This document shows, piece by piece, positions 1 to 64,000 of a stretch of 64,000 nt of DNA. The notes under the pieces were generated by a model. That model was not told the DNA's origin. It was given only the letters and a program-made list of their open reading frames with translations, and did no database searches. Location: positions 62,001 to 126,000 of the forward strand of contig NZ_VVIP01000094.1 in the NCBI RefSeq assembly GCF_009650435.1, read 5' to 3'. Position 1 is the first letter of the stretch; the number at the start of each line of letters is the position of its first letter. Source of the stretch: Foetidibacter luteolus (lineage in GTDB: Bacteria > Bacteroidota > Bacteroidia > Chitinophagales > Chitinophagaceae). The translations under genes were made by a program, and so were the position numbers.

Positions 1-917
1 TAGTTCATCTTAAAAGCTTCAAACGCTTCTTTGGTTTTTTTCTGTTTTAAAAGCTGCCTGGCATAGTTATGTATCTGCACTTCATTACCCATGGGTAATG
101 CCTGTTTCATCAATGCGTCTGCTTCTGTTGTTTTGCCTAATCTTTCCAGCACCTGTGCCTTTGTTGTAAGCGTGGCAAAATTGGTTTCGCCAACAAATAC
201 GCCATTAATGGCGTAGTCACTCCATTGCAGCGCTTCCTGCAGGTTGGTATTGTTTTGCAGGCAAAACTGCGCGGCCTGTACCCAGGCGTCGGAATTAAAA
301 CCTTTATCAGTACGTAACTCGCGGCGGTAAGAAGCCAGTTGCTGGCTTACATAATCTACCGAAACAGTAAAAGGAATTTTCCACTTTTCCCAGTAAAGGG
401 CAATGGTGGCACTGTTGGGCTTTTCATCTTCAAATTCATATTTCAACCATTCGGTTGATTTATCCTGGGCCAGTTGTTTTACAGGTACACGCAACACATC
501 TTCAGTGGAGTCGTAAAAGAAACTGCCCCAGCTTGTGTAGTTTCTGGAAAAAATTAAAGTACACTGGTCCGGGTAAAAAGCAATATGAAAACCATATTTG
601 CCGGCAGGCAGGTCCTTTCCTTCCACTTTTACATCTTCAGAAAAACTGATGACGGTATTTTCGTTAGCGCCTGCACGCCAGGGTGCTCTTTTGCTGGTGC
701 CAAATCCCAGGTCGCTAAATCCGTAAGGCACCAGGGCTCCCCACACTTTGCCTTCGCGGCCTTTTACCGCGGGCCTGTCGTACTGAATACTAACATCAGT
801 AATGCCTATTCTTTCACCTATCCAGGCCTTTTTGTTACCGCCGTCCGGCGCTTGTGTTAACTGGCCAAAAGAATGCTGGGTACATAGTATGGCAAGAAGA
901 AAATATAGCTTTCTCAT
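1..917 (-). CDS. Secreted DUF2911/TPR-like protein, 3' end cut by window
   Basis: The minus-strand frame opens at ATG 917 with a signal peptide (MRKLYFLLAILCTQHSFGQ) and runs off the left edge, giving about 305 residues. The DUF2911 core is recognisable from the pattern GITDVSIQYDRPAVKGREG, then PWRAGANE, then LPAGKYGFHI and an S-W-G-S-F-F-Y segment. The visible C-terminal part (near NNTNLQEALQWSDYAIN and NFATLTTKAQVLERLGKT) looks like tetratricopeptide helices. The function of DUF2911 is unknown; export to the periplasm or beyond is inferred from the signal peptide. It is clearly paralogous to the gene at 63066 and shares its core with the gene at 1054. The start is firm: no earlier in-frame ATG is visible. 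Confidence 0.85.
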   Translation of the reverse strand, partial: MRKLYFLLAILCTQHSFGQLTQAPDGGNKKAWIGERIGITDVSIQYDRPAVKGREGKVWGALVPYGFSDLGFGTSKRAPWRAGANENTVISFSEDVKVEGKDLPAGKYGFHIAFYPDQCTLIFSRNYTSWGSFFYDSTEDVLRVPVKQLAQDKSTEWLKYEFEDEKPNSATIALYWEKWKIPFTVSVDYVSQQLASYRRELRTDKGFNSDAWVQAAQFCLQNNTNLQEALQWSDYAINGVFVGETNFATLTTKAQVLERLGKTTEADALMKQALPMGNEVQIHNYARQLLKQKKTKEAFEAFKMN

Positions 918-1004
918 ACATCATTAGTTTTTACCAAGCTACAAAGCTTTATACTAATTGTTCCGGCATTTTGATTAATGCAGCAGGCCGATGATGAGCG
1001 GGCA

Positions 1005-1031
1005 TAAAAAAGCCCGGTGACGTACCGGGCT
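1005..1031 (-). terminator. Rho-independent terminator
   Basis: An 8-bp stem AGCCCGGT/ACCGGGCT (1011-1018 and 1024-1031) with a 5-nt loop. Read on the minus strand it is followed by a run of T (1006-1010). It lies 23 bp past the stop of the 1054-1584 gene and separates it from the DUF2911 gene at 917. Confidence 0.85.
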
Positions 1032-1053
1032 CAGTAAAAGATTAGTGAGTTAT

Positions 1054-1584
1054 TTATTCTACGGTAAACTCAACCTGGTAATCGCCCCAGTGAAGTGAAA
1101 CCAAACCACTGTTAATTGTATAATTCAGTTTTTCGGCAAAAGAAGCTGCTTTCTTGGGCGTAACGGTAACTTTCAACGCATCTGCGCCTTTGTTTTTTTC
1201 ATAGTCATAGGCGCCCCATGTTTTCCATGTTTTGTTGAAGATGATTGTCCAGGTATCATCGGGGTTAATCAATGTAAACAAAGCGTATTTGCCGGCAGGC
1301 AATGGCTGGCCCTGTATTTTTACGTCTTTGCTTGTTTCAAAAACCGTAGCCTCGTTAGCGCCTGCACGCCATATTTCCCCTTTTTTAGGTTCCAGGTCTT
1401 TACCGATAGTGCGGCCTTTTACAGATGGCTGGCTGTAATCAATACTAACCGAAGCGCCCCCTGCTGTAGTGCCTGTGGCTTTGGCGGGCGGGCTTGGCCG
1501 TTTTGATTTATCGTCCTGGGCGCATGCCTGAAAAGAAGTAATGGCTATTGAAGCGATTGCCATTATTGCGAATAACTTTTTCAT
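1054..1584 (-). CDS. Short DUF2911 exported protein
   Basis: The product is 176 residues with a signal peptide (MKKLFAIMAIASIAITSFQACA) that could be cut by signal peptidase I or, less typically, lipidated at Cys21. It holds only the DUF2911 core: SVSIDYSQPSVKGRTIG, then IWRAGANEATVFE, then LPAGKYALFTL and TWGAYDY. It lacks the TPR-like extension of its neighbour at 1-917. Function unknown. It has its own terminator, so it is probably a single-gene transcript. Being next to a larger paralogue suggests local duplication, although the two proteins agree only in the core motifs. Confidence 0.85.
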   Translation of the reverse strand: MKKLFAIMAIASIAITSFQACAQDDKSKRPSPPAKATGTTAGGASVSIDYSQPSVKGRTIGKDLEPKKGEIWRAGANEATVFETSKDVKIQGQPLPAGKYALFTLINPDDTWTIIFNKTWKTWGAYDYEKNKGADALKVTVTPKKAASFAEKLNYTINSGLVSLHWGDYQVEFTVE

Positions 1585-1713
1585 AGATTTTTCATTTTTG
1601 GTTTACAATCGTTGAAAATAGTGGAAGCAATTTTTATACCGTTGTTAAATTTTGATGAATGGAGATTTTTAATGTACATCGTACACCTGGTATTTCATAT
1701 CGCAGATTTTTAA

Positions 1714-1796
1714 GATACCAGCGATATAATTTCATAGCGACCCAGTTGCGTCGCAATCACTTCATCGTTCTGTTCATTGGGCGGCTTTTCAGACCC
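1714..1796 (-). repeat. Dispersed intergenic repeat A (reverse copy)
   Basis: Read on the minus strand it starts CGGGTCTGAAAAGC, continues CGCCCAATGAACAGAACGA, then TGAAGTGATTGCGACGCAA, and ends with CGCTGGTATC. The same blocks recur at 55703 and 60912 and partly at 32719 and 58261. With the B copy at 1951 it fills much of the 450-bp gap between 1585 and 2034. The rest of that gap is AT-rich with a short palindrome (TTGGTGCGTGG/ACACGCACCAA near 1804-1828), and no gene is seen there. Confidence 0.75.
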
Positions 1797-1950
1797 GTGT
1801 ATGTTGGTGCGTGGAGACACGCACCAAGGGGGCGGAAAATATCGAACAAGGAGCAGGGAATAAAGAACGAAATCAACAACAACATTAAACTTTGAACAAA
1901 AGAACATTAAACAGTAAAAACCTGTTGCACATTGCCGCATAGAGAACAAA

Positions 1951-1990
1951 GCGTACAAGTGAGTGACACAACCGAAGCCTCATAGCAGTA
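1951..1990 (+). repeat. Dispersed intergenic repeat B
   Basis: Contains GCGTACAAGTGAGTGACACA followed by ACCGAAGCCTCATAGCAGTA. The same core appears at 16565, 24016 (reverse), 26019 and 43812 (reverse). A related form with GAGTGCGACGCAA occurs at 8658, 36597 and 40641. Confidence 0.75.
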
Positions 1991-2012
1991 ATGCAGCTAA
2001 GTGCAAAATAGT

Positions 2013-2031
2013 AAAAATGCCGAAGGCATTT
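2013..2031 (-). terminator. Terminator with UUCG tetraloop
   Basis: On the minus strand AAATGCC-TTC-GGCATTT gives a C(UUCG)G-capped hairpin followed by TTTTAC, just past the stop of the GH78 gene that ends at 2035. The U-run is short. Confidence 0.6.
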
Positions 2032-2034
2032 ATG

Positions 2035-4440
2035 CTATAAACTCAGGTTGGTTTCCACGCCTGTTTTCAAAGGATATGTTTTACCCTTCCACACAAAATT
2101 ACCACTAACCGCGGTTGGCAATAAAACAGAAGCCTTTAGTTTGCCATCATTGCCATACTGGTATTTTACCTTTATTTTCCCGTTGGGGTGGGGCATTTCT
2201 CCTTCCGCATTTTTTAGCTGGCCCAGGTGCGGCTCAATCTTCACTTTGCCAAAGCCCGGCGCATCGCTGTCTATACCCAGCACAATGCGGAAGAACTCAA
2301 TATTGGGGCTGGAACCCCAGGCATGGCAATCTGAGCGGGAGCGGTTAATGTCTGACATTTCGGCCCAGGTGCTCATGCCCATGTCAAAATTTTGACGCCA
2401 TATATCCAGCCATTGCAGGTAGTTGTTGCCATAACCGGCTTTGGTTAATGCCAGGTGCACATAATATTTGAAATAGATGGTAGCTTCCGTGAGTAGTTTG
2501 TCTGTCATTATTTTGTCCGCCAGTTTCCTGGCGTCGTCCCCGGTAATCAGGCCGGTTAGTATGGCCAGCGTATTGGCATGCTGGGAGTAAACATCTTTCT
2601 CCTGCGTATCTGCCAATAGCTGTTTGCCGGCATCCCAATAATTTGCTTTTATGGATTGCTTTAGTTTACCGGCTGCTGCATTATAAATGGCGGCATATTC
2701 TTTCATGCCTGTTTCACTTTCCAGTTGTGCTGCCAGTTGATAAGCCCACAGCAATTGCAGGTCAAGCACGGAAGACGTGCCGTTCTTACCGATGGGTGCT
2801 GTGCCGCCACTCCAGCCTTTGGTGCTGCACCAGTCAGTAAAGTTCCAGTAAGGCGGGTTTTTTAAAGCGCCATCGGCCTGCTGGTATTTGCTGAAAAAAT
2901 TAAGCACCGTACGCATGCCCTGCAGGTGCTGCTGCACAAAAGCTTTATCGTTTCGGTACATCCAGCAATCATGCAGCATACCAATCCACCAAAGCGAAAA
3001 GGTAGGTATCTCCTGCGCATTCGCGGTGGGGTAGCGGCTAAGTGTTATGCCTTCTGCCATGCGGGAGTTATCCAGCAGTGTTATAGCATTGCGCATCATC
3101 CTGTCATCGCCGCTGTTGTACAGGCTAACCAATGCCTGTATGCGGGTATCGCCTACATATTGCAGTTGCTCGTAGTACGGGCAATCCATATAGGTTTCCA
3201 TAGCACATAGCCGGGCAGTATGCCAGCCGGTTTGCATTATCCTGTCCAGTACATTATCCCCGGCGTTAAAGGTGGCCTTCATTTCAAAAGGGTAACCGCT
3301 AAAAGTGCCGTAAACGTCATCAATAACAAGCGGCTCGCTTTTGGTTTCAACTTTCAGTTGCAGGTAACGGTAAGTGCGGTACCACAGGGCCGTAAACTCC
3401 TGTTTAATGTTTCCGTTAGAGATAATGCTGTCCTGTTTGCCCACAAAGCGCTTGCCTTCTACTTCATCCCGGTTGCCTTTTTGGGATTCTCTTCTCCAGT
3501 CGCTGCTGCCTTCATCTACATATAGCGCTTCGGCATAGCGCAGGGATAGCGCAGCACTGTCTCCTTTGCTGAAGATAATCGTGGGGTAGGCGTTGGTAAG
3601 TTTTGCCTGGTCCAGCAACAGGGTAATGGTTGAGTTGGGGGGCACCGTAATAGCTGTTTTTTTAGCCGGGAAACTTTCCGGTAAACTAATGCCCTCTGCC
3701 TTGCGTACTTTGGCCAGGCGCTGCGTGGTAAACTCCATTTGTGGAATGGTACGCGGTACCAGCATCCAGCCTGTCGTCCAGTCAAATACGCCTTTGGGCA
3801 GGCCATGAAAAAGCTCGGCGGCGCCGCTCCAGTTGCTGTCGTTAAAGCCGGCATTCATCCAGCCGGGTTGGTAATCGTTCATGTCCACCAGTTCTCCCGG
3901 GCCGGCAACGTAATAAGAGTAGATTAGTTTAACCGCCAGCGGCCGGTGGCTTTTATCGCGTATGCACTTCCAGCTTTTATCCGTATTAACAGCGGATTCA
4001 GCATCCGTATTGCCCTGCAAAATAAAAGCCGTGCGGGATGAGATCTGCGCCTCTGGTTTATCTTCCCCGTCATTCCATACAATAGCTGCAATGCTGTTTT
4101 TGCCGGGCCTTAGGTATTGCGCTATATCAACCGTTTCAAAGTTCCAGTGGTAAAGGTCGCTGCGGGCAGGCCCCAGCGAAACCATGTACCCGTTTACATA
4201 CAGCTTGTAGCGGTTATCCGCAGACACATGTACAACAAAGGAAGCAGGCGCCGTGCTTAGCTCTAAGCTTTTCCTGAAGTGGTAAACGCCATATTCCCGG
4301 GCAGGTTCGCCGGGTACAGCAATCCAGCTTGCCTTCCATATTTTGTTGAGTATATCTTCATGAATCTTTTGCGCAGGCAGATTATTGCCAAAGAGTAAAA
4401 TGGTAAGCATGCTAACAACCGCTGCCGAAAAATTTTTCAT
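2035..4440 (-). CDS. Secreted GH78-type alpha-L-rhamnosidase
   Basis: The product is about 801 residues from ATG 4440 (MKNFSAAVVSMLTILLFGNN, a signal peptide); an in-frame ATG 18 bp upstream is less likely because it would extend the signal peptide. The N-terminal third is beta-rich, as in the lectin-like domains of GH78. The (alpha/alpha)6 catalytic barrel carries ETYMDCPYYEQLQYVGDTR, which matches the family pattern DCPxxE...GDxR holding the acidic residues. Towards the C-terminus SDCHAWGSSPNIEF matches the usual H-AWG-SP signature, and a beta domain follows. It would remove terminal L-rhamnose from glycans or glycosides outside the cytoplasm. The aldo/keto reductase gene 67 bp upstream is on the same strand and may be cotranscribed. 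Exact substrate unknown. Confidence 0.85.
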   Translation of the reverse strand: MKNFSAAVVSMLTILLFGNNLPAQKIHEDILNKIWKASWIAVPGEPAREYGVYHFRKSLELSTAPASFVVHVSADNRYKLYVNGYMVSLGPARSDLYHWNFETVDIAQYLRPGKNSIAAIVWNDGEDKPEAQISSRTAFILQGNTDAESAVNTDKSWKCIRDKSHRPLAVKLIYSYYVAGPGELVDMNDYQPGWMNAGFNDSNWSGAAELFHGLPKGVFDWTTGWMLVPRTIPQMEFTTQRLAKVRKAEGISLPESFPAKKTAITVPPNSTITLLLDQAKLTNAYPTIIFSKGDSAALSLRYAEALYVDEGSSDWRRESQKGNRDEVEGKRFVGKQDSIISNGNIKQEFTALWYRTYRYLQLKVETKSEPLVIDDVYGTFSGYPFEMKATFNAGDNVLDRIMQTGWHTARLCAMETYMDCPYYEQLQYVGDTRIQALVSLYNSGDDRMMRNAITLLDNSRMAEGITLSRYPTANAQEIPTFSLWWIGMLHDCWMYRNDKAFVQQHLQGMRTVLNFFSKYQQADGALKNPPYWNFTDWCSTKGWSGGTAPIGKNGTSSVLDLQLLWAYQLAAQLESETGMKEYAAIYNAAAGKLKQSIKANYWDAGKQLLADTQEKDVYSQHANTLAILTGLITGDDARKLADKIMTDKLLTEATIYFKYYVHLALTKAGYGNNYLQWLDIWRQNFDMGMSTWAEMSDINRSRSDCHAWGSSPNIEFFRIVLGIDSDAPGFGKVKIEPHLGQLKNAEGEMPHPNGKIKVKYQYGNDGKLKASVLLPTAVSGNFVWKGKTYPLKTGVETNLSL

Positions 4441-4507
4441 AAGTGCTAATTGAAGCACACAATATAAACCATCTAAGGCAAAGCTGTCAATCCCAGCAGC
4501 ATGGGGA

Positions 4508-5503
4508 CTATTTTATCAACTGCAAGGCGTTTAGTTCTGTGGTAATCAAGCTTATCTCGTCTGCCGTAAGTTTGGCTTCTATGGCTTTGGCGTTCAGTAT
4601 GGCCTGTTGTGCATTACGGGCGCCCACCAGCGCAATGGTAATGCCGGGTTGTTCAATGGTCCAGCGCAGCACCAGTTGCGAAAGCGATACGTTTTTTTCA
4701 TCGGCCAGCGGCTTTATCTTTTGCAAAAAGGCATCCGTACGGGCAAGGTTTTCGTCTTTAAAAAAATAAAGTGCTGCACGGTGGTCGCCTTCACTAAACT
4801 TATAGCCCGGTTTCATCTTGCCGGTCAGCAGGCCACGTTCCAGCGGACTGTAAGCCAGTATGGCTTTGTTGTGCTGTATGCACCAGGGTACAAGTTCGGT
4901 TTCTATGTCCCGTTTAACCATGCTGTAAGGCACCTGGTTAGATACAAGGCTAATTGTTTTCTCCGCTTCCTCCATCTGTGCGGCATTGTAGTTGCACACC
5001 CCTGCATAACGCACTTTACCTTGTTGTATAAGCCGGGCAACAGCTTCCATCGTTTCATGTATGGGGGTTGTCACGTCTGGCCAGTGTATTTGGTACAGGT
5101 CTATATAATCGGTGCCCAGCCTCTTCAGGCTTTGCTCACATTCGTATATAATGCTTTCCTTGCCGGCATATTTGTAAATGTCAATATCCTGGCCCTGGTT
5201 GTTCTTTGTTTTAAAACCGAAATCTCCTTTGTTATCATCCCATCGCATGCCGTACTTGGTAATAATCTGCAGCTTCTCCCGCGGTATATTTTTAATGGCC
5301 TCGCCAACAATTTCTTCACTTTCGCCCTGGCCATATACCGGTGCAGTGTCAATGGATGTTACGCCCAGTTCGTAAGATGCCTGTATGGCTTCAATAGCTT
5401 CTTTGCGGTCGTTGCCGCCCCACATCCAGCCGCCTGCGGCCCATGCGCCAAACGTAATTACTGATAGCTGTAAATCTGAGTTGCCAAGCGTTCTGTTTTC
5501 CAT
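4508..5503 (-). CDS. Aldo/keto reductase
   Basis: The product is 331 residues with the AKR (alpha/beta)8 pattern: LSVITFGAWAAGGWMWGG near the start, the catalytic aspartate and tyrosine in DTAPVYGQGESEEIVG, the lysine in LQIITKYG, and the histidine in YIDLYQIHWPD. The late GITIALVGARNAQQ segment is the NADPH-binding region seen in YajO/YdhF-like members. A cytoplasmic NADPH-dependent carbonyl reductase is expected; sugar aldehydes are plausible because it sits upstream of the GH78 gene, but that is inference. Start ATG 5503 is the only sensible one. Confidence 0.9.
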   Translation of the reverse strand: MENRTLGNSDLQLSVITFGAWAAGGWMWGGNDRKEAIEAIQASYELGVTSIDTAPVYGQGESEEIVGEAIKNIPREKLQIITKYGMRWDDNKGDFGFKTKNNQGQDIDIYKYAGKESIIYECEQSLKRLGTDYIDLYQIHWPDVTTPIHETMEAVARLIQQGKVRYAGVCNYNAAQMEEAEKTISLVSNQVPYSMVKRDIETELVPWCIQHNKAILAYSPLERGLLTGKMKPGYKFSEGDHRAALYFFKDENLARTDAFLQKIKPLADEKNVSLSQLVLRWTIEQPGITIALVGARNAQQAILNAKAIEAKLTADEISLITTELNALQLIK

Positions 5504-5635
5504 GGTTCTTTGTTTGTGAGCGTTTGCAGAAGGGCCGAATATAATAAAACCGCTGTCAATATGCCGACAGCATTGCAGGTAAGAATTTTCTTAGTGGTTA
5601 TTTTGGGGCTTTGGGCTTTTGTTTTTCAACGCGGC

Positions 5636-5750
5636 ACCTGTCCCGGCTTTTCGCTGCAAGTCCTCGCCACTCGTACCTCGTGGCTGCGGGCTTTCCGCTT
5701 CAATCCGGCAGCCATTCAGCTACAGGAATGCTACCGTGCCGCCCACATGA
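5636..5750 (+). repeat. GC-rich intergenic repeat-like segment
   Basis: A GC-rich block holding CGGGCTTTCCGCTTCAATCC, the same words that start and end the 105-bp repeat C copies (12161 and others) but with a different middle (CCACTCGTACCTCGTGGCTG). It is probably a related or rearranged member. It fills the middle of the 303-bp gap 5504-5806, which holds no convincing gene. Confidence 0.45.
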
Positions 5751-5806
5751 TAGGTTGTGGCTACCAGGCTTACAATTGGTAATCAGCCTCAATACACAGG
5801 TAATAA

Positions 5807-6763
5807 CTATTGTTGATTTTCCGCAAACCGGTAGCCCCTTAAAAAATCTGTAACCAGCATCCTTTTCTTGCCTTCCAGTTGAAGGTCTGTAACGTGTATG
5901 AACCCATCGGAACAGGCAAATTTTAGAAAAGTTTTTTTGTCTGTTTCCCAAGCACCCGGCTGTAAATTATGTTGGCCGGCTTCTTTTGTGCAGGCAAATA
6001 CTTTCAGCATTTTTTCGTCAAGAAAGGTAAAAGCGGCAGGGTAGGGGGAGAGGCCCCTTACCAGGTTATGTATCTCGAATGCTGTTTTGCCCCAGTCTAT
6101 TTTGCAGGTATCTGTAAAGAGCTTAGGCGCATGAGGAAGTGCTGAAACATCTGTGCCGGACAGTGCTTCCTGTTTCATTTCTTCCAGCTTGCCTTCTGCC
6201 AGTAACTGTAATGTTTTCACCAGCAAAGCGGCGCCGGTTTCTTTCATTTTGTCGTGCAGTTCCCCGGCTGTTTCATTTTCCCCAATGGGTATAACTTCCT
6301 GCAGCAGCACATTACCGGTATCAATTTCGTGTTGCAGCCTGAAGGTGGTTACACCGGTTTCCTTTTCACCGTTTATAATGGCCCAGTTGATGGGGGCGGC
6401 ACCCCTGTACTTGGGCAAAAGAGAACCGTGAACATTGATGGTTCCCAACGGGGGCATGTTCCAAACAACAACCGGTAACATGCGAAAGGCTACCACCACC
6501 TGTACATCAGCCTGCAATGCTTGTAAAGCGGCGATGAATTCCAGGTTTTTCAGTTTTTCAGGCTGTAGTATATACAGGTCATGCTCAACTGCGTACTTTT
6601 TTACCGCGCTTTCGTTCATCTTCATGCCGCGGCCTGAAGGTTTATCCGGCGCTGTGATAACGCCAACAACGTTGGCGCCGGCCTTAACCAGCGCATCCAG
6701 CGATGCCACCGCAAATTCTGGCGTGCCCATAAAAACAATCCGTAATTCACCAAAACTTTTCAT
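5807..6763 (-). CDS. fmt: Methionyl-tRNA formyltransferase
   Basis: Formylates the amino group of Met-tRNAi with 10-formyl-tetrahydrofolate to start translation. The 318 residues match the family length. The N-terminal Rossmann-like domain opens RIVFMGTPEFAVASLDALV, the folate-binding and catalytic signature HGSLLPKYRGAAPINWAI is present (residue Asn in INWAI, His in VHGS), and the C-terminal OB-like domain includes LVRGLSPYPAAFTFL. It stands alone; def is not adjacent. Start ATG 6763 puts the family core a few residues in, as usual. Confidence 0.96.
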   Translation of the reverse strand: MKSFGELRIVFMGTPEFAVASLDALVKAGANVVGVITAPDKPSGRGMKMNESAVKKYAVEHDLYILQPEKLKNLEFIAALQALQADVQVVVAFRMLPVVVWNMPPLGTINVHGSLLPKYRGAAPINWAIINGEKETGVTTFRLQHEIDTGNVLLQEVIPIGENETAGELHDKMKETGAALLVKTLQLLAEGKLEEMKQEALSGTDVSALPHAPKLFTDTCKIDWGKTAFEIHNLVRGLSPYPAAFTFLDEKMLKVFACTKEAGQHNLQPGAWETDKKTFLKFACSDGFIHVTDLQLEGKKRMLVTDFLRGYRFAENQQ

Positions 6764-6925
6764 GCCGCAAATGTAAGTGAGACTTGATTAGCTGTTGAAG
6801 TTTGTAAAGCAAAAGGCATAATCCATGAAATATCCAGCCATTCGTTGGTAAAGCTGTGGAGAATGTTTTTCACTGAGTTAATATTACGCGAATAATTATT
6901 TCAATTAAAATTGCAAAATTTGCGC

Positions 6926-8581
6926 ATGCTTCAGCAACTCCATATACAGAACTATGCTATTATAGACGAGATAGAGATACACTTTTCAGCCAACCTCAAC
7001 ATTATTACCGGCGAAACGGGAGCGGGGAAAAGCATACTGATGGGGGCGCTTGGCCTTATACTGGGCGAAAGGGCCGACACCGCTGTACTGATGAACCAGG
7101 AAAAAAAGTGTTTTATCGAAGGCTTTTTTGCTGTACAGGGCAAGCACGCTGTAAAGGATTTTCTTTTGGCCAATGAGTTGGATGCCGGTGATGAGCTGGT
7201 GATACGCAGGGAAATAAACGCCAGCGGTAAATCCCGGGCCTTTATTAATGATACCCCTGCAACCTTGCAGCAGTTAAAGGCACTGGCTTCGTTGCTGGTT
7301 GACCTGCACCAGCAGTTTGATACACTTGAACTTGGCGACAGCGATTTTCAACGGGAAGTATTGGATGCGCTGGCTGCCAACCACGATGCTTTAAAAGCGT
7401 ATGCTGCTGTTTTCAGCAACTGGCAATCTGCAAAGAAGGAGCTTGGGCATTTGCAGCAACAAAAAAGCAACTTTACCAAAGAACTTGATTATTTCCAGTT
7501 TTTATACGACGAACTGAATGATGCTGGCCTTAAAGAAAATGAACTGGAAGACCTGGATGCCGAGCTAAAAATGCTGAGCAACGCGGAGGGTATTAAAACC
7601 GCTTTCTCGAAAGTGTATTTTGAATTAAAGGAAAGCGAGCAGCCCCTGGCACAAACCGTAAAACAACTGGCCAACCAGTTGAACAGCTATGCAGGCTATC
7701 ACCAGGATATACCCTTGTTGGTGCAGCGCCTGCAAAGCAGTTATATAGAACTGCAGGACATTGCCGATGAGGTTGACCGTATTAACGAGTCTGTTAACTA
7801 CGATGAGCAACGCATTGAGCAGATTAATGAAAAACTGGCAACCGGGTATAAACTGCTAAAAAAGCATGGAGTACAAACCACGGCAGAATTGTTGGCCATA
7901 CAGGCTGACCTTGAGCAAAAGCTGCAGGCCGTGCTGAATATTGATGATGCCATTGCCGGTAAAGAAAAAGAGGTTGCCGGCCTGCTGAAGCAGGCTGACG
8001 GATTAGCAGAAAATATATCATTGTCAAGAAAAGCACAGTGCCCGCCGTTGGAAGAGCAGGTGAACGATTTGCTTAAACAGGTAGGCATGCCCAATGCAAG
8101 GTTAAAAATTCAGCTAAAGGATAAGCCGCTGGCAGGTGACGGTAAGGATGAGATTGAGTTTTTGTTCGACGCCAACAAGAGCAACCGTTTTGAACCTATA
8201 CGAAAAGTGGCCAGCGGTGGTGAGCTTAGCCGGTTAATGCTTTGCATAAAGTCGCTGGTGGCACAATCTATTGATTTGCCTACACTGATATTTGATGAAA
8301 TTGATACCGGTATTTCCGGTGAAGCTGCCAAACAGGTGGGCATAATTATGAAGAGCCTTGCGGTAAACCGGCAAGTGATAAGCATCACCCACCAGCCGCA
8401 GATTGCCGGCAAAGCGGATGCCCACTTTTTTGTGTACAAGGAGATAAAAGGTGATGCCGTTAAGACCAATATACGCCTGCTGAATGAAGATGAACGCATT
8501 ACCGCCATTGCAAGAATGCTGAGCGGGGAAAGGCCTACGGCAGCAGCGTTGGAAAATGCAAGAGAAATGCTGATGAATTAA
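6926..8581 (+). CDS. recN: DNA repair protein RecN
   Basis: An SMC-like ATPase acting in double-strand break repair. The product is 551 residues with Walker A GETGAGKS close to the N-terminus, a long central coiled-coil region (about residues 150-370), and at the C-terminus the ABC signature VASGGELSRLMLC, Walker B LIFDEIDTGISG and the H-loop SITHQPQIA. The first in-frame codon is TTG at 6911, but ATG 6926 (MLQQLHIQNYAII) fits the family start. It is convergent with the isoprenoid-like cluster. No LexA-type box was identified upstream. Confidence 0.96.
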   Translation: MLQQLHIQNYAIIDEIEIHFSANLNIITGETGAGKSILMGALGLILGERADTAVLMNQEKKCFIEGFFAVQGKHAVKDFLLANELDAGDELVIRREINASGKSRAFINDTPATLQQLKALASLLVDLHQQFDTLELGDSDFQREVLDALAANHDALKAYAAVFSNWQSAKKELGHLQQQKSNFTKELDYFQFLYDELNDAGLKENELEDLDAELKMLSNAEGIKTAFSKVYFELKESEQPLAQTVKQLANQLNSYAGYHQDIPLLVQRLQSSYIELQDIADEVDRINESVNYDEQRIEQINEKLATGYKLLKKHGVQTTAELLAIQADLEQKLQAVLNIDDAIAGKEKEVAGLLKQADGLAENISLSRKAQCPPLEEQVNDLLKQVGMPNARLKIQLKDKPLAGDGKDEIEFLFDANKSNRFEPIRKVASGGELSRLMLCIKSLVAQSIDLPTLIFDEIDTGISGEAAKQVGIIMKSLAVNRQVISITHQPQIAGKADAHFFVYKEIKGDAVKTNIRLLNEDERITAIARMLSGERPTAAALENAREMLMN

Positions 8582-8598
8582 CCTGCTTCTGCCTCTGT

Positions 8599-8617
8599 CT
8601 GCCGCCGAAGGCGGCAG
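8599..8617. other. Perfect GC palindrome after recN
   Basis: CTGCCGCC-GAA-GGCGGCAG, 8-bp arms, 18 bp past the recN stop. It would form a strong hairpin with a UUCG cap on the minus strand. There is no T-run on either side, so it is not a standard terminator; it could still stabilise mRNA ends. Confidence 0.5.
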
Positions 8618-8657
8618 CAAAGCTAAACTGTGGAAAAAGCCGCGTAAAGAACCCTCA

Positions 8658-8716
8658 GCACAAGAGTGCGACGCAAGTAAAGCCTCATAGTAGTTCCTGC
8701 GGCCGGGCCCATAATA
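8658..8716 (+). repeat. Dispersed intergenic repeat B, GCGACGCAA form
   Basis: GCACAAGAGTGCGACGCAAG followed by TAAAGCCTCATAGTAGTTCC and CGGCCGGGCCCATAATA. Nearly the same unit is at 40641 and 36597. It sits between convergent recN and the 8733 gene. Confidence 0.75.
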
Positions 8717-8732
8717 ATTCTCTTATTAGTAC

Positions 8733-9911
8733 TCATCTTGTTCTGTTCCTCTCCACCACATATTCCAGCAACAATGCTTTATTGTAAGCCGTGCAATAGA
8801 AGTAATAATTAAGCCGGTTACAATTAAGAAATACTTGTTTGAACGGATTGGCCATTTGCGAACCTGCCCTTGCCTGGTAAAAAATAAAACGGTCATCCTG
8901 CCGCGTAAATGTTTCTATGGAGTTTATTACGAGCGGCGCCGGTTTTTGTCCAAGCCTTAGCAACGAAGTGTGCAGAATTACCTTATCCATAGGTATTTTG
9001 CATAACGCTAATTCATTGTACAGTTGGGCTACCAACTGGGGCTTGTAATTGTTGAGCGCCGGTATATCAAACCTGCCCATCAACCTGGCAAGGTGATACA
9101 GAATAACCGGTCTTCTTACATAGTACGGGGCAATGTAAGCACCCTGCCGCAGGTGTTCCTGGTTACTGAGCATGGAGGATGCCAGGTGTATTGTGGCGGA
9201 ATCGTACCTGTTGAGCGGTATGTTGTTGGCAAGCGCAAAATACAGCACATTGGTATGAACGCAGAGGTCAAAATCGCTGTGCATTTTTTTGCCCAGGTAA
9301 GTATTATAAGCAGGTACCCCGCTGTATTTTTTAAACGTGCTTTTGTTATTTCTAAACCTGGTATTGGCAAAGCTGTCAATAAGGTTTTTCGCAAGCCGGT
9401 TAATACTGTCGTTTTGGTTGAGCAGGCCCATAAGTATCAGTACCGTGTCGTCAGCATCTTCGGCGGTGGAAATATGGCTGGTCAAATGCTGCGCCAGCAG
9501 CGTATGTGGCATGATAGGTTTACCACGCGGCCAGAAGAAATACAGAGGCTTGCCATCTTTATTCTGAAAGTATGTGTAAGCTTGTTCAGCATTTTGCAAA
9601 ACCTGTAGGGCAAGTTGTAACTGCGGGGCTGAAAAACTGTTGGTTACTGATTGCAGCGTAAAACTGATTAAGCCGGTAAAGAAAATGCTGTTGTCGGGCC
9701 GGTTATTGGGCGGAAAGCCTGCAAAATGCCTGCGGGTAGGGAAACTGCCGGCGTAAAACTCACCGCCACCTGCTGTTACCTGTTCTTCTTTAATATCCCG
9801 CAGCAGCCTGGTGATAATGGTTGAATCCGGCTGCAGCGTTTGCGCAAAACTGCCCTGGCAGCAAACAAAAATTAGTAAGGCGGAGAAAAGGCGCATGGCA
9901 GTTTCATTCAT
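8733..9911 (-). CDS. Secreted, possibly alpha/alpha-toroid protein with DxDD motif
   Basis: The product is 392 residues. The first 24 (with MRLFSALLIFVCCQGSFAQ) are a signal peptide. The remainder is mostly helical, with short repeated helix patterns such as LQLALQVLQNAEQAYTYF and LCVHTNVLYFALANNIPLN. At residues 151-156 it reads EDADDT: a D-x-D-D-T motif as used for proton-initiated cyclisation by class II terpene cyclases of the squalene-hopene type. The N-V-L-x-x-A-L pattern also recalls toroid proteins. It lies 6 bp downstream of one class I isoprenoid-synthase-like gene and after a second, so a shared isoprenoid pathway is plausible. Against this: the signal peptide would place it outside the cytoplasm, family QW motifs are not evident, and one motif can occur by chance. 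Start: ATG 9911, with ATG 9896 as alternative. Confidence 0.5.
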   Translation of the reverse strand: MNETAMRLFSALLIFVCCQGSFAQTLQPDSTIITRLLRDIKEEQVTAGGGEFYAGSFPTRRHFAGFPPNNRPDNSIFFTGLISFTLQSVTNSFSAPQLQLALQVLQNAEQAYTYFQNKDGKPLYFFWPRGKPIMPHTLLAQHLTSHISTAEDADDTVLILMGLLNQNDSINRLAKNLIDSFANTRFRNNKSTFKKYSGVPAYNTYLGKKMHSDFDLCVHTNVLYFALANNIPLNRYDSATIHLASSMLSNQEHLRQGAYIAPYYVRRPVILYHLARLMGRFDIPALNNYKPQLVAQLYNELALCKIPMDKVILHTSLLRLGQKPAPLVINSIETFTRQDDRFIFYQARAGSQMANPFKQVFLNCNRLNYYFYCTAYNKALLLEYVVERNRTR

Positions 9912-9917
9912 GTTGGC

Positions 9918-10904
9918 TTAAATATACATCAGTTGTTTAAGCCATTTTACCTGCACCCGCCACCTGTCTGCATCGCATACCAATTCATTACGTTGTGCAA
10001 GCCGCCAATCGTTTTGTAGCTGTTCTTTATTTTGTTGGTAAATAAGCTTGTTTAGGGCAACAAACGTCATGGCAAACAACATCTGCGGCCGCCGCATGTA
10101 TCGTTTTACCTGTTGCCGGGGTAAGCATAACGAGCAATGTTGGGCTTGTTGCAGCAATGCATCGTACTGTTGTTTGTAGTAGGTCTTTAAATCCCGCAGG
10201 TCGCTGTAATTGTGTACCAGCGTGTAAATGTTCTTTTCCTTGTCTTTGTGGGCGTCAAATATATCGTTGCTCAACTGCAGCAGGGCGCCCGTGTTGTAAA
10301 CCAGTTCCTGTATTTGCCTGTTAATCGGCGCTTTAATAGCGGAGTAATAAAACAGGAGGGATGAGCCACCTTTTTGCCTGGCCAGCACCTGGTTGGTGTG
10401 CAGGCTAATACCGGGGCTTTCCTGCAGTTGCGAGCCCGCCTGTGCAGCAAACACCTGGGTGGAGATTTCCTGGAAAAAAGCTACATCCGGCACGGTACTT
10501 ATTATTTCGCGGCCAAAATGCAAAAATGCATGCTGCATCAAAGTATCTGGAACGGCATTAAAAGGGTCACTCATCAGTTGCTTTATCCTTTCTTCACTTA
10601 GCTGCTCCACGTCAAAAAAATCGTCAAAGAAAGGCGTTATCACACCCAGCAGGGTAAGCAATCTTTTTTCGTGGGCAGATAGCTGCCGCCCATGCAGCCG
10701 GGCAAAACTGTTGCCGATAACAACAGGAACATAAAGGGCGTAGTAGTTAAAAACTTTGTGTTTCAGGTAATGGTCAAGACTGGTGCCCCAGCTTTTTTCA
10801 AGCTGCTCAATTTCAGGAAGGATATTTTGATGAAAATAGTGTTGCTGTTCTTGCCGCTCTTTTTTAAACGACCGTATTTCCGGATACAACATTAAAATAT
10901 TCAT
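9918..10904 (-). CDS. Class I isoprenoid-synthase-like protein, copy 2
   Basis: The product is 328 all-helical residues from ATG 10904 (an in-frame TTG lies 9 bp upstream). It has the hallmarks of the class I isoprenoid synthase fold: an aspartate-rich DDFFD at 94-98, a conserved RQKGGSSLLF at 176-185 resembling the K-T-x-S-L segment of prenyl diphosphate synthases, and NDIFDAHKD at 213-221. The last has the exact spacing of the NSE/DTE metal-binding triad, with Asp in the second and third positions. Two metal sites binding a prenyl diphosphate are therefore expected. Whether it makes, cyclises or transfers a prenyl chain cannot be told. The paralogue at 11004 has both motifs at the same residue numbers. 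It is not a standard IspA/GGPPS, whose DDxxD is followed by an arginine pair. No signal peptide. Confidence 0.65.
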   Translation of the reverse strand: MNILMLYPEIRSFKKERQEQQHYFHQNILPEIEQLEKSWGTSLDHYLKHKVFNYYALYVPVVIGNSFARLHGRQLSAHEKRLLTLLGVITPFFDDFFDVEQLSEERIKQLMSDPFNAVPDTLMQHAFLHFGREIISTVPDVAFFQEISTQVFAAQAGSQLQESPGISLHTNQVLARQKGGSSLLFYYSAIKAPINRQIQELVYNTGALLQLSNDIFDAHKDKEKNIYTLVHNYSDLRDLKTYYKQQYDALLQQAQHCSLCLPRQQVKRYMRRPQMLFAMTFVALNKLIYQQNKEQLQNDWRLAQRNELVCDADRWRVQVKWLKQLMYI

Positions 10905-11003
10905 ACTTGGCAATCGTGGCTTTAAGCAAAAAAGGATAAATGAAAGTAAGTTATTTGATTGAAAATTATGCTGTTGCGGCTACTACAATTTTAGTGATGC
11001 CTG

Positions 11004-11996
11004 TCAACGGTATTTGCTTAGCTTTTTAATGCATTTCAACAGTTGCAGGCGGGTGGGCCAGCGCTCCATGTCAATAACAAGTTCTTTCCTGGTGGCTTCT
11101 TTCCATGGTACCGGTTTGCCTCTTTTTTGCTCAATAAGCCTAAACTGGTTAAACGCAACCAGCGCATACCCATGAAAGCAGGCAAAGCGGTTAATTAACC
11201 GGTCTTTATTTTTTGTGCTGGCATTTGTTTGCATAATAAGGGCAACCAGCTTTCTCCATTCAGCCAAAAAAAATGTTTCTGCCTCATCAATACTCTTCGT
11301 ACGTTGTATATAGGTTTGCACCCCTGCCGGAACATCTTTGTACACATCGTACGAGTCGTTTACCAATTGCCCCAGGTAGCCGGAGTAATGGATAACCGCT
11401 TTTTCGGCCTCTGTCCAATCTTCATCCATCAGGCTGGCGAACATTAAAGAGGTGTTGCCGTTTTTCTCGCGGGAAATTTCAATAATTCTTCCTGTAGATA
11501 TTCCCGGGCTCAGTTGCTGTAAAGAAGCAGCCTGCCATTCTATGGCTGTTCTTAATTGTTGTTCATATGCCGCGGATGGTGGGTTTTGCCGGTGCAGTTC
11601 TTCATTCAGCCGTAGTATCATATTGGTTTTGGGCGAAATGGGCAGGTTGTCAAGCTTTAAATCCAGCAATTGCAAAAGCTGGTCAGCGTTCCAGTTTTCT
11701 TCGTCAATCAGGTCGTCGCACAGGCTCGACATAGCGCTCACCACCGTAAGCCGCCAGTTTTCCTGTGGTGTAATACTGCGGTTTTTAAGCAAAGCAAAGT
11801 TGTCAGCGCCGCCAAGCACCGTAAAGCAAGGGTAATAAATCAGTACTTTTTTTCTGTCTGCCTTGTTTAGCCGGTAACCCAGCTCTGTTTCATAGCTGTT
11901 GATGAATGGTTCCAGGTGCTGCGCTATAAATTTCTTCTGCCGCTGCAGGGCGGTATAATATTCAAAAAAGTAGCCAGCAAGCTGCAGGTAGTTCAT
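11004..11996 (-). CDS. Class I isoprenoid-synthase-like protein, copy 1
   Basis: First gene of the three-gene minus-strand cluster, 330 residues from ATG 11996 (TTG 12005 is an alternative). Metal-binding motifs are DDLID at 94-98 and NDSYDVYKD at 213-221, with REKNGNTSLMF at 176-186 between them. It aligns with the next gene without a net gap over this span: both share a YY in the first third, FALL/FARL, a region ending E-x-x-R-L-T before the aspartate motif, and a basic C-terminus with W-x-x-x-L-x-x-L. Divergence between the two is high outside the motifs, which suggests two different activities or a heterodimer rather than recent duplication. It is transcribed away from ffh; 99 bp separates it from the next gene. 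A substrate-binding role for prenyl diphosphates is inferred from motifs only. Confidence 0.65.
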   Translation of the reverse strand: MNYLQLAGYFFEYYTALQRQKKFIAQHLEPFINSYETELGYRLNKADRKKVLIYYPCFTVLGGADNFALLKNRSITPQENWRLTVVSAMSSLCDDLIDEENWNADQLLQLLDLKLDNLPISPKTNMILRLNEELHRQNPPSAAYEQQLRTAIEWQAASLQQLSPGISTGRIIEISREKNGNTSLMFASLMDEDWTEAEKAVIHYSGYLGQLVNDSYDVYKDVPAGVQTYIQRTKSIDEAETFFLAEWRKLVALIMQTNASTKNKDRLINRFACFHGYALVAFNQFRLIEQKRGKPVPWKEATRKELVIDMERWPTRLQLLKCIKKLSKYR

Positions 11997-12160
11997 AAGG
12001 GTCAAATATCAAATTTGCGTCGGCAAATTCCAAATCAGTTACTTATAGTGTGTTCTCTGGCACATGCCTTAACTCCTTATATTTGCAGCCCTGTTTGTCG
12101 GTTAGGTTAAAGAGGTTCAAAAATGGGCGTGAATTAAGGTTTTTTAAGCTGGAAGAATTT

Positions 12161-12267
12161 AGGGGGTGCCCCCAAGCTATCGCAAGGGGTCGGGCTTTCC
12201 GCTCATACTCCGGCACAAGGCCAAAGCACAGAGGCTTCACCGGGGTATCCGCTTCAATCCCTCACCC
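12161..12267 (+). repeat. 105-bp dispersed repeat C
   Basis: Starts AGGGGGTGCCCCCAAGCTAT, continues CGCAAGGGGTCGGGCTTTCC, CGGCACAAGG, and ends CACCGGGGTATCCGCTTCAA then TCCCTCACCC. Copies with the same start and end are at 20526, 20734 (reverse), 36389, 46491 (reverse) and 55423. The gap 11997-12365 between the isoprenoid cluster and ffh otherwise shows nothing coding; frames through it are repeat-derived and recur at every copy. Confidence 0.85.
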
Positions 12268-12365
12268 TAAGGTGACACCTGCTCATTCTTTACAGCCAGG
12301 TTGTAGTGGGTAATAATCAGGTGAATGGCCAGGCAGGAAATTATACATCATTAACAACACAGTAC

Positions 12366-13700
12366 ATGTTTAATAATCTTACTGAGCGCCTGGAATCGGC
12401 GTTTAAAAACTTAAAAGGCGAGGCCCGGATTACCGATCTCAATATCGCCAACACCCTTAAAGATATCCGTCGTGCACTAATTGATGCCGACGTAAACTAT
12501 AAAATTGCCAAAGAGTTTACTGACAAGGTGAAGGACAAGGCATTGGGCGAAAAAGTGATTAATGCCATTAGCCCCGGACAGTTGATGGTAAAAATTGTAC
12601 AGGATGAATTGGCCGAACTGATGGGTGGCGAGGAAGCCGATTTTAATATAACAGGCAACCCGGCTGTAATTCTTATTGCTGGTTTGCAGGGTAGTGGTAA
12701 AACCACTTTTAGTGGTAAGCTGGCTAATTTCCTTAAAACTAAGAAAGGAAAATCACCCCTGTTGGTGGCAGCCGATATCTACCGTCCGGCGGCTATTGAC
12801 CAGTTAACCGTTTTGGCCGGGCAGATTGGCGTGGATATTTACAGCGACCGGGAAAATAAAGATGCCGTTTCTATTGCACAGGCTGCAATAAAGGAGGCTA
12901 AAAGCAAAAACAAGAATGTTGTAATTATAGATACGGCCGGCCGCCTTGCCATTGACGAAGTGATGATGACGGAGGTAGCCAATATTAAAGCAGCGGTTAA
13001 CCCAACTGAGATATTGTTCGTGGTGGATTCCATGACAGGCCAGGATGCGGTTAATACGGCCAAGGCATTTAACGACCGTCTTGATTTTACCGGCGTTGTG
13101 CTTACCAAGCTGGATGGCGATACAAGGGGCGGCGCCGCTCTATCCATTAAATACACTGTGGATAAGCCCATTAAGTTTGCCAGCAGTGGCGAAAAAATGG
13201 AAACGCTGGATGTGTTTTATCCGGATCGTATGGCGCAGCGTATCCTGGGCATGGGCGATATAGCATCTTTGGTGGAGAAAGCCCAGGAGCAGTTTGATGA
13301 AGAGCAGGCTAAAAAGCTGGAGAAAAAAATCCGCCGCAACCAGTTTGACTTCCAGGACTTTTTAGACCAGTTGCAGCAAATAAAAAGAATGGGCAACCTG
13401 AAAGACCTGATGGGCATGATACCGGGTGTGGGCAAAGCTATAAAGGATGTTGACATTAGCGACGATGCCTTTAAAGGGGTTGAAGCCATTATACATTCCA
13501 TGACGCCCCAGGAAAGGGCCAATCCAGACTTAATTGACCAGAAACGAAAACTGCGCATAGCCAAAGGCAGCGGCAAAGACATTTCCGACGTTAATGCTTT
13601 CATGAAGCAGTTTGAGCAAATGCGCCAGATGATGAAGATGATGAATAAGATGCCGATGGGTATGCCGGGCATGGGTAAAATGCCGGGTATGAGAAGGTAA
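12366..13700 (+). CDS. ffh: Signal recognition particle protein Ffh
   Basis: The SRP54 GTPase, which binds 4.5S RNA and signal sequences and docks at FtsY. The product is 444 residues. N domain about 1-90; G domain with the P-loop GLQGSGKTTFSGKLA, DTAGRLAIDE, TKLDGDTRGGAAL and the closing GMGDI; then the methionine-rich M domain with GMIPGVGK and the tail MNKMPMGMPGMGKMPGMRR. The open frame extends 20 codons upstream, but ATG 12366 (MFNNLTERLESAF) is the family start. Transcribed away from the isoprenoid-like cluster; convergent with the sigma/protease pair. Confidence 0.97.
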   Translation: MFNNLTERLESAFKNLKGEARITDLNIANTLKDIRRALIDADVNYKIAKEFTDKVKDKALGEKVINAISPGQLMVKIVQDELAELMGGEEADFNITGNPAVILIAGLQGSGKTTFSGKLANFLKTKKGKSPLLVAADIYRPAAIDQLTVLAGQIGVDIYSDRENKDAVSIAQAAIKEAKSKNKNVVIIDTAGRLAIDEVMMTEVANIKAAVNPTEILFVVDSMTGQDAVNTAKAFNDRLDFTGVVLTKLDGDTRGGAALSIKYTVDKPIKFASSGEKMETLDVFYPDRMAQRILGMGDIASLVEKAQEQFDEEQAKKLEKKIRRNQFDFQDFLDQLQQIKRMGNLKDLMGMIPGVGKAIKDVDISDDAFKGVEAIIHSMTPQERANPDLIDQKRKLRIAKGSGKDISDVNAFMKQFEQMRQMMKMMNKMPMGMPGMGKMPGMRR

Positions 13701-13788
13701 GGCAGGCAGACGCGGAAAGCAGGAATAGCAGTTTACTGTTCAATGTTATACAGGGGTCGCTTTAGGGGAGGGAATTTGTTTAGCCTAA

Positions 13789-13828
13789 AAATAAATGGCC
13801 TGCATTTTTCAACGCAGGCCATTTATTT
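13789..13828. terminator. Bidirectional terminator between convergent genes
   Basis: 15-bp perfect arms AAATAAATGGCCTGC (13789-13803) and GCAGGCCATTTATTT (13814-13828) with a 10-nt loop. The A/T ends provide U-runs in both directions, serving ffh from the left and the protease gene from the right. Confidence 0.9.
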
Positions 13829-13846
13829 TATTTGTATAACTGATTA

Positions 13847-14965
13847 CTATTGCTGGTTGTAGGCTTTTACTAAAAACACACAATCAGCTACTTCTTTAAT
13901 TTGTTTAGAACGCTCAACACCTTTAAGTGAAGCCCCGCCGGAAGGCATTTTTATTTTGGCCAGCGAACTGTCAGACTTTTTCAGTTCTTCAATCATTTTG
14001 TAAATGCCTTTGGCCTTTACCGCAAAAACAACGCCTTCTGCACTGGTTTGGCGTGTGCTGAGCACACCTACAATTTCCCCGTTTTTGTTAAAGATAGGGC
14101 CACCGGAGTTGCCGGGGTTAGCTGTAAGAGAAAGCTGGTAGCTGGATGTGTCGCCATTAAAACCGCTCTCTGCACTCAGATAACCCATGTTATAAACTAT
14201 CTCATCACGTGGATAACCTAACGTGTAAAGCTCTTCGCCCAAATCAACATCACTCTTTTTAATAGCGTAAGGTAAACTGTTGAAAGATTTATAGGTATTA
14301 TCGTCTATTTTAAGGATAGCGAGATCCCTCGTTTGATCTATATTAATGATCTTGGCGAAAAATTCCTGGCCTTTATTGTTAACCACAATAGCCCCAGATC
14401 CTTTTAATACGTGTGCATTGGTAACCAGGTAGCCTTTGCCATCTATAAGAAATGCTGTACCACTGCTGATAACTGTTACATCTTTTGGCAGGACTGCACC
14501 TGAATTTAATTCATTTATTTTGGAACCTTGCGCCTGTTGCACTTTACGTAACTGGTTGATGGCGCCATTTAACTGCTGTATCTGCGTTTTATTTACAGTA
14601 GGAGAGAGTGCTGCAACCAAAACACTAATGGTAAGGGCAGTAAAACCTGCTATGGAAGCTGCAATAGCGGTAACCTTTTTATAACGGTGGAACAACTGTA
14701 TTACTTTACCTTTTGCGCTAACCTCGCCACCTTCATTTATATCACCTCTTTCCAGCAGCCTTGCATGGCTTTCGTGCAGGGCGTGTTTCAGGTTACGGTG
14801 TTCAGAATAGGTGCCCATCTGTTGCAGGAACAATTTGTGTTCTACCACCATCTGGTCTATTTCCGGTGTGTTTTTGCGAAGCTGTTCGAAGTATGCTTTC
14901 TCTTCAGGAAGCATTGCGCCGCTCAGGTAACGTTCTACGGCATCTAAAAGTAAAATATCTTCCAT
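13847..14965 (-). CDS. Membrane protein: anti-sigma-like N-terminus fused to trypsin-like protease
   Basis: The product is 372 residues from ATG 14965 (GTG 14968 precedes it). Residues 1-50 (LLDAVERYLSGAMLPEEKAYFEQL) look like the cytoplasmic part of anti-sigma factors. One transmembrane helix at about 98-121 (VTAIAASIAGFTALTISVLV) is followed by a short coiled coil (126-154) and an S1C/DegP-like trypsin fold at about 165-325. The catalytic triad is complete: His185 in TNAHVL, Asp214 in RDLAIL, Ser287 in GNSGGP. No PDZ domain follows. Topology with the N-terminus inside puts the protease in the periplasm. It starts 2 bp after the ECF sigma gene, so the likely role is control of that sigma factor in response to envelope conditions; this is inference. 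The N-terminal assignment rests on composition and context, not on zinc ligands. Confidence 0.8.
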   Translation of the reverse strand: MEDILLLDAVERYLSGAMLPEEKAYFEQLRKNTPEIDQMVVEHKLFLQQMGTYSEHRNLKHALHESHARLLERGDINEGGEVSAKGKVIQLFHRYKKVTAIAASIAGFTALTISVLVAALSPTVNKTQIQQLNGAINQLRKVQQAQGSKINELNSGAVLPKDVTVISSGTAFLIDGKGYLVTNAHVLKGSGAIVVNNKGQEFFAKIINIDQTRDLAILKIDDNTYKSFNSLPYAIKKSDVDLGEELYTLGYPRDEIVYNMGYLSAESGFNGDTSSYQLSLTANPGNSGGPIFNKNGEIVGVLSTRQTSAEGVVFAVKAKGIYKMIEELKKSDSSLAKIKMPSGGASLKGVERSKQIKEVADCVFLVKAYNQQ

Positions 14966-14967
14966 CA

Positions 14968-15534
14968 CTACTCTCCAATATTATATTGAGCAAAAAATAA
15001 CTTTTTCAAACGCATAAGGCACTTGTACTTCTGGTTTTTGGCGTTATCCGCGTTGGTATAGCCAAAATCCGTGGCAATATCCCCCATTCCTTTTTTGCGG
15101 ATGTAATAGGCTTCCAAAAGACTTTTACAGGGTTCCCCCAGGCTGTTAAGTGCCCTGTCCATAATAGCGAATTCGGCATTTCGTTTCTCGTGTATTTCCA
15201 TATCTTCCTCTACAGCCACTGTTTCCTCAATATCCTCACCATGTATGGTAAACCGCCCCATTTGTTGCAGGCGTTTCAGCCATAACCTTCTGCAAACTGA
15301 ATACAGGTAGGTTTTAATCTGGCAGGTAAGCACAAACGATTCGCTTTTAGCCTTTTCATAGAGCGTTATCATAGCTTCCTGGAATATATCCCTTGCATCG
15401 TCATAGGTACCATTATTATTCAGGATTAAAGCCTGTATAACAGAAAAGTTTTCTTTGTAAATAGTATCTATGGCTTTTCCGTCGTTATTGGCCAATCCTT
15501 TCAGTAGTAATTGTTCGTTGCTGTCTGCTTTCAC
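14968..15534 (-). CDS. ECF-type RNA polymerase sigma factor
   Basis: Region 2 is visible in NGTYDDARDIFQEAMITLYEKA and the following CQIKTYLYSVCRRLWLKRL; region 4 helix-turn-helix in SLLEAYYIRKKGMGDIATDF then ADNAKNQKYKCLMRLKKLF. Length is about 188 residues from GTG 15534 (VKADSNEQLLL), or 203 from TTG 15579; no in-frame ATG exists near the start, so the start is uncertain. It directs RNA polymerase to a small stress or envelope regulon. The protease/anti-sigma-like gene follows after 2 bp, as sigma/anti-sigma pairs usually do. Confidence 0.88.
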   Translation of the reverse strand: MKADSNEQLLLKGLANNDGKAIDTIYKENFSVIQALILNNNGTYDDARDIFQEAMITLYEKAKSESFVLTCQIKTYLYSVCRRLWLKRLQQMGRFTIHGEDIEETVAVEEDMEIHEKRNAEFAIMDRALNSLGEPCKSLLEAYYIRKKGMGDIATDFGYTNADNAKNQKYKCLMRLKKLFFAQYNIGE

Positions 15535-15680
15535 CTGGAAACTACTTTTTAATACAGTTGGGGGATAAAAGTAACCCAAATTAGAGGCAAAAAACTTTTT
15601 AAAAAAAATTTCGGTTACCCAGGTTACCTTTCTTTAAATGCGGTATTAACTACAAAATTCACTTACAAAAAATCTAAACA

Positions 15681-15857
15681 ATGAAAAAATTATTGCTCGT
15701 TTTAGCTGTTGCAGCTTTTGCATCTTGCGGTGGTGGCGAATCTACAGAAACTGCTACTGATTCTACAGTTACACCCGTTGACACAACTCCAGCTCCTGTT
15801 ACAGTTGATACAACTGCTGTAAAAGACAGCACAGTTGCTGACACAACTAAGAAATAA
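15681..15857 (+). CDS. Small Thr/Asp-rich lipoprotein
   Basis: A 58-residue frame. MKKLLLVLAVAAFASC is a lipoprotein signal with Cys16 as the lipidation site. The mature part is GGGES followed by a low-complexity Thr/Val/Asp/Pro stretch with repeated D-T-T and D-S-T-V units, ending TTKK. Such short extracted-looking lipoproteins are common in Chitinophagaceae and have no known function. It is divergent from the ECF sigma gene with 146 bp between (counted from GTG 15534), so it could be a target of that sigma factor; that is inference. Its terminator at 15951 supports it being expressed. Confidence 0.8.
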   Translation: MKKLLLVLAVAAFASCGGGESTETATDSTVTPVDTTPAPVTVDTTAVKDSTVADTTKK

Positions 15858-15950
15858 TTAATGAAAACTACAGTGCGTTAGTTTTTTGACGTGGCAGCTT
15901 GCGCCAGAAATGTAGTTTAACTCTTTTCATATGGCAAGCAATCGTTAGAG

Positions 15951-15984
15951 GCCGTCCTTAGTCTTAAGGAGGGCTTTCTTTTTT
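15951..15984 (+). terminator. Rho-independent terminator
   Basis: Stem GCCGTCCTTA/TAAGGAGGGC with one mismatch and loop GTCT (15951-15974), followed by TTTCTTTTTT. It lies 94 bp after the small lipoprotein gene. Confidence 0.8.
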
Positions 15985-16005
15985 AGAGCAAGACTTGCCT
16001 GTGTA

Positions 16006-16416
16006 TTACTTCATGCCGCCCAGTTCCATAATTATTTGATATTCTTCGTCTGTTACTGGTTGTACAGATAACCTTCCCAACCGTACCAGCGCCATGTTGG
16101 CCAGGCGTTTATCGGCTTTTACCTGTTCCAGGCTTACCGGCTTTTTTATTTTTTTGTATGGCTTCAGGTCAACCACTACCCAGGCATCTTCTTCTGTGGT
16201 GGGGTCCTGGTAATGTTCTTTGGCTACTTTGGCTATGCCCACAATTTCCAGGCCTTCGTTGCTGTGATAAAACAAAACTTCATCCCCTTTTTTCATTGCT
16301 TTCAGGTTGTTACGGGCAGCGTAATTGCGAACGCCATCCCAAAAAGTTTGTTTGTCTTTTTCAAACTGCTGCCAACTGTATTTAAAAGGTTCTGATTTTA
16401 CCAGCCAGTATGCCAT
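16006..16416 (-). CDS. EVE domain protein
   Basis: The product is 136 residues, all of it an EVE domain (PUA-like fold): YWLVKSEPFKYSWQQFEKD, then FWDGVRNYAARNNLKAMKKGD, FYHSNEGLEIVGIAKVAKE, and the closing L-x-R-L-x-V-Q-P-V. EVE proteins bind modified bases in nucleic acid; the bacterial stand-alone form has no settled role. Cytoplasmic, single-gene unit. Start ATG 16416 gives the expected first motif at residue 3. Confidence 0.92.
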   Translation of the reverse strand: MAYWLVKSEPFKYSWQQFEKDKQTFWDGVRNYAARNNLKAMKKGDEVLFYHSNEGLEIVGIAKVAKEHYQDPTTEEDAWVVVDLKPYKKIKKPVSLEQVKADKRLANMALVRLGRLSVQPVTDEEYQIIMELGGMK

Positions 16417-16564
16417 AAAGTGTATTTGTTGTTTGTGTAATAATTGGGGTATGTAAAAATAAGGGAAATGAAAAAACAGTGTGGATGTGGTTTGCCAGGG
16501 TTTTCAATGATAACCGCCGGAGGCGGTTAAAACTAATACCCGCGTAAAAGATGCCATGAAAAAC

Positions 16565-16602
16565 AGAACGTACAAGTGAGTGACACAACGAAGATGCCAC
16601 AG
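16565..16602 (+). repeat. Dispersed intergenic repeat B
   Basis: CAGAACGTACAAGTGAGTGA then CACAACGAAGATGCCACAGG. It ends with the GAAGATGCC block shared with family A, tying the two families together. Lies in the gap between the EVE gene and the phosphorylase terminator. Confidence 0.75.
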
Positions 16603-16635
16603 GGGGTCAAAAAGCCCGTCCCCATAAATTATTTA

Positions 16636-16669
16636 TAAAAAACCAGGCGGCTATATAGCCGCCTGGTTT
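16636..16669 (-). terminator. Rho-independent terminator of the phosphorylase gene
   Basis: Perfect arms AAACCAGGCGGCTA/TAGCCGCCTGGTTT (16640-16653 and 16656-16669) with a 2-nt centre, so effectively an apical loop of a few bases. A-run 16636-16642 gives the U-run on the minus strand. Confidence 0.9.
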
Positions 16670-16690
16670 ACAGAAATTAATATCAGTTTA

Positions 16691-18349
16691 TTATTTATAC
16701 AGCAGTTCATAATACTCGTGGGCCATGCGGTTGCTTTCAAACTGAAAGCGTACATCTCTCATGCCGTTTTTGGTAACCTGGCGCCAGGTATCGTAGTTGT
16801 CGTAGTACAAAGGCAAAATTTGATCTTCCAGTATTTCGTAAAGCTTGTTTAAATCGTATTCATCCTGTTCCTGTGTGTTCATGCGGGCATAATCAGCTTT
16901 GGGAACAACAAAGCCATTGTAACCGTGGTTAATGAACTCTGGTATCCAGCCATCATCGGTAGAAAAGTTGACCGCACCGTTCATGGCCGCAGTCATGCCG
17001 CTGGTGCCGCTGGCTTCACGGGGAACTCGGGGGTTATTAAGCCAGATGTCGGCAGATTGTTTAAGGCGCTTGCTCAACGCCAGTTCGTAGCCTATAAGTA
17101 CCGCTACATTTTTATAATTCTTGCTGATGTGTACCAGGTGGTTAAATTGAGAAATTGCCGGGTAATCCACCGGGTAAGGCTTGCCGGCCCAAATAATTTG
17201 TACCGGGTATTTGGCATTGCTGGTAAGCTTGTTAAAGCGTTGCAGGGTTTGGGTAAGAAAATCTGCCCGTTTGTAACCCGCAAAGCGGCGTGCCCAAACT
17301 ATGGTAAGCACATTAGGGTCAAAAACTTTACCGGTTTGATCGGCAACAATTTCGAAAGCCCTTTTCTTCAAATATTTTTTGCGGTCGTCAAAAGCCCAGT
17401 CATTGCCTTCTTCTATTGATTTGTACAGTTGCTTATCGGCCCAGTAACGCCAGTTTTGCGCATTGGTTATGGCAATGATTGGGCATACTCCTTCATACTT
17501 GCCCCACATTTCCCGTGATACATGCCCATGCAACTGAGATACGCCATTCGCCAGCCTTGCAAAGCGCAAAGCCACCAGTGAGTGGTTAAACTGGTCATCG
17601 TGCAACCCGGTTAGCTTTCTAACCTCATCAATGCTAAGACCGCAGAAATAGCTCATTTTATGGCACAGGTAGATATCATGTTTTTCATTGCCCGCTTCTT
17701 CCGGCGTATGTGTAGTAAACACCAGGTGGCTGCGTAATGTATCTACACTTTTGAACTTGTTAAGCAGGTAAAACGCAGCGGATATGCCATGAGCCTCGTT
17801 AAGGTGATAAAGGTCTGGGTTATAATTCAGTTCATCTATCAATTTAGCGCCACCCACACCCAGCAGTATAAACTGGGCAACTTTGGTAGCCACATTGGCA
17901 TCGTACAACCTGTGGGTAATGGTTTGAGAAACATAATCATTCTCAGGCAAATCTGTGCTCAACAAAAACAGCGGGGCGCTTTTGAAGGTTTCCGGGTTAA
18001 GGTAGTATGCTTTAACCCATACAGGGTGATCGTGAATAAGAATCTGAAACTTTATGCCGGTATCTTCCAAAAAGCTGCAGTGCTTTTCCATCCAGGTTAC
18101 CTGCAGGGTTTGGTCCTGGTTACGGGCCTGGTCGTAATAACCGTATTTCCATAAGATGCCTATGCCGATTAAATTCTGTTGCAATTCGTAAGCGCTGCGC
18201 ATGTGAGAGCCTGATAAAAAGCCTAAACCGCCACTGTAAATTTTTAGGGGCTGGTGTACCGCAAACTCCATAGAGAAGTAAGCAACTTTTTTTGAATAGC
18301 GTTCATTAATCGGGTAGGGTACCTGGAAATTTCTAAAGTTCATAATCAT
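16691..18349 (-). CDS. glgP: Short-form alpha-glucan phosphorylase homologue
   Basis: A GT35-like protein of about 552 residues from ATG 18349 (ATG 18343 is also possible; the frame extends further up without family similarity). Family features: AYFSMEFAVHQPLKIYSGGLGFLSG, LNEAHGISAAF, TTHTPEEAGNEKH, GYKRADFLTQTLQRF and NPRVPREASGTSGM. In phosphorylases the PLP lysine follows in the sequence GxMK; here the codon at 16991-16993 is ACT, giving GMTAAMNG, so Thr453 replaces the lysine. The usual LAGDH near the N-terminus is LSGSH. It may therefore not use PLP in the standard way, or these residues may define a Bacteroidota subfamily. Role in storage glucan breakdown is the family default, with this reservation. 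Confidence 0.8.
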   Translation of the reverse strand: MIMNFRNFQVPYPINERYSKKVAYFSMEFAVHQPLKIYSGGLGFLSGSHMRSAYELQQNLIGIGILWKYGYYDQARNQDQTLQVTWMEKHCSFLEDTGIKFQILIHDHPVWVKAYYLNPETFKSAPLFLLSTDLPENDYVSQTITHRLYDANVATKVAQFILLGVGGAKLIDELNYNPDLYHLNEAHGISAAFYLLNKFKSVDTLRSHLVFTTHTPEEAGNEKHDIYLCHKMSYFCGLSIDEVRKLTGLHDDQFNHSLVALRFARLANGVSQLHGHVSREMWGKYEGVCPIIAITNAQNWRYWADKQLYKSIEEGNDWAFDDRKKYLKKRAFEIVADQTGKVFDPNVLTIVWARRFAGYKRADFLTQTLQRFNKLTSNAKYPVQIIWAGKPYPVDYPAISQFNHLVHISKNYKNVAVLIGYELALSKRLKQSADIWLNNPRVPREASGTSGMTAAMNGAVNFSTDDGWIPEFINHGYNGFVVPKADYARMNTQEQDEYDLNKLYEILEDQILPLYYDNYDTWRQVTKNGMRDVRFQFESNRMAHEYYELLYK

Positions 18350-18666
18350 TGGTTTGTTTAACGGAAAAAAGCAAGCAACGTTGCGGACGGGGCATGGCAA
18401 TACAGGCAAAGGTTACGGCAATATTTACAGAAATATATTGTGTGTACTTTTTGTTGCTTGCCAAAACCCTTTCGATTCGCAATCGAAGCAGGTAAATTAT
18501 TGAGGAACAATGATACAATTTATTATGTAAACCAACGGCCTTCAAATAATTCTGGCGCAAGATACTTTTTAATTGCTGAAATGAATTTTTAACATATTAA
18601 AATTCATATAAAGAAGCAGCTATGTATAAGTGTGTTTAACGAATGGGAAGATATTACAGTCAAATG

Positions 18667-19389
18667 TTATTCAGCCGCTTTACCAGCCAACGCGGCTACA
18701 GCATCCCTGTAGCCATCGCCAACAGGCAATTCAAGCGTATTGATGAATACACTGTTTTTTCTGATAGCAGTAATGTATTCTTTGGAGACGATATAAGACT
18801 TTTGGATGCGTATAAACATGCTGCCGGGCAACTGCTCTTCCATAGCTTTCATGCTCATGCGGGCCACAATAGGTTTGGTGGTGCTGTTTAAGTGAATCTT
18901 GATATAATCTTTCAACCCTTCAATCCATATAATGTCTGCGAAAACCACTTTCAGCATGCTGTAATCTACGTTAATAAAAAAGTAAGCCGGCGGCGCAGAT
19001 GCCAGCATTGTTGCAGAATTGCTTTTTTCTTTTAACTGGTACAGTTCCAGGGCTTTGTTGGCTGCTTTAAAAAAACGTTCCAGCGCTACAGGTTTTACCA
19101 GGTAATCAACCACATCCAGGTTATATCCTTCCAACGCGTATTTTTCATAAGCTGTAATAAGAATAAACATAGGCTTAACGCTTAAGCTCTGTATAAACTG
19201 CAAACCGGTAAGCCCGGGCATTTGTATATCCAGGAATACCAGGTCAACAGGTTGTTCCTGCATTACTTTAATTGCCTCCAGCGGGTTGCCGCAAGCGGCC
19301 ACAAGCTGCAAAAAGGGTAGCTTGCTTATGTTATCCACCAGTAATTCAAGCGCCAGTTCTTCATCGTCTATGGCAATACAACGTAGCAT
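18667..19389 (-). CDS. LytTR-family response regulator
   Basis: The product is 240 residues. The receiver domain (1-120) has the acidic pair in IAIDDEELALELL, phospho-acceptor Asp in LVFLDIQMPGLTG, Thr in FILITAYEKYAL and Lys in DYLVKPVALERF. The LytTR DNA-binding domain (about 140-235) includes FADIIWIEGLKDYIKIHL and FIRIQKSYIVSKEYI. Its start codon shares one base with the stop of the kinase gene (TAATG), so the two are translationally coupled. Targets unknown. Confidence 0.95.
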   Translation of the reverse strand: MLRCIAIDDEELALELLVDNISKLPFLQLVAACGNPLEAIKVMQEQPVDLVFLDIQMPGLTGLQFIQSLSVKPMFILITAYEKYALEGYNLDVVDYLVKPVALERFFKAANKALELYQLKEKSNSATMLASAPPAYFFINVDYSMLKVVFADIIWIEGLKDYIKIHLNSTTKPIVARMSMKAMEEQLPGSMFIRIQKSYIVSKEYITAIRKNSVFINTLELPVGDGYRDAVAALAGKAAE

Positions 19390-20426
19390 TAATGAAGATT
19401 TATATTAAGTGAAATGGTAAACCAGCCATCCTGTTTAGTAATTTGAATGTTATGGTTTTTACCATACAATAAATTTAAACGTCTTTTTACGTTGGCAAGG
19501 CCAATGCCCGATGTTTTGTCTTTTGGCTCATCAACAAATTCACTGTATTTATTCTTTACAAAAAAATGCAGCAATCCCTCTTTCGCTGTAAGCTCTATGT
19601 GTATACTGGCATTTTCTATTAGCCCGGTTCCATGTTTAAAGGCATTTTCTACAAAAGGAATCAGCAACATGGGCTCTATTTCATAATTCCTGTCAATATC
19701 GTTCATACAGGTATGTATGGCTACTTTTTTGCCAAACCGTTGCTGCTGAAGGTCAATATAGCTTTGCAGGTATTCGGTTTCCTTTTCCAGCAGTACTTTT
19801 TGTTCATCTGTTTCGTACAGCATATACCGCATTAGCGATGACAGCTTAATAAGCGATGGTTCCAGCTTTTCGGGATACTTCCTGGATAGCGCTACCATGT
19901 TATTGAGTACATTGAACATAAAATGCGGGCTAACCTGGGAGCGTAAAAATGAAAGCTCTGTTTTAAGGTTTTCGTTTTCCCTTTCGTTGGCCAGCTTATC
20001 AGCAATAATGCGTTCCCTTATCATTTGGTAAGCAGTGCTGCAGGCAAGGATAAAAATAAACGGAAAAAAGTTAAACAGCACCGCGTTTCTAAACCGGTAA
20101 GTTTCACTGGTTAAGAGCAGTTTAAAGCAAATGGCATCTATAACAATAATTACAGGTATAAGTGCTATTAACACAAAAACGTAGCGCCAGTATTTTTTGC
20201 TGTTAATGAATTTGGGGATAAGCACAAAGGCGTTAAAGTAAAACAGGCATACCCAGGTAACAATGTGCGTAAAATAAAGGTATGTGTGCTGGTCTTCATT
20301 TGCCCTTGGCGGTTTACTGTTTTCGTACGAAGGCCTAAGCAGGTACGGCAGCGAAAACAACAGTGCCCAGCACAGTATGTGCAGCATAAGCTGCGCCCAT
20401 TTTGTATTATACCACTGCTGTTTCAT
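19389..20426 (-). CDS. LytS/YehU-type sensor histidine kinase
   Basis: The product is 345 residues from ATG 20426 (MKQQWYNTKWAQ). The open frame continues 54 codons upstream through a copy of repeat C, so that extension is not real. Four transmembrane helices lie in the first 150 residues (LMLHILCWALLFSLPYLL, TYLYFTHIVTWVCLFYFNAF, VLIALIPVIIVIDAICF, VLFNFFPFIFILACSTA). The His_kinase domain has the phospho-acceptor in SQVSPHFMFNVLNNM, and the ATPase has LIPFVENAFKHG and SGIGLANVKRRL. No separate sensor domain, as usual for the family. Partner of the LytTR regulator downstream. Confidence 0.93.
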   Translation of the reverse strand: MKQQWYNTKWAQLMLHILCWALLFSLPYLLRPSYENSKPPRANEDQHTYLYFTHIVTWVCLFYFNAFVLIPKFINSKKYWRYVFVLIALIPVIIVIDAICFKLLLTSETYRFRNAVLFNFFPFIFILACSTAYQMIRERIIADKLANERENENLKTELSFLRSQVSPHFMFNVLNNMVALSRKYPEKLEPSLIKLSSLMRYMLYETDEQKVLLEKETEYLQSYIDLQQQRFGKKVAIHTCMNDIDRNYEIEPMLLIPFVENAFKHGTGLIENASIHIELTAKEGLLHFFVKNKYSEFVDEPKDKTSGIGLANVKRRLNLLYGKNHNIQITKQDGWFTISLNINLH

Positions 20427-20525
20427 GCTGCCAAAGTAATAACTAAACTTAATACACAGTATATAAACAAAAACACTGCGACATAACAATAAATAGTTGC
20501 TACAAAAGCATTGGCAGTTGATTTT

Positions 20526-20628
20526 TGGGGGTGCCCCTCGTGCCTCGGGTCGGGCTTTCCGCTTATACTCCGGCACAGAGCCCAACACACAAAACCTTCA
20601 CCGGGGTATCCGCTGCAATCCCTCACCC
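20526..20628 (+). repeat. 105-bp dispersed repeat C
   Basis: Contains GGGGGTGCCCCTCGTGCCTC, GGTCGGGCTTTCCGCTTATA, CACCGGGGTATCCGCTGCAA and TCCCTCACCC. It faces the reverse copy at 20734 across about 105 bp, forming a large inverted pair in the 583-bp gap 20427-21009. No gene is seen in that gap. Confidence 0.85.
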
Positions 20629-20733
20629 AGGGTGAAACCTGCTGCTTCTTTTGCAGGCATACAAAAGGTATGGGTACTTTGTTAAACTGAAGTGCGTATT
20701 AGAAACTGAGGAGAAGAATTACGCTGTTGCACC

Positions 20734-20841
20734 GCGTGAGGGATAGAAGCGTAAACCCCGCTGAAGCCTTTGCAGCCCGGCCCGTGGCGGAGTTGTAGCG
20801 GATAGCCCGACCCCCTTGCGATAGCTTGGGGGGCACGCCCA
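20734..20841 (-). repeat. 105-bp dispersed repeat C, reverse copy
   Basis: Reads GCGTGAGGGATAGAAGCGTA at the left and CTTGCGATAGCTTGGGGGGC at the right. More diverged than other copies in the middle (CCCGGCCCGTGGCGGAGTTG). Confidence 0.8.
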
Positions 20842-21009
20842 AACAAAAATTGCCAACGTTAAACTATAACATTGGCTGTGTATGGAAAATGGGGCAGGCC
20901 GCATCCCAAAGTACAAATAATCTTAAATGGCGGTTGCGGCAGGAATTTTTTGTAAAACGTTAATGGCAAAATTCCCTAACTTGCTCAGCCCGCACGTAAT
21001 ATTTTGCAA

Positions 21010-21246
21010 ATGGACAGTAATTATAACCAGCAACGGCGACAGAAGAGTTTAACGAATATGCGCATGCTGTATGATTTGACAATGGGCATACTTATTTTAG
21101 GCGTGGGAATTTTGGTATTTTTTGGTGGCAAATGGAATATTGTTGCTATCCAGGAAATGGACCCCCTCATGAAAAACCTGTTTTCGGGTCTTTGTGTGCT
21201 GTATGGAGGATTCAGATTGTATAGAAGTTTTAAGCGGGATAACTAA
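21010..21246 (+). CDS. Small two-helix membrane protein
   Basis: The product is 78 residues from ATG 21010 (a TTG 6 bp upstream is less likely). Two hydrophobic helices (LTMGILILGVGILVFFGG and MKNLFSGLCVLYGGFRLY) are flanked by basic residues, with an Arg/Lys-rich start and end. One base separates its stop from the ATG of the PstS-like lipoprotein, so the two are coupled. In Bacteroidota a protein of this size often sits between ExbB/ExbD/TonB genes and a PstS-like gene; here the Exb genes are absent. Function unknown. Confidence 0.8.
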   Translation: MDSNYNQQRRQKSLTNMRMLYDLTMGILILGVGILVFFGGKWNIVAIQEMDPLMKNLFSGLCVLYGGFRLYRSFKRDN

Positions 21247-21247
21247 T

Positions 21248-22180
21248 ATGGCAGGCAGGAAAGTACATTTTGCTGTTACGGCAATCTTATGGCTGTTGAT
21301 TGCAGCATGCAGCAGCAATAGGCAAAAGAAACCGGTTTACGATACACCCCAGCAGGGAACCATACATATTAGCGTGGATGAAAGCTTTAAACCTGTTATA
21401 AGCGAGCAGATTAAAGTATACGAGTCTTCCAACCCGCAAACGAAGATTGTGGCAGAATATAAATCTGAAGCTGATTGTTTGCGGGATTTGCAACAGGATA
21501 GCACCAGGATGGTTATTATAGCCAGGGGGTTAAAAAAGACGGAAGAAGATTTTTATGTTTCCAAACTATCTTATCACCCCAGGTTTGATGTGCTGGCATT
21601 CGACGCGGTAACAGTTATAGTGAATTCCAACGGACAGGACAGCGTGTTCACCCTGCAGCAGCTTAAAAATTATCTTAACGGCAAAGATTCTTCTAAAACC
21701 ATAGTGCTGGATGGCAAAAATGCCACCAGTACCGTAAGGTTTTTACAGGATTCTATACTTAGGGGTGAAAGTTTTGGTAAAACTGTAATGGCAGCCCAGG
21801 GCAGCCGGCAAGTGGTTGATTTTGTCGCGAATAACACTAACGCGATAGGTTTTGTGGGGTCGAGCTGGGTGGGCAATGAGCAGGATCCGGAACAGGAAAT
21901 GTATAAAAATAAAATTCGGATGGCTTTGTTGGAATGTAAATCATGTGAAAAAGATATATTCGCAAAACCTTCACAGGCTACTATAACGTATTCTCAATAT
22001 CCTTTGGTACGGCCTTTGTATTATGTGCTGAAAGAAAACGCCCTTGGGCTTGGTACCGGATTTATGAATTTTATGAGCCTGGAAAGAGGGCAATTAATTT
22101 TTAGAAGAGCCTATCTTGTACCTGCGAAAATGTATTTTGGCGTACGTACAAGCGACATAAAAGAAGAAAACACCGATTAA
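21248..22180 (+). CDS. PstS-like substrate-binding lipoprotein
   Basis: The product is 310 residues from ATG 21248. Lipoprotein signal ends LLIAACSSN (Cys near residue 19). The body follows the PBP-like fold of phosphate-binding proteins: GTIHISVDESFKPVISEQI, VTVIVNSNGQDSVFTLQQL, STVRFLQDSIL and NAIGFVGSSW. There is no PstCAB permease nearby, so uptake of phosphate is not implied. In Bacteroidota this family usually accompanies TonB/ExbBD genes and a TPR protein, and its role there is not settled. Cotranscribed with the genes on both sides. Confidence 0.8.
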   Translation: MAGRKVHFAVTAILWLLIAACSSNRQKKPVYDTPQQGTIHISVDESFKPVISEQIKVYESSNPQTKIVAEYKSEADCLRDLQQDSTRMVIIARGLKKTEEDFYVSKLSYHPRFDVLAFDAVTVIVNSNGQDSVFTLQQLKNYLNGKDSSKTIVLDGKNATSTVRFLQDSILRGESFGKTVMAAQGSRQVVDFVANNTNAIGFVGSSWVGNEQDPEQEMYKNKIRMALLECKSCEKDIFAKPSQATITYSQYPLVRPLYYVLKENALGLGTGFMNFMSLERGQLIFRRAYLVPAKMYFGVRTSDIKEENTD

Positions 22181-22205
22181 AAATTCAAGCATTAAAAATC
22201 AGAAC

Positions 22206-23933
22206 ATGAAGAAAACAGCTTTATCACTTCTGGCCTTTGCATCTGCCGCTGTTACCGCTTCTTCCCAATCCGTAGAAGATGGCGTAAAGCTTCTTTATTA
22301 TCAAAAGAACACAAGTGCAATAGCCGCCCTTAAAAAGGCAGTTGCTGACAAACCAAAAGATCCGCTTGCTATTTACTGGCTTGGCCAGGCGTACATTGCT
22401 AATGATGTAGCAGGTAAAGTTTACCTGGACAGTGCCAAAAGCCTTTACCAGGCTAAGTTAACAGAAGGCGTTAACGATCCCTGGTTATGGATTGGTATGG
22501 GCCACGTTGAATTGCTTACGGGTGGAGATTTGAATGCTGCCAAGCAAAAGTTTGAGCAGGCCATTACAACTACCACGCCTACAAAAGGCAAGCATAAAAA
22601 TGAAGAAAATATTGATGTGCTCAACGCAATAGGCCGCGCCAATGCTGATGGAAGCAGCAAAGAAGGCGATGCACAGTACGGTATTGACAAGCTAAAACGG
22701 GCTGTTGAGTTAATGAAGGCCGACGAAAAAACTAAACCAAACCCGGATGTTTACATCAACCTTGGCACATGCTACCTGAAACAGGGCAGCGATAAAGGTG
22801 GCGAAGCGGTTGAAGCTTTTCGCGAAGCATTTACTGCAGATCCGGCTAACGCACAGGCAGCCTTTAGAATTGGGCGCATTTACCAGAGCCAGAACAACCT
22901 GGAATCTATGAACGAGTGGTACGGCAAAGCCATTGCAGCCGATGCTGCTTTTGCCCCGGTTTACATTGCTTACTTTAACTATTATAAAGAAAGGGATGTA
23001 AATGCCGCTAAGGAATACCTTGACAAATATGTTGCCAATGCAGACCAGGATTGCGAAACAGATTTCTTTGTGGCAGATTATCTCTTCCGTGCCGGTAAGT
23101 ACCAGGAATCCCTGCAACGCGGCCAGGCAATGGAAGCAGGTCCTTGTAAAGATTTTCCTAAGGTGCAGGCATTATACGCTTTCAACTATCTTAGGTTGAA
23201 CGACTCTGTTAAGGCAAAAGCAGCTATCGAAAAATATTTTACTGTCGCAGATCCCGCCTTGATTGAGCCAGAACAATATGTATTAGGTGGATCCGTTTTG
23301 AAAAAATTCCCGGGTTCTGAAGATGCAGCGGCAAGCTACTTCAAAAAGGCGCAAGAGCTTGATACCGCCTTAGTTAACAGGATAAAATACCAGGATTCTA
23401 TTGTATCTGTTTATAGAAAGACCAAAGATTCTATTAAGATACTTGATGCTGTATATACTGGTTTTAAAATGACCCCTTCTCCTACAAATAGGGACATATT
23501 TGATTTGGGCGATGCCGCGTTAAAAGCAAAAAAATTAGACTTGTCAGATAGTGCTTACACTCTGTATATTGAAAAGTATCCTGACCAACCTTATGGTTAT
23601 ATTGGCCGTGTTAAGGTGGCACAGGCCAGGGATACTACTGGCGCTGCTGCAATTGGTCCAATGAATAATTATATAAGTTTTTTGATGAAGGACACTGTTA
23701 AAAATGGTTCTACCATTGGATACTACTACGCATTAATGGGCGGATACTATGCTAACTATGCAAGCAATCTGGATAGCTCAATACTTATGTTTGAGAAAGC
23801 TGTTCAATATGATCCGGCAAACTCTCAATATCCGGCTTTCCTAAAGCAATTGACTGATGCCAGGGATAAGGCTAACAGACCCAGGACACAGCCTGCTGCC
23901 AAGCCTAAAAAGGCCGCTTCAGGTAAAAAATAA
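22206..23933 (+). CDS. Exported tetratricopeptide repeat protein
   Basis: The product is 575 residues with a signal peptide (MKKTALSLLAFASAAVTASSQ). Several TPR units are visible, for example AIYWLGQAYIANDVAGKVYL, PDVYINLGTCYLKQGSDKGG, AQAAFRIGRIYQSQNNLESM, DCETDFFVADYLFRAGKYQE and the late DSSILMFEKAVQYDPANSQY. The tail is lysine/alanine/proline-rich (AAKPKKAASGKK). Last gene of the operon that starts at 21010; a terminator follows. Probably a periplasmic scaffold working with the PstS-like lipoprotein; exact role unknown. Confidence 0.85.
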   Translation: MKKTALSLLAFASAAVTASSQSVEDGVKLLYYQKNTSAIAALKKAVADKPKDPLAIYWLGQAYIANDVAGKVYLDSAKSLYQAKLTEGVNDPWLWIGMGHVELLTGGDLNAAKQKFEQAITTTTPTKGKHKNEENIDVLNAIGRANADGSSKEGDAQYGIDKLKRAVELMKADEKTKPNPDVYINLGTCYLKQGSDKGGEAVEAFREAFTADPANAQAAFRIGRIYQSQNNLESMNEWYGKAIAADAAFAPVYIAYFNYYKERDVNAAKEYLDKYVANADQDCETDFFVADYLFRAGKYQESLQRGQAMEAGPCKDFPKVQALYAFNYLRLNDSVKAKAAIEKYFTVADPALIEPEQYVLGGSVLKKFPGSEDAAASYFKKAQELDTALVNRIKYQDSIVSVYRKTKDSIKILDAVYTGFKMTPSPTNRDIFDLGDAALKAKKLDLSDSAYTLYIEKYPDQPYGYIGRVKVAQARDTTGAAAIGPMNNYISFLMKDTVKNGSTIGYYYALMGGYYANYASNLDSSILMFEKAVQYDPANSQYPAFLKQLTDARDKANRPRTQPAAKPKKAASGKK

Positions 23934-23955
23934 ATATGCCTAATGCAACAAAAAG

Positions 23956-23980
23956 CTCCGCCTTATGGCGGAGTTTTTTT
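23956..23980 (+). terminator. Rho-independent terminator
   Basis: CTCCGCC-TTAT-GGCGGAG followed by TTTTTTT, 23 bp after the TPR gene stop. Confidence 0.92.
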
Positions 23981-24015
23981 GTTTGAAGGCGGTCTGAATT
24001 ATTACTATTATGCTT

Positions 24016-24060
24016 TTGTTGTGTCACTCACTTGTACGCCTTGTTCGCTACGCAGCAATG
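24016..24060 (-). repeat. Dispersed intergenic repeat B, reverse
   Basis: GTTGTGTCACTCACTTGTAC followed by GCCTTGTTCGCTACGCAGCA. It lies upstream of nuoA between the TPR terminator and the nuoA start. Confidence 0.75.
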
Positions 24061-24181
24061 TGCAGCATGCTTATTTTTTCTGTAGCTTGGTTAGGGGAGA
24101 GCGGAGCAAGAGGTAAATTTTAAAAGCATTCTTTTCTTTTTAATTGCGCCCCCTTACTTTTGTTGCCATAAATACAACAAC

Positions 24182-24583
24182 ATGCAATTGCTAAACATAC
24201 TGCTCGATATAGCAAAAACAGATTCTGCGGAGGGCTATTTTCCTATAGGCTTGCAGTTATTGTTTGCGGCCGGTTTTGTAGCAACTATGATGGTAGCTAC
24301 ACACCTGTTAGGCCCCAAAAGAAAAACCGCGGATAAGCTGGAAAACTTTGCCAGTGGCATACCCACACATGGAGACGCCAGGACACCCATGGCTATTAAG
24401 TATTTTTTGGTTGCTATCCTATTTGTATTGTTTGATGTAGAAGTTATTTTCTTTTACCCCTACGCAGTAAACTTTAGGGAGTTGGGCTGGACGGGTTTTT
24501 GGGAAGTGTTGCTTTTTGTAGGGTTTTTCCTGGTTGGTTTTATCTACATAATAAAGAAAGGCGCCCTTAAATGGGAAGATTAA
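24182..24583 (+). CDS. nuoA: NADH-quinone oxidoreductase subunit A
   Basis: Membrane-arm subunit of complex I, at the quinone-site junction. The product is 133 residues with three transmembrane helices (about 20-40, 78-98, 105-125). Family features: GPKRKTADKLENFASGIP (the loop near the quinone pocket, though the usual conserved Cys of the loop is Ala or Ser here) and FDVEVIFFYPYAV with the conserved acidic pair. First gene of the nuo cluster; a hairpin terminator follows it directly. Confidence 0.94.
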   Translation: MQLLNILLDIAKTDSAEGYFPIGLQLLFAAGFVATMMVATHLLGPKRKTADKLENFASGIPTHGDARTPMAIKYFLVAILFVLFDVEVIFFYPYAVNFRELGWTGFWEVLLFVGFFLVGFIYIIKKGALKWED

Positions 24584-24598
24584 ATAATATGATGGAAA

Positions 24599-24623
24599 AG
24601 CAGGATGAGCGTCCTGCTTTTTT
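24599..24623 (+). terminator. Hairpin terminator between nuoA and nuoB
   Basis: AGCAGGA-TGAGCG-TCCTGCT followed by TTTTTTG, 16 bp after the nuoA stop. It would stop or thin out transcription before nuoB, which starts 190 bp further on. Confidence 0.75.
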
Positions 24624-24724
24624 GTTACAGGTGAACATAGAATGATACATATTTTTCCGTAAAATATTTTCCTAACTTATGTTTATTGAATGAAATGTTT
24701 TCGGTTTAATTGAGTGTGGTGACT

Positions 24725-24732
24725 TATTTTTG
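24725..24732 (+). promoter_or_regulatory. Possible Bacteroidota -7 box upstream of nuoB
   Basis: TATTTTTG matches the TAnnTTTG -7 element and lies 81 bp before the nuoB ATG. It is flanked by GTGAC and GTCAC, a short inverted pair. No good -33 TTG at the right distance was found, so this is weak. Confidence 0.3.
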
Positions 24733-24812
24733 TCACATAATTGTAAATGTTATAATTGCCCCGGCATAAAACATACTGTTATTACAGGTGTTTTATTATA
24801 AAACAATTGATT

Positions 24813-25403
24813 ATGTCACGTCCTGTAAGATTCAATATACATCCAAAGCAACCTGATATACACGACAACATAGCCCTGGCAGAAATGCCGGAGGGTGTGC
24901 AGGGAGAAGGATATTTTGCCACCGGTCTTGAAAGGGCTCTTACGCTGGCACGGAAAAATTCCTTATGGCCCCTGCCTTTTGCTACGTCCTGTTGCGGTAT
25001 TGAATTTATGGCTACGATGGGCTCGCATTATGATTTATCAAGGTTTGGTTCTGAGCGTTTAGGTTTTACACCCAGGCAGTGCGATTTGCTGATGGTAATG
25101 GGTACAATAGCTAAAAAAATGGCGCCCGTGTTAAGGCAGGTTTACCTGCAGATGGCAGAACCAAGGTGGGTAATGGCAGTTGGCGCCTGCGCTTCTTCAG
25201 GCGGTATTTTTGATACTTATTCAGTTTTACAGGGTATTGACCAGGTGATACCGGTGGATGTTTATGTACCAGGTTGCCCTCCACGCCCCGAAGCCATACT
25301 GGATGGTTTTATGCGGATACAGGAACTGGTGCACAATGAAAGCCTGCGCCGTAGGAACAGTGAGCATTATAAGGCGCTTCTTGGAAGTTACGGCATACAG
25401 TAG
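24813..25403 (+). CDS. nuoB: NADH-quinone oxidoreductase subunit B
   Basis: Carries cluster N2, the last iron-sulfur cluster before quinone in complex I. The product is 196 residues from ATG 24813 (MSRPVRFNIHPKQ); the open frame upstream has no family similarity. Cluster ligands are visible: the tandem cysteines in TSCCGIEFMATMG, Cys in VGACASSGGIF, and Cys in VPGCPPRPEAIL. Second gene of the cluster and probably first of the main nuo transcript, given the hairpin after nuoA. Confidence 0.96.
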   Translation: MSRPVRFNIHPKQPDIHDNIALAEMPEGVQGEGYFATGLERALTLARKNSLWPLPFATSCCGIEFMATMGSHYDLSRFGSERLGFTPRQCDLLMVMGTIAKKMAPVLRQVYLQMAEPRWVMAVGACASSGGIFDTYSVLQGIDQVIPVDVYVPGCPPRPEAILDGFMRIQELVHNESLRRRNSEHYKALLGSYGIQ

Positions 25404-25450
25404 CAGGTGCAATCCTGTTATCTTTTCAAACTCACATTTTACATAGCACA

Positions 25451-25969
25451 ATGGCATTAACCAACGAATTCATAAAAGGAAAGCTTACTGAAAAATTTGG
25501 TGAAGGCGTCTACAGTTTTGAAGAGCCCTATGAAATGCTCACTTTTGAATCTCACAAAGACGATAACCTTAAAGTGCTGCAGTTCCTGTTTGATGATGAG
25601 GATCTGAAATTTCAATTTCTAACCGATATATGTGCAGTTCATTACCCGGATAAAAAAGGGAGCGAACTTGCTGTTGTGTATCATTTGCATAACCTGGTTG
25701 ATAATGTACGCATAAGATTTAAAGTATTTACCGGTATAGAGCAACCGGACGTTTTTTCAGCAACTGCCCTGTATCAATCTGCCAACTGGATGGAGAGGGA
25801 AACCTATGATTTTTATGGGATAAACTTTGTTGGCCACCCCAACCTGAAAAGGATACTGAATGTGGATGAAATGGATTATTTCCCGATGCGCAAAGAATTT
25901 CCTTTGGAAGACCAGACCAGGATTGATAAAGACGATGAGATGTTTGGAAGAGGTGGCAGTATTTGGTAA
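25451..25969 (+). CDS. nuoC: NADH-quinone oxidoreductase subunit C
   Basis: The 30-kDa peripheral subunit of complex I, which binds NuoD and NuoB. The product is 172 residues with the family signature ERETYDFYGINFVGHPNLKR followed by FPMRKEFPLEDQ. The N-terminal alpha/beta part includes LTDICAVHYPDKK. It is separate from nuoD, unlike the fused NuoCD of enterobacteria. A B-type repeat separates it from nuoD. Confidence 0.95.
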   Translation: MALTNEFIKGKLTEKFGEGVYSFEEPYEMLTFESHKDDNLKVLQFLFDDEDLKFQFLTDICAVHYPDKKGSELAVVYHLHNLVDNVRIRFKVFTGIEQPDVFSATALYQSANWMERETYDFYGINFVGHPNLKRILNVDEMDYFPMRKEFPLEDQTRIDKDDEMFGRGGSIW

Positions 25970-26018
25970 TAAGTGAATGATGATAAAATTTGTGGTATTG
26001 CCTGTTGAGTAAAGTACA

Positions 26019-26050
26019 GAACGTACAAGTGAGTGACACAACAGGAGCCG
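26019..26050 (+). repeat. Dispersed intergenic repeat B inside the nuo cluster
   Basis: GAACGTACAAGTGAGTGACA then CAACAGGAGCCG, between nuoC and nuoD. Confidence 0.75.
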
Positions 26051-26083
26051 ATTAAAGAAAAGAACGCTGGCTACATAAAATAG

Positions 26084-27319
26084 ATGTTCCAAATGTCTGA
26101 TGTAAAACATATAAAACTGCCGGATGGCTCGATAGAGAAGCAAACTACCACGCTTAACCTTGGGCCAACGCATCCTGCTACACATGGAGTGTTTCAGAAT
26201 ATTGTAGAGATGGATGGGGAACGTATTGTTTCGTCCGAGCAAACTGTCGGTTATATTCACCGCGCTTTTGAAAAGATTGCAGAACGCAGGCCCTTATACC
26301 AGATTACACCGCTTACAGACAGGTTGAATTATTGCTCAAGCCCCATCAACAACATGGGTTGGCACCTTACCTGCGAAAAATTGCTGAAAGTAAAAACGCC
26401 CAAGCGTGTGGATTATATGCGTGTGATTATTATGGAGCTTGCACGCATTGCCGACCACCTTATTTGTAATTCGGTGGTAGGTGTGGACTCCGGCGCTTTG
26501 AGTGTATTCTTGTATGTGATGCAGTATCGTGAGCTGATCTATGAAATTTATGAAGAGATATGCGGCTCACGTTTAACAACCAATATTGGCCGCATCGGCG
26601 GTTTTGAGAGAAATTTCACCAATACAGCGTGGACTAAGCTGGATAAGTTTCTTGCTGAATATCCCGGCGTTCTTAAGGAATTTGAAAACCTGTTAACACG
26701 CAACAGGATATTTATGGAGCGCACCATCGGCGCAGGCCCAATAAGTGCAGAAAGGGCTTTAAATTATGGCTTTACTGGCCCCAACCTGCGTGCAGCCGGT
26801 GTGGATTATGATGTTCGTGTACATTCTCCCTATAGCAGTTACGAAGATTTTGATTTTACAGTTCCGGTGGGAACTACAGGAGATTGCTACGACAGGTTCC
26901 TGGTGCGCAACCAGGAAATGTGGCAGTCACTAAGTATTATTGAACAGGCCAAGCAAAAGTTGGAGCAGTTTAAAGGCGCCGAGGCTGAAGTATACCATGC
27001 GGATATACCTGAGTACTATCTTCCTGAAAAGAAAGATGTATATACCAAGATGGAAGCCTTGATATGGCACTTTAAAATTATAATGGGCGAAACAGCTATG
27101 CCTGCCGGTGAAGTATATCAATCTGTGGAAGGGGGCAACGGGGAGCTTGGGTTTTATTTAATAAGCGATGGTGGGCGTTCACCTTATCGCCTGCATTTCC
27201 GCAGACCTTGTTTTATCTATTACCAGGCTTATGCTGAGATTACCAAAGGCGCCATGCTAAGCGATGCGATTATTACATTAAGTAGTTTGAATTTGATAGC
27301 CGGAGAGATGGATGCATAA
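26084..27319 (+). CDS. nuoD: NADH-quinone oxidoreductase subunit D
   Basis: The 49-kDa subunit forming most of the quinone chamber of complex I. The product is 411 residues from ATG 26084, or 408 from ATG 26093. Family motifs: LNLGPTHPATHGV with the conserved histidine near the quinone site, GYIHRAFEKIAE, the segment YCSSPINNMGWHL, MELARIADHLICNSVVGVD and the closing GEMDA. Its stop overlaps by one base the start of the small gene at 27319, which belongs to an inserted module. Confidence 0.96.
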   Translation: MFQMSDVKHIKLPDGSIEKQTTTLNLGPTHPATHGVFQNIVEMDGERIVSSEQTVGYIHRAFEKIAERRPLYQITPLTDRLNYCSSPINNMGWHLTCEKLLKVKTPKRVDYMRVIIMELARIADHLICNSVVGVDSGALSVFLYVMQYRELIYEIYEEICGSRLTTNIGRIGGFERNFTNTAWTKLDKFLAEYPGVLKEFENLLTRNRIFMERTIGAGPISAERALNYGFTGPNLRAAGVDYDVRVHSPYSSYEDFDFTVPVGTTGDCYDRFLVRNQEMWQSLSIIEQAKQKLEQFKGAEAEVYHADIPEYYLPEKKDVYTKMEALIWHFKIIMGETAMPAGEVYQSVEGGNGELGFYLISDGGRSPYRLHFRRPCFIYYQAYAEITKGAMLSDAIITLSSLNLIAGEMDA

Positions 27320-27534
27320 TGGAAAGGCAAAGAAAAATACAAGCTGTTGTCACAAGAACTTCTTTTAAGGAAGCAGAAGAAGCGGATGATATTTTTTGGG
27401 CAAATGCTACAGAAGAAGAAAGATTAAGAGAACTAATAAGTTTGCGCATGATGGTATTCGGGAGCAAGAATGTAAAGCAACGCATTCAAAAAGTTGTTAC
27501 GAAACGCAGCTTGTATGAAGAAGAAACTGATTAA
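27319..27534 (+). CDS. Small protein of an inserted nucleotidyltransferase module
   Basis: A 71-residue acidic/basic helical protein (KIQAVVTRTSFKEAEEADDI, then FWANATEEERLRELISLRMM). Short proteins of this kind precede nucleotidyltransferase genes in many Bacteroidota, which suggests an antitoxin-like or accessory partner; that is from memory of gene neighbourhoods and from the coupling here. It starts at the last base of the nuoD stop (TAATG) and its end overlaps the start of the next gene by 20 bp. No known domain recognised. Confidence 0.7.
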   Translation: MERQRKIQAVVTRTSFKEAEEADDIFWANATEEERLRELISLRMMVFGSKNVKQRIQKVVTKRSLYEEETD

Positions 27535-27988
27535 TCTGGAAGAGGATTTTTTGGATTTTATTAAGCTATGCAATAAGTATGATGTCCGATATCTTTTGAT
27601 TGGTGGTTATGCAGTTAGTATACATGGTTATCCTCGTACGACGAAAGATATGGATGTTTGTATTGAAATGAGTGATGAGAACGCTGTTAAAATGGTTAAA
27701 GTAATTGATGATTTTGGTTTTGCATCACTCAAACTAACAAAAGCTGATTTTTTAAAAGAGCATGGCATAACTCAGTTAGGCTATACTCCCTTAAGAATCG
27801 ACATAATCAATGATTTGGATGGAGTTAGCTTTGATAAAGCCTGGGAAAATAAAAAGGTGGTGAATATGCTAAATATCGCTGTCAATTTTATCGGTTACCA
27901 TGAGCTTTTGGTGGTAAAAGAAAAAGCAGGCAGACAGCAGGATATTGCTGATGTAAAAAAATTGAAAAACAGGAATAAGCCCAAATAA
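27515..27988 (+). CDS. MNT-type nucleotidyltransferase inserted in the nuo operon
   Basis: The product is 157 residues from ATG 27515 (the frame opens earlier at 27494). It matches minimal nucleotidyltransferases of the AbiEii/DUF6036 kind: LLIGGYAVSIHGYPRTTKDM holds the GG pair (30-31) and the first catalytic Asp45, D47 completes the D-x-D, the third carboxylate is Asp96 in LRIDII, and the family tail reads LLVVKEKAGRQQDIADVKKL. It could modify a protein or RNA with NMP, as toxin or antitoxin. Codon use is more AT-rich than in nuoD and nuoE. Only 3 bp separate it from nuoE, so the module is read as part of the complex I transcript. Confidence 0.85.
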   Translation: MKKKLINLEEDFLDFIKLCNKYDVRYLLIGGYAVSIHGYPRTTKDMDVCIEMSDENAVKMVKVIDDFGFASLKLTKADFLKEHGITQLGYTPLRIDIINDLDGVSFDKAWENKKVVNMLNIAVNFIGYHELLVVKEKAGRQQDIADVKKLKNRNKPK

Positions 27989-27991
27989 AAA

Positions 27992-28495
27992 ATGAGTGTT
28001 CAGTTTAACGAAAAACAATTAACAGAGTTCAACAGGCTGGTAGCCCGCTACCCGGAAGGAAAGCAGAAAAGCGCTTTGTTGCCGGTATTGCACCTGGCAC
28101 AGGAAAGCTTTGGCGGCTGGCTAAGTGCTGAAAGTATGGACTATGTAGCTGAGTTATTAAGGATAGAACCGATTGAAGTTTATGAAGTGGCTACTTTTTA
28201 CAGTATGTACAACCTGCAGCCTGTAGGCAAATACTTGTTCGAGGTTTGTCAAACTGGCCCCTGCATGTTGCGTGGCAGCGATGACATCATCGCCTACATT
28301 GGTGAGAAACTGAATATCAAGCCAGGTCAAACAACAGAAGATGGCATGTTTACTTTAAAAACGGTAGAATGCCTGGGCGCATGTGGCTATGCACCTATGA
28401 TGCAACTGGGCAAGCATTACCGTGAGCACTTAACCAAAGAAAAAGTGGATGCGATTATTGAAGAGTGCAGGAACAATGCGGCTGTGAATAACTAA
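27992..28495 (+). CDS. nuoE: NADH-quinone oxidoreductase subunit E
   Basis: The 24-kDa subunit with the [2Fe-2S] cluster N1a. The product is 167 residues with a helical N-terminus (RYPEGKQKSALLPVLHLAQE) and a thioredoxin-like C-terminus. Cluster ligands are visible: Cys in EVCQTGPCMLRG (two cysteines, 4 residues apart) and Cys in KTVECLGACGYAPMM (two more). It pairs with NuoF. Separated from its normal neighbour nuoD by the inserted module. Confidence 0.95.
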   Translation: MSVQFNEKQLTEFNRLVARYPEGKQKSALLPVLHLAQESFGGWLSAESMDYVAELLRIEPIEVYEVATFYSMYNLQPVGKYLFEVCQTGPCMLRGSDDIIAYIGEKLNIKPGQTTEDGMFTLKTVECLGACGYAPMMQLGKHYREHLTKEKVDAIIEECRNNAAVNN

Positions 28496-28517
28496 GCAAA
28501 CTGATAAACCTTGCTAT

Positions 28518-28940
28518 ATGAAACTGAATCCCTACTTGATTTTTAATGGAAACGCTGAAGAAGTGCTGAATTTTTACAAAACAGCATTGGGTGGAGAAAT
28601 AGTAATGTTGAGCAGGTACGGTGACAGCCCCATGCCAACGGATGAAGATTATAAAAACAAGATAATGCATTCGAGGCTGGTTTTTGATGGAAACCTGGTA
28701 ATGATATCAGACGGCATGAAAGGGCAACCGATGCCGATAGGTGGAAATGTGCAGTTAAGTGTAGAGGTGGAAAGTATTGAAAGAATAAATGAAGTTTTTG
28801 AAAAAATGAGTGAGGGAGGGACCGTGAGTATGGAATTGCAGGATACTTTCTGGGGTGCAAGGTTCGGCATGCTGATAGACAAATTTGGCGTTAGCTGGAT
28901 GTTTAATCATGAGTTGAAACCGGCAACTTCCCAGGCATAA
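28518..28940 (+). CDS. PhnB-like VOC superfamily protein
   Basis: The product is 140 residues with the paired beta-alpha-beta-beta-beta units of the glyoxalase/VOC fold. It matches the PhnB/DUF1428-like branch in LNPYLIFNGNAEEVLNFYK, the middle MISDGMKGQPMPIGGNVQLS and the end TFWGARFGMLIDKFGVSWMF. Members have no settled function; some are related to demethylubiquinone methyltransferase fragments or to antibiotic-resistance proteins. It is the second gene lying between nuo genes that is not a complex I subunit; no evident link to the complex. Starts 22 bp after nuoE. Confidence 0.88.
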   Translation: MKLNPYLIFNGNAEEVLNFYKTALGGEIVMLSRYGDSPMPTDEDYKNKIMHSRLVFDGNLVMISDGMKGQPMPIGGNVQLSVEVESIERINEVFEKMSEGGTVSMELQDTFWGARFGMLIDKFGVSWMFNHELKPATSQA

Positions 28941-28976
28941 TAATGAAGAAGCTAAATAAAAGAATCAAACATAAAA

Positions 28977-28998
28977 ATCCCCCTTTAGGGGACAGGGG
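28977..28998 (+). promoter_or_regulatory. Short palindromic repeat as ribosome-binding region of nuoF
   Basis: AATCCCCCTTTAGGGGACAG then GGG, ending 5 bases before the nuoF ATG at 29004. The GGGG run takes the place of a Shine-Dalgarno sequence. The same element lies just before nuoM (36783) and leuB (58383). Confidence 0.55.
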
Positions 28999-29003
28999 TT
29001 AAT

Positions 29004-30356
29004 ATGGCAGTAAAACTATTATTAGAAAACGCACATGTAGAAGGCATTCGTTACTACGAAGCGTACCGCAGAACCGGCGGCTACCGTAGTGTGGAGAAGG
29101 CATTGAAGATGACACCCGAAGCCATTGTGGAAGAAGTGAAGAAGAGCGGCCTGCGTGGCCGTGGTGGCGCGGGCTTTCCGGCTGGTATGAAGTGGAGTTT
29201 TATCGCCAAGCCGGAAGGTGTTCCCCGTCACCTGGTTTGTAATGCAGATGAAAGCGAGCCCGGTACTTTTAAAGACAGGTACCTTATGGAGTTTTTGCCG
29301 CACCTGCTTATCGAGGGTTTAATTGTTTCTTCTTTTGCCTTAGGCAGCAACGCCACTTACATATACATCCGTGGCGAATACGCCTGGATACCGGATATAC
29401 TTGAACATGCTATTGATGAAGCCAAAGCCAATGGATGGCTGGGCAAAAATATCCTGGGCACCGGCTTTGATTGTGAGATTTATGTACAGCGTGGCGCCGG
29501 CGCTTATATCTGTGGTGAAGAAACCGCTTTGATAGAATCCCTGGAAGGCAAGCGCGGTAACCCCCGCATCAAGCCCCCTTTCCCGGCGGTTAAAGGCGTG
29601 TGGGACAGGCCTACCGTGGTTAATAACGTAGAAACACTCGCTGCTGTAGTGCCCATTATCAATATGGGCGGCGATGAGTACGCCAAAATTGGCGTTGGCC
29701 GCTCAACAGGTACCAAGCTCATTTCGGCCTGTGGTAATATCAACAAGCCCGGTGTTTACGAGATAGACATGACCATTTCTGTGGAAGAATTTATCTACAG
29801 CGATGAATATTGTGGCGGTATTCCCAACGGAAAAAAACTAAAAGCATGTATTCCCGGCGGTTCTTCCGTGCCTATTCTTCCCGCTAACCTGTTACTGAAA
29901 ACGGCCAAAGGCGAAACCCGTTACATGAACTATGAAAGTCTTAGCGATGGTGGTTTTGCAACAGGCAGCATGATGGGTAGCGGTGGCTTTATTGTGCTGG
30001 ATGAAGACCAGTGTGTGGTGCGCAATACCCTAACGCTGGCAAGGTTTTACCGCCACGAAAGCTGCGGCCAATGTTCACCGTGCCGCGAAGGAACCGGCTG
30101 GATGGAAAAAATCCTCAAGAACATCGAATACGGCAAAGGCAAAATGAGCGATATAGATTTGTTGTGGGATATACAGCGCAAGATAGAAGGCAATACCATT
30201 TGTCCGTTGGGCGATGCGGCTGCCTGGCCGGTGGCCGCGGCCATCAGGCATTTCAGGGATGAGTTTGAGTGGCATGTGCTAAACCCTGAAGAAAGCCAGA
30301 GACGGAATTATGGCCTGGCGCATTACGCAGACGCAAGGGAGATAGTAGCGGCGTAA
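29004..30356 (+). CDS. nuoF: NADH-quinone oxidoreductase subunit F
   Basis: The 51-kDa subunit, which binds NADH and FMN and carries cluster N3. The product is 450 residues. NADH/FMN-binding motifs: GLRGRGGAGFPAGMKWSF and VCNADESEPGTFKDR; the SLBB region YICGEETALIESLEGKRGNP follows; the [4Fe-4S] ligands are the cysteines in SCGQCSPCREGTGWM plus that in TICPLGDAAAWPV. Start ATG 29004 is preceded by a GGGG-rich palindromic repeat. Follows the VOC gene by 63 bp. Confidence 0.97.
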   Translation: MAVKLLLENAHVEGIRYYEAYRRTGGYRSVEKALKMTPEAIVEEVKKSGLRGRGGAGFPAGMKWSFIAKPEGVPRHLVCNADESEPGTFKDRYLMEFLPHLLIEGLIVSSFALGSNATYIYIRGEYAWIPDILEHAIDEAKANGWLGKNILGTGFDCEIYVQRGAGAYICGEETALIESLEGKRGNPRIKPPFPAVKGVWDRPTVVNNVETLAAVVPIINMGGDEYAKIGVGRSTGTKLISACGNINKPGVYEIDMTISVEEFIYSDEYCGGIPNGKKLKACIPGGSSVPILPANLLLKTAKGETRYMNYESLSDGGFATGSMMGSGGFIVLDEDQCVVRNTLTLARFYRHESCGQCSPCREGTGWMEKILKNIEYGKGKMSDIDLLWDIQRKIEGNTICPLGDAAAWPVAAAIRHFRDEFEWHVLNPEESQRRNYGLAHYADAREIVAA

Positions 30357-30397
30357 ATAGCTTCGCTATTTATGACGATTTTTTTCCCGGCGATATT

Positions 30398-30436
30398 GCT
30401 ACTATAAGGCTTTACTTGCGTCGCACTCTTGTACGG
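30398..30436 (-). repeat. Dispersed intergenic repeat B, reverse, between nuoF and nuoG
   Basis: GCTACTATAAGGCTTTACTT then GCGTCGCACTCTTGTACGG, the reverse of the GTACAAGAGTGCGACGCAA form at 8658 and 40641. Confidence 0.75.
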
Positions 30437-30518
30437 TTATAACATTACTCAGCAAGGTGCAGCAGGTTTATAAAATAATAACAGGTTAAGTTCAACATCA
30501 TTAAACATACGCGGAGCA

Positions 30519-31634
30519 ATGGCAGAAGGAGCACCATTATTCAAAGTAACCATAGACAACATTACGGTAGAGGTTCCTGCCGGAACCACTATCTTAAATG
30601 CTGCCCGTAAAATCGGCGGCGATGTGGCGCCTCCTGCTATGTGCTATTATAGCAAGTTGCAGGGCAGTGGCGGTAAATGCCGTACCTGTTTGGTAGAAGT
30701 AAGCAAGGGTTCTGAAAAAGACCCCCGCCCAATGCCCAAGCTGGTGGCAAGCTGCAGAACTACGGTAATGGATGGCATGGAAGTAAAAAACATCACCAGC
30801 CCTAAAGTTTTGGACGCAAGGGCCGGTGTGGTGGAATTTTTGTTGCTCAATCATCCCCTGGATTGCCCCATCTGCGACCAGGCCGGCGAATGCCACCTGC
30901 AGGATTTAAGCTATGAACACGGCAAAGCCGGTACCCGCTACGAATTCCAGCGCCGCACCTTCCACAAACACGACCTGGGTGAGTACATCCAACTGCACAT
31001 GACACGGTGTATCCTTTGCTATCGTTGCGTGTTTACGGCAGACCAACTTACTGCTAAAAGAGAACATGGCGTATTAGACCGTGGCGACCATGCGCAGATT
31101 GCTACATTTATAGAAAAGAATTTACAGAACGACTTTATTGGCAACGTAATTGACGTTTGTCCGGTTGGCGCTCTAACCGATAAAACCTTCCGCTTTAAAA
31201 ACCGTGTGTGGTTTACCAAACCGGTAGATGCGCACCGCGATTGCCCAAAATGCAGCGGCGAAGTACAACTGTGGATGCGTGGAGATGAGGTATTTCGCAT
31301 AACAGCAAGAAAAGATGAATGGGGCGAGATAAAAGATACCACACAAGGTAAGCCCGGCTGGATTTGTAACGAATGCCGCTTTGAAAAAAAACAGGTAAGC
31401 GACTGGGTAATTGAAGGGCCAAGTAAAGTAAACAGGCAATCTGTTATTTCTGCCAATCATTATGTAGGTGTTCAAAAACCTGGAGAGACTTTTGAAAATG
31501 TAATGGACGGCCGGCAGCCGAGGTTGTTTATGGACATACATAGTGTAAGCGAAGTAAATAAGCCGGAGATACAATTAAGTTTAATTGAAGGCCCGGCGCA
31601 TTCGGATGATTTTGAAGTAAACAATAAAGATTAA
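30519..31634 (+). CDS. nuoG: NADH-quinone oxidoreductase subunit G, short form
   Basis: The 75-kDa-type subunit that carries electrons from NuoF to NuoI, here only 371 residues instead of about 700-900. N-terminal [2Fe-2S] ligands Cys42, 54, 57 and 79; the next cluster uses His112, Cys116, 119 and 125 (HPLDCPICDQAGEC); another uses Cys164, 167, 170 and 214 (CILCYRC...DVCPVG). After that only a C-x-x-C pair at 242/245 and another at 283/286 remain, and the molybdopterin-oxidoreductase-like domain is missing. The frame is intact, so this is a natural short form, not a break. In the nuo operon, upstream of nuoH by 12 bp. Confidence 0.93.
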   Translation: MAEGAPLFKVTIDNITVEVPAGTTILNAARKIGGDVAPPAMCYYSKLQGSGGKCRTCLVEVSKGSEKDPRPMPKLVASCRTTVMDGMEVKNITSPKVLDARAGVVEFLLLNHPLDCPICDQAGECHLQDLSYEHGKAGTRYEFQRRTFHKHDLGEYIQLHMTRCILCYRCVFTADQLTAKREHGVLDRGDHAQIATFIEKNLQNDFIGNVIDVCPVGALTDKTFRFKNRVWFTKPVDAHRDCPKCSGEVQLWMRGDEVFRITARKDEWGEIKDTTQGKPGWICNECRFEKKQVSDWVIEGPSKVNRQSVISANHYVGVQKPGETFENVMDGRQPRLFMDIHSVSEVNKPEIQLSLIEGPAHSDDFEVNNKD

Positions 31635-31646
31635 TACTTTCTTATA

Positions 31647-32696
31647 ATGACTCTACTTGCTTTTGACTGGCTTTACCTTGTTGAGAAACTGGTTTTGATT
31701 GCGGTAATCATATCGGCTTCTTTGCTTATAGCTATGTATGCCACCTATTTTGAACGTAAAGTAGCGGCCTGGATGCAGGACAGGATAGGTCCTGACCGTG
31801 CAGGCCCGTTTGGAATACTTCAGCCATTGGCTGATGGTGGAAAATTGTTTTTCAAGGAGGAGATTATTCCTAATGCCGCTAATAAATGGTTGTTTATCCT
31901 TGGCCCTTGTATGGCAATGCTTACAGCCATGATGACCAGCGCGGTGATACCCTGGGGCAGCAAAATAGACTTAGGTGGAAGAGAAATTGCGCTGCAGATT
32001 GCAGACGTTAACATAGGAATGCTGTACATTTTCGGTGTAGTTAGCTTTGGTGTATACGGGATTATGATTGGTGGCTGGTCATCCAATAACAAATTTTCAC
32101 TGATGGCCGCGTTGCGTGGCGCATCCCAGGTAATCAGTTATGAACTGGCGATGGGGCTTTCCCTGATTGCATTATTGATGTTAACAGGTTCTTTGAGCCT
32201 TAAAACTATTGTAGAGCAGCAAATGTCACACGGTAATTTATGGAATATAGCTTACCAGCCATTGGGCTTTTTTATATTTTTTGTGTGCGCTTTGGCCGAG
32301 TGTAACCGTGCTCCTTTCGACTTACCGGAAGCCGAAAGTGAGCTAAACATGGGTTACCACCAGGAATATTCTTCCATGAAGCTGGGCTTTTACCTGTTCG
32401 CAGAGTACATCAACATGTTTATCAGCAGCGCTATTATGGCTACGCTGTTCTTTGGCGGTTACGATGTGCCTTTCCTGGATGAAAGCACATTAAACCCCAA
32501 CATTGCAGCTCTGATAGGTATTGCAGCTCTGCTGGCAAAAACGTTCTTTTTCATATTTGTGTTTATGTGGATACGCTGGACTTTGCCACGTTTTCGCTAT
32601 GACCAATTGATGGATATAGGCTGGAAGAAACTGATACCGCTGGCGTTGGTGAATATGGTTATAACTGCTGTGGTAGTATTGTTGCGTCAAGGGTAG
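31647..32696 (+). CDS. nuoH: NADH-quinone oxidoreductase subunit H
   Basis: Membrane subunit that joins the quinone site to the proton pumps. The product is 349 residues with eight predicted transmembrane helices. Family signatures: ERKVAAWMQDRIGPDRAGPF, LQPLADGGKLFFKEE, ECNRAPFDLPEAESELNMGY (the acidic loop lining the quinone channel) and IRWTLPRFRYDQLMDIGWK. Followed by a repeat-filled gap before nuoI. Confidence 0.97.
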   Translation: MTLLAFDWLYLVEKLVLIAVIISASLLIAMYATYFERKVAAWMQDRIGPDRAGPFGILQPLADGGKLFFKEEIIPNAANKWLFILGPCMAMLTAMMTSAVIPWGSKIDLGGREIALQIADVNIGMLYIFGVVSFGVYGIMIGGWSSNNKFSLMAALRGASQVISYELAMGLSLIALLMLTGSLSLKTIVEQQMSHGNLWNIAYQPLGFFIFFVCALAECNRAPFDLPEAESELNMGYHQEYSSMKLGFYLFAEYINMFISSAIMATLFFGGYDVPFLDESTLNPNIAALIGIAALLAKTFFFIFVFMWIRWTLPRFRYDQLMDIGWKKLIPLALVNMVITAVVVLLRQG

Positions 32697-32718
32697 GAGA
32701 GTGAAACACTACGCTTAA

Positions 32719-32795
32719 ACGTCGCCCAAAGAACCGAACGATGAACGGATTGCGACGCAACGAAGATGCCATGGAAAACAATAGCCGGTATCAAA
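32719..32795 (+). repeat. Dispersed intergenic repeat A between nuoH and nuoI
   Basis: Contains CGTCGCCCAAAGAACCGAAC, GATGAACGGATTGCGACGCA and ACGAAGATGCCATGGAAAAC then TAGCCGGTATC, that is the A-family blocks in order with several changes. Confidence 0.7.
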
Positions 32796-32903
32796 GTTTT
32801 TGGGCGATTTTAAAATTGGACGGTATAACCAATAAAAATACTTTTGCGGGATAAGTGAAGAGGGATTTTATTACTGAACTTATAAATATTGCGGGATAAC
32901 AGT

Positions 32904-33437
32904 ATGCAGTCATTAACAAACAGAGCAAAACCGGTTGACAGAAGGCCCATGAACTTCATGGAGCGTATGTACCTGCCTGCAGTGCTCAAGGGCATGTCTA
33001 TTACTTTCAGCCACATGTTTAAGAAAGCGCCTACCGTAAGATATCCTGACGAAACAAGGCCCTTTAGCCCGGTATTCCGTGGCCTGCATGTACTTAACAG
33101 GGATGAAGAAGGCCGTGAACGCTGCACCGCCTGCGGGCTTTGTGCTGTTGCCTGCCCTGCAGAAGCCATTACCATGGAAGCGGCAGAACGCAAACAAGGC
33201 GAAGAGAACCTGTACCGTGAGGAGAAATATGCTGCGAAATACGAGATAAATATGCTGCGCTGTATTTTTTGCGGATTGTGCGAAGAGGCTTGCCCCAAAG
33301 ATGCCATTTACCTTAGTGAAACATTTGCGCCTTCTAATTTTGCGAGAAAAGGTTTCATCTATGGCAAGAAAGATTTATTAATACCGGATCCAAAAACTGA
33401 AGCGGCAGATTTAGCAAAAGCAAAAGGGACTAACTAA
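32904..33437 (+). CDS. nuoI: NADH-quinone oxidoreductase subunit I
   Basis: Two [4Fe-4S] clusters (N6a and N6b) passing electrons to NuoB. The product is 177 residues from ATG 32904; a TTG 15 bp upstream is unlikely. The two ferredoxin motifs are CTACGLCAVACPAEAI and CIFCGLCEEACPKDAI. The N-terminal helix region (MNFMERMYLPAVLKGMSITF) lies along the membrane. Followed by a 96-bp gap with small hairpins before nuoJ. Confidence 0.96.
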   Translation: MQSLTNRAKPVDRRPMNFMERMYLPAVLKGMSITFSHMFKKAPTVRYPDETRPFSPVFRGLHVLNRDEEGRERCTACGLCAVACPAEAITMEAAERKQGEENLYREEKYAAKYEINMLRCIFCGLCEEACPKDAIYLSETFAPSNFARKGFIYGKKDLLIPDPKTEAADLAKAKGTN

Positions 33438-33533
33438 GTAATCATTGAGATAATGGGCTGACAAGCCAATGTGCCTGTAAAACTGCGGCACTAATTGGCA
33501 ACATTGGCAAATCAGCAAACTGGCTAATTAATT

Positions 33534-34037
33534 ATGGGTACTACTCAAATACTATTCTGGTTTCTAACTGCCCTGGCGCTGCTTGGCGCTATCATGGTGC
33601 TGGTAAGTAAAAATCCTGTCCACAGCGTACTCTGGCTAATCGTGGTGTTCTTTGCCATTTCCGGACATTATATTTTGCTCAATGCGCAATTTCTCGCCAT
33701 TGTTAACCTGATTGTTTATGCAGGGGCAATTATGGTACTCTTCCTGTTTGTGATAATGCTCATGAACCTAAATGCCGAAACCGAGCCGCAAAAGAGCATC
33801 TGGATGAAGTTTTTTGGAGTGGCTACCGGTGGCCTGCTGCTTTCTTTCTTCATTTCGTTTATCGTTTCATCTATTGATTTAAAAAATAAAACCGCACAAC
33901 TTAAAGAAGGTGATGTTGGCCTTATTAAAAACCTGGGTAAAGTGCTGTTTAGCGATTATGTGATACCGTTTGAAATTGCCAGCATCTTGTTCTTAAGTGC
34001 TATGGTGGGCGCTGTTGTTATCGGTAAAAAAGATTAG
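33534..34037 (+). CDS. nuoJ: NADH-quinone oxidoreductase subunit J
   Basis: Membrane subunit with five transmembrane helices, 167 residues. Family pattern [20 protein letters not shown], then [20 protein letters not shown] (the helix with the pi-bulge in complex I), and the last helix [21 protein letters not shown] stretch of charged loop (residues about 115-140) lies before the last helix. Confidence 0.95.
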
Positions 34038-34090
34038 GCTCTTTCTTTCATCAGAAGAGCATTGTAATACATTTAAAATATTTTCAGGCT

Positions 34091-34426
34091 ATGCCTATTC
34101 AATATTATATAGCACTGGCTTCGGCTTTATTTTGTATTGGCGTGGTGGGGGTGCTCACCCGCAGAAACGCCATCATCGTGTTTATGTGTATAGAGTTAAT
34201 GCTTAACGCCGTAAACCTGTTGCTGGTTGCTTTTTCAAAAATGCATTATGCAAAAGCCGCTGCAGCCGGTGCTGTTACCACTGCCGGTACGGAAGGGCAG
34301 TTGTTTGTATTCTTTATAATGGTGGTGGCAGCGGCGGAAGTAAGTGTGGGCTTGGCAATCATTGTAATGATGTACCGCAATGTTCACTCTGTGGATGTAA
34401 ACTTTTTAAACAGGCTTAAAAATTAG
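34091..34426 (+). CDS. nuoK: NADH-quinone oxidoreductase subunit K
   Basis: Three-helix membrane subunit, 111 residues, related to MrpC. Conserved acidic residues in proton transfer are visible: Glu in [18 protein letters not shown] and Glu in [17 protein letters not shown]. It has a short Ala/Gly-rich insert ([14 protein letters not shown]) in the loop between helices 2 and 3, making it slightly longer than the usual 100 residues. Confidence 0.95.
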
Positions 34427-34479
34427 GATTGCCGCTTAAGCATGTTAACCCATGCTTCCGGCGCTATACCAACTGATAT

Positions 34480-36390
34480 ATGAATAAACTGGTTTACCTG
34501 GTACCATTGTTTCCGTTAGCTGGTTTTTTGATTAACGGGCTTTTACGAAAATCATTGTCAAAAGGCATTATCGGCTTTATTGGCAGCGCGGCCATCTTAG
34601 CATCTTTCGTGGTAAGCCTGGTATTATTTTTCCAGGTAAAAGGCAGCGGCGCGGCCATACCTGTAGAGCCACTTTTCACTTTCATTAATGCGGATACTTT
34701 TAAAATAGATTTCGCTTTCCAGGTTGACCAACTTTCTTCCCTCTTTCTGTTGATTATAACCGGTGTAGGTTTCCTGATACATGTTTATTCAGCAGCTTAC
34801 ATGCACGAAGAACCCGAACAACATGTCGGCCGCTATTTCGCTTACCTCAACCTTTTCGTGTTTTCCATGCTGTTGCTTGTTATGGGGGCCAACTATGTAA
34901 TTATGTTCATCGGTTGGGAGGGCGTGGGCCTCTGTTCTTACCTGCTCATCGGTTACTGGTTTAAAAACAACGATTACAACTACGCTGCCAAGAAGGCCTT
35001 CATCATGAACCGCATTGGCGACCTTGGCTTCCTGCTGGCAGTTTTCTGGTTGTTATCAAAACTGGGAACGGTTTCTTTTAACGAAGTTTTTCCGCAAGTA
35101 TCACGGTTAACGCCCACTGATATTACAGGTATAACAGTTTTACTTTTTGTAGGCGCTATGGGTAAAAGTGCCCAGATACCTTTGTACACCTGGTTGCCCG
35201 ACGCTATGGCCGGCCCCACGCCGGTATCTGCCTTGATACATGCCGCCACCATGGTTACCGCCGGTATCTATATGGTTGCCCGAAGCAATGCGTTGTACTC
35301 GCTCAGCGAAGTGGCGCAGCACCTGGTTGCCATTGTGGGTATCGCCACGGCTTTATTATCTGCTACCATTGCCATCAAGCAAAACGATATTAAAAAAGTG
35401 CTGGCCTACTCTACCGTAAGCCAGTTGGGTTACATGTTCCTGGGCCTGGGTGTGGGCGCTTATACCGGCGCTGTGTTTCATGTAATGACGCATGCCTTCT
35501 TCAAAGCGCTCTTGTTCCTCGGCGCTGGTTCCGTTATTCATGCCATGCACCACGAGCAGGATATCCGCAACATGGGCGGGCTCAAAAAACACCTGCCTGC
35601 TACGCACTGGACTTTCCTCCTGGCCTGTATAGCTATCTCCGGTATCCCTCCGTTCAGCGGTTTCTTTTCCAAAGACGAAATTCTTGCCGCGGCGTATGCA
35701 CACAGCCCTGTTTACTGGGTGCTGGGTGTAATCGGCGCTGCTATGACGGCTTTCTACATGTTCCGGTTGTATGCTACCACCTTCCTGGGGCAGTTTCGCG
35801 GCACGCATGAGCAGGAACACCACCTGCACGAAAGTCCCAAAGCCATGACTATCCCTTTGATAATACTTGCGGTATTAAGTGTTATCGGCGGTATGGTGGG
35901 CGTACCTGAAGTGCTGGGTGGCCATCATGAACTGCATGCTTTCCTGGCGCCGGTACTTACTACTGAAACTCATCACGAAATCAGTCATTCTACCGAGTAC
36001 GCTCTCATGGGTATATCAGTAGCTGTTGCCGCTGTTGCCATATTTATTGCAGTTAGCAAATACAGCAAAAAGCCCGAGCTGGGCGAGCCTGCCGGTTTTG
36101 GCAAAGTGCTGGCTGATAAATGGTATATAGATGAATTGTATAACAATATTATAGTTAAGCCGTTGGGCGCACTGGCCGGTGTGTTAAAGAACGTGGTGGA
36201 AAAATCAGGCATAGATGGTGCGGTAAATGGCGTTGGCCGTTTTGTAAAGTATTCTGCACGCCAGTTAAGGTTATTGCAGAGTGGCCAGGTGGGCGGTTAC
36301 ATTTTGTTTATGGTGTTGTCTATCGTGGTACTGTTTCTTTTGTTTTGGAATCAGGCCATGATTACCCAGTTCCTGAATAAAATATTTTAG
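34480..36390 (+). CDS. nuoL: NADH-quinone oxidoreductase subunit L
   Basis: Terminal antiporter-like proton pump of complex I, with the long lateral helix. The product is 636 residues. Family motifs: FIGWEGVGLCSYLLIGYWF, then NRIGDLGFLLAVF, PLYTWLPDAMAGPTPVSALI, HAATMVTAGIYMV, STVSQLGYMFLGLGVGAYTG and THAFFKALLFLGAGSVIHAM. The hydrophilic histidine-rich loop (HEQEHHLHESPKAM) is at about 450. The stop codon touches a copy of repeat C. Confidence 0.97.
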   Translation: MNKLVYLVPLFPLAGFLINGLLRKSLSKGIIGFIGSAAILASFVVSLVLFFQVKGSGAAIPVEPLFTFINADTFKIDFAFQVDQLSSLFLLIITGVGFLIHVYSAAYMHEEPEQHVGRYFAYLNLFVFSMLLLVMGANYVIMFIGWEGVGLCSYLLIGYWFKNNDYNYAAKKAFIMNRIGDLGFLLAVFWLLSKLGTVSFNEVFPQVSRLTPTDITGITVLLFVGAMGKSAQIPLYTWLPDAMAGPTPVSALIHAATMVTAGIYMVARSNALYSLSEVAQHLVAIVGIATALLSATIAIKQNDIKKVLAYSTVSQLGYMFLGLGVGAYTGAVFHVMTHAFFKALLFLGAGSVIHAMHHEQDIRNMGGLKKHLPATHWTFLLACIAISGIPPFSGFFSKDEILAAAYAHSPVYWVLGVIGAAMTAFYMFRLYATTFLGQFRGTHEQEHHLHESPKAMTIPLIILAVLSVIGGMVGVPEVLGGHHELHAFLAPVLTTETHHEISHSTEYALMGISVAVAAVAIFIAVSKYSKKPELGEPAGFGKVLADKWYIDELYNNIIVKPLGALAGVLKNVVEKSGIDGAVNGVGRFVKYSARQLRLLQSGQVGGYILFMVLSIVVLFLLFWNQAMITQFLNKIF

Positions 36391-36485
36391 GGCGCCTGCC
36401 GAAGGCACCGGGCTTTCCGCTGCTACTCCGGCACAGTAGCTAACGCACAGGACCCTCACCGGGGTATCCGCTGCAATCCCTGGCG
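36389..36485 (+). repeat. 105-bp dispersed repeat C abutting nuoL stop
   Basis: AGGGCGCCTGCCGAAGGCAC then CGGGCTTTCCGCTGCTACTC, CACCGGGGTATCCGCTGCAA, TCCCTGGCGC. The first third is shorter and differs from other copies. It starts at the last two bases of the nuoL stop. With a B copy and a start-codon palindrome it fills most of the 415-bp gap 36391-36805 before nuoM. Confidence 0.75.
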
Positions 36486-36596
36486 CGGGGGTGACGCAAC
36501 GTAACAGGCACATACAGGGGCTTTGCTGAATAGAGAACAAAACCCTTCGTTTGCTCAGGGCAGGCTACTACAGCAATTGATGAATCGAATTGCCGC

Positions 36597-36650
36597 AGTA
36601 CAAGAGTGCGACGCAACGATGCCACATAGTAATTGTGCTGCCGGGCTCAT
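36597..36650 (+). repeat. Dispersed intergenic repeat B between nuoL and nuoM
   Basis: AGTACAAGAGTGCGACGCAA then CGATGCCACATAGTAATTGT and GCTGCCGGGCTCAT. Confidence 0.75.
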
Positions 36651-36782
36651 AAAAAAGTTCATTGTAAAAGGAAAATAATCAATCAGTTAACAAAGACCCT
36701 TTGTATGGGCGCTGGTTACACTATTGAATAAATATTTTTTCACAGGTTCTTAAACTCCTTGACAGTTTAAGAGCACAACAAC

Positions 36783-36802
36783 ACTCCTTAAGGGGACGGG
36801 GG
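36783..36802 (+). promoter_or_regulatory. Short palindromic repeat as ribosome-binding region of nuoM
   Basis: ACTCCTTAAGGGGACGGGGG ends 3 bases before the nuoM ATG (36806). Same element type as before nuoF and leuB. CCTTAAGG is a perfect palindrome. Confidence 0.5.
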
Positions 36803-36805
36803 CTT

Positions 36806-38236
36806 ATGATACCTCTTTTATTAATAGTTGTTCCATTTGTAGCGGGAATAATCGCTTTTTTTATCAAAGCTGGCAACGCTGTTAAAGGCTGGAGCCTTGT
36901 GGCGGCTATTGCTTCGCTGGCTGTTGCACTGGCCGGTGTGTACAGCAAAGGCGCTGTTAATTACAACGCCACCTGGTTACCAACGCTCGGCAGCAGTTTC
37001 AGCCTAACCCTGGATGGCATGAGCAAGATGCTGGCTTTGTTAACCGCTATTGCTTTTCCCCTGGTGTTTGCCGCAACCTGGAAGAACGAATATGCTAAAC
37101 CCAACAGTTTTTACGGTTTAATGCTGCTGATGCAGGCTGGCCTTACCGGCGTATTCCTGGCATCAGATTTATTGTTGTTCTATTTCTTTTGGGAATTGGC
37201 CCTGATACCCGCTTATTTTCTTTGCAGCAAGTGGGGAGGTGAGAAACGTATACAGGTTACTTTTAAATTCTTTATCTACACATTCATTGGCTCGTTGCTA
37301 ATGCTGGTTGGCATACTGTACCTGTATTTTCATACGGCGGGCAGTTCTTTTGCCTTGCAGGATATTTATAACGTAAAACTTGCAGCGGGGCCTCAAAATT
37401 TTGTTTTCTGGTTGTTCTTTATAGCGTTCGCCATAAAAATGCCCATTTTTCCTTTTCATACCTGGCAACCGGATACTTACGAGCAGTCACCTACAGCCGT
37501 AACGATGATATTGAGCGGTGTAATGGTAAAGATGGGCATATTCGCGGTTATCCGCTGGCTGGTGCCGGTATTTCCGGAAGCGGTGGGCAAGTTTGATAAC
37601 CTTATTATTATATTGTCCGTTATCGGCATGCTGTACGCATCGCTTATTGCCATCAGGCAGGATGATGTAAAACGCCTGGTTGCTTATTCCTCCATTGCGC
37701 ATATCGGCCTGATGTGTGCCGCCATTTTCGCTGACCAAAAAGTTGGCCTGCAGGGTGTAATGGTGCAGATGTTCAATCACGGTGTTAATGTAATAGGCTT
37801 ATGGATTGTGGCGGATGCCATTGAACAGCAATTGGGCACACGAAAATTCAGCGAATTGGGCGGGCTTGCACAAAAGGCCCCAGGGTTAGCTATTCTGCTG
37901 GTAATAATGGCGCTGGCCAATGTAGCCCTGCCGCTTACCAACGCGTTTGTGGGAGAGTTCCTGATGTTTAATGGACTGTTCAGGTACAATGCATGGATGG
38001 CGGCTATCGCAGGTATCAGCATTATACTGGCGGCGGTTTACACTTTAAACATGGTTCAGCGGATATTTTATGGTAACACCACGCCGCTTACAGAAAATGC
38101 CAGGGATGCAGATGGTAATGTAAAACTGGTACTCGCCATTTTAACAGTTGTAATACTTGTTTTTGGTGTGTACCCCGAGCCAATTTTGAAACTGACCAAT
38201 GATACTGTTGAGATAGTGCTTGCGAAACTGAAGTAA
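36806..38236 (+). CDS. nuoM: NADH-quinone oxidoreductase subunit M
   Basis: Antiporter-like proton-pumping subunit, 476 residues and about 14 helices. Key features: FFWELALIPAYFLCSKWGG with the conserved glutamate, FIAFAIKMPIFPFHTWQPDT with the conserved lysine region, SGVMVKMGIFAVIRWLVP and SSIAHIGLMCAAIF. Gap of 415 bp to nuoL is filled by repeats, so expression may rely on read-through or on its own promoter. Confidence 0.97.
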   Translation: MIPLLLIVVPFVAGIIAFFIKAGNAVKGWSLVAAIASLAVALAGVYSKGAVNYNATWLPTLGSSFSLTLDGMSKMLALLTAIAFPLVFAATWKNEYAKPNSFYGLMLLMQAGLTGVFLASDLLLFYFFWELALIPAYFLCSKWGGEKRIQVTFKFFIYTFIGSLLMLVGILYLYFHTAGSSFALQDIYNVKLAAGPQNFVFWLFFIAFAIKMPIFPFHTWQPDTYEQSPTAVTMILSGVMVKMGIFAVIRWLVPVFPEAVGKFDNLIIILSVIGMLYASLIAIRQDDVKRLVAYSSIAHIGLMCAAIFADQKVGLQGVMVQMFNHGVNVIGLWIVADAIEQQLGTRKFSELGGLAQKAPGLAILLVIMALANVALPLTNAFVGEFLMFNGLFRYNAWMAAIAGISIILAAVYTLNMVQRIFYGNTTPLTENARDADGNVKLVLAILTVVILVFGVYPEPILKLTNDTVEIVLAKLK

Positions 38237-38271
38237 GCGTTTGGTAATTTAAAGAATAGCTTTAGCGAAAT

Positions 38272-39696
38272 ATGAATGCGATTATTATTGCCGCCATAAG
38301 CGGTGTTATTATGATGTTCAGCAGCGTATTTATTAACAATAAAGGCGCTTACCGGCATATTGCAGCGGTTTTGCTGCTGGTATTGCTGGGTGCTAACATT
38401 GCGGATACGTACGGGCATCACTTTTTTCATATTGACGTTAAGGGCATGCTGCGCTTTGACAGGTTTGGCTTTCTGTTTAACAGCATCGCCATTGCTGCCA
38501 CATTCATTTATGTGGTACTTACCGGCCGCAGTATGGAAAAAATTGGAAAATATACGGCTGAATACTTTGTGCTGATATTTTTTGTGCTGTGTGGTATATG
38601 TGTTTTGGGATGCTATAATAACCTGCTAATGCTGTTTTTGGGTATAGAAATCATGTCTATACCATTGTACATACTTACCGGTGCGGATAAACGCAATTTA
38701 AAAGGTAACGAAGCTGCATTGAAGTACTTTTTGATGGGCTCTTTTTCTACCGGCCTTATGCTGATGGGTATTACGCTTATTTATGGCGCAACGGGTAGTT
38801 TTGCTTTAAACGGCATACAATTGTCCAAAGCAATGGGTGGAACGTCGCCTGCTGCAGGTGGCCCCTTCCTCCTGGAATCTGTCGGCTTGATTTTGATGCT
38901 TGTTTCCATAGGGTTTAAGGTTTCCGCGGCGCCTTTTCATTTCTGGACGCCGGACGTTTACGATGGCGCCCCCAGTGTGTTTACATCTTTTATGGCAACC
39001 ATTGTAAAGGCGGCTGGCTTTATAGCTTTCATTAAACTGTTCGATGCCCGGGCAGGTGGCAGCAGTGTAGATGTGAATGCTTACACTGGTGTTGACTGGA
39101 AGATGCTGTTCGCTTTTATCATTGTAGCTACTTTGCTGGTGGGTAATATAACTGCTGTCTTTCAGCAAAGCGTAAAGCGTATGTTGGCTTATTCCAGTAT
39201 TGCCCAGGCTGGTTTTATGCTGTTTGCCTTGTTTAGTCTAAACGATCTGGCGAAAGAAGGCCTCATTCTTTATGCAGCCGCGTATAGCCTGGCTACCATT
39301 GGCATATTTGCCATATTGGTAAAAATGAAAGATTACACGTTTGAAGGCTACAATGGTTTGGGCAAAACCCAGCCTGTTCTGGCTGCTGCCAATACTATAT
39401 TTCTATTGTCGCTGGCGGGCATACCTTTAACAGCCGGCTTTTTTGCCAAGTATTACATGCTGGCTTCCGTTGTTAAAACCGGCTCTTATTTGTGGCTGGT
39501 AATTGTGGGGGTACTATTTGCTGCGGTTAGCGTGTACTATTACTTCCGGGTTATACAGGCCATGTATTTTAAAGATGGTGAATCCGAAACGGAGGAAGTT
39601 TCCACCGGATTTAAAACCGGGTTGGTGATACTTGCTGCGATTATTGTATTGTTTGGCGTATTGCCCCAGTCGCTGCTTAACTGGTTTTATTTTTAA
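38272..39696 (+). CDS. nuoN: NADH-quinone oxidoreductase subunit N
   Basis: Last antiporter-like subunit, 474 residues and about 14 helices. Features: LLMLFLGIEIMSIPLYILTG with the conserved glutamate, EAALKYFLMGSFSTGLMLMG, FKVSAAPFHFWTPDVYDGAP with the key lysine, and KRMLAYSSIAQAGFMLFALF. It ends the nuo cluster; its stop is 2 bp from the stop of the convergent Rrf2-type regulator and no terminator is seen between them. Confidence 0.97.
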   Translation: MNAIIIAAISGVIMMFSSVFINNKGAYRHIAAVLLLVLLGANIADTYGHHFFHIDVKGMLRFDRFGFLFNSIAIAATFIYVVLTGRSMEKIGKYTAEYFVLIFFVLCGICVLGCYNNLLMLFLGIEIMSIPLYILTGADKRNLKGNEAALKYFLMGSFSTGLMLMGITLIYGATGSFALNGIQLSKAMGGTSPAAGGPFLLESVGLILMLVSIGFKVSAAPFHFWTPDVYDGAPSVFTSFMATIVKAAGFIAFIKLFDARAGGSSVDVNAYTGVDWKMLFAFIIVATLLVGNITAVFQQSVKRMLAYSSIAQAGFMLFALFSLNDLAKEGLILYAAAYSLATIGIFAILVKMKDYTFEGYNGLGKTQPVLAAANTIFLLSLAGIPLTAGFFAKYYMLASVVKTGSYLWLVIVGVLFAAVSVYYYFRVIQAMYFKDGESETEEVSTGFKTGLVILAAIIVLFGVLPQSLLNWFYF

Positions 39697-39698
39697 TA

Positions 39699-40178
39699 TT
39701 AAGCCGGTACTTCCTGCTGCTGCCTGCTCAACAGTATTTGTTCAAGTAATCTTGCAGATTCTTTTTCAGGGTTTACCAGGTGAAACAGGGTTACCTGGTT
39801 AAGTAACTGGTCAACAGTAAACTGTATCATTTTCCAAAGAGAACGGGTGGAGCAGTCAACTGAATGGTTACAAAGCCTAAGGCTGCCTGCGTGAATTTCA
39901 CAAAATGCTTTATCATATAAAGCGCCACCCAATGCTTTCAATACTTCGTTAATAACAATTTCGTCTGCCGGGCGGGCCAGTACATAACCACCTTTATTTC
40001 CCGGTGTACTCCTGATAAAACCTGCCAGCCGCAGTTGCCGGGTAATTTTGGCCGCATAATGGCTGGTAATGCCTTCTGCCTCGCTAAGCTGTGCAATGGT
40101 AAGCCCCTCTGCAGACTTACAGCCTGCAATACGTATCAGCACCCTTAAACCGTATTCTTCCTGTGCGGTAATTTTCAT
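39699..40178 (-). CDS. Rrf2-family regulator (IscR/NsrR-like)
   Basis: The product is 159 residues. Winged-helix DNA-binding part: EEYGLRVLIRIAGCKSAEGL then LTIAQLSEAEGITSHYAAKI and STPGNKGGYVLARPADEI (the wing). Cysteines at 93, 103 and 109 are placed to bind an iron-sulfur cluster, with spacing 9 and 5 rather than the 5 and 5 of E. coli IscR. It is the last gene of the suf cluster, so feedback control of Fe-S assembly is the likely job. Stop 2 bp from that of nuoN. Confidence 0.9.
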   Translation of the reverse strand: MKITAQEEYGLRVLIRIAGCKSAEGLTIAQLSEAEGITSHYAAKITRQLRLAGFIRSTPGNKGGYVLARPADEIVINEVLKALGGALYDKAFCEIHAGSLRLCNHSVDCSTRSLWKMIQFTVDQLLNQVTLFHLVNPEKESARLLEQILLSRQQQEVPA

Positions 40179-40190
40179 TGCTTCCAGCGT

Positions 40191-40529
40191 TTAGAGCATT
40201 CCTAATTCAAGTTGTGCGGCTTCAGACATCATGCTTTTGTTCCAGGCGGGTGTCCATGTAACGGACACATGCACATCATTTATCCCTTCTATTTCCCGAA
40301 CCTTCTGATCAACCTCTATAGGTAGGGATTGTGCGGCGGGGCAGCTTGGAGCTGTAAGCGTCATTACAATCTGTACATTATTAATGGGTAATATATCCAC
40401 TTCGTATATCAATCCCATTTCATAAATGTTTACCGGTATTTCGGGATCGTATATTGTTTGTAAACATTCAATTACTTTCTGTTTCAGTTCTTCAGTTCCT
40501 TCCATGATGTTGTTGTTTTGTTGTTCCAT
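40191..40529 (-). CDS. MIP18/DUF59 Fe-S assembly factor (SufT/PaaD-like)
   Basis: The product is 112 residues. The DUF59 core starts TEELKQKVIECLQTIYDPEI then PVNIYEMGLIYEVDI, and the conserved cysteine is in LTAPSCPAAQSLPIEV. The end IEGINDVHVSVTWTPAWNKS is also typical. Such proteins help mature Fe-S proteins and often sit in suf operons as SufT. The start at 40529 gives a Gln/Asn-rich leader (MEQQNNNIMEGTEE); ATG 40505 is an alternative. Confidence 0.92.
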   Translation of the reverse strand: MEQQNNNIMEGTEELKQKVIECLQTIYDPEIPVNIYEMGLIYEVDILPINNVQIVMTLTAPSCPAAQSLPIEVDQKVREIEGINDVHVSVTWTPAWNKSMMSEAAQLELGML

Positions 40530-40640
40530 GTTTAATGTTCAATGTTTTCTGTGAAAAAGGTCTAAACGAAACATTGAACATTCAACAAGCGAACATTGAA
40601 CAATGGATGACATTCTCCGCTTTGCTGCATAGTGTACCGG

Positions 40641-40700
40641 AAGTACAAGAGTGCGACGCAACGGAAGCCTCATAATAGTTCCTGTCGCCGGGCCCATAAT
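40641..40700 (+). repeat. Dispersed intergenic repeat B inside the suf cluster
   Basis: AAGTACAAGAGTGCGACGCA then ACGGAAGCCTCATAATAGTT and CCTGTCGCCGGGCCCATAAT. Followed at 40704-40726 by a CCCCTTCAGGGGATGGGGG palindrome of the start-codon type, though no gene starts there on the plus strand. Lies between sufE and the MIP18 gene. Confidence 0.75.
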
Positions 40701-40750
40701 AGCTCCCCTTCAGGGGATGGGGGCGTTCCTGCCGCCACGCCCATAAAAAA

Positions 40751-41191
40751 CTACCCATTCTGTTCTTTTACCTTAAATACCATTGCGTAGTTTTTCATTT
40801 GCTTAACCATAGACAGTAAACCGTTGCTGCGTGTTTGTGCAAGGTGCGTTGTCATTCCTATTTCCTGTATAAAGCCCAGCTTCGCATTCAGTATTTCATC
40901 GGGCGTGTGGCCTGATAAAACGCGTATCAGCATACTGATTAAACCTTTTACGATAACCGCGTCACTGTCAGCCTTGAAAATAACCCGGCCATCTTCATAA
41001 AAAGCGGCAAGCCATACGGTTGACTGGCAGCCCCTTACTTTATTGTCATCGGTTTTATATTGCGCATCCAGTGGTTCCAGCTTTTTACCCAGGTCAATAA
41101 TGTATTCATATTTATCGTCCCAGGAATCAAAAAGCGCAAACTCTTCCACTATTTCCCGCTCTGTTTCTTCAATGCTTATGGTATTGTTCAT
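40751..41191 (-). CDS. sufE: Cysteine desulfurase activator SufE
   Basis: Accepts persulfide sulfur from SufS and passes it to SufB. The product is 146 residues with the acceptor Cys55 in KVRGCQSTVWLAAF. The family helix LFDSWDDKYEYIIDLGKKLEPL and the end LTQ-type segment THLAQTRSNGLLSMVKQMKN are present. 12 bp after sufS. Confidence 0.95.
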   Translation of the reverse strand: MNNTISIEETEREIVEEFALFDSWDDKYEYIIDLGKKLEPLDAQYKTDDNKVRGCQSTVWLAAFYEDGRVIFKADSDAVIVKGLISMLIRVLSGHTPDEILNAKLGFIQEIGMTTHLAQTRSNGLLSMVKQMKNYAMVFKVKEQNG

Positions 41192-41203
41192 GTAAGCTTC
41201 CGT

Positions 41204-42448
41204 TTAAGATAGCAGCCTGATGGCTTTATGTAAACCACTAACCAGCGCATCAATTTCCTGACGGGTATTGTACACCGCGAAAGACGCCCTGGTGGTTCCG
41301 GAAATTCCAAAGCGATCCATCAATGGCTGCGTACAATGATGGCCAGTTCTAACCGCTATGCCCTGGTTATCTAAAATGATGGCTATATCCTGCGTGTGCA
41401 GCTTTTCTATGATGAATGATGCAACGCCAGCCTTTTCTTTTGCACGGCCTATAATGGTAAGGCCCGGAATACTTTGCAACTGTGCCGTAGCGTACCGGAG
41501 CAGCTCGTGTTCGTGCTGTGCAATGGCTTCCTTGCCGGTTTCGCTGATGAAATCTAATGCCGCTTTAAAAGCAACAACATCTGCAATATTGGGTGTACCT
41601 GCTTCATATTTATAAGGCAGGTCGTTAAAAGTTGTTTTTGCGAATGTTACCTCTTTAATCATTTCACCACCACCCTGGAAGACGGGCATAGTTTCCAGCA
41701 GATGTTTTTTGCCAAACAATACACCTGCGCCGGTGGGGCCGTAGAGCTTGTGTGCGGAAAAGGCAAAAAAATCGCAGTCCAGTTGCTGCACATCAATATC
41801 CAGGTGAACAGTGGATTGTGCCCCATCAATCATTACAACAGCGCCGGCATTATGTGCGGCATCAGTAATTTGCTTTACCGGGTTAACAGTGCCTAATGCG
41901 TTGGACACATGTACAACCGAGACAAGTTTTGTTTTCGGGCTGAGCAATTTGTAAAACTCATCCATCAGTAATTCCCCTTCATCATTAATGGGAATAACTT
42001 TTAAAACGGCGTTCTTTTCCTCGCACAATACCTGCCAGGGAACAATATTGGAGTGATGCTCCATAGCAGAGATAATGATTTCATCACCGGCCTTTATGTT
42101 TTGACGCCCCCATGTATACGCTACCAGGTTGATGCCTTCTGTAGTGCCACGTGTAAATATGATTTCTTCTCTTGAAGAAGCATGTATAAAATTCTTAACA
42201 GCATCCCGCGTAGCTTCAAAAGCAGCGGTTGCCTCTTCGGCCAAACTGTGTATGCCACGGTGAATATTGGCGTTAAACCCGCTGTAATAATCAACCAGCG
42301 CATCTATAACCACCTGGGGTTTTTGTGAAGTGGCAGCACTGTCAAGGTACACCAGCGGTTTCCCTTTTACGGTGCGGTTAAGCACCGGGAACTGCCTGCG
42401 GATGTTTTCCACGTCAAAAGCGTGCATTATTTCTTCGGTTGCAATCAT
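41204..42448 (-). CDS. sufS: Cysteine desulfurase SufS
   Basis: PLP enzyme that takes sulfur from cysteine for Fe-S cluster assembly. The product is 414 residues. PLP lysine in FFAFSAHKLYGPTGAGVLFG, active-site cysteine in AVRTGHHCTQPLMDRF (group II desulfurase), and early signatures LDSAATSQKPQVVIDAL and NIHRGIHSLAEEAT. The start overlaps the sufD stop by 4 bp (ATGA), so translation is coupled. Confidence 0.97.
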   Translation of the reverse strand: MIATEEIMHAFDVENIRRQFPVLNRTVKGKPLVYLDSAATSQKPQVVIDALVDYYSGFNANIHRGIHSLAEEATAAFEATRDAVKNFIHASSREEIIFTRGTTEGINLVAYTWGRQNIKAGDEIIISAMEHHSNIVPWQVLCEEKNAVLKVIPINDEGELLMDEFYKLLSPKTKLVSVVHVSNALGTVNPVKQITDAAHNAGAVVMIDGAQSTVHLDIDVQQLDCDFFAFSAHKLYGPTGAGVLFGKKHLLETMPVFQGGGEMIKEVTFAKTTFNDLPYKYEAGTPNIADVVAFKAALDFISETGKEAIAQHEHELLRYATAQLQSIPGLTIIGRAKEKAGVASFIIEKLHTQDIAIILDNQGIAVRTGHHCTQPLMDRFGISGTTRASFAVYNTRQEIDALVSGLHKAIRLLS

Positions 42449-43740
42449 AATACTTCCTCTGCAAGGCGCTGTGAAATCTGTTCTTCTACATAAGAACGGA
42501 TAGGCGCCAGTTTTATTTTTTCTAAGATATCTACCGCAAAACCCTGCAGTAAAAGCGCCATCGCCGGCTTATGGGGTATGCCGCGGGATTGCAGGTAAAA
42601 CAGTGCCTCATCGTCCAGGCTGCCAACTGTACAACCATGAGAGCACTTAACATCATCCGCGAATATCTCCAACTGCGGTTTGGTGTTTATGCCCGCACTG
42701 TCTGACAGGAGCACATTTTTATTAGATTGAAAGGCATTGGTTTTCTGGGCATCCTTGCGCACAAATATCTTCCCGTTGAAAACACCGCTGGATTGCCCGT
42801 CTAAAATGCCCTTATACAATTCATTGCTTTGGCAGTTAGGTACTGCATTGTCAACAATGGTATGGTTATCTATGTGGCTTTGGCCATGCTGAAAATATAA
42901 GCCCCACAAATGGGCTTCAGCATGTTCCGCTTCCATTACGGCATGCAGGTTATTGCGTACGATGCCCCCGTTTAGCGAAACGGTTACTGTATTTACAACG
43001 CTTTTGCCGGTTTGCCGGATATGGGTTGTACTAACCTGGCTGGCTTGTGCGGCATCATTCTGAATTTTGTAATAAGCAAGGTTGGCATCTTCCTCCACAG
43101 CTATTTCCATTACCTGGTTGGTCATGCTGTCGCTGCTGCCCAGTGTAATATAGGTTTCCACAATGCTTACTTCCGCCTGCCTGCCAACATGTATAAGGCT
43201 GCGCGGCTGGGATAATACGGCATCTTTTCTCGCATCCGTAATATTGTAGATATATACAGGATGCTCAACAACTTTCTTTGCAGCAACCTGCACAAAAATG
43301 CCGCCTTGTATAAAAGCTGTATTTAATGCATTAATTCCGTCTTTCAGGTAATCGCGGCTGTGGTTAAAATAAGTGGCTACAATTTCTTTATGCTCACCTT
43401 TTGCAGCTTCTTCCAGTCCGGCTACCTCCAGCCATTTGGAGCGTACGGTAGAAAGTTCCGCAGAATAAATGCCATTTACGAAAATCAGTTCATTCGCCGT
43501 TTCAGAGCCTGGAAGTCTTACCGATTGTACATCATCCGCTGTCACCGAAGTTTCTCCCGCCAACTGGAATGATTTATTAAGCACACTGCCAATACGTGTA
43601 TATTTCCACTCTTCGTGCTTGGCTGTAGGAATGCCCAGCAGGTTAAAGGTTTTAAAAGCTTCCTGCCTGGCTGCTGCCAGCGGACTTTCCTGCAATTGCA
43701 GTTTGTCAAATTCTTCTTTATAATAAGCTATGTTGTTCAT
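42445..43740 (-). CDS. sufD: Fe-S cluster scaffold subunit SufD
   Basis: Partner of SufB in the SufBC2D scaffold. The product is 431 residues from ATG 43740 (MNNIAYYKEEFDKL); the frame continues 10 codons up without support. The beta-helix core ends with the family signature KCSHGCTVGSLDDEALFYLQ followed by SRGIPHKPAMALLLQGFAVD. HEEWKYTRIGSVL near the N-terminus is also typical. A repeat-containing gap of 238 bp separates it from sufC. Confidence 0.95.
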   Translation of the reverse strand: MNNIAYYKEEFDKLQLQESPLAAARQEAFKTFNLLGIPTAKHEEWKYTRIGSVLNKSFQLAGETSVTADDVQSVRLPGSETANELIFVNGIYSAELSTVRSKWLEVAGLEEAAKGEHKEIVATYFNHSRDYLKDGINALNTAFIQGGIFVQVAAKKVVEHPVYIYNITDARKDAVLSQPRSLIHVGRQAEVSIVETYITLGSSDSMTNQVMEIAVEEDANLAYYKIQNDAAQASQVSTTHIRQTGKSVVNTVTVSLNGGIVRNNLHAVMEAEHAEAHLWGLYFQHGQSHIDNHTIVDNAVPNCQSNELYKGILDGQSSGVFNGKIFVRKDAQKTNAFQSNKNVLLSDSAGINTKPQLEIFADDVKCSHGCTVGSLDDEALFYLQSRGIPHKPAMALLLQGFAVDILEKIKLAPIRSYVEEQISQRLAEEVL

Positions 43741-43811
43741 TCTTTTATGCTGGATTATCGTATAACCCATTTATTTTTTATGGGACGAGCAGCAATGCTA
43801 CTATCACCGTC

Positions 43812-43850
43812 TGTTGTGTCACTCACTTGTACTGCTACAATTCTATTCAA
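43812..43850 (-). repeat. Dispersed intergenic repeat B, reverse, between sufC and sufD
   Basis: TGTTGTGTCACTCACTTGTA then CTGCTACAATTCTATTCAA. The same gap also holds a CTCAACCTGACA-type element at 43928-43969 (GTCAGGTTGAGATGG and GCTGAGCTTGTCGAAGCCCC). Confidence 0.7.
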
Positions 43851-43978
43851 CAATTGCAACAGAGTCCTATCCTGACCAATACGAAGGGATTCGAATGCTC
43901 CACACCAAGCGTGCCTTCGCACAAACCTCTGTCAGGTTGAGATGGCTGTCAGCTGAGCTTGTCGAAGCCCCTTTTTTG

Positions 43979-44746
43979 TTACGAAACCGCTTCTTCCTGC
44001 GGTACTTCATTCTTAATGAAATCGTAGCCTCTTTCTTCCAGTTCAAAAGCCAGCTCTTTGGTGCCAGACTTAACAATACGACCATTGTACAGCACGTGCA
44101 CAAAATCCGGTACCAGGTAATCCAGTAAACGTTGGTAGTGCGTAATTACCAGCACTGCATTGTCTTTATTGCGCAGTTTGTTAACGCCGTTAGCCACTAC
44201 ACGAATGGCATCTATATCAAGCCCGGAATCTGTTTCATCCAGTATCGCCAGTTTTGGCTGTAACATCGCCATCTGGAAAATTTCATTACGTTTTTTCTCA
44301 CCACCGGAAAAACCCTCATTTAAAGAACGGCTCAGCATTGCCTGGTTCATTTCCATCAGTGCCATTTTTTCCTTCATCATTTTCAGGAAAGCAACAGCAT
44401 CCAGCGGCTCCTGGCCACGGTACTTACGCACTTCATTCAGCGCGGTCTTCATGAAATTGGTAGTGCTTAAACCTGGTATCTCAACCGGGTACTGAAAGCT
44501 GAGGAACAAGCCTTCCCCTGCTCTTTCTTCTGGTGATAAATCAAGCAGGTCTTTACCCAGGAACTCTACAGAACCCCCGGTTACGGTGTAATCAGGCCGG
44601 CCTGTTAAAACAGAAGCGAGGGTGCTTTTACCGGAGCCGTTGGGCCCCATAATGGCATGCACTTCTCCCGGGTTTATTTCCAGGTTAATGCCTTTCAAAA
44701 TTTCCTTTTCTTCTATACCTGCCTGCAAATTGTTGATACGCAACAT
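43979..44746 (-). CDS. sufC: Fe-S assembly ATPase SufC
   Basis: ABC-type ATPase that drives the SufBD scaffold. The product is 255 residues: Walker A GPNGSGKSTLA, the Q-loop in LFLSFQYPVEIPGLSTTNFM, signature NEGFSGGEKKRNEIFQMA, Walker B LAILDETDSGLDIDAIRVVA and H-loop VITHYQRLLDYL. 31 bp after sufB. Confidence 0.97.
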   Translation of the reverse strand: MLRINNLQAGIEEKEILKGINLEINPGEVHAIMGPNGSGKSTLASVLTGRPDYTVTGGSVEFLGKDLLDLSPEERAGEGLFLSFQYPVEIPGLSTTNFMKTALNEVRKYRGQEPLDAVAFLKMMKEKMALMEMNQAMLSRSLNEGFSGGEKKRNEIFQMAMLQPKLAILDETDSGLDIDAIRVVANGVNKLRNKDNAVLVITHYQRLLDYLVPDFVHVLYNGRIVKSGTKELAFELEERGYDFIKNEVPQEEAVS

Positions 44747-44777
44747 GTTCTATATGTGTTTGTTGTTGTTAGTTAAA

Positions 44778-46217
44778 TTATCCTACGCTGCCTTCAAGAC
44801 TGATGGCGAGTAATTTTTGTGCTTCTACGGCAAATTCCATGGGTAACTGGTTCATTACTTCTTTGGCAAAGCCGTTTATAATAAGTGCCACCGCTGTTTC
44901 TGTATCAATACCACGCTGGTTACAGTAAAATATCTGGTCTTCTCCCACTTTAGAAGTGGTAGCCTCATGTTCAACCACGGAAGATTTATTCTTCACTTCT
45001 ATGTATGGAAATGTATGGGCGCCACATTTATCCCCCAACAACAATGAGTCGCACTGGGAGTAATTGCGGGAATTGGTAGCCTTTTTACCAACATGTACCA
45101 GCCCGCGGTAACTGTTGTTGCTGTAACCGGCAGAAATACCTTTGGAAACAATGCGGCTGCGGGTATTCCTACCCAGGTGCTGCATTTTGGTGCCGGTATC
45201 GGCTTGCTGGTGGTTATTGGTAACTGCAACAGAGTAAAATTCTCCTACAGAATTATCGCCTTTTAATATTACGCTGGGGTATTTCCAGGTTATGGCCGAG
45301 CCGGTTTCTACCTGTGTCCAGGATATTTTGGCGCTATCGTAGCAGATGCCCCTTTTCGTAACAAAATTGTAAATGCCGCCGTTGCCTTCTTTATCGCCGG
45401 GGTACCAGTTTTGCACGGTGGAGTATTTTATTTCAGCGTGGTCAAGCGCTATCAGCTCCACTACCGCCGCATGTAATTGATTTTCATCACGCATAGGGGC
45501 GGTACAACCTTCCAGGTAGCTTACATAGCTGCCGGGCTCGGCAACAATAAGTGTACGTTCAAACTGGCCGGTATTTTCGGCATTGATGCGGAAGTAGGTG
45601 GAAAGCTCCATCGGGCAATGAACGCCGGATGGTATATAGCAGAAAGAGCCATCACTGAAAACCGCCGCATTAAGGGCGGAGAAATAATTATCCGTAGCCG
45701 GAACAACCGAACCCAGGTATTTCTTAACCAGTTCCGGGTGATGCTGCACTGCTTCACTCATGGAGCAGAAGATGATACCCTGTTCGGCAAGCTGCTCTTT
45801 AAACGTTGTACCAATGGAAACGCTGTCAATTACCGCATCAACGGCTACGCCGGTAAGGCGTTTTTGTTCGCTGAGAGAGATACCCAGCTTTTCAAAAGTG
45901 CGCCGCAGCTCGGGGTCAATTTCGTCCAGGCTTTTGGGCGTAACCTTTTGTTTGGGGGCGGAATAATAAATAATGTCTTGAAAATCAATGGGTGGGTAGC
46001 TGATGTTGGCCCATTCAGGCAGTTCCATGTTCTGCCATAGCCTGAAAGCTTTCAGCCGCCATTGCAGCAGCCATTCCGGTTCATTTTTTTTGGAGGAGAT
46101 AAAACGTACGGTGTCTTCATCCAGTCCTTTAGGTGCTACATCTGATTCAATATCGGTTACGAAGCCATATTTATAATCACTGAGTACCGTTTGTTCCAAT
46201 TGGTCGCGTTCATTCAT
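44778..46217 (-). CDS. sufB: Fe-S cluster scaffold subunit SufB
   Basis: The scaffold on which Fe-S clusters are built; first gene of the suf cluster here. The product is 479 residues. Family segments: [77 protein letters not shown] and the closing [20 protein letters not shown] with the conserved acidic and histidine residues. No sufA-type carrier gene is present in the window. Confidence 0.97.
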
Positions 46218-46490
46218 ATCAAATTCGTTTCGTGCTAATCAACTGCAAAGGTAACAATCAATCTGTACAAAAAAGTATAAACAGGAAAGCTATGTAGATT
46301 TTGAGTTTCTATGGGCGCATAAAAAGTATTGATAAGGCTGAATGGGATAGGAATAACAGGCTTTAACCGGGTTACCCCGTTTTGTTTTTGTGCTCTGCGC
46401 AACTTGCAGTTCCGCAGTTCTGCTATTTCGTTTGCAGCAACATGTAATGCACAGCAGCCTGCCTGCGGAATACTAAAGCTGTTGCACCAC

Positions 46491-46597
46491 CGGGTGAGGG
46501 ATTGAAGCGGATACCCCGGTGAGGCCATCGCAGCCTTGCCTTGTGCCGGAGTATGAGCGGAAAGCCCGACCCCTTGCGATAGCTTGGGGGCACCCCC
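46491..46597 (-). repeat. 105-bp dispersed repeat C, reverse copy
   Basis: CGGGTGAGGGATTGAAGCGG at the left, ATACCCCGGTGAGG, GCCTTGTGCCGGAGTATGAG and CTTGCGATAGCTTGGGGGCA at the right. Nearly identical in reverse to the copy at 55423. It lies in the 579-bp gap 46218-46796 upstream of sufB; the long minus-strand frame through it is repeat-derived and not taken as a gene. No clear promoter for sufB was seen. Confidence 0.87.
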
Positions 46598-46796
46598 CTG
46601 AAAAGTTATCATGTTCTGGGTGCGGCCCTTTTGGGGAGACCACATTTCAGCTTTCTTTCCGCTTTGATAACTGACATGCCGGTTTATATCGTCCGTCATG
46701 CAATTTCGTAACCTTCTTCTCTATTTTCAACATCAGCTACCTGGGCCTCCTGGTTACAGGTATGTCTCCGAAACATTAACATTAAAATTATTTGCC

Positions 46797-47582
46797 ATGA
46801 AACGATTTTGCCATTTTTCGATGCTGTACGCACTGCTTTTACTGTTATTGAATAGCTCTTGTAAAAAAGCAATTGATTACATAAAAGACCATCCAGAACT
46901 AACATCCTGCTGCCGCATAGAACAGCTTGACTACAGGTTTCTTGGGGGTGAAGATGAACCCTACCGGGCAGTTTTTACTTATAACAAGCAGGGTAACCCC
47001 GTTAGTATTGAACACCCCGACATAGAAATTGCATTTGACATGAACCATTATTTTAAATACGACAAATATGGCCGGCTGACTGCCTATGCCCAGACTTACC
47101 TGAAAGGCAGCAGCGGTTTTATAATCTGCGACAAATACAGTTACCCTGACAGGCATACAATTATTGATTCAACGCTTTTGTATGGCGATGGGTGGCCGGA
47201 TAACCCTGTAGGCGACCCGGAGACCCCGGTTGAAGTTACTGTTCTTAAACTTGACAACTTTGGCAGGGTAATTACCGGGAATAAGTACGATAAACGGGGA
47301 AACCTTATATACCCCGGCGTAGCGGTGGAGTACGATAGTGCTGTTAACTTAAGGCAAACGCACCCGCTGTGGATGTTTCTTGACAAAAACTATAGCAAAA
47401 ACAATATACGCAGCCAGGTATATGGGGGATACAACAGTTTTGGTTTTCCTTTAGGTTTTAGAGCCATTGAAATAGAGGGGCGTTTTTCCAGTTTCCTAAA
47501 CCTGCTGATGTTTAACGGAGCTATTGTTACCTACTCCTGTAAAGATGATGGCTATAAAACAAAATACCAGGTGGATAATTAA
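46797..47582 (+). CDS. Hypothetical lipoprotein with YD-like segments
   Basis: The product is 261 residues from ATG 46797; the open frame runs 33 codons further up but without a signal. A lipoprotein signal (MLYALLLLLLNSSCKKA) puts it in an envelope membrane. The body has repeated tyrosine/glycine turns (FTYNKQGNPVSIEHPD, YFKYDKYGRLTAYAQTY, KYDKRGNLIYPG) like YD-repeat modules of DUF-type Bacteroidota lipoproteins. Function unknown. Convergent with the T9SS-sorted gene, 21 bp between stops. Confidence 0.75.
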   Translation: MKRFCHFSMLYALLLLLLNSSCKKAIDYIKDHPELTSCCRIEQLDYRFLGGEDEPYRAVFTYNKQGNPVSIEHPDIEIAFDMNHYFKYDKYGRLTAYAQTYLKGSSGFIICDKYSYPDRHTIIDSTLLYGDGWPDNPVGDPETPVEVTVLKLDNFGRVITGNKYDKRGNLIYPGVAVEYDSAVNLRQTHPLWMFLDKNYSKNNIRSQVYGGYNSFGFPLGFRAIEIEGRFSSFLNLLMFNGAIVTYSCKDDGYKTKYQVDN

Positions 47583-47603
47583 CCCAGGTAGCATTGCCAA
47601 AAA

Positions 47604-48419
47604 TTATTGTTTTACAAGGTTATTTCTTAAAGGGGCGGCATTAGTTCTGACTAACTGGATATTGTAAACACCTGCTTTAAGGCCGGTAACAGCAAGTGTA
47701 CTGTTGTTATTGCCGGCAAACAGGCTTATGGCTTTGCGGATAATGGTTTTGCCTGTTGCATCGGTAACCAACAGGGTTGCGCCGGATGCTTTTAACACAT
47801 TTATGCGCAACGTTACCATGCTTTTTGCCGGGCTGGGGTAGGCCTGCAGGCTTTCCTGCATGCCAAAACCTTTTACGGCCACTATGCCCGAGTAGGTAAA
47901 TTGACCGTCGTTATCAATTTGCCTTAAACGGTAGTATGATGTACCTGCGTAATTGTTGGCATCTTTAAAATTGTATTTTTCCTGGTATGTGGCGCCTTGC
48001 TGCGATGCTACAAAACCCCGGAACATGAATTTTTGTATATCGCCCAACGATCTTTCCACATCAAACCCCTTGCTGTTTATTTCGTTGGTGGTTTTCCAGT
48101 TAAGAAGCGCCTGTTCGCTGTTTTGCCGCCTGCCATCAAACTCCAGCAGGTACACGGGCAGTATGCCGCAATCTCCCGGTTGATCTTTACAATGGGTGGC
48201 TGCAAGGCCGGTAAATAGGTCAACCACTTCTATTGTGGTGCCGGCAAATAAAAATGGCTGCGTTATGTAACTGCCCAGGTTAATGAGCGAATCATTTACA
48301 GGGGGCAATGTTATGGCCGTGGGCACAACAATTTGTGCGGCCAATGGCAGCCTGCAGCAAATGGTGAGCAGTAACCCGGTTATTGCCGCAAACCGGCGGC
48401 GTTTTAGAAGCCGCTCCAT
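47604..48419 (-). CDS. T9SS-sorted secreted protein
   Basis: The product is 271 residues: a signal peptide (AAITGLLLTICCRLPLAAQ), a middle part with a fibronectin-like ALLNWKTTNEINSKGFDVER and NYAGTSYYRLRQIDNDGQFT (a common module in Bacteroidota surface proteins), and a type A sorting domain near the end (LQAYPSPAKSMVTLRI ... LKAGVYNIQLVR). Export by type IX secretion and surface attachment or release are expected. Its start overlaps the end of the Hcp-like gene by 16 bp, so the two are coupled. Binding target unknown. Confidence 0.85.
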   Translation of the reverse strand: MERLLKRRRFAAITGLLLTICCRLPLAAQIVVPTAITLPPVNDSLINLGSYITQPFLFAGTTIEVVDLFTGLAATHCKDQPGDCGILPVYLLEFDGRRQNSEQALLNWKTTNEINSKGFDVERSLGDIQKFMFRGFVASQQGATYQEKYNFKDANNYAGTSYYRLRQIDNDGQFTYSGIVAVKGFGMQESLQAYPSPAKSMVTLRINVLKASGATLLVTDATGKTIIRKAISLFAGNNNSTLAVTGLKAGVYNIQLVRTNAAPLRNNLVKQ

Positions 48420-48955
48420 TCTGCCATCTTTTTAACGTCCCAGCCAAATTTTACAGGGTCCCCGGTGGTGCCATCGGGCTTTTGCGGAAAATAAGCCCAG
48501 CCAATGCGGTTGGCATTAAAGCTAACCTGCTGCTGTGGCAGCGTGGTTAGGTCTGGCTGGCCATCTGTTATCTGGCTAACAAAAACTTCTTCCATGGTAA
48601 TCTTGTAAAAATCAACGGGTTTGTCGCCGGCTTTTACCGCGGTAATAAAAACAGATTTCATGTGGGTGCCCTTCATCAATATGCCCCTTAAAATGTTGGA
48701 TGCCTTGCCCAGTTGAATATTTACGATGAATTTGCCGATGGTTAGCTTGCTGGCTACATCCCCACAGCAATTGCTGATATCCTGCCCAAAGGAGTGGGCT
48801 TCAATTTCTTTTTCGTGCCCTTTTACTACAGATTCGCCTTCAATTTGCGAGCCATCGGAGGCAATGGCTTTAATGTAGAGGTGGTATTGTGCGGTGCAGG
48901 CAATAGTAGCCAGCAGCAGCGCCACGGATAAGGTTAACCGTGTTATGTTTTTCAT
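48404..48955 (-). CDS. Exported Hcp-like protein
   Basis: The product is 183 residues with a signal peptide (MKNITRLTLSVALLLATIAC then TAQ). The mature part resembles Hcp/type VI tube proteins (PF05638-type): YHLYIKAIASDGSQIEGES, then VVKGHEKEIEAHSFGQDI and the middle LTIGKFIVNIQLGKASNILR, ending with a beta-strand segment near FYKITMEEVFVSQIT. No type VI genes are near, and classical Hcp has no signal peptide, so this is probably an Hcp-fold protein with another use in the envelope. Cotranscribed with the T9SS-sorted gene. Confidence 0.65.
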   Translation of the reverse strand: MKNITRLTLSVALLLATIACTAQYHLYIKAIASDGSQIEGESVVKGHEKEIEAHSFGQDISNCCGDVASKLTIGKFIVNIQLGKASNILRGILMKGTHMKSVFITAVKAGDKPVDFYKITMEEVFVSQITDGQPDLTTLPQQQVSFNANRIGWAYFPQKPDGTTGDPVKFGWDVKKMAEWSGF

Positions 48956-49116
48956 GAAAGATTATTTTGTAATAAGATACTGCGGTGATTTGGGTAAGTC
49001 AAGCACAGATAAAAGTTTCATCGTCTTAAATTATTAAACGGGAGTTTTTTTTAATGCTCTGCGCATTCTTTTTTATTAGTAAAAGAATTTTGTACTTAGC
49101 TGCAGTGCTGCTATTT

Positions 49117-49163
49117 GGCTTTACTTGTGTCACTCACGTGTACGGTTGGATTCGCTATGCAGC
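49117..49163 (-). repeat. Dispersed intergenic repeat B, reverse
   Basis: GGCTTTACTTGTGTCACTCA then CGTGTACGGTTGGATTCGCT and ATGCAGC. With the operator array at 49211 it accounts for most of the 374-bp gap 48956-49329; the remainder is AT-rich. Confidence 0.65.
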
Positions 49164-49210
49164 TTTTCCCACCGGGTAGGGTGAAATTCTTATTGTTGCA
49201 GGATGCCCAG

Positions 49211-49306
49211 TTTTGTGAAATGTTGTTTTGTGAAATTTTAAATTTTCACAAAATGAAAATTCACAGGCTGGTGAATTTTTAAGAAATTTAGCTTTGTAAT
49301 TTCACA
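49211..49306 (+). promoter_or_regulatory. Palindromic operator array upstream of the XRE gene
   Basis: Six TGTGAAA or (G)TGAAATTT-type half-sites: direct TTTTGTGAAA at 49211 and 49226; TTTCACAAAA at 49244, which forms a 10-bp-arm palindrome with the one at 49226 (spacer 8); AAAATTCAC/GTGAATTTT at 49256-49264 and 49271-49279 (spacer 6); and AATTTCACA at 49298. A TAGCTTTG sequence at 49289-49296 fits the Bacteroidota -7 box. The array ends 24 bp before the ATG at 49330, so self-regulation by the HTH protein is likely. Confidence 0.65.
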
Positions 49307-49329
49307 ACTGGTAATAAAATCCAAACCCC

Positions 49330-49869
49330 ATGACCCTGTTAAAAGAAATCCGTTTGAAAACCGGCCTTACCCAGCAGCAGATGGCTGACTTGCTGCAACT
49401 TTCCACCAGCACAATATGCATGATAGAAAAAGGGCAGCGCACCCTGGCAACAGGTAAAACGCTAAAGCTGTATCAACTTGAAGAAAAACTGAAAGCCTCC
49501 GCGGAAATAGCAGCGGATACCAACATCTCCGCCAGTGACCGCAAACAAAAACGCAACCGCCAGCTTCTGCGCTATGTAAAGAAACTTTCTTACCAGCAGG
49601 CAATACTCACTAAAAAGTACAAACAACTGCAGGAAAAGCACCAAAAGCATGCGCAACAGCTACAGTCATCCCGGCAACTGGCAGCGCAACCAACGGGCGG
49701 CGATGAGTTGGAAACTTTATTGTTCAGCCTACTGCAATTGCAAAATAAAGCCGCCGTAAAACAGGCGGACGAAATAGACCTTGCTTTACTGCAACTGAAA
49801 ATAGATGTATGGGCATTTAAAGAAAAACGGCTGAAGGAGATTGTGGAGAAGTTTGGGGTGGGGAGGTGA
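49330..49869 (+). CDS. XRE-family regulator with coiled-coil tail
   Basis: The product is 179 residues. N-terminal helix-turn-helix of the Cro/C1 type at 1-55 (EIRLKTGLTQQQMADLLQLS then TSTICMIEKGQRTL). The rest is long helices rich in Gln, Lys and Glu (LTKKYKQLQEKHQKHAQQLQ), probably for dimer or higher contacts, with no enzymatic motif. The promoter carries an array of GTGAAATTT palindromes that fits this kind of protein. Target genes other than itself unknown; the restriction-modification genes start 160 bp beyond its end on the opposite strand. Confidence 0.85.
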   Translation: MTLLKEIRLKTGLTQQQMADLLQLSTSTICMIEKGQRTLATGKTLKLYQLEEKLKASAEIAADTNISASDRKQKRNRQLLRYVKKLSYQQAILTKKYKQLQEKHQKHAQQLQSSRQLAAQPTGGDELETLLFSLLQLQNKAAVKQADEIDLALLQLKIDVWAFKEKRLKEIVEKFGVGR

Positions 49870-49889
49870 TTTTTTGTATTTAGCGGCAT

Positions 49890-49925
49890 AGCTACTATTC
49901 AGTACTCGTTGTGTCACTTGTCGAT
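49890..49925 (-). repeat. Degenerate repeat B remnant
   Basis: ATAGCTACTATTCAGTACTC then GTTGTGTCACTTGTCG: the TGTGTCACT...TTGT core is shortened by one unit. In the short gap between convergent XRE and restriction genes. Confidence 0.55.
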
Positions 49926-50028
49926 GTGATCAGAATCCAAATGATACAAAACGGATTGGAAGGCTATTGGGTACGAACGGTATAAGGCTAAATACTGCCC
50001 AAAATTTAAGCAGCAATAATATAAATCA

Positions 50029-50664
50029 TTACAATGCTTCAAGTCGCTCAATTTCTGTTTTAATGTCTTGGATAACTTCTTTATTTTGAATTTCTTTTTT
50101 GTCACCAATTTTTGCAGAAAATAAATAAAAAACCTTACCTCCAAAAACTTCAGTGAATTTTTGATGTGTCTTTTCTTGTAAAGCATATTCCTTGAAAATC
50201 TCTGGCAGCTGTATCCCGCTGTTTATGGGCTTAATTTGAAGCCCTATATATTTTTCTCCAACCTGAATAAAGAAGTCAACATTAAATAATCTATCCCATT
50301 CATCTGGCGCAGCTTGGATTTTAACATGCAATATTCCCTGTAGTTGCCCATAAATGGTCTGTATTTCAGTTATGTAGCCATCAAACGTACGGTTAATAAC
50401 CAATTGCATCATGTAATCAATACAATCCTCTTCACTTACATCTTCAACTTCTGATTGAATCACTTCAGTAATTTTCACGTACAGCTTTTTCCCCAGCCCT
50501 TCAATATGCTCTTTGGACTTGACATTTTCGAAGTAGTAGTCACGCCATTCATTGAGCGTTTTAGGGGAACATTTTCTTATTGATTCGGAAGTAGGCCCAA
50601 CATTTTTTTTGAAATTCAGTTGGAAGCGATTCATTGCACTGTTTAATATCCATTCTTTTGCCAT
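50029..50664 (-). CDS. MjaI-like type II restriction endonuclease
   Basis: The product is 211 residues. It opens MAKEWILNSAMNRFQLNFKK then NVGPTSESIRKCSPKTLNEW, the pattern I associate with the MjaI family (CTAG cutters). A PD-(D/E)xK-type site fits Asp130 and Gln143-x-Lys145 in NVDFFIQVGEKYIGLQIKP. It follows a small winged-helix gene directly (the stop and start touch) and a methyltransferase, so it is the nuclease of a restriction-modification island. More AT-rich than neighbours. Recognition sequence is inferred from family only. Confidence 0.78.
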   Translation of the reverse strand: MAKEWILNSAMNRFQLNFKKNVGPTSESIRKCSPKTLNEWRDYYFENVKSKEHIEGLGKKLYVKITEVIQSEVEDVSEEDCIDYMMQLVINRTFDGYITEIQTIYGQLQGILHVKIQAAPDEWDRLFNVDFFIQVGEKYIGLQIKPINSGIQLPEIFKEYALQEKTHQKFTEVFGGKVFYLFSAKIGDKKEIQNKEVIQDIKTEIERLEAL

Positions 50665-50991
50665 TCAAATTTGGTTGTCAGGGTAACTTGTATTCCAAAC
50701 GTCTCTTAATGTATCAGCTCTTTGTTGTAAATCTGGTATTCTTGATAAAAGGTAATTTATGGCTTCTTGTGCTTTCTGAGGATTATTTATTTTAAAGTAA
50801 CCTTTATTTGTGCTGCCAATAAGATTGTTTTGTTCATTCACTAGTTCCCTTATATATAATCTTATAGTCTCCTGTGTTCGGCCGGGGTCAACGGCTTGTA
50901 ACAGTTGACTGTAAATATCATCAGATGTAATATATCCAACGGAATTATTGATAATTTCAAGCACACGGGCTTTAATTTGTATCTTGTTCAT
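50665..50991 (-). CDS. Small winged-helix protein in the R-M module
   Basis: The product is 108 residues. Its first 75 residues resemble a winged helix: IKARVLEIINNSVGYITSDD, then IYSQLLQAVDPGRTQETIRL (recognition helix) and LIGSTNKGYFKINNP (wing). A helical tail follows. It overlaps the methyltransferase gene by 20 bp and touches the endonuclease gene, so it is made with both. A timing controller or an accessory DNA-binding subunit are both possible; it is not a typical XRE C-protein. Confidence 0.7.
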   Translation of the reverse strand: MNKIQIKARVLEIINNSVGYITSDDIYSQLLQAVDPGRTQETIRLYIRELVNEQNNLIGSTNKGYFKINNPQKAQEAINYLLSRIPDLQQRADTLRDVWNTSYPDNQI

Positions 50992-52291
50992 GGCGAATTT
51001 TCATGAATTTTTCTTTGTATTTAAAATCAATATCATTGTCCACTTGTACCAGGCCGTTTTTTACCAGATGGGCATTCAGAAAAGTCTTATTCTCCAAATA
51101 TAGGTAGCAGAGAAGATTATCTTGCTCATCGTATTTTACGCTGTCATATTTTAAAAAAACCCTTTTCCCTTTTGTTTTTTCAATCAAAAAAGACGTTGCT
51201 TTACCATTTATCATTGGATCTTCCTTTACACCGATAAGTTTCACCACTAAGTTATTGTTCAATCTTATCTTTTCAGGGCTAATAACTTCCTTTACAGTAT
51301 AAAAGTCTTCTCTTTGGGCCGAACTCTCTTTGTCAATCTTAGAGCCAAATTGTAATTTTTTTACATCAATTTTTTTGTCCAATATGTGTGGGTCTTTAAA
51401 AATGTATGGTAACTTTTTGATCTCGCTGTCAAAATTAATATCTACAGTCTTTTGCTTGAAAAATCCGTATGTTGTGCCAATAAGATCTCGTTGATTCACC
51501 GCAAGTTTCTCTTTAATGATTGGAATGAAATCAGGATTGATTTCAAAGCTGATAGAATTTCTGTCAAGATTTTTAGACGCTAATGCCGTTGTACCACTGC
51601 CTGCAAATGGATCAAGAATAGTTTCTCCTACAAAGGAGAACATTTTAATTAACCTCCTTGGCAATTCTTCGGGAAACATGGCTATATGTCCGGTTTGCCT
51701 TGCACCCGCAAAATTCCAATGACCTGCGAAGAATGTGTTCCACTCTTCAGCAGACATTTTGGAAAGCTCTTTTTGCTCTTTGCTTGGTTTGGGGCTATCC
51801 CCCAGTTTTTTAAAAACTAAAATAAATTCATAATCAAGCTTAAGGATACCATTTCTTGGGTACGGATAAGACCCCATTTGTACACCACCCCCGGTAGTAT
51901 TTGACGTAGTGACTTTTTGCCATATTATGGCACCCATATAGTCAAAGCCTATATTCTCACAGAACTTAATGATTTCTTCCCTGATTGGAATGACTTTATA
52001 ACGGCCATAATAAACTGCCCTGGCAAATTGGTCGCCAATGTTTATGCACAGCCTGCAACCATCGTGCAATGTTCGGTAACATTCTTTCCATACCAGGTTA
52101 AGGTTGTTTATGTAACTTTCATAGCTGTGATGAAAGCCTATCTGGTTATCGGTTCCATAGTCTTTAAGTTGCCAATAGGGGGGAGAGGTGATAGCTAAAT
52201 GCACTGAATTATCGGGTAATTCAACCATGTGACGGCTATCTCCATTTATTATTTTATGATGTGTTGCCAATGCTAATTTCTTTAGGGTCAA
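50972..52291 (-). CDS. Beta-class DNA methyltransferase with SNase-like C-terminal domain
   Basis: The product is 439 residues from TTG 52291; no good ATG lies nearby and the start is uncertain. The catalytic motif TSPPYW at 35-40 precedes the AdoMet-binding motif DPFAGSGTT at 227-235, the beta-class order; SPPY fits N4-cytosine methylation. The target-recognition part is about 80-220. Residues 331-436 look like a staphylococcal-nuclease-type OB fold (LVVKLIGVKEDPMINGKATS, KTKGKRVFLKYDSVKYDEQD, LLCYLYLENKTFLNAHLVKN), but the catalytic Arg and Glu positions hold Lys and other residues, so it is probably a binding module. Partner of the MjaI-like endonuclease. Confidence 0.85.
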   Translation of the reverse strand: MTLKKLALATHHKIINGDSRHMVELPDNSVHLAITSPPYWQLKDYGTDNQIGFHHSYESYINNLNLVWKECYRTLHDGCRLCINIGDQFARAVYYGRYKVIPIREEIIKFCENIGFDYMGAIIWQKVTTSNTTGGGVQMGSYPYPRNGILKLDYEFILVFKKLGDSPKPSKEQKELSKMSAEEWNTFFAGHWNFAGARQTGHIAMFPEELPRRLIKMFSFVGETILDPFAGSGTTALASKNLDRNSISFEINPDFIPIIKEKLAVNQRDLIGTTYGFFKQKTVDINFDSEIKKLPYIFKDPHILDKKIDVKKLQFGSKIDKESSAQREDFYTVKEVISPEKIRLNNNLVVKLIGVKEDPMINGKATSFLIEKTKGKRVFLKYDSVKYDEQDNLLCYLYLENKTFLNAHLVKNGLVQVDNDIDFKYKEKFMKIRHEQDTN

Positions 52292-52449
52292 ATGTAGTTA
52301 AATCCAAAATTGCATTAATGGAAAGTTATTAAGCCCCTTCTGTGAATTTTAGAAGTCAGCAACCAAATATCTGTCGCCATCAAATGAGGCTTCTCCTGCT
52401 GTTCAAGTTTTTCCAATACAAGGCCTGCAAAATGCACACGCTTCCATAC

Positions 52450-53130
52450 TCAGAAATCCTCCTTTTTTAGTATTATCCGCCTTATGCTCGTTCTAACTAC
52501 CAGGTATTTCCCCTTAAATGCAAGTGTTTTATACGTATGGTCATCTAAAATCAGCAACCCTTCTTTTGTAATGGCTGTAATAGTTGGCCCGCAATATCCC
52601 CCGGGTACTTTGGTTACCAGGTACTTGCCATCAATAATTTTGTATTTCTTGCTGACGTTAGGAATTTCCTCGATGTTTTTAAAACTGGTAGTGATGGACT
52701 TGTCCGTGAATATGATTGTCCCTTCTGCATCTTGCTGCTCTTTTAAAATGGTTTCCTTCCTGTAAAACAACGGGCCACTAAAATCGGAGCTGTCAGCTAT
52801 TTCAAAAATGCCGTAATTAATAACCCGCCAGGTACCTGTTAATTTTTCGGGAGAAACATGGTGAAGCGTGGTATCTAATTGAACATGCCCCTTTGAAGTG
52901 TTAAAGCATAATCTCCCCCTTGTGGAGTCTGTTTGTTGAAATGTGCAGGTCTGGCACCTGTTAGCTGCCGGTGGGGGATTAGCATCAAGTGCCTCAACAT
53001 CCTTTTCCCACAAAGCAGTGTCTAACTTGGGTGAAATCAGGTAGCTGGTAAGGCGGGCGGGTTGGGCCGTCAATGCGGTTACATACAAAAGGCTAAAGAA
53101 AAGGGAAACTGATAATTTAAATGTGTTCAT
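52450..53130 (-). CDS. Hypothetical exported protein
   Basis: The product is 226 residues from ATG 53130 (MNTFKLSVSLFFSLLYVTAL, a signal peptide); the frame opens 8 codons earlier. It is mostly beta-strand with a C-x-x-C (RCQTCTF) in the first third, a central segment SPEKLTGTWRVINYGIFEIA that recalls lipocalin-like small-domain starts, and a Lys/Ile-rich end. No family recognised with confidence. The 158-bp gap to the methyltransferase shows no feature. Confidence 0.65.
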   Translation of the reverse strand: MNTFKLSVSLFFSLLYVTALTAQPARLTSYLISPKLDTALWEKDVEALDANPPPAANRCQTCTFQQTDSTRGRLCFNTSKGHVQLDTTLHHVSPEKLTGTWRVINYGIFEIADSSDFSGPLFYRKETILKEQQDAEGTIIFTDKSITTSFKNIEEIPNVSKKYKIIDGKYLVTKVPGGYCGPTITAITKEGLLILDDHTYKTLAFKGKYLVVRTSIRRIILKKEDF

Positions 53131-53294
53131 ACCTGGCGGATAGATCATTTGCAATATACTTCAGTTATTGTTGCTACATTTTACTATATTGTAAGGTTAA
53201 CCTGTTGCACCGGAATTATTTTAAGCAAGTGGAATATTATAATACACGCTGCTTATATGGCAACTACTTTTGTGGTGCCTAAACAATTTTTATC

Positions 53295-53786
53295 ATGAAC
53301 CTGGTGAAATTTCTAATTATTTTCTTTCTTGTTGCGGTACATCATGATCTCTTCGCCTGCAAGTGCCTCCCTCCCAAAAGTGTAAAAGAAGAAATGAACA
53401 ATTCCGATGCTGTTCTCGTTGGCAGGGTTTTAAAAAAGGAGGTTGTGAGAATCAATGATTCAGCCAAGCTGATGGGCAATGATTCAACAGGCCATCCGGT
53501 ATTTGAAGAATACGTTATTATGCGTTATGAGATAGCGGTAGAAAAAATGTACAAGGGAAGGGCAACAAAAAGTACTGTATTCGTTTATACAGGCTCCGGT
53601 GGTGGGGATTGCGGCTTTCATTTTGAATTGGGTGGCAGGTATATCATTTATGCTAACACTGCTTTTTATTCTTTGGGGTTCAAATTTCCTTCCGGGGAGA
53701 ACATATTTTATACATCAACATGTACCCGTACCGCCGCTTATACTGAAAATGAAATGGAAGAGATAAAAACCTGTTTGAAAAACTAA
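53295..53786 (+). CDS. Exported NTR/TIMP-like domain protein
   Basis: The product is 163 residues with a signal peptide (MNLVKFLIIFFLVAVHHDLF). Directly after it, ACKCLPPKSVKEEMNNSDAV fits the start of netrin/TIMP-like domains (C-x-C-x-P, then a helix and an exposed S-D). The beta-barrel follows in VLVGRVLKKEV, YEIAVEKMYKGRATKSTVFV, CGFHFELGGRYIIYA and the C-terminal STCTRTA. Function in bacteria unknown. Divergent from the hypothetical exported gene. Confidence 0.7.
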   Translation: MNLVKFLIIFFLVAVHHDLFACKCLPPKSVKEEMNNSDAVLVGRVLKKEVVRINDSAKLMGNDSTGHPVFEEYVIMRYEIAVEKMYKGRATKSTVFVYTGSGGGDCGFHFELGGRYIIYANTAFYSLGFKFPSGENIFYTSTCTRTAAYTENEMEEIKTCLKN

Positions 53787-53937
53787 ACCTGCCTCAAAAG
53801 CAAATGATCATTCCAGCCCCAGCTTCAAAGCCCCTGATTTTTCCGCTTGCATCCCCTCCCTTTAAACTTTTCCAATAAAAATCCCTGTAATATGAACATA
53901 TTTTAAGAAATTTGCAGTCCTCTTTAAAAAATACAAA

Positions 53938-55341
53938 ATGAGCAACTTGCCCAAAACATTGTTTGATAAGGTGTGGGACGCACATGTGGTTAGAAAGATT
54001 CAGGATGGTCCCGATGTGTTGTTTATTGACCGTCACTTCATTCACGAAGTAACGAGTCCGGTGGCTTTCCTGGGCCTGGAGAACAGGGGTTTAAAGGTAA
54101 TGTTCCCCGAAAAGACCTTTGCAACAGCAGATCATAATACGCCCACTATAAACCAACACCTGCCCGTGCAGGACCCGCTGAGTGCCAACCAGTTAAAAGC
54201 GCTGGAAGTAAATTCCGCCAAATACGGCATTTCGCATTGGGGGTTGGGCAATCCTAAAAATGGTATTGTGCATGTGGTGGGGCCAGAGAACGGCATCACA
54301 CTCCCCGGCATGACCATAGTTTGCGGCGATTCTCATACTTCCACACACGGTGCTTTTGGCGCCATCGCCTTCGGTATCGGCACTTCTGAGGTAGAAATGG
54401 TGCTGTCTTCCCAATGTATCATGCAGCCCAAGCCAAAGAAAATGCGCCTGGTGGTAAATGGCAAGCTGGGCAAGGGCATTACGCCAAAAGATGTTGTTCT
54501 ATATATTATTTCCAAGCTTACGGCTGCTGGCGCCACCGGTTACTTTGTAGAATTCGCCGGCGAAGTGTTTGAAAATATGAGCATGGAAGGCCGCATGACG
54601 GTTTGTAACATGAGTATTGAAATGGGGGCACGTGGCGGCATGATCGCTCCTGATGAAACCACTTTCAATTACATCAATGGCCGGGAAAAAGCGCCGAAGG
54701 GCGAGGCCTGGGACAAAGCGCTGGCCTACTGGAAAACGTTGAAAACAGAAGAAGGCGCCCGGTTTGACGCTGAGCATATTTACGATGCCGCCGATATTGA
54801 GCCAATGATTACCTACGGTACCAACCCAGGTATGGGCATGGGCATCAGCCAACATATTCCGCTGGCCGAACAAACTGGCGGCAGTAAGGCCAGCTATGAA
54901 AAATCGCTTAACTACATGGGCTTTCATGAAGATGATGCGATGCTGGGCAAGAAGGTAGATTATGTGTTCATCGGCAGTTGCACCAATGGCCGTATTGAAG
55001 ACTTCAGGGCTTTCGCTTCTATCGTGAAAGGCCGTAAAAAAGCAGACAATGTAACGGCCTGGATTGTGCCGGGTTCGCACATCGTAGAACAGCAGATTAA
55101 AGACGAAGGTATTTTGGATATACTGACTGAAGCCGGCTTCCAGTTAAGGCAGCCCGGTTGTTCGGCTTGCCTGGCGATGAATGATGATAAAATTCCCGCC
55201 GGTAAATATGCCGTAAGCACCAGCAACAGAAATTTTGAAGGCAGGCAAGGTCCCGGCGCAAGAACCATGCTGGCAAGTCCGTTGGTGGCTGCTGCCGCTG
55301 CTGTAACAGGCGTGGTAACGGATCCGAGGGAGTTGTTGTAG
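53938..55341 (+). CDS. leuC: 3-isopropylmalate dehydratase large subunit
   Basis: Isomerises 2- to 3-isopropylmalate in leucine synthesis with LeuD, using a [4Fe-4S] cluster. The product is 467 residues. Cluster cysteines: the one in [16 protein letters not shown] and the pair in [15 protein letters not shown]. Substrate-binding signatures: [29 protein letters not shown] and [14 protein letters not shown]. First of four leu-pathway genes on this strand. Confidence 0.97.
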
Positions 55342-55422
55342 AACCCCCCGGCCCCTGAAGGGGGAGTTTGGGCGATGTGATGTAGAATTGATTGACATCA
55401 TAAAAAGTTCTTTGTATAAATT

Positions 55423-55529
55423 AGGGGGTGCCCCCAAGCTATCGCAAGGGGTCGGGCTTTCCGCTGCTACTCCGGCACAAGGCTGGGCTGCGATGGCCTC
55501 ACCGGGGTATCCGCTTCAATCCCTCACCC
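55423..55529 (+). repeat. 105-bp dispersed repeat C
   Basis: AGGGGGTGCCCCCAAGCTAT, CGCAAGGGGTCGGGCTTTCC, GCACAAGGCTGGGCTGCGAT, CACCGGGGTATCCGCTTCAA and TCCCTCACCC. It begins the 544-bp gap 55342-55885 between leuC and leuD, which also holds a family A copy. Between them lie short tandem-like CCGGTTACTGG/TACCGG words (55541-55570). No gene seen. Confidence 0.87.
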
Positions 55530-55702
55530 GAAAGCCGGTTGCCGGTTACTGGTAGCTGGTTACCGGTCTGTTGGATGTGTAAGATGATGCTCGGATGCCG
55601 GATACTGATTGCAGGATACGATTGCCGGGCTCAGTAGCTAACATTTAACATTGACAACCGGGCACGGAACAACAAAGCGCTGTAGGTTCGATATGTTATC
55701 TA

Positions 55703-55800
55703 CCCGGGTCTGAAAAGCTCCCCAATGAACCGAACGACGAAGTGATTGCGACGCAAGGGACGATACCATGAAAAATTGTCGCTGGTATTAAACTTAACCC
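55703..55800 (+). repeat. Dispersed intergenic repeat A
   Basis: CCCGGGTCTGAAAAGCTCCC then CAATGAACCGAACGACGAAG, TGATTGCGACGCAAGGGACG and ATACCATGAAAAATTGTCGC, ending TGGTATTA. The closest complete plus-strand copy of the family. Confidence 0.8.
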
Positions 55801-55885
55801 ATGCTTTCTCCAAAGGAGAGGTGATTTTTGCGGCTTAGCGGCCTAGCGTGATCTTTTTTAAAACAAAAAACAACTTACATAAACA

Positions 55886-56482
55886 ATGGCTTACGATAAA
55901 TTCACGGTGTTAAAAAGTTCTGCCGTACCAATGCCGATTGAGAATGTGGATACCGACCAGATCATCCCGGCCCGCTTTTTAAAAGCCACCAAAAGGGAAG
56001 GCTTTGGCGATAACCTTTTCCGCGACTGGCGCTATAATGCCGACGATACGCCGAAAGCAGATTTTATCCTGAACAACCCCATTTACTCCGGTAAAATATT
56101 GGTAGGTGGTAAAAATTTTGGCAGCGGCAGCAGCCGTGAACATGCCGCCTGGGCCATTTACGACTACGGCTTCCGTTGCGTGGTATCCAGCTTTTTTGCG
56201 GATATTTTTAAAAACAACTCGCTTAACATCGGCATTTTACCTGTAACGGTGAGTGCTGGCTTTTTGGATAAAATTTTCTCTGCCATTGAAGCAGACCCCA
56301 ATACGGAACTGGAAGTAAACCTGCCTGAACAAACCATTACCATTCTTGCAACAGGCGAACAGGAATCATTTGAAATCAACAGCTATAAAAAGCATAACCT
56401 GATGAATGGTTATGATGATATTGATTACCTGCAGGCGATGAAGGAAGACATTAAGGGCTTTGCAGAGGAGAGGATTTATTAA
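55886..56482 (+). CDS. leuD: 3-isopropylmalate dehydratase small subunit
   Basis: Swivel-domain partner of LeuC, 198 residues. Features: NVDTDQIIPARFLKATKREG, then FGSGSSREHAAWAIYDYGFR, the catalytic serine/arginine loop of the family, and FFADIFKNNSLNIGILPV. Start ATG 55886; the gap to leuC is filled by repeats. Confidence 0.97.
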   Translation: MAYDKFTVLKSSAVPMPIENVDTDQIIPARFLKATKREGFGDNLFRDWRYNADDTPKADFILNNPIYSGKILVGGKNFGSGSSREHAAWAIYDYGFRCVVSSFFADIFKNNSLNIGILPVTVSAGFLDKIFSAIEADPNTELEVNLPEQTITILATGEQESFEINSYKKHNLMNGYDDIDYLQAMKEDIKGFAEERIY

Positions 56483-56613
56483 GGTGAATGGTGAGTAGTG
56501 AATCAAAGATTCTTAACAGGTTCTTCAAAGTTGCTCTCCGAAGGAGAGGGATTTAGGGTGAGGTCTAACCGGGTAGTGGAATAACAGCATTTTTTTACTT
56601 TTTCATTTAACAA

Positions 56614-58131
56614 GTGGCAGAAAGATATATTGAGATAATGGATACCACCCTGCGGGATGGGGAACAGACCAGCGGCGTCTCGTTCTCACCGTCGGAGAAA
56701 CTAACGATTGCACAGCTATTATTAACCGAATTGAAGGTTGACCGTATCGAAATTGCTTCGGCACGTGTGTCAGACGGAGAGTTTGAAGCGGTGAAAGCTA
56801 TTACCGGCTGGGCCGCATCTAATCATCTTTTAGACAAAGTGGAAGTGCTCACTTTTGTGGATGGCGAAACCTCCGTTGAATGGATGTTGAAGGCCGGCGC
56901 CAAAGTGATGAACCTGCTTACCAAAGGTTCGCTTAATCATCTAACGCACCAGTTAAAGAAAACACCGGAGCAACATTTTAGCGAAGTGGCCGCGGTTATT
57001 GCATTGGCCAAGGCCAAAGGCCTTGAATGCAATGTGTACCTGGAAGACTGGAGCAATGGCATGCGGCATTCCAAAGAATATGTTTTTGCTTACCTGGATT
57101 TCTTAAGCAAACAGCCGGTTAAACGCATCATGCTGCCCGACACCCTGGGCATCTTAATTCCATCCGAAGTTTTTGAATTCATCACCGAAATAAAACAGCG
57201 CTACCCCAACATTCATTTCGATTTTCATGCGCACAACGATTATGACCTTGGTACCGCCAACGTGTTGGAAGGCATTAAGGCTGGTGCATCGGGCATACAT
57301 CTTACAGTTAATGGCATGGGCGAAAGGGCGGGCAATGCGCCGCTGGCCAGCGCCGTTGCGGTATTGAACGATTTTATGCCGGAAGTAAAAACATCTGTCG
57401 TAGAAGAATCTTTATACCGCGTAAGTAAACTGGTAGAAACGTTTTCGGGCTTTCGTGTACCGGATAACAAGCCGGTGGTGGGAGAGAATGTATTTACACA
57501 AACAGCAGGCATTCATGCCGACGGCGATAAAAAGAACAAGCTTTATTTCAGCGACCTGATGCCGGAGCGTTTTGGCCGCCAGCGCAAATACGCGTTGGGC
57601 AAAACCAGCGGCAAGGCCAATATAGAAAACAACCTGGCGCAACTGGGCATTCAGCTTTCAGAGCCGGATTTAAAAAAGGTCACCCAGCGCATCATCGAAC
57701 TTGGCGACCGCAAAGAAGTGGTTACCCAGGCCGATCTGCCTTATATTATTTCAGATATTCTCGACAGCAATACCATTACCGAAAAGGTGCGCATCATAGA
57801 TTATGTGCTCACGCATTCCAAGCACCTCAAGCCATCGGTATCGTTGCAGATATCCATTAACGGAGAACAATTTGAAGAGCATTCACAAGGCGATGGCCAG
57901 TACGACGCTTTTATGAATGCGCTGAAAAAAGTATATAAAAAACAGAAGCAGGAACTGCCGGTACTAACGGATTACGCGGTACGTATACCGCCCGGCGGCA
58001 AGAGCGATGCACTTTGTGAAACGGTAATCACCTGGGCGCACAACGGCAGGGAATTCAAGACCCGCGGCCTGGACAGCGACCAAACAGTATCGGCAATAAA
58101 GGCTACGCAGAAGATGTTGAACCTTTTGTAA
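56614..58131 (+). CDS. 2-isopropylmalate/citramalate synthase family protein
   Basis: Condenses acetyl-CoA with a 2-oxoacid. The product is 505 residues from GTG 56614 (the second residue on is AERYIEIMDTTLRDGEQTSG). HMGL-like TIM barrel with metal and substrate motifs TTLRDGEQ, the catalytic HFDFHAHNDYDLGTANVLEG and VNGMGERAGNAPLASAVAVL. The C-terminal regulatory domain (about 390-505) ends with the family helix VSAIKATQKMLNLL. Placed between leuD and leuB. Whether it is LeuA or an (R)-citramalate synthase (which would start isoleucine synthesis) cannot be settled from sequence; no second copy is in the window. Confidence 0.88.
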   Translation: MAERYIEIMDTTLRDGEQTSGVSFSPSEKLTIAQLLLTELKVDRIEIASARVSDGEFEAVKAITGWAASNHLLDKVEVLTFVDGETSVEWMLKAGAKVMNLLTKGSLNHLTHQLKKTPEQHFSEVAAVIALAKAKGLECNVYLEDWSNGMRHSKEYVFAYLDFLSKQPVKRIMLPDTLGILIPSEVFEFITEIKQRYPNIHFDFHAHNDYDLGTANVLEGIKAGASGIHLTVNGMGERAGNAPLASAVAVLNDFMPEVKTSVVEESLYRVSKLVETFSGFRVPDNKPVVGENVFTQTAGIHADGDKKNKLYFSDLMPERFGRQRKYALGKTSGKANIENNLAQLGIQLSEPDLKKVTQRIIELGDRKEVVTQADLPYIISDILDSNTITEKVRIIDYVLTHSKHLKPSVSLQISINGEQFEEHSQGDGQYDAFMNALKKVYKKQKQELPVLTDYAVRIPPGGKSDALCETVITWAHNGREFKTRGLDSDQTVSAIKATQKMLNLL

Positions 58132-58260
58132 GGGGTAAAAGCACAAAGTTGTTGGAGGAAATCTTAGCGGGCTTTGCGCCTCTGCGTGAACTTTAGCAAT
58201 ACTCACGCCAAGGCGCTAAGGCGCAAAGCTTCTCTTCTTTAGATAGGACGGAGGAGGTAG

Positions 58261-58320
58261 ATACCAGCTAACATTTTCATGGCATCTTCGTTGCGTCGCA
58301 AGCACTTCATCTTTAGTACT
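58261..58320 (-). repeat. Dispersed intergenic repeat A, reverse partial copy
   Basis: ATACCAGCTAACATTTTCAT then GGCATCTTCGTTGCGTCGCA and AGCACTTCATCTTTAGTACT. In the 297-bp gap before leuB, with a CGCCTCTGCGTG/CACGCCAAGGCGC-type short inverted pair just before it. Confidence 0.7.
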
Positions 58321-58382
58321 TGTGGCGGCTGCGGGCTGTAGTGTAACAGGTTCATAAAAATCAGAATATTAATTTTAAAAAA

Positions 58383-58424
58383 CTCCCTTTAGGGTGGTGT
58401 AACACTTCCCCTGCAGGGGCTGGG
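58383..58424 (+). promoter_or_regulatory. Tandem short palindromes as ribosome-binding region of leuB
   Basis: CTCCCTTTAGGGTGGTG then TTCCCCTGCAGGGGCTGGG, the last GGG ending 4 bases before the leuB ATG at 58429. CCCCTGCAGGGG is a perfect palindrome. Same element type as upstream of nuoF and nuoM. Confidence 0.5.
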
Positions 58425-58428
58425 TATT

Positions 58429-59499
58429 ATGACAAAACATATCTTAATCGTTCCTGGCGATGGTATAGGACAGGAAGTAACAGCAGTAGGTAAAAAAGTA
58501 CTGGACAAGATAGCTGCCAAATTTGGCCATACGTTTACGTATGATGAAGCATTGATAGGCCATGTGGCCATAGAAGCAACCGGCGTTCCTTTGCCGGATG
58601 AATCATTGGAGAAAATGCGTCAGTCGGATGCGGTATTGTTTGGTGCGGTGGGCCATCCAAAATACGATAACGACCCTTCGGCCAAAGTACGGCCGGAACA
58701 GGGTTTGTTGAAGATGCGCAAAGAGCTGGGCCTGTACGCCAACCTTCGCCCCATCAAATTGTTTGATGAGTTGTTGGGTGCGTCCAGCATTAAACCGGAG
58801 ATATTAAAAGGCGCCGACATTCTTTTCTTCCGTGAGCTGACCGGCGATATTTACTTCGGCGAAAAAGGCCGCAAGAACAACGGCGATACCGCTTTTGATA
58901 TTGCTGAATACAGCCGCTATGAAGTAGAACGCATTGCACGAAAAGCTTTCGATGCAGCACGTACCAGGAGAAAGAAATTATGTTCCGTTGATAAAGCCAA
59001 CGTTATTGAAACATCCAGGCTTTGGAGAGAAGTGATACAAAAAGTTGCGACTGAATATCCTGATGTGGAAGTAGAACACCAGTTTGTGGATGCTACAGCC
59101 ATGTTACTCATTAAAGACCCGCGCCGTTTTGATGTAGTGGTTACCGCCAATCTTTTCGGCGATATATTAACTGATGAAGCATCCCAGATTGCAGGTTCTA
59201 TGGGTATGCTGGCCTCCGCATCTATTGGTGATGGAACAGGTGTATATGAACCCATCCATGGTTCTGCGCATGACATTACCGGTAAAGGTGTGGCAAACCC
59301 ATTGGCTTCCATTTTATCTGCCGCTTTATTACTCGATATTTCTTTTGGATTGAAAGAAGAATCAGAAGCTGTTATCAGCGCTGTTGACCAGGTATTGAAA
59401 GAAGGCTGGCGCACCCGTGATATTGCAGACCCAGGCACAGCAGCAGACAAGATTTTAGGAACAGAAGCGATAGGGGAACAAGTGCTGAAGTTTTTGTAA
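58429..59499 (+). CDS. leuB: 3-isopropylmalate dehydrogenase
   Basis: NAD-dependent oxidative decarboxylation of 3-isopropylmalate, third step of leucine synthesis. The product is 356 residues. Signatures: ILIVPGDGIGQEVTAVG, LGLYANLRPIK (substrate loop), the LTGDIYFGEKG segment, the metal site DILTDEASQIAGSMGMLASA and EPIHGSAHDITGKGVANPLA. A terminator follows 28 bp downstream. Confidence 0.97.
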   Translation: MTKHILIVPGDGIGQEVTAVGKKVLDKIAAKFGHTFTYDEALIGHVAIEATGVPLPDESLEKMRQSDAVLFGAVGHPKYDNDPSAKVRPEQGLLKMRKELGLYANLRPIKLFDELLGASSIKPEILKGADILFFRELTGDIYFGEKGRKNNGDTAFDIAEYSRYEVERIARKAFDAARTRRKKLCSVDKANVIETSRLWREVIQKVATEYPDVEVEHQFVDATAMLLIKDPRRFDVVVTANLFGDILTDEASQIAGSMGMLASASIGDGTGVYEPIHGSAHDITGKGVANPLASILSAALLLDISFGLKEESEAVISAVDQVLKEGWRTRDIADPGTAADKILGTEAIGEQVLKFL

Positions 59500-59527
59500 G
59501 GAGAAGGTTATACAGTTATATTTTTAT

Positions 59528-59549
59528 AAAGGGCCGCAAGGCCCTTTTT
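59528..59549 (+). terminator. Rho-independent terminator after leuB
   Basis: AAAGGGCC-GCAA-GGCCCTTT followed by TT, then GTTTTTG. GCAA tetraloop. Confidence 0.88.
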
Positions 59550-59622
59550 GTTTTTGCAAAATTGTTATGAATAAACTATAAATTTATTCATAACCGAACC
59601 ATTTGAATAAAACCTTCATCCC

Positions 59623-60909
59623 ATGAACCATATACGCTTAATCATTCTTTGTTGGATGTACTTTTTTGTTATTCAACCCTGCTTTTGCCAGCAAAATGAA
59701 GACAATTCAGATGAAGCTAAAATAATTGAGAGGTGGAGGCCCCTGGACTTTCAGCGTTCATCAGTGCCTGTTCTAAAACTACCAAAACGCAAGAATGATT
59801 CACCGCTTTTTTGCGATGAGATGATACCATATAAGAGCGGCTATATTATCAATTCAATTACCTCATCAAAGGGTGGCGGAAAGTACACTGTTACTACCTC
59901 TTATTATTATTACGATTTGAGGGGAAACAAGCTGTCAGATTTATCTTTTACGGGTATTGATACAATTGAATCCATTATTCCGGATGATAGTAAAGGCTTA
60001 TATGTTTCATATAAAAAATCAGGCAGCAGGATTATTTCTTTTTTATCTGCGGGTGTGGAAAAGCATCTTGAGACGCTGGCGCCTTCTGACATTAGGATGC
60101 AAATAGATACAGCAAAATGGCTAAAGCTGGGATATGATAATGGCAATTTGTATGCTTTAACCCCGGGTGCAGTAATTTTTTATTCTTCTGATAAATGGTC
60201 AACGATTGTAAACTATTCGCTTGATGAATTTTATGTAAACACACTGAAGTATAAACGTACCGGTTCTATTCTTCCCACCAAAAATCTTGTGATTGCCGGT
60301 CGTGACATATGGTTTTTACAGGAGGTTGTTCAGGACAGAACCTGCCTCTTGCTAAAGCTTGACACACAATCAGGTTATTTATCAGATTTTTTTATTTCTG
60401 TTGATTACACCGATAATTACTTTAAACAGATTAATGATTTTATGATTTTGGCAGATTCATCATTATTGGTTTTTGCTAGCAGGCTGATGGGCAAATCCCT
60501 GGTATTAAAATATCGGGAAAACCCTGAAGTGTGGATTTTTAATAATGTTTTGAAAAATGTATTATTCTACCAGGAAGAAGCGATGGTGGCAACAACAGCT
60601 ACAGTAAACAATGATACCCTTTTGATGGCAGCAACAAATGGGATATTCGCAAAATATGGGGATATAATAGTTCCACTGGTAAAACTGGAAAATACCCACC
60701 AGGATATAAAAGACAAAGAAGATGGCTTAATAGATTTTGAGTTTATACCGAGAAGCATGATCAAGGTAGCAAACAATCAATTTTTAATTGGCGGTATGTT
60801 TGGTGGCTTGTATATAGTTGACCTTAATAAATTTTCGATAAAAGCTCTTGATGATGTAAAATCTTCTAAAGTAGAAAGAATGGATATTCTTAGCCTAACT
60901 TTAAATTAA
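59623..60909 (+). CDS. Hypothetical exported beta-rich protein
   Basis: The product is 428 residues with a signal peptide (RLIILCWMYFFVIQPCFCQQ). The rest is beta-rich with propeller-like spacing of short strands (FYVNTLKYKRTGSILPTKNL, VIAGRDIWFLQEVVQDRTCL, FLIGGMFGGLYIVDLNKFSI). A single Cys near the signal end (CFCQQ) does not fit a lipobox well. AT-rich relative to the leu genes, so possibly acquired. No family recognised. Confidence 0.7.
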   Translation: MNHIRLIILCWMYFFVIQPCFCQQNEDNSDEAKIIERWRPLDFQRSSVPVLKLPKRKNDSPLFCDEMIPYKSGYIINSITSSKGGGKYTVTTSYYYYDLRGNKLSDLSFTGIDTIESIIPDDSKGLYVSYKKSGSRIISFLSAGVEKHLETLAPSDIRMQIDTAKWLKLGYDNGNLYALTPGAVIFYSSDKWSTIVNYSLDEFYVNTLKYKRTGSILPTKNLVIAGRDIWFLQEVVQDRTCLLLKLDTQSGYLSDFFISVDYTDNYFKQINDFMILADSSLLVFASRLMGKSLVLKYRENPEVWIFNNVLKNVLFYQEEAMVATTATVNNDTLLMAATNGIFAKYGDIIVPLVKLENTHQDIKDKEDGLIDFEFIPRSMIKVANNQFLIGGMFGGLYIVDLNKFSIKALDDVKSSKVERMDILSLTLN

Positions 60910-60911
60910 AC

Positions 60912-61050
60912 CTACCCGGGTCTGAAAAGCCGCCCAATGAACAGAACGATGAAGTGCTTGATTATTATTTGTTCTTTCACTGAAAGACCAAATAATAACA
61001 AAACCATGTTTGCAACAGGCGATACCATGAAAATATGTCGCTGGTATCAT
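60912..61050 (+). repeat. Repeat A copy split by a palindromic insert
   Basis: The left part reads CCCGGGTCTGAAAAGCCGCC then CAATGAACAGAACGATGAAG and TGCTTG (to 60960). The right part resumes GCAACAGGCGATACCATGAA and AATATGTCGCTGGTATC (from about 61011). Between them is a 50-bp hairpin with arms TTATTATTTG/CAAATAATAA and inner TCTTTC/GAAAGA. Other A copies join these parts directly. Confidence 0.7.
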
Positions 61051-61132
61051 GCCGGTTCTCCATTAAACGGGCGTAAGGCCGTTTCAATATATTTCCATTT
61101 TATCTGTTGCTTTGTAACTTTTACTTGTTGCT

Positions 61133-61603
61133 ATGAATTTACAACCTGGTACATTTCTGCAAAACGCACCGGGGTTGGATGACCCCAACTTTAATGACGC
61201 GATGCTGTTTATTACCGAACATAATGCCAACGGTGCGGTAGGCTTTGTGATAAACAGGTTATTCAACCGTGCCCTAAACGAACTGGAAGAATTCAGCCAA
61301 AGCATTGCCTTTCCTTTATACGAGGGCGGCCCCGTTGATAAGGAGCACCTTTATTTTATCCATCGCCGGCCAGACAGGATAGAAGGCGGTTCGCCTGTTG
61401 CCGGCAACCTGTATTTTGGCGGTAATTTTCAGCAGGCGGTTAGCAGCATCAATAAAGGCACTGTTAACCAACAGGACATTAAAATATTCATCGGCTATTG
61501 CGGCTGGGACGCCGGGGAACTGGAAGCCGAAATTGCGGAGGGCGGCTGGCTGCTGGTTGAAAATGAGCTTTCCCTCGTGTTTGCCCCGCCTGCAACTTCA
61601 TGA
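61133..61603 (+). CDS. YqgE/AlgH family protein, C-terminus short
   Basis: The product is 156 residues, against about 185 for most members. Family motifs: LQPGTFLQNAPGLDDPNFND (start), AMLFITEHNANGAVGFVINR, LYEGGPVDKEHLYFIHRR and FIGYCGWDAGELEAEIAEGG. It ends LVFAPPATS where relatives continue with another 15-30 residues (a W-x-x-A-L helix); an A/D-type repeat element lies directly after the stop. The family's function is not known; a role near outer-membrane or exopolysaccharide control has been proposed for AlgH. Confidence 0.85.
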   Translation: MNLQPGTFLQNAPGLDDPNFNDAMLFITEHNANGAVGFVINRLFNRALNELEEFSQSIAFPLYEGGPVDKEHLYFIHRRPDRIEGGSPVAGNLYFGGNFQQAVSSINKGTVNQQDIKIFIGYCGWDAGELEAEIAEGGWLLVENELSLVFAPPATS

Positions 61604-61620
61604 TTTTGTGGGCGCTTGGC

Positions 61621-61667
61621 CTGGGTTTCGACAGGCTCAACCTGACATTCGGCAAGCTCGACCTGAA
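61621..61667 (+). repeat. CTCAACCTGACA-type dispersed element
   Basis: TGGGTTTCGACAGGCTCAAC then CTGACATTCGGCAAGCTCGA and CCTG. Matches the inner part of the element at 62855 (TTTCGACAAGCTCAACCTGA) and, reversed, 43928-43969. Confidence 0.6.
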
Positions 61668-61674
61668 TTCACTT

Positions 61675-62289
61675 TTAATAAGCGTAGGCATCAATAGCAT
61701 TCAACGCCTGTTGCAGGCTTTGCTCACGTAACGCAGGCAGGGCCATACCTTCAGCCCTGAACACAGTTACATCCTTCATGCCGAGGAAGCCGAGAAAGGA
61801 ACGCAGGTAAGGCTCTGTGTTATCAATGGCCTTCATTGGCTCTGCGGAATAGACCCCGCCCAAAGCAATAGCCAGGTATACTTTCTTGCCTTTTACCAGG
61901 CCTTCAGGCACGCCGGCCGCATTTTGATAGGTAAAGGTTTTGCCAGGCACGGCAATATGGTCAAGCCAGGATTTAAGGGTAGAGGGGATGTTGAAGTTGT
62001 AGAAAGGGACGGCGATGACGATAACATCCGCTTCGGTTACTTCCTTCACCAACATGTCTGCGTAGGCCGCGGCTGTGGATTGCGGCTGTGTACGCTCCTG
62101 CTCAGGGGTACGCAACGCTAAAAAGCCTAATGCGCCCAGGTGTGGCACGGGCTCCAGGCTAAGGTCTCTTTCTATAACCACACTGCCCGGGTAGGTATTT
62201 TGTAACTGTTCAATAATTTCAGCAGACAACTGCCTGCTTACAGACTGAGCGCCATTGATGCTTGATTGTATACTTAGAATCTTTGCCAT
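61675..62289 (-). CDS. azoR: FMN-dependent NADH-azoreductase
   Basis: Flavodoxin-fold enzyme that reduces quinones and azo compounds with NADH. The product is 204 residues from ATG 62289 (MAKILSIQSSINGAQSVSRQ); upstream ATGs at 62295 and 62298 are possible. Motifs: the FMN phosphate loop SSINGAQSVSR, the PFYNFNIPSTLKSWLDH loop and the IALGGVYSAEP segment. Divergent from the HxlR regulator with a shared 122-bp control region, so probably repressed by it. Confidence 0.93.
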   Translation of the reverse strand: MAKILSIQSSINGAQSVSRQLSAEIIEQLQNTYPGSVVIERDLSLEPVPHLGALGFLALRTPEQERTQPQSTAAAYADMLVKEVTEADVIVIAVPFYNFNIPSTLKSWLDHIAVPGKTFTYQNAAGVPEGLVKGKKVYLAIALGGVYSAEPMKAIDNTEPYLRSFLGFLGMKDVTVFRAEGMALPALREQSLQQALNAIDAYAY

Positions 62290-62351
62290 AGTCATCATAC
62301 ATTTTAATTGTCCTGCAAAGCTCAACCACTTAACTTTCCAAAGTACAGCAG

Positions 62352-62393
62352 TTACCTGTTGGTAAGCAGTTAACACCGGTAACCAACAGGTAA
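62352..62393. promoter_or_regulatory. Inverted-repeat operator in the azoR/hxlR intergenic region
   Basis: Perfect 12-bp arms TTACCTGTTGGT (62352-62363) and ACCAACAGGTAA (62382-62393), centre 18 bp. It lies between the two divergent starts and is the obvious binding site for the HxlR protein. Confidence 0.7.
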
Positions 62394-62411
62394 GCGTAAC
62401 TTGCACCCATT

Positions 62412-62759
62412 ATGCAAAAGATAGATCACAAAGACTGCCAGGCATCGTTGCTGCCTATCAGGGATGCGATGGATGTTATTAACGGCAAATGGAAGTTGCT
62501 GATCTACATTTCCATAGCCAACGGTAACAGCAGGTTCAGGGAGATTGAAAGGAGCATACCGGATATTTCTTCCAAAGTACTGGCCAAAGAATTAAAAGAA
62601 CTGGAGGCAAACCAGCTTATTAAGAGAACAGTTTATGATGCCACACCTGCGCTTGTAGAATATACCGCTACGGAATACTCAAAGGGCCTGGGCGATGTAT
62701 TGACTGCCCTGAAAGATTGGGGTACCCGCCACCGTAACCAGATTATGAGCAAAGCATAA
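62412..62759 (+). CDS. HxlR-family redox-type regulator
   Basis: The product is 115 residues. Winged helix: the family start KDCQASLLPIRDAMDVINGK then WKLLIYISIANGNSRFREIE, RSIPDISSKVLAKELKELEA and the wing LIKRTVYDATPALVEYTATE. Cys9 is at the place of the redox cysteine in YodB/HypR-type members, which sense quinones or diamide and control azoreductases. That fits its divergent partner azoR and the inverted repeat between them. Confidence 0.92.
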   Translation: MQKIDHKDCQASLLPIRDAMDVINGKWKLLIYISIANGNSRFREIERSIPDISSKVLAKELKELEANQLIKRTVYDATPALVEYTATEYSKGLGDVLTALKDWGTRHRNQIMSKA

Positions 62760-62854
62760 AAAGTAAGCATAGCGGCAACAATTATTTCCTAATAATCCGG
62801 AAGCGCTTGCCTTGCGGTCATTCCTGGCGTAAGCCCACTATTCAATATTCAATG

Positions 62855-62977
62855 TCGTTTAGTTAAGTATGTCAGCCTGAGTTCCGAAACTTCGGAATCG
62901 AAGGCAGATTCATAAAAGATGGCTGAACAAAACGGTTTCGACAAGCTCAACCTGACATCGCGTTCTTAACTAAACGA
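62855..62977. repeat. MITE-like inverted-repeat element
   Basis: A 123-bp unit with perfect 13-bp terminal inverted repeats TCGTTTAGTTAAG and CTTAACTAAACGA. Inner near-inverted words ATGTCAGCCTGAG (62869) and CTCAACCTGACAT (62946) extend the pairing. It has no coding capacity. It is the only feature in the 306-bp gap 62760-63065 apart from plain sequence. Confidence 0.7.
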
Positions 62978-63065
62978 AACTGATTCCACATTCTCCATAT
63001 AACATTTTTACCAGCGGTAACCGCTTTTTGCGGAATACAATTTCCTTTGTTGAAAATTAACAGCG

Positions 63066-64000
63066 ATGAGAAAGTGTTTGCCCTTCGTTCTTTTCTTTTG
63101 TATAACATGCTTATCACAGGCCAGCAGCCAGGCCTTGCGTATTCCTGATGCTACCAACCAGGTACGCCTTGCAGGCGCAAAAATTGGTGTTACAGAAATT
63201 CAGGTGCATTACAGTTCACCCGGCGTTAAAGGCAGGGAAGGAAAAATATACGGAACTAATGTAGTTCCTTTTGGTTACCAGGTGCTGGGCTACGGCTCCA
63301 ATGTAGCCTCGCCGTGGCGGGCTGGTGCTGATGAGTGCACCACCCTGTCATTCTCCACCGATGTGTTGATAAATGGCAAAAAACTGCCTGCCGGTAAATA
63401 TGCATTCTTTATAGAAGTACATGAGGACAACAGCACACTTATTTTCAATAAGAACACTAAAGAATGGGGCAGCTACTTCTACCGTAAGGAACTGGATGTG
63501 CTGCATGTGCCCACTATTCAGCAAAAGAACCTGCCCGTTATGCAGGAGAGGCTACTGTATGAGTTTGCCAACCAAACGGATAATTCCATTGACATTAACC
63601 TGCTGTGGGAAAGATGGCGCTTCCCAATTAAAGTAGAAGTAGACCTTAAGAGCACTGTGCTGGAAAACATTCGTGAACAGATGAGCGGGGCTATCGGCTT
63701 TGACCCGCCCAGCCTGGAAGCTGCTGCCCGTTGGTGCGTAGAGAATGATACCAACCATACCGAAGCGCTCAACTGGATTAACAGCGCTGTTGACCCTAAC
63801 CTGGGCGGCAGAAATACGTTCAATGCCTTGTCCACCAAAGCTGCACTGCTGAGAAAGCTGGGCAACCAGCAGGAAGCCACCACGCTGATGAACACCGCTA
63901 TGGAGCAGGCAAGTGCGATAGAGCTGCATGGGTACGGCCGCCAGTTGCTGGCTGAAAATAAACTAGCCGAAGCATTGGCCGTATTTCAAAAAAATTACGA
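63066..64000 (+). CDS. Secreted DUF2911/TPR-like protein, 3' end cut by window
   Basis: ATG 63066 opens a frame that runs off the right edge (311 codons). Signal peptide RKCLPFVLFFCITCLSQASS, then the DUF2911 core (GVTEIQVHYSSPGVKGREGK, SPWRAGADE, KLPAGKYAFFIEVHE, EWGSYFYRKELDVL) and helical TPR-like repeats (AARWCVENDTNHTEALNWIN, FNALSTKAALLRKLGNQQEA). It is built just like the gene at 1-917 and clearly paralogous. Function unknown. Confidence 0.85.
   Translation, partial: MRKCLPFVLFFCITCLSQASSQALRIPDATNQVRLAGAKIGVTEIQVHYSSPGVKGREGKIYGTNVVPFGYQVLGYGSNVASPWRAGADECTTLSFSTDVLINGKKLPAGKYAFFIEVHEDNSTLIFNKNTKEWGSYFYRKELDVLHVPTIQQKNLPVMQERLLYEFANQTDNSIDINLLWERWRFPIKVEVDLKSTVLENIREQMSGAIGFDPPSLEAAARWCVENDTNHTEALNWINSAVDPNLGGRNTFNALSTKAALLRKLGNQQEATTLMNTAMEQASAIELHGYGRQLLAENKLAEALAVFQKNY

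Follow-up and report, generated by a model that had tools for sequence, protein, structure and literature searches.

We favour, with moderate confidence, the reading that three neighbouring genes of Foetidibacter luteolus form a split class I/class II terpene-cyclization module with an unnamed cyclic isoprenoid as its putative product. This reading draws on the predicted fold of one protein, on motif conservation, on the homology of a second protein and on gene coupling, all computed, together with a signal peptide recognized by eye.

The genes, here called A, B and C, all lie on the minus strand of the window, the whole 64,000-nt stretch that was analysed (NZ_VVIP01000094.1, positions 62,001-126,000, assembly GCF_009650435.1). 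Gene A (11004..11996), the first of the cluster, reads from an ATG at 11996 to 11004 and encodes a class I isoprenoid-synthase-like protein of 330 aa, recognized by its ORF, its homology to B and the family alignment. Gene B (9918..10904, from an ATG at 10904 to 9918) encodes a second such protein, of 328 aa, assigned by an AF2 model and VIA-align. Beginning 6 bp after B, gene C (8733..9911, from an ATG at 9911 to 8733) encodes a 392-aa exported protein resembling the beta-domain of class II terpene cyclases, recognized by its profile and by its conserved A/B neighbour. A re-check of ORFs and sequence gave the same coordinates, strand and reading frames for the three genes as the first-pass annotation. 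Promoter and terminator scans of the locus returned matches at chance level, and an RNA family search of the locus found none.

Family and fold of the class I-like proteins

A and B are paralogous, as had been proposed, with 24% identity over 309 aa (E 2e-27), and A falls in a clade separate from that of B in the family tree. Neither protein scored above the cut-off against Pfam or NCBIfam. The search of isoprenoid synthase families by HMM that the first-pass annotation had suggested thus places them in no curated family, and among family members only weak matches appeared, to PF00348 in 9 of 41 and to PF03936 in 6 of 41. Profile-profile comparison gave a weak match to the clade's own prenyl diphosphate synthases (probability 9.7%), with the second motif in register, and no match between A/B and canonical terpene synthases. 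Three other hits were taken as chance: PF11756 for B (17.6 bits where the cut-off is 25, in 1 of 41 members) and the phmmer matches of C and A (4rgp, 3ksg).

The AF2 model of B (pLDDT 86, pTM 0.87) predicts the class I alpha-helical bundle with high confidence, in line with the earlier expectation. Its best VIA-align match was the class I diterpene synthase Sat1646 (Z 17.9, rmsd 3.5 over 260 residues), followed by the class IB structure 6loo (17.3), BjKS (16.9) and prenyl diphosphate synthases (about 16); 952 of 1000 chains reached a Z of at least 8. The fold supports membership of A and B in the class I isoprenoid synthase superfamily. All class I subfamilies lie within about 2 Z units of one another, and the structure of B therefore cannot choose between them.

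The predicted all-helical alpha-domain fold and a DDxxD motif are shared with canonical bacterial class I terpene synthases (Sat1646, BjKS; PF19086/PF03936), from which A and B differ in lacking NSE/DTE, in scoring below the family cut-offs and in having a second motif that looks like that of prenyl diphosphate synthases. A class I fold whose sequence is invisible to family models, with 6loo representing IB, also recalls the non-canonical classes IB, IC, ID, IE and IF (PMC11234867). Compared through the IB and ID motifs, A and B differ: they keep DDxxD but have neither the DYLDNLxD pair of IB nor RxxKD of ID.

A reading that we consider fairly unlikely makes A and B prenyltransferases of the acceptor or head-to-head type (MoeN5-like or squalene-synthase-like), whose prenylated lipid C would cyclize or modify in the periplasm, yielding a meroterpenoid. 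MoeN5 structures stand in B's top structural tier (Z 15.7-16.6), dehydrosqualene synthase is its Foldseek rank 1 (the best E there, 1.3e-3, is not significant, though Z-scores are high), and MstE, the closest single-domain class II precedent for C, uses a meroterpenoid. However, given the narrow spread of Z-scores, structure does not discriminate, and no acceptor pathway is conserved beside the genes.

The exported protein and its coupling to the pair

The first-pass annotation had described the third gene as lying 6 bp downstream, exported and carrying a DADD, all of which we recovered, with the DADD at residues 152-155. By eye, the hydrophobic N-terminus of C ending SFA/Q (residues 1-23; 9843..9911, minus strand) is a Sec-type signal, MRLFSALLIFVCCQGSFA/Q, leaving a mature protein of about 370 aa; the true start may be Met6. 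Similar signals were seen by eye in most Chitinophagaceae homologues of C among the matches listed. Because homologues from one outgroup family have no signal peptide, the C family as a whole can do without export.

A profile of 38 C sequences (A7) matched drimenol synthases only in the PDB (E 2.7e-5), with DxDD falling on their catalytic DxDTT, and a profile from 32 sequences likewise found drimenol synthases only (E 7.4e-4). The DADD (9447..9458, minus strand) aligns to this DxDTT; among the homologues D152 and D154 are present in 38 of 38 and D155 in 36 of 38. Two further residues are candidates for positioning the catalytic acid, and both are invariant (38/38): Asn221 (9249..9251, minus strand), which aligns with Asn in the drimenol synthase segment VAINVLY, and Tyr264 (9120..9122, minus strand), which falls on the Tyr of RYY in that enzyme. 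Matched by spacing, they correspond to N324 and Y361 of AstC, which are essential there (PMC13244436). Judged by its sequence, C is homologous to class II beta-domains and carries in its DADD the motif of class II cyclases, a point that the first-pass annotation overlooked. As a guide to the alpha6-alpha6 barrel fold of such cyclases, the AF2 model of C, predicted from two sequences, is poor (pLDDT 46), and its fold matches serve as support only: drimenol synthases filled Foldseek rows 1-10 and reached Z 11.7, with the runner-up family at 9.9.

In its beta-domain, its DxDD in register with DxDTT and its Asn and Tyr, C resembles the HAD-fused drimenol synthases (AsDMS, 9mhs/9m7d; PMC9128629) and AstC (PMC13244436). 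It differs in bearing a signal peptide and in lacking the HAD phosphatase domain (no Pfam match for HAD in C, and the A7 match covers the beta-domain alone); the class I-type chemistry would come from the separate proteins A and B. The single beta-domain also matches the description of MstE, merosterolic acid synthase, presented as a monodomain class II terpene cyclase with a meroterpenoid substrate where it is cited in PMC13244436. What sets C apart from MstE is its export, together with its genetic coupling to the class I-like genes.

We examined this coupling in 296 sampled genomes of the host's taxonomic family. A/B-type homologues occur in 101 of the 296 and C homologues in 62, and 53 of these 62 genomes also have an A/B homologue. 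The conserved neighbourhood that the first-pass annotation had proposed to look for is present: C adjoins A/B homologues in 25 genomes, with adjacent pairs on at least four branches and at least four linkage changes forced on the tree. This repeated gene coupling suggests a functional coupling of A/B and C. C can also act elsewhere, since homologues are found unlinked to A/B and nine genomes with C have no detected A/B homologue. A canonical squalene-hopene cyclase was above the cut-off in 0 of 11 genomes tested, and no relatives were found on viral contigs or plasmids. Outside the C-linked clades, the neighbours of A/B-type genes resemble housekeeping synteny, and were identified by eye as a peptide release factor, an aldehyde dehydrogenase and EF-4/LepA.

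That C might instead be an exported alpha/alpha-toroid protein of some other kind, for instance an enzyme acting on carbohydrates, with its DxDD serving a different reaction and its link to A/B indirect, seems to us unlikely. Export would suit a glycan enzyme, C stands alone in some genomes, and GH105 hydrolases match the poor model (pLDDT 46) at Z 9.7. Against this are the restriction of PDB profile matches to drimenol synthases, the alignment of DxDD with the catalytic motif, the conserved Asn and Tyr where they would be expected, and the finding that, of the 29 genera with a C homologue, 28 also carry A/B homologues.

Aspartate-rich motifs of A and B

The first aspartate-rich motif is DDLID in A (11703..11717) and DDFFD in B (10611..10625, at the C-terminal end of model helix 76-97), both on the minus strand and both at residues 94-98 counting from Met. 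The second, NDSYDVYKD in A (11334..11360, inside GYLGQLVNDSYDVYKD) and NDIFDAHKD in B (10242..10268, inside GALLQLSNDIFDAHKD), likewise on the minus strand, occupies residues 213-221 in both proteins. This identical numbering, already pointed out in the first-pass annotation, is inherited and not a coincidence, because A and B are true homologues. Among 41 homologues the first and last Asp of DDxxD are invariant and the second is kept in 90%. The second motif follows the pattern GxxxQxx[ND]DxxDxxxD in 36 of 41, with Asn for the first Asp in most, and the Asp, Lys and Gln residues of the motifs are invariant or nearly so. The motif aspartates are thus conserved in close homologues; remote ones have a plain DDxxD as their second motif. 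With the effector triad and pyrophosphate sensor of canonical class I terpene synthases in view, the conserved basic residues observed in the family were K177 and R304. The segment R-x-K-x-G-x-[ST]-S-L, previously said to be shared by both proteins, fits A exactly (REKNGNTSL). B has RQKGGSSLL, so that the S-L ending is not common to the two; Lys alone is invariant in this segment across the 41 homologues.

The earlier reading stands in placing the pair in the class I superfamily and outside curated families, but not in taking the second motif for an altered NSE/DTE triad. That triad occurs in 0 of 41 A/B homologues, while 10 of 15 canonical terpene synthases from the host's taxonomic family have it, and in form the motif resembles the second Asp-rich motif found in prenyl diphosphate synthases. 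Neither did signatures of classes IB and ID appear: the motif windows of 37 homologues hold residues other than class IB DYLDNLxD and DY(F,L,W)IDxxED, and the conserved columns of the A/B alignment contain no copy after ND of RxxKD, which completes the class ID set of D(N/D), ND and RxxKD as defined in PMC11234867.

These features bear on a further alternative, which sees in A and B atypical trans-prenyl diphosphate synthases, possibly heteromeric, that elongate an allylic diphosphate with isopentenyl diphosphate, with C acting downstream or unrelated. The predicted fold and DDxxD are shared with these enzymes (PF00348; IspA, octaprenyl diphosphate synthase), and the DDxxD-like second motif, with a Lys before it and a Gln inside it, keeps the form of their FQxxDDxxD. 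The A/B family profile found mostly prenyl diphosphate synthases in the PDB, ahead of other matches and in register, the second motif of B aligning with that of octaprenyl diphosphate synthase; adding very distant relatives weakened the PDB matches. The pair also recalls heteromeric polyprenyl synthases. Yet the isopentenyl-diphosphate-binding motifs of trans-prenyl diphosphate synthases occur in 0 of 41 homologues: neither GGKRxRP nor the RR following the first Asp-rich motif, whose Arg residues bind isopentenyl and allylic diphosphate, was seen in any of the 41, whereas all 17 canonical synthases from the same clade carry RR. Asn mostly replaces the first Asp of the second motif, the host genome already has two canonical prenyl diphosphate synthases, and most relatives have one A/B-type gene and not a pair. 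We regard this alternative as distinctly unlikely. It is very improbable that one or both proteins of the pair are class I relatives that have lost catalysis or serve in regulation: the second motif departs from canonical forms and one distant copy (L120) has lost DDxxD, but metal-ligand Asp residues persist in A, in B and in nearly all homologues, which would be unexpected for dead enzymes.

A putative two-compartment pathway

For the split module we infer catalysis, substrate, order of steps and product as follows. A and B would be non-canonical, single-alpha-domain class I isoprenoid synthases of the cytoplasm, binding a prenyl diphosphate, their presumed substrate, from housekeeping synthases through Mg2+ held on DDxxD and [ND]DxxDxxxD. 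After removal of the diphosphate they would set free a lipophilic isoprenoid that is cyclized, condensed or hydroxylated. As a stand-alone class II beta-domain cyclase exported through the inner membrane, C would then use D154, the middle Asp of DxDD, positioned by N221 and Y264, to protonate a terminal double bond or epoxide of this lipid and form rings. A point counted against this scheme is that the cytosolic A/B product would have to reach periplasmic C.

In the sesquarterpene route of Bacillus, a class IB enzyme supplies the substrate of a class II cyclase. The proposed module would be alike in that a class I-type step feeds a class II cyclase, and would differ in that the second step is extracytoplasmic. 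Possibly, and we put this forward tentatively, the genes encode a two-compartment pathway in which an unnamed class I subclass in the cytosol makes a membrane-soluble isoprenoid for an exported class II cyclase in the periplasm, giving new envelope lipids of Chitinophagaceae.

Family models used for terpene genome mining miss both the A/B and the C families, and the papers that were searched included none on these genes or on an exported terpene cyclase. If the split-module reading holds, it would add a non-canonical class I subclass and a stand-alone class II beta-domain family, and C might be the first signal-peptide-bearing terpene cyclase. Alpha- and beta-domains working naturally as separate genes would then bear on the origin of the fused terpene synthases of plants and bacteria.

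Layout of the cluster, predicted fold of B and distribution of A/B

Genes A, B and C follow one another on the minus strand as reading frames at 11996 to 11004, 10904 to 9918 and 9911 to 8733. A 99-bp gap separates A from B and 6 bp separate B from C; by eye, the flanking plus-strand genes resemble recN and ffh. A and B are homologues with 24% identity (E 2e-27). The nearest record to B, 55% identical, is from Chitinophagaceae bacterium DXS, where the gene order is also A-B-C, which makes Chitinophagaceae the probable family of the host. No Pfam or NCBIfam model scored above its cut-off on the window proteins, and matches of further A/B members were weak; NCBI may already give A/B-type proteins the generic label of class 1 isoprenoid biosynthesis enzyme.

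An AF2 model of B built from six sequences (pLDDT 86, pTM 0.87) aligned by VIA-align with the class I diterpene synthase Sat1646 at Z 17.9 (rmsd 3.5, 260 residues), followed by the class IB synthase 6loo (17.3), the terpene synthase BjKS (16.9), MoeN5 (16.6) and farnesyl diphosphate synthase (16.2). The predicted fold of B is class I; because rows at most one Z unit apart were counted as tied, structure does not decide the subfamily.

Of 296 genomes sampled from the host's taxonomic family, 101 have A/B homologues, which are rare in the rest of the phylum (11/395, 3 of these 11 from the own family). Across 41 homologues (B numbering without Met), E78, D93, D97, K177, Q209, D213, D220 and D310 are invariant, and D94, N212, D216, K219, T227 and R304 are conserved in at least 90%. 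The own genome has, away from the cluster on contig C4 (72401-72964, locus L149), one class I terpene synthase of the canonical kind (PF19086). One A/B homologue (L120:9829-10821) has FEGFF in place of DDxxD and is apparently decaying; the same genome retains a C homologue.

Origin of the second motif

The first-pass annotation took NDxxDxxKD as a substituted NSE/DTE triad. This was not borne out, as the family pattern is GxxxQxx[ND]DxxDxxxD in 36 of the 41 homologues. An invariant Lys lies 36 residues upstream of the motif's first Asp. The A/B profile finds octaprenyl diphosphate synthases at E 0.015 (prenyl diphosphate synthases make up most of the 22 chains listed), with Lys and DDxxD both in register, and the remote members L004, L005, L117-L119 and L122-L124 carry plain DDxxD as second motif. 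Derivation from the second Asp-rich motif of prenyl diphosphate synthases is therefore the more plausible reading of these alignments. Unlike those enzymes, however, all 41 A/B homologues lack the substrate Arg motifs, which argues against chain elongation.

Remote relatives of ~413-420 aa with an N-terminal extension (L122:9202-10443, L123:9232-10494, L124:6200-7441) have DNxxD as first motif and GxxxQLxDDxxDxxxD as second; they form another unnamed class I group, found in other families of the phylum.

C as a probable class II beta-domain

A 32-sequence C profile retrieved only drimenol synthases from the PDB (E 7.4e-4), and enlargement to 38 sequences gave E 2.7e-5. In this profile alignment LPDDLDDT matches FPDDLDTT, their catalytic DxDTT; AsDMS cannot do without the middle Asp of that motif (PMC9128629). 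In the related AstC, two essential residues, N324 and Y361, position the acid Asp273, and Asp271 acts as base (PMC13244436). N221 and Y264 of C align, with matching spacing, with a drimenol synthase Asn and Tyr that, judged by spacing, would correspond to AstC N324 and Y361. The AF2 model of C is poor (pLDDT 46), yet drimenol synthases still rank first in Foldseek, and by VIA-align they reach Z 11.3-11.7 (next family, 9.9). Sequence and this low-confidence model, taken as support only, agree on a class II beta-domain.

C homologues occur in 62 of the 296 family genomes, some adjoining A/B and some standing alone. In 38 homologues D152, D154, N221, D237, Y264, Y272, H273 and R276 are invariant, and nearly all carry [DE]DxDD[TS]. 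Most Chitinophagaceae copies have a hydrophobic, signal-like N-terminal segment; copies of outgroup family f13 begin at the mature domain. In homologues L128 and L130, which lack a signal peptide, the DxDD motif is replaced by DSDC and DADC. A second C copy in the own genome (contig C42, 47772-48908; L085:9646-10932), with motif DDADDT, lies beside housekeeping genes, unlinked to A/B.

Coupling of A/B with C and a proposed scheme

A/B is present in 53 of 62 genomes with C versus 48 of 234 without (Fisher p 3e-21, kinship ignored), and in 28 of 29 genera with C (p 7e-13, tallied by hand from genus labels). The two adjoin in 25 genomes, mostly in tandem and in some, such as G014, tail to tail. 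In the A/B tree, A and B fall in separate, old clades, and linkage to C needs at least 4 changes. Co-occurrence, adjacency and these changes make a joint function likely, although C also occurs alone. UbiA-type prenyltransferase genes lie near two A/B-C pairs (L094:7753-8682, L039:919-1812); the latter is accompanied by a TatD-like hydrolase and is, by eye, reminiscent of an ebo-type cluster.

No canonical squalene-hopene cyclase scored above cut-off in the 11 genomes tested, so C is not merely the companion of one. A/B and C fall in two known superfamilies, and a literature search found no description of their combination with export. Both window families score below the cut-offs of curated models. 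The predicted B fold, motif conservation, C homology and gene coupling are shown computationally; in the scheme we propose, A and B would ionize a prenyl diphosphate and C, after export, would protonate an isoprenoid lipid, with the Bacillus sesquarterpene route as an analogy.
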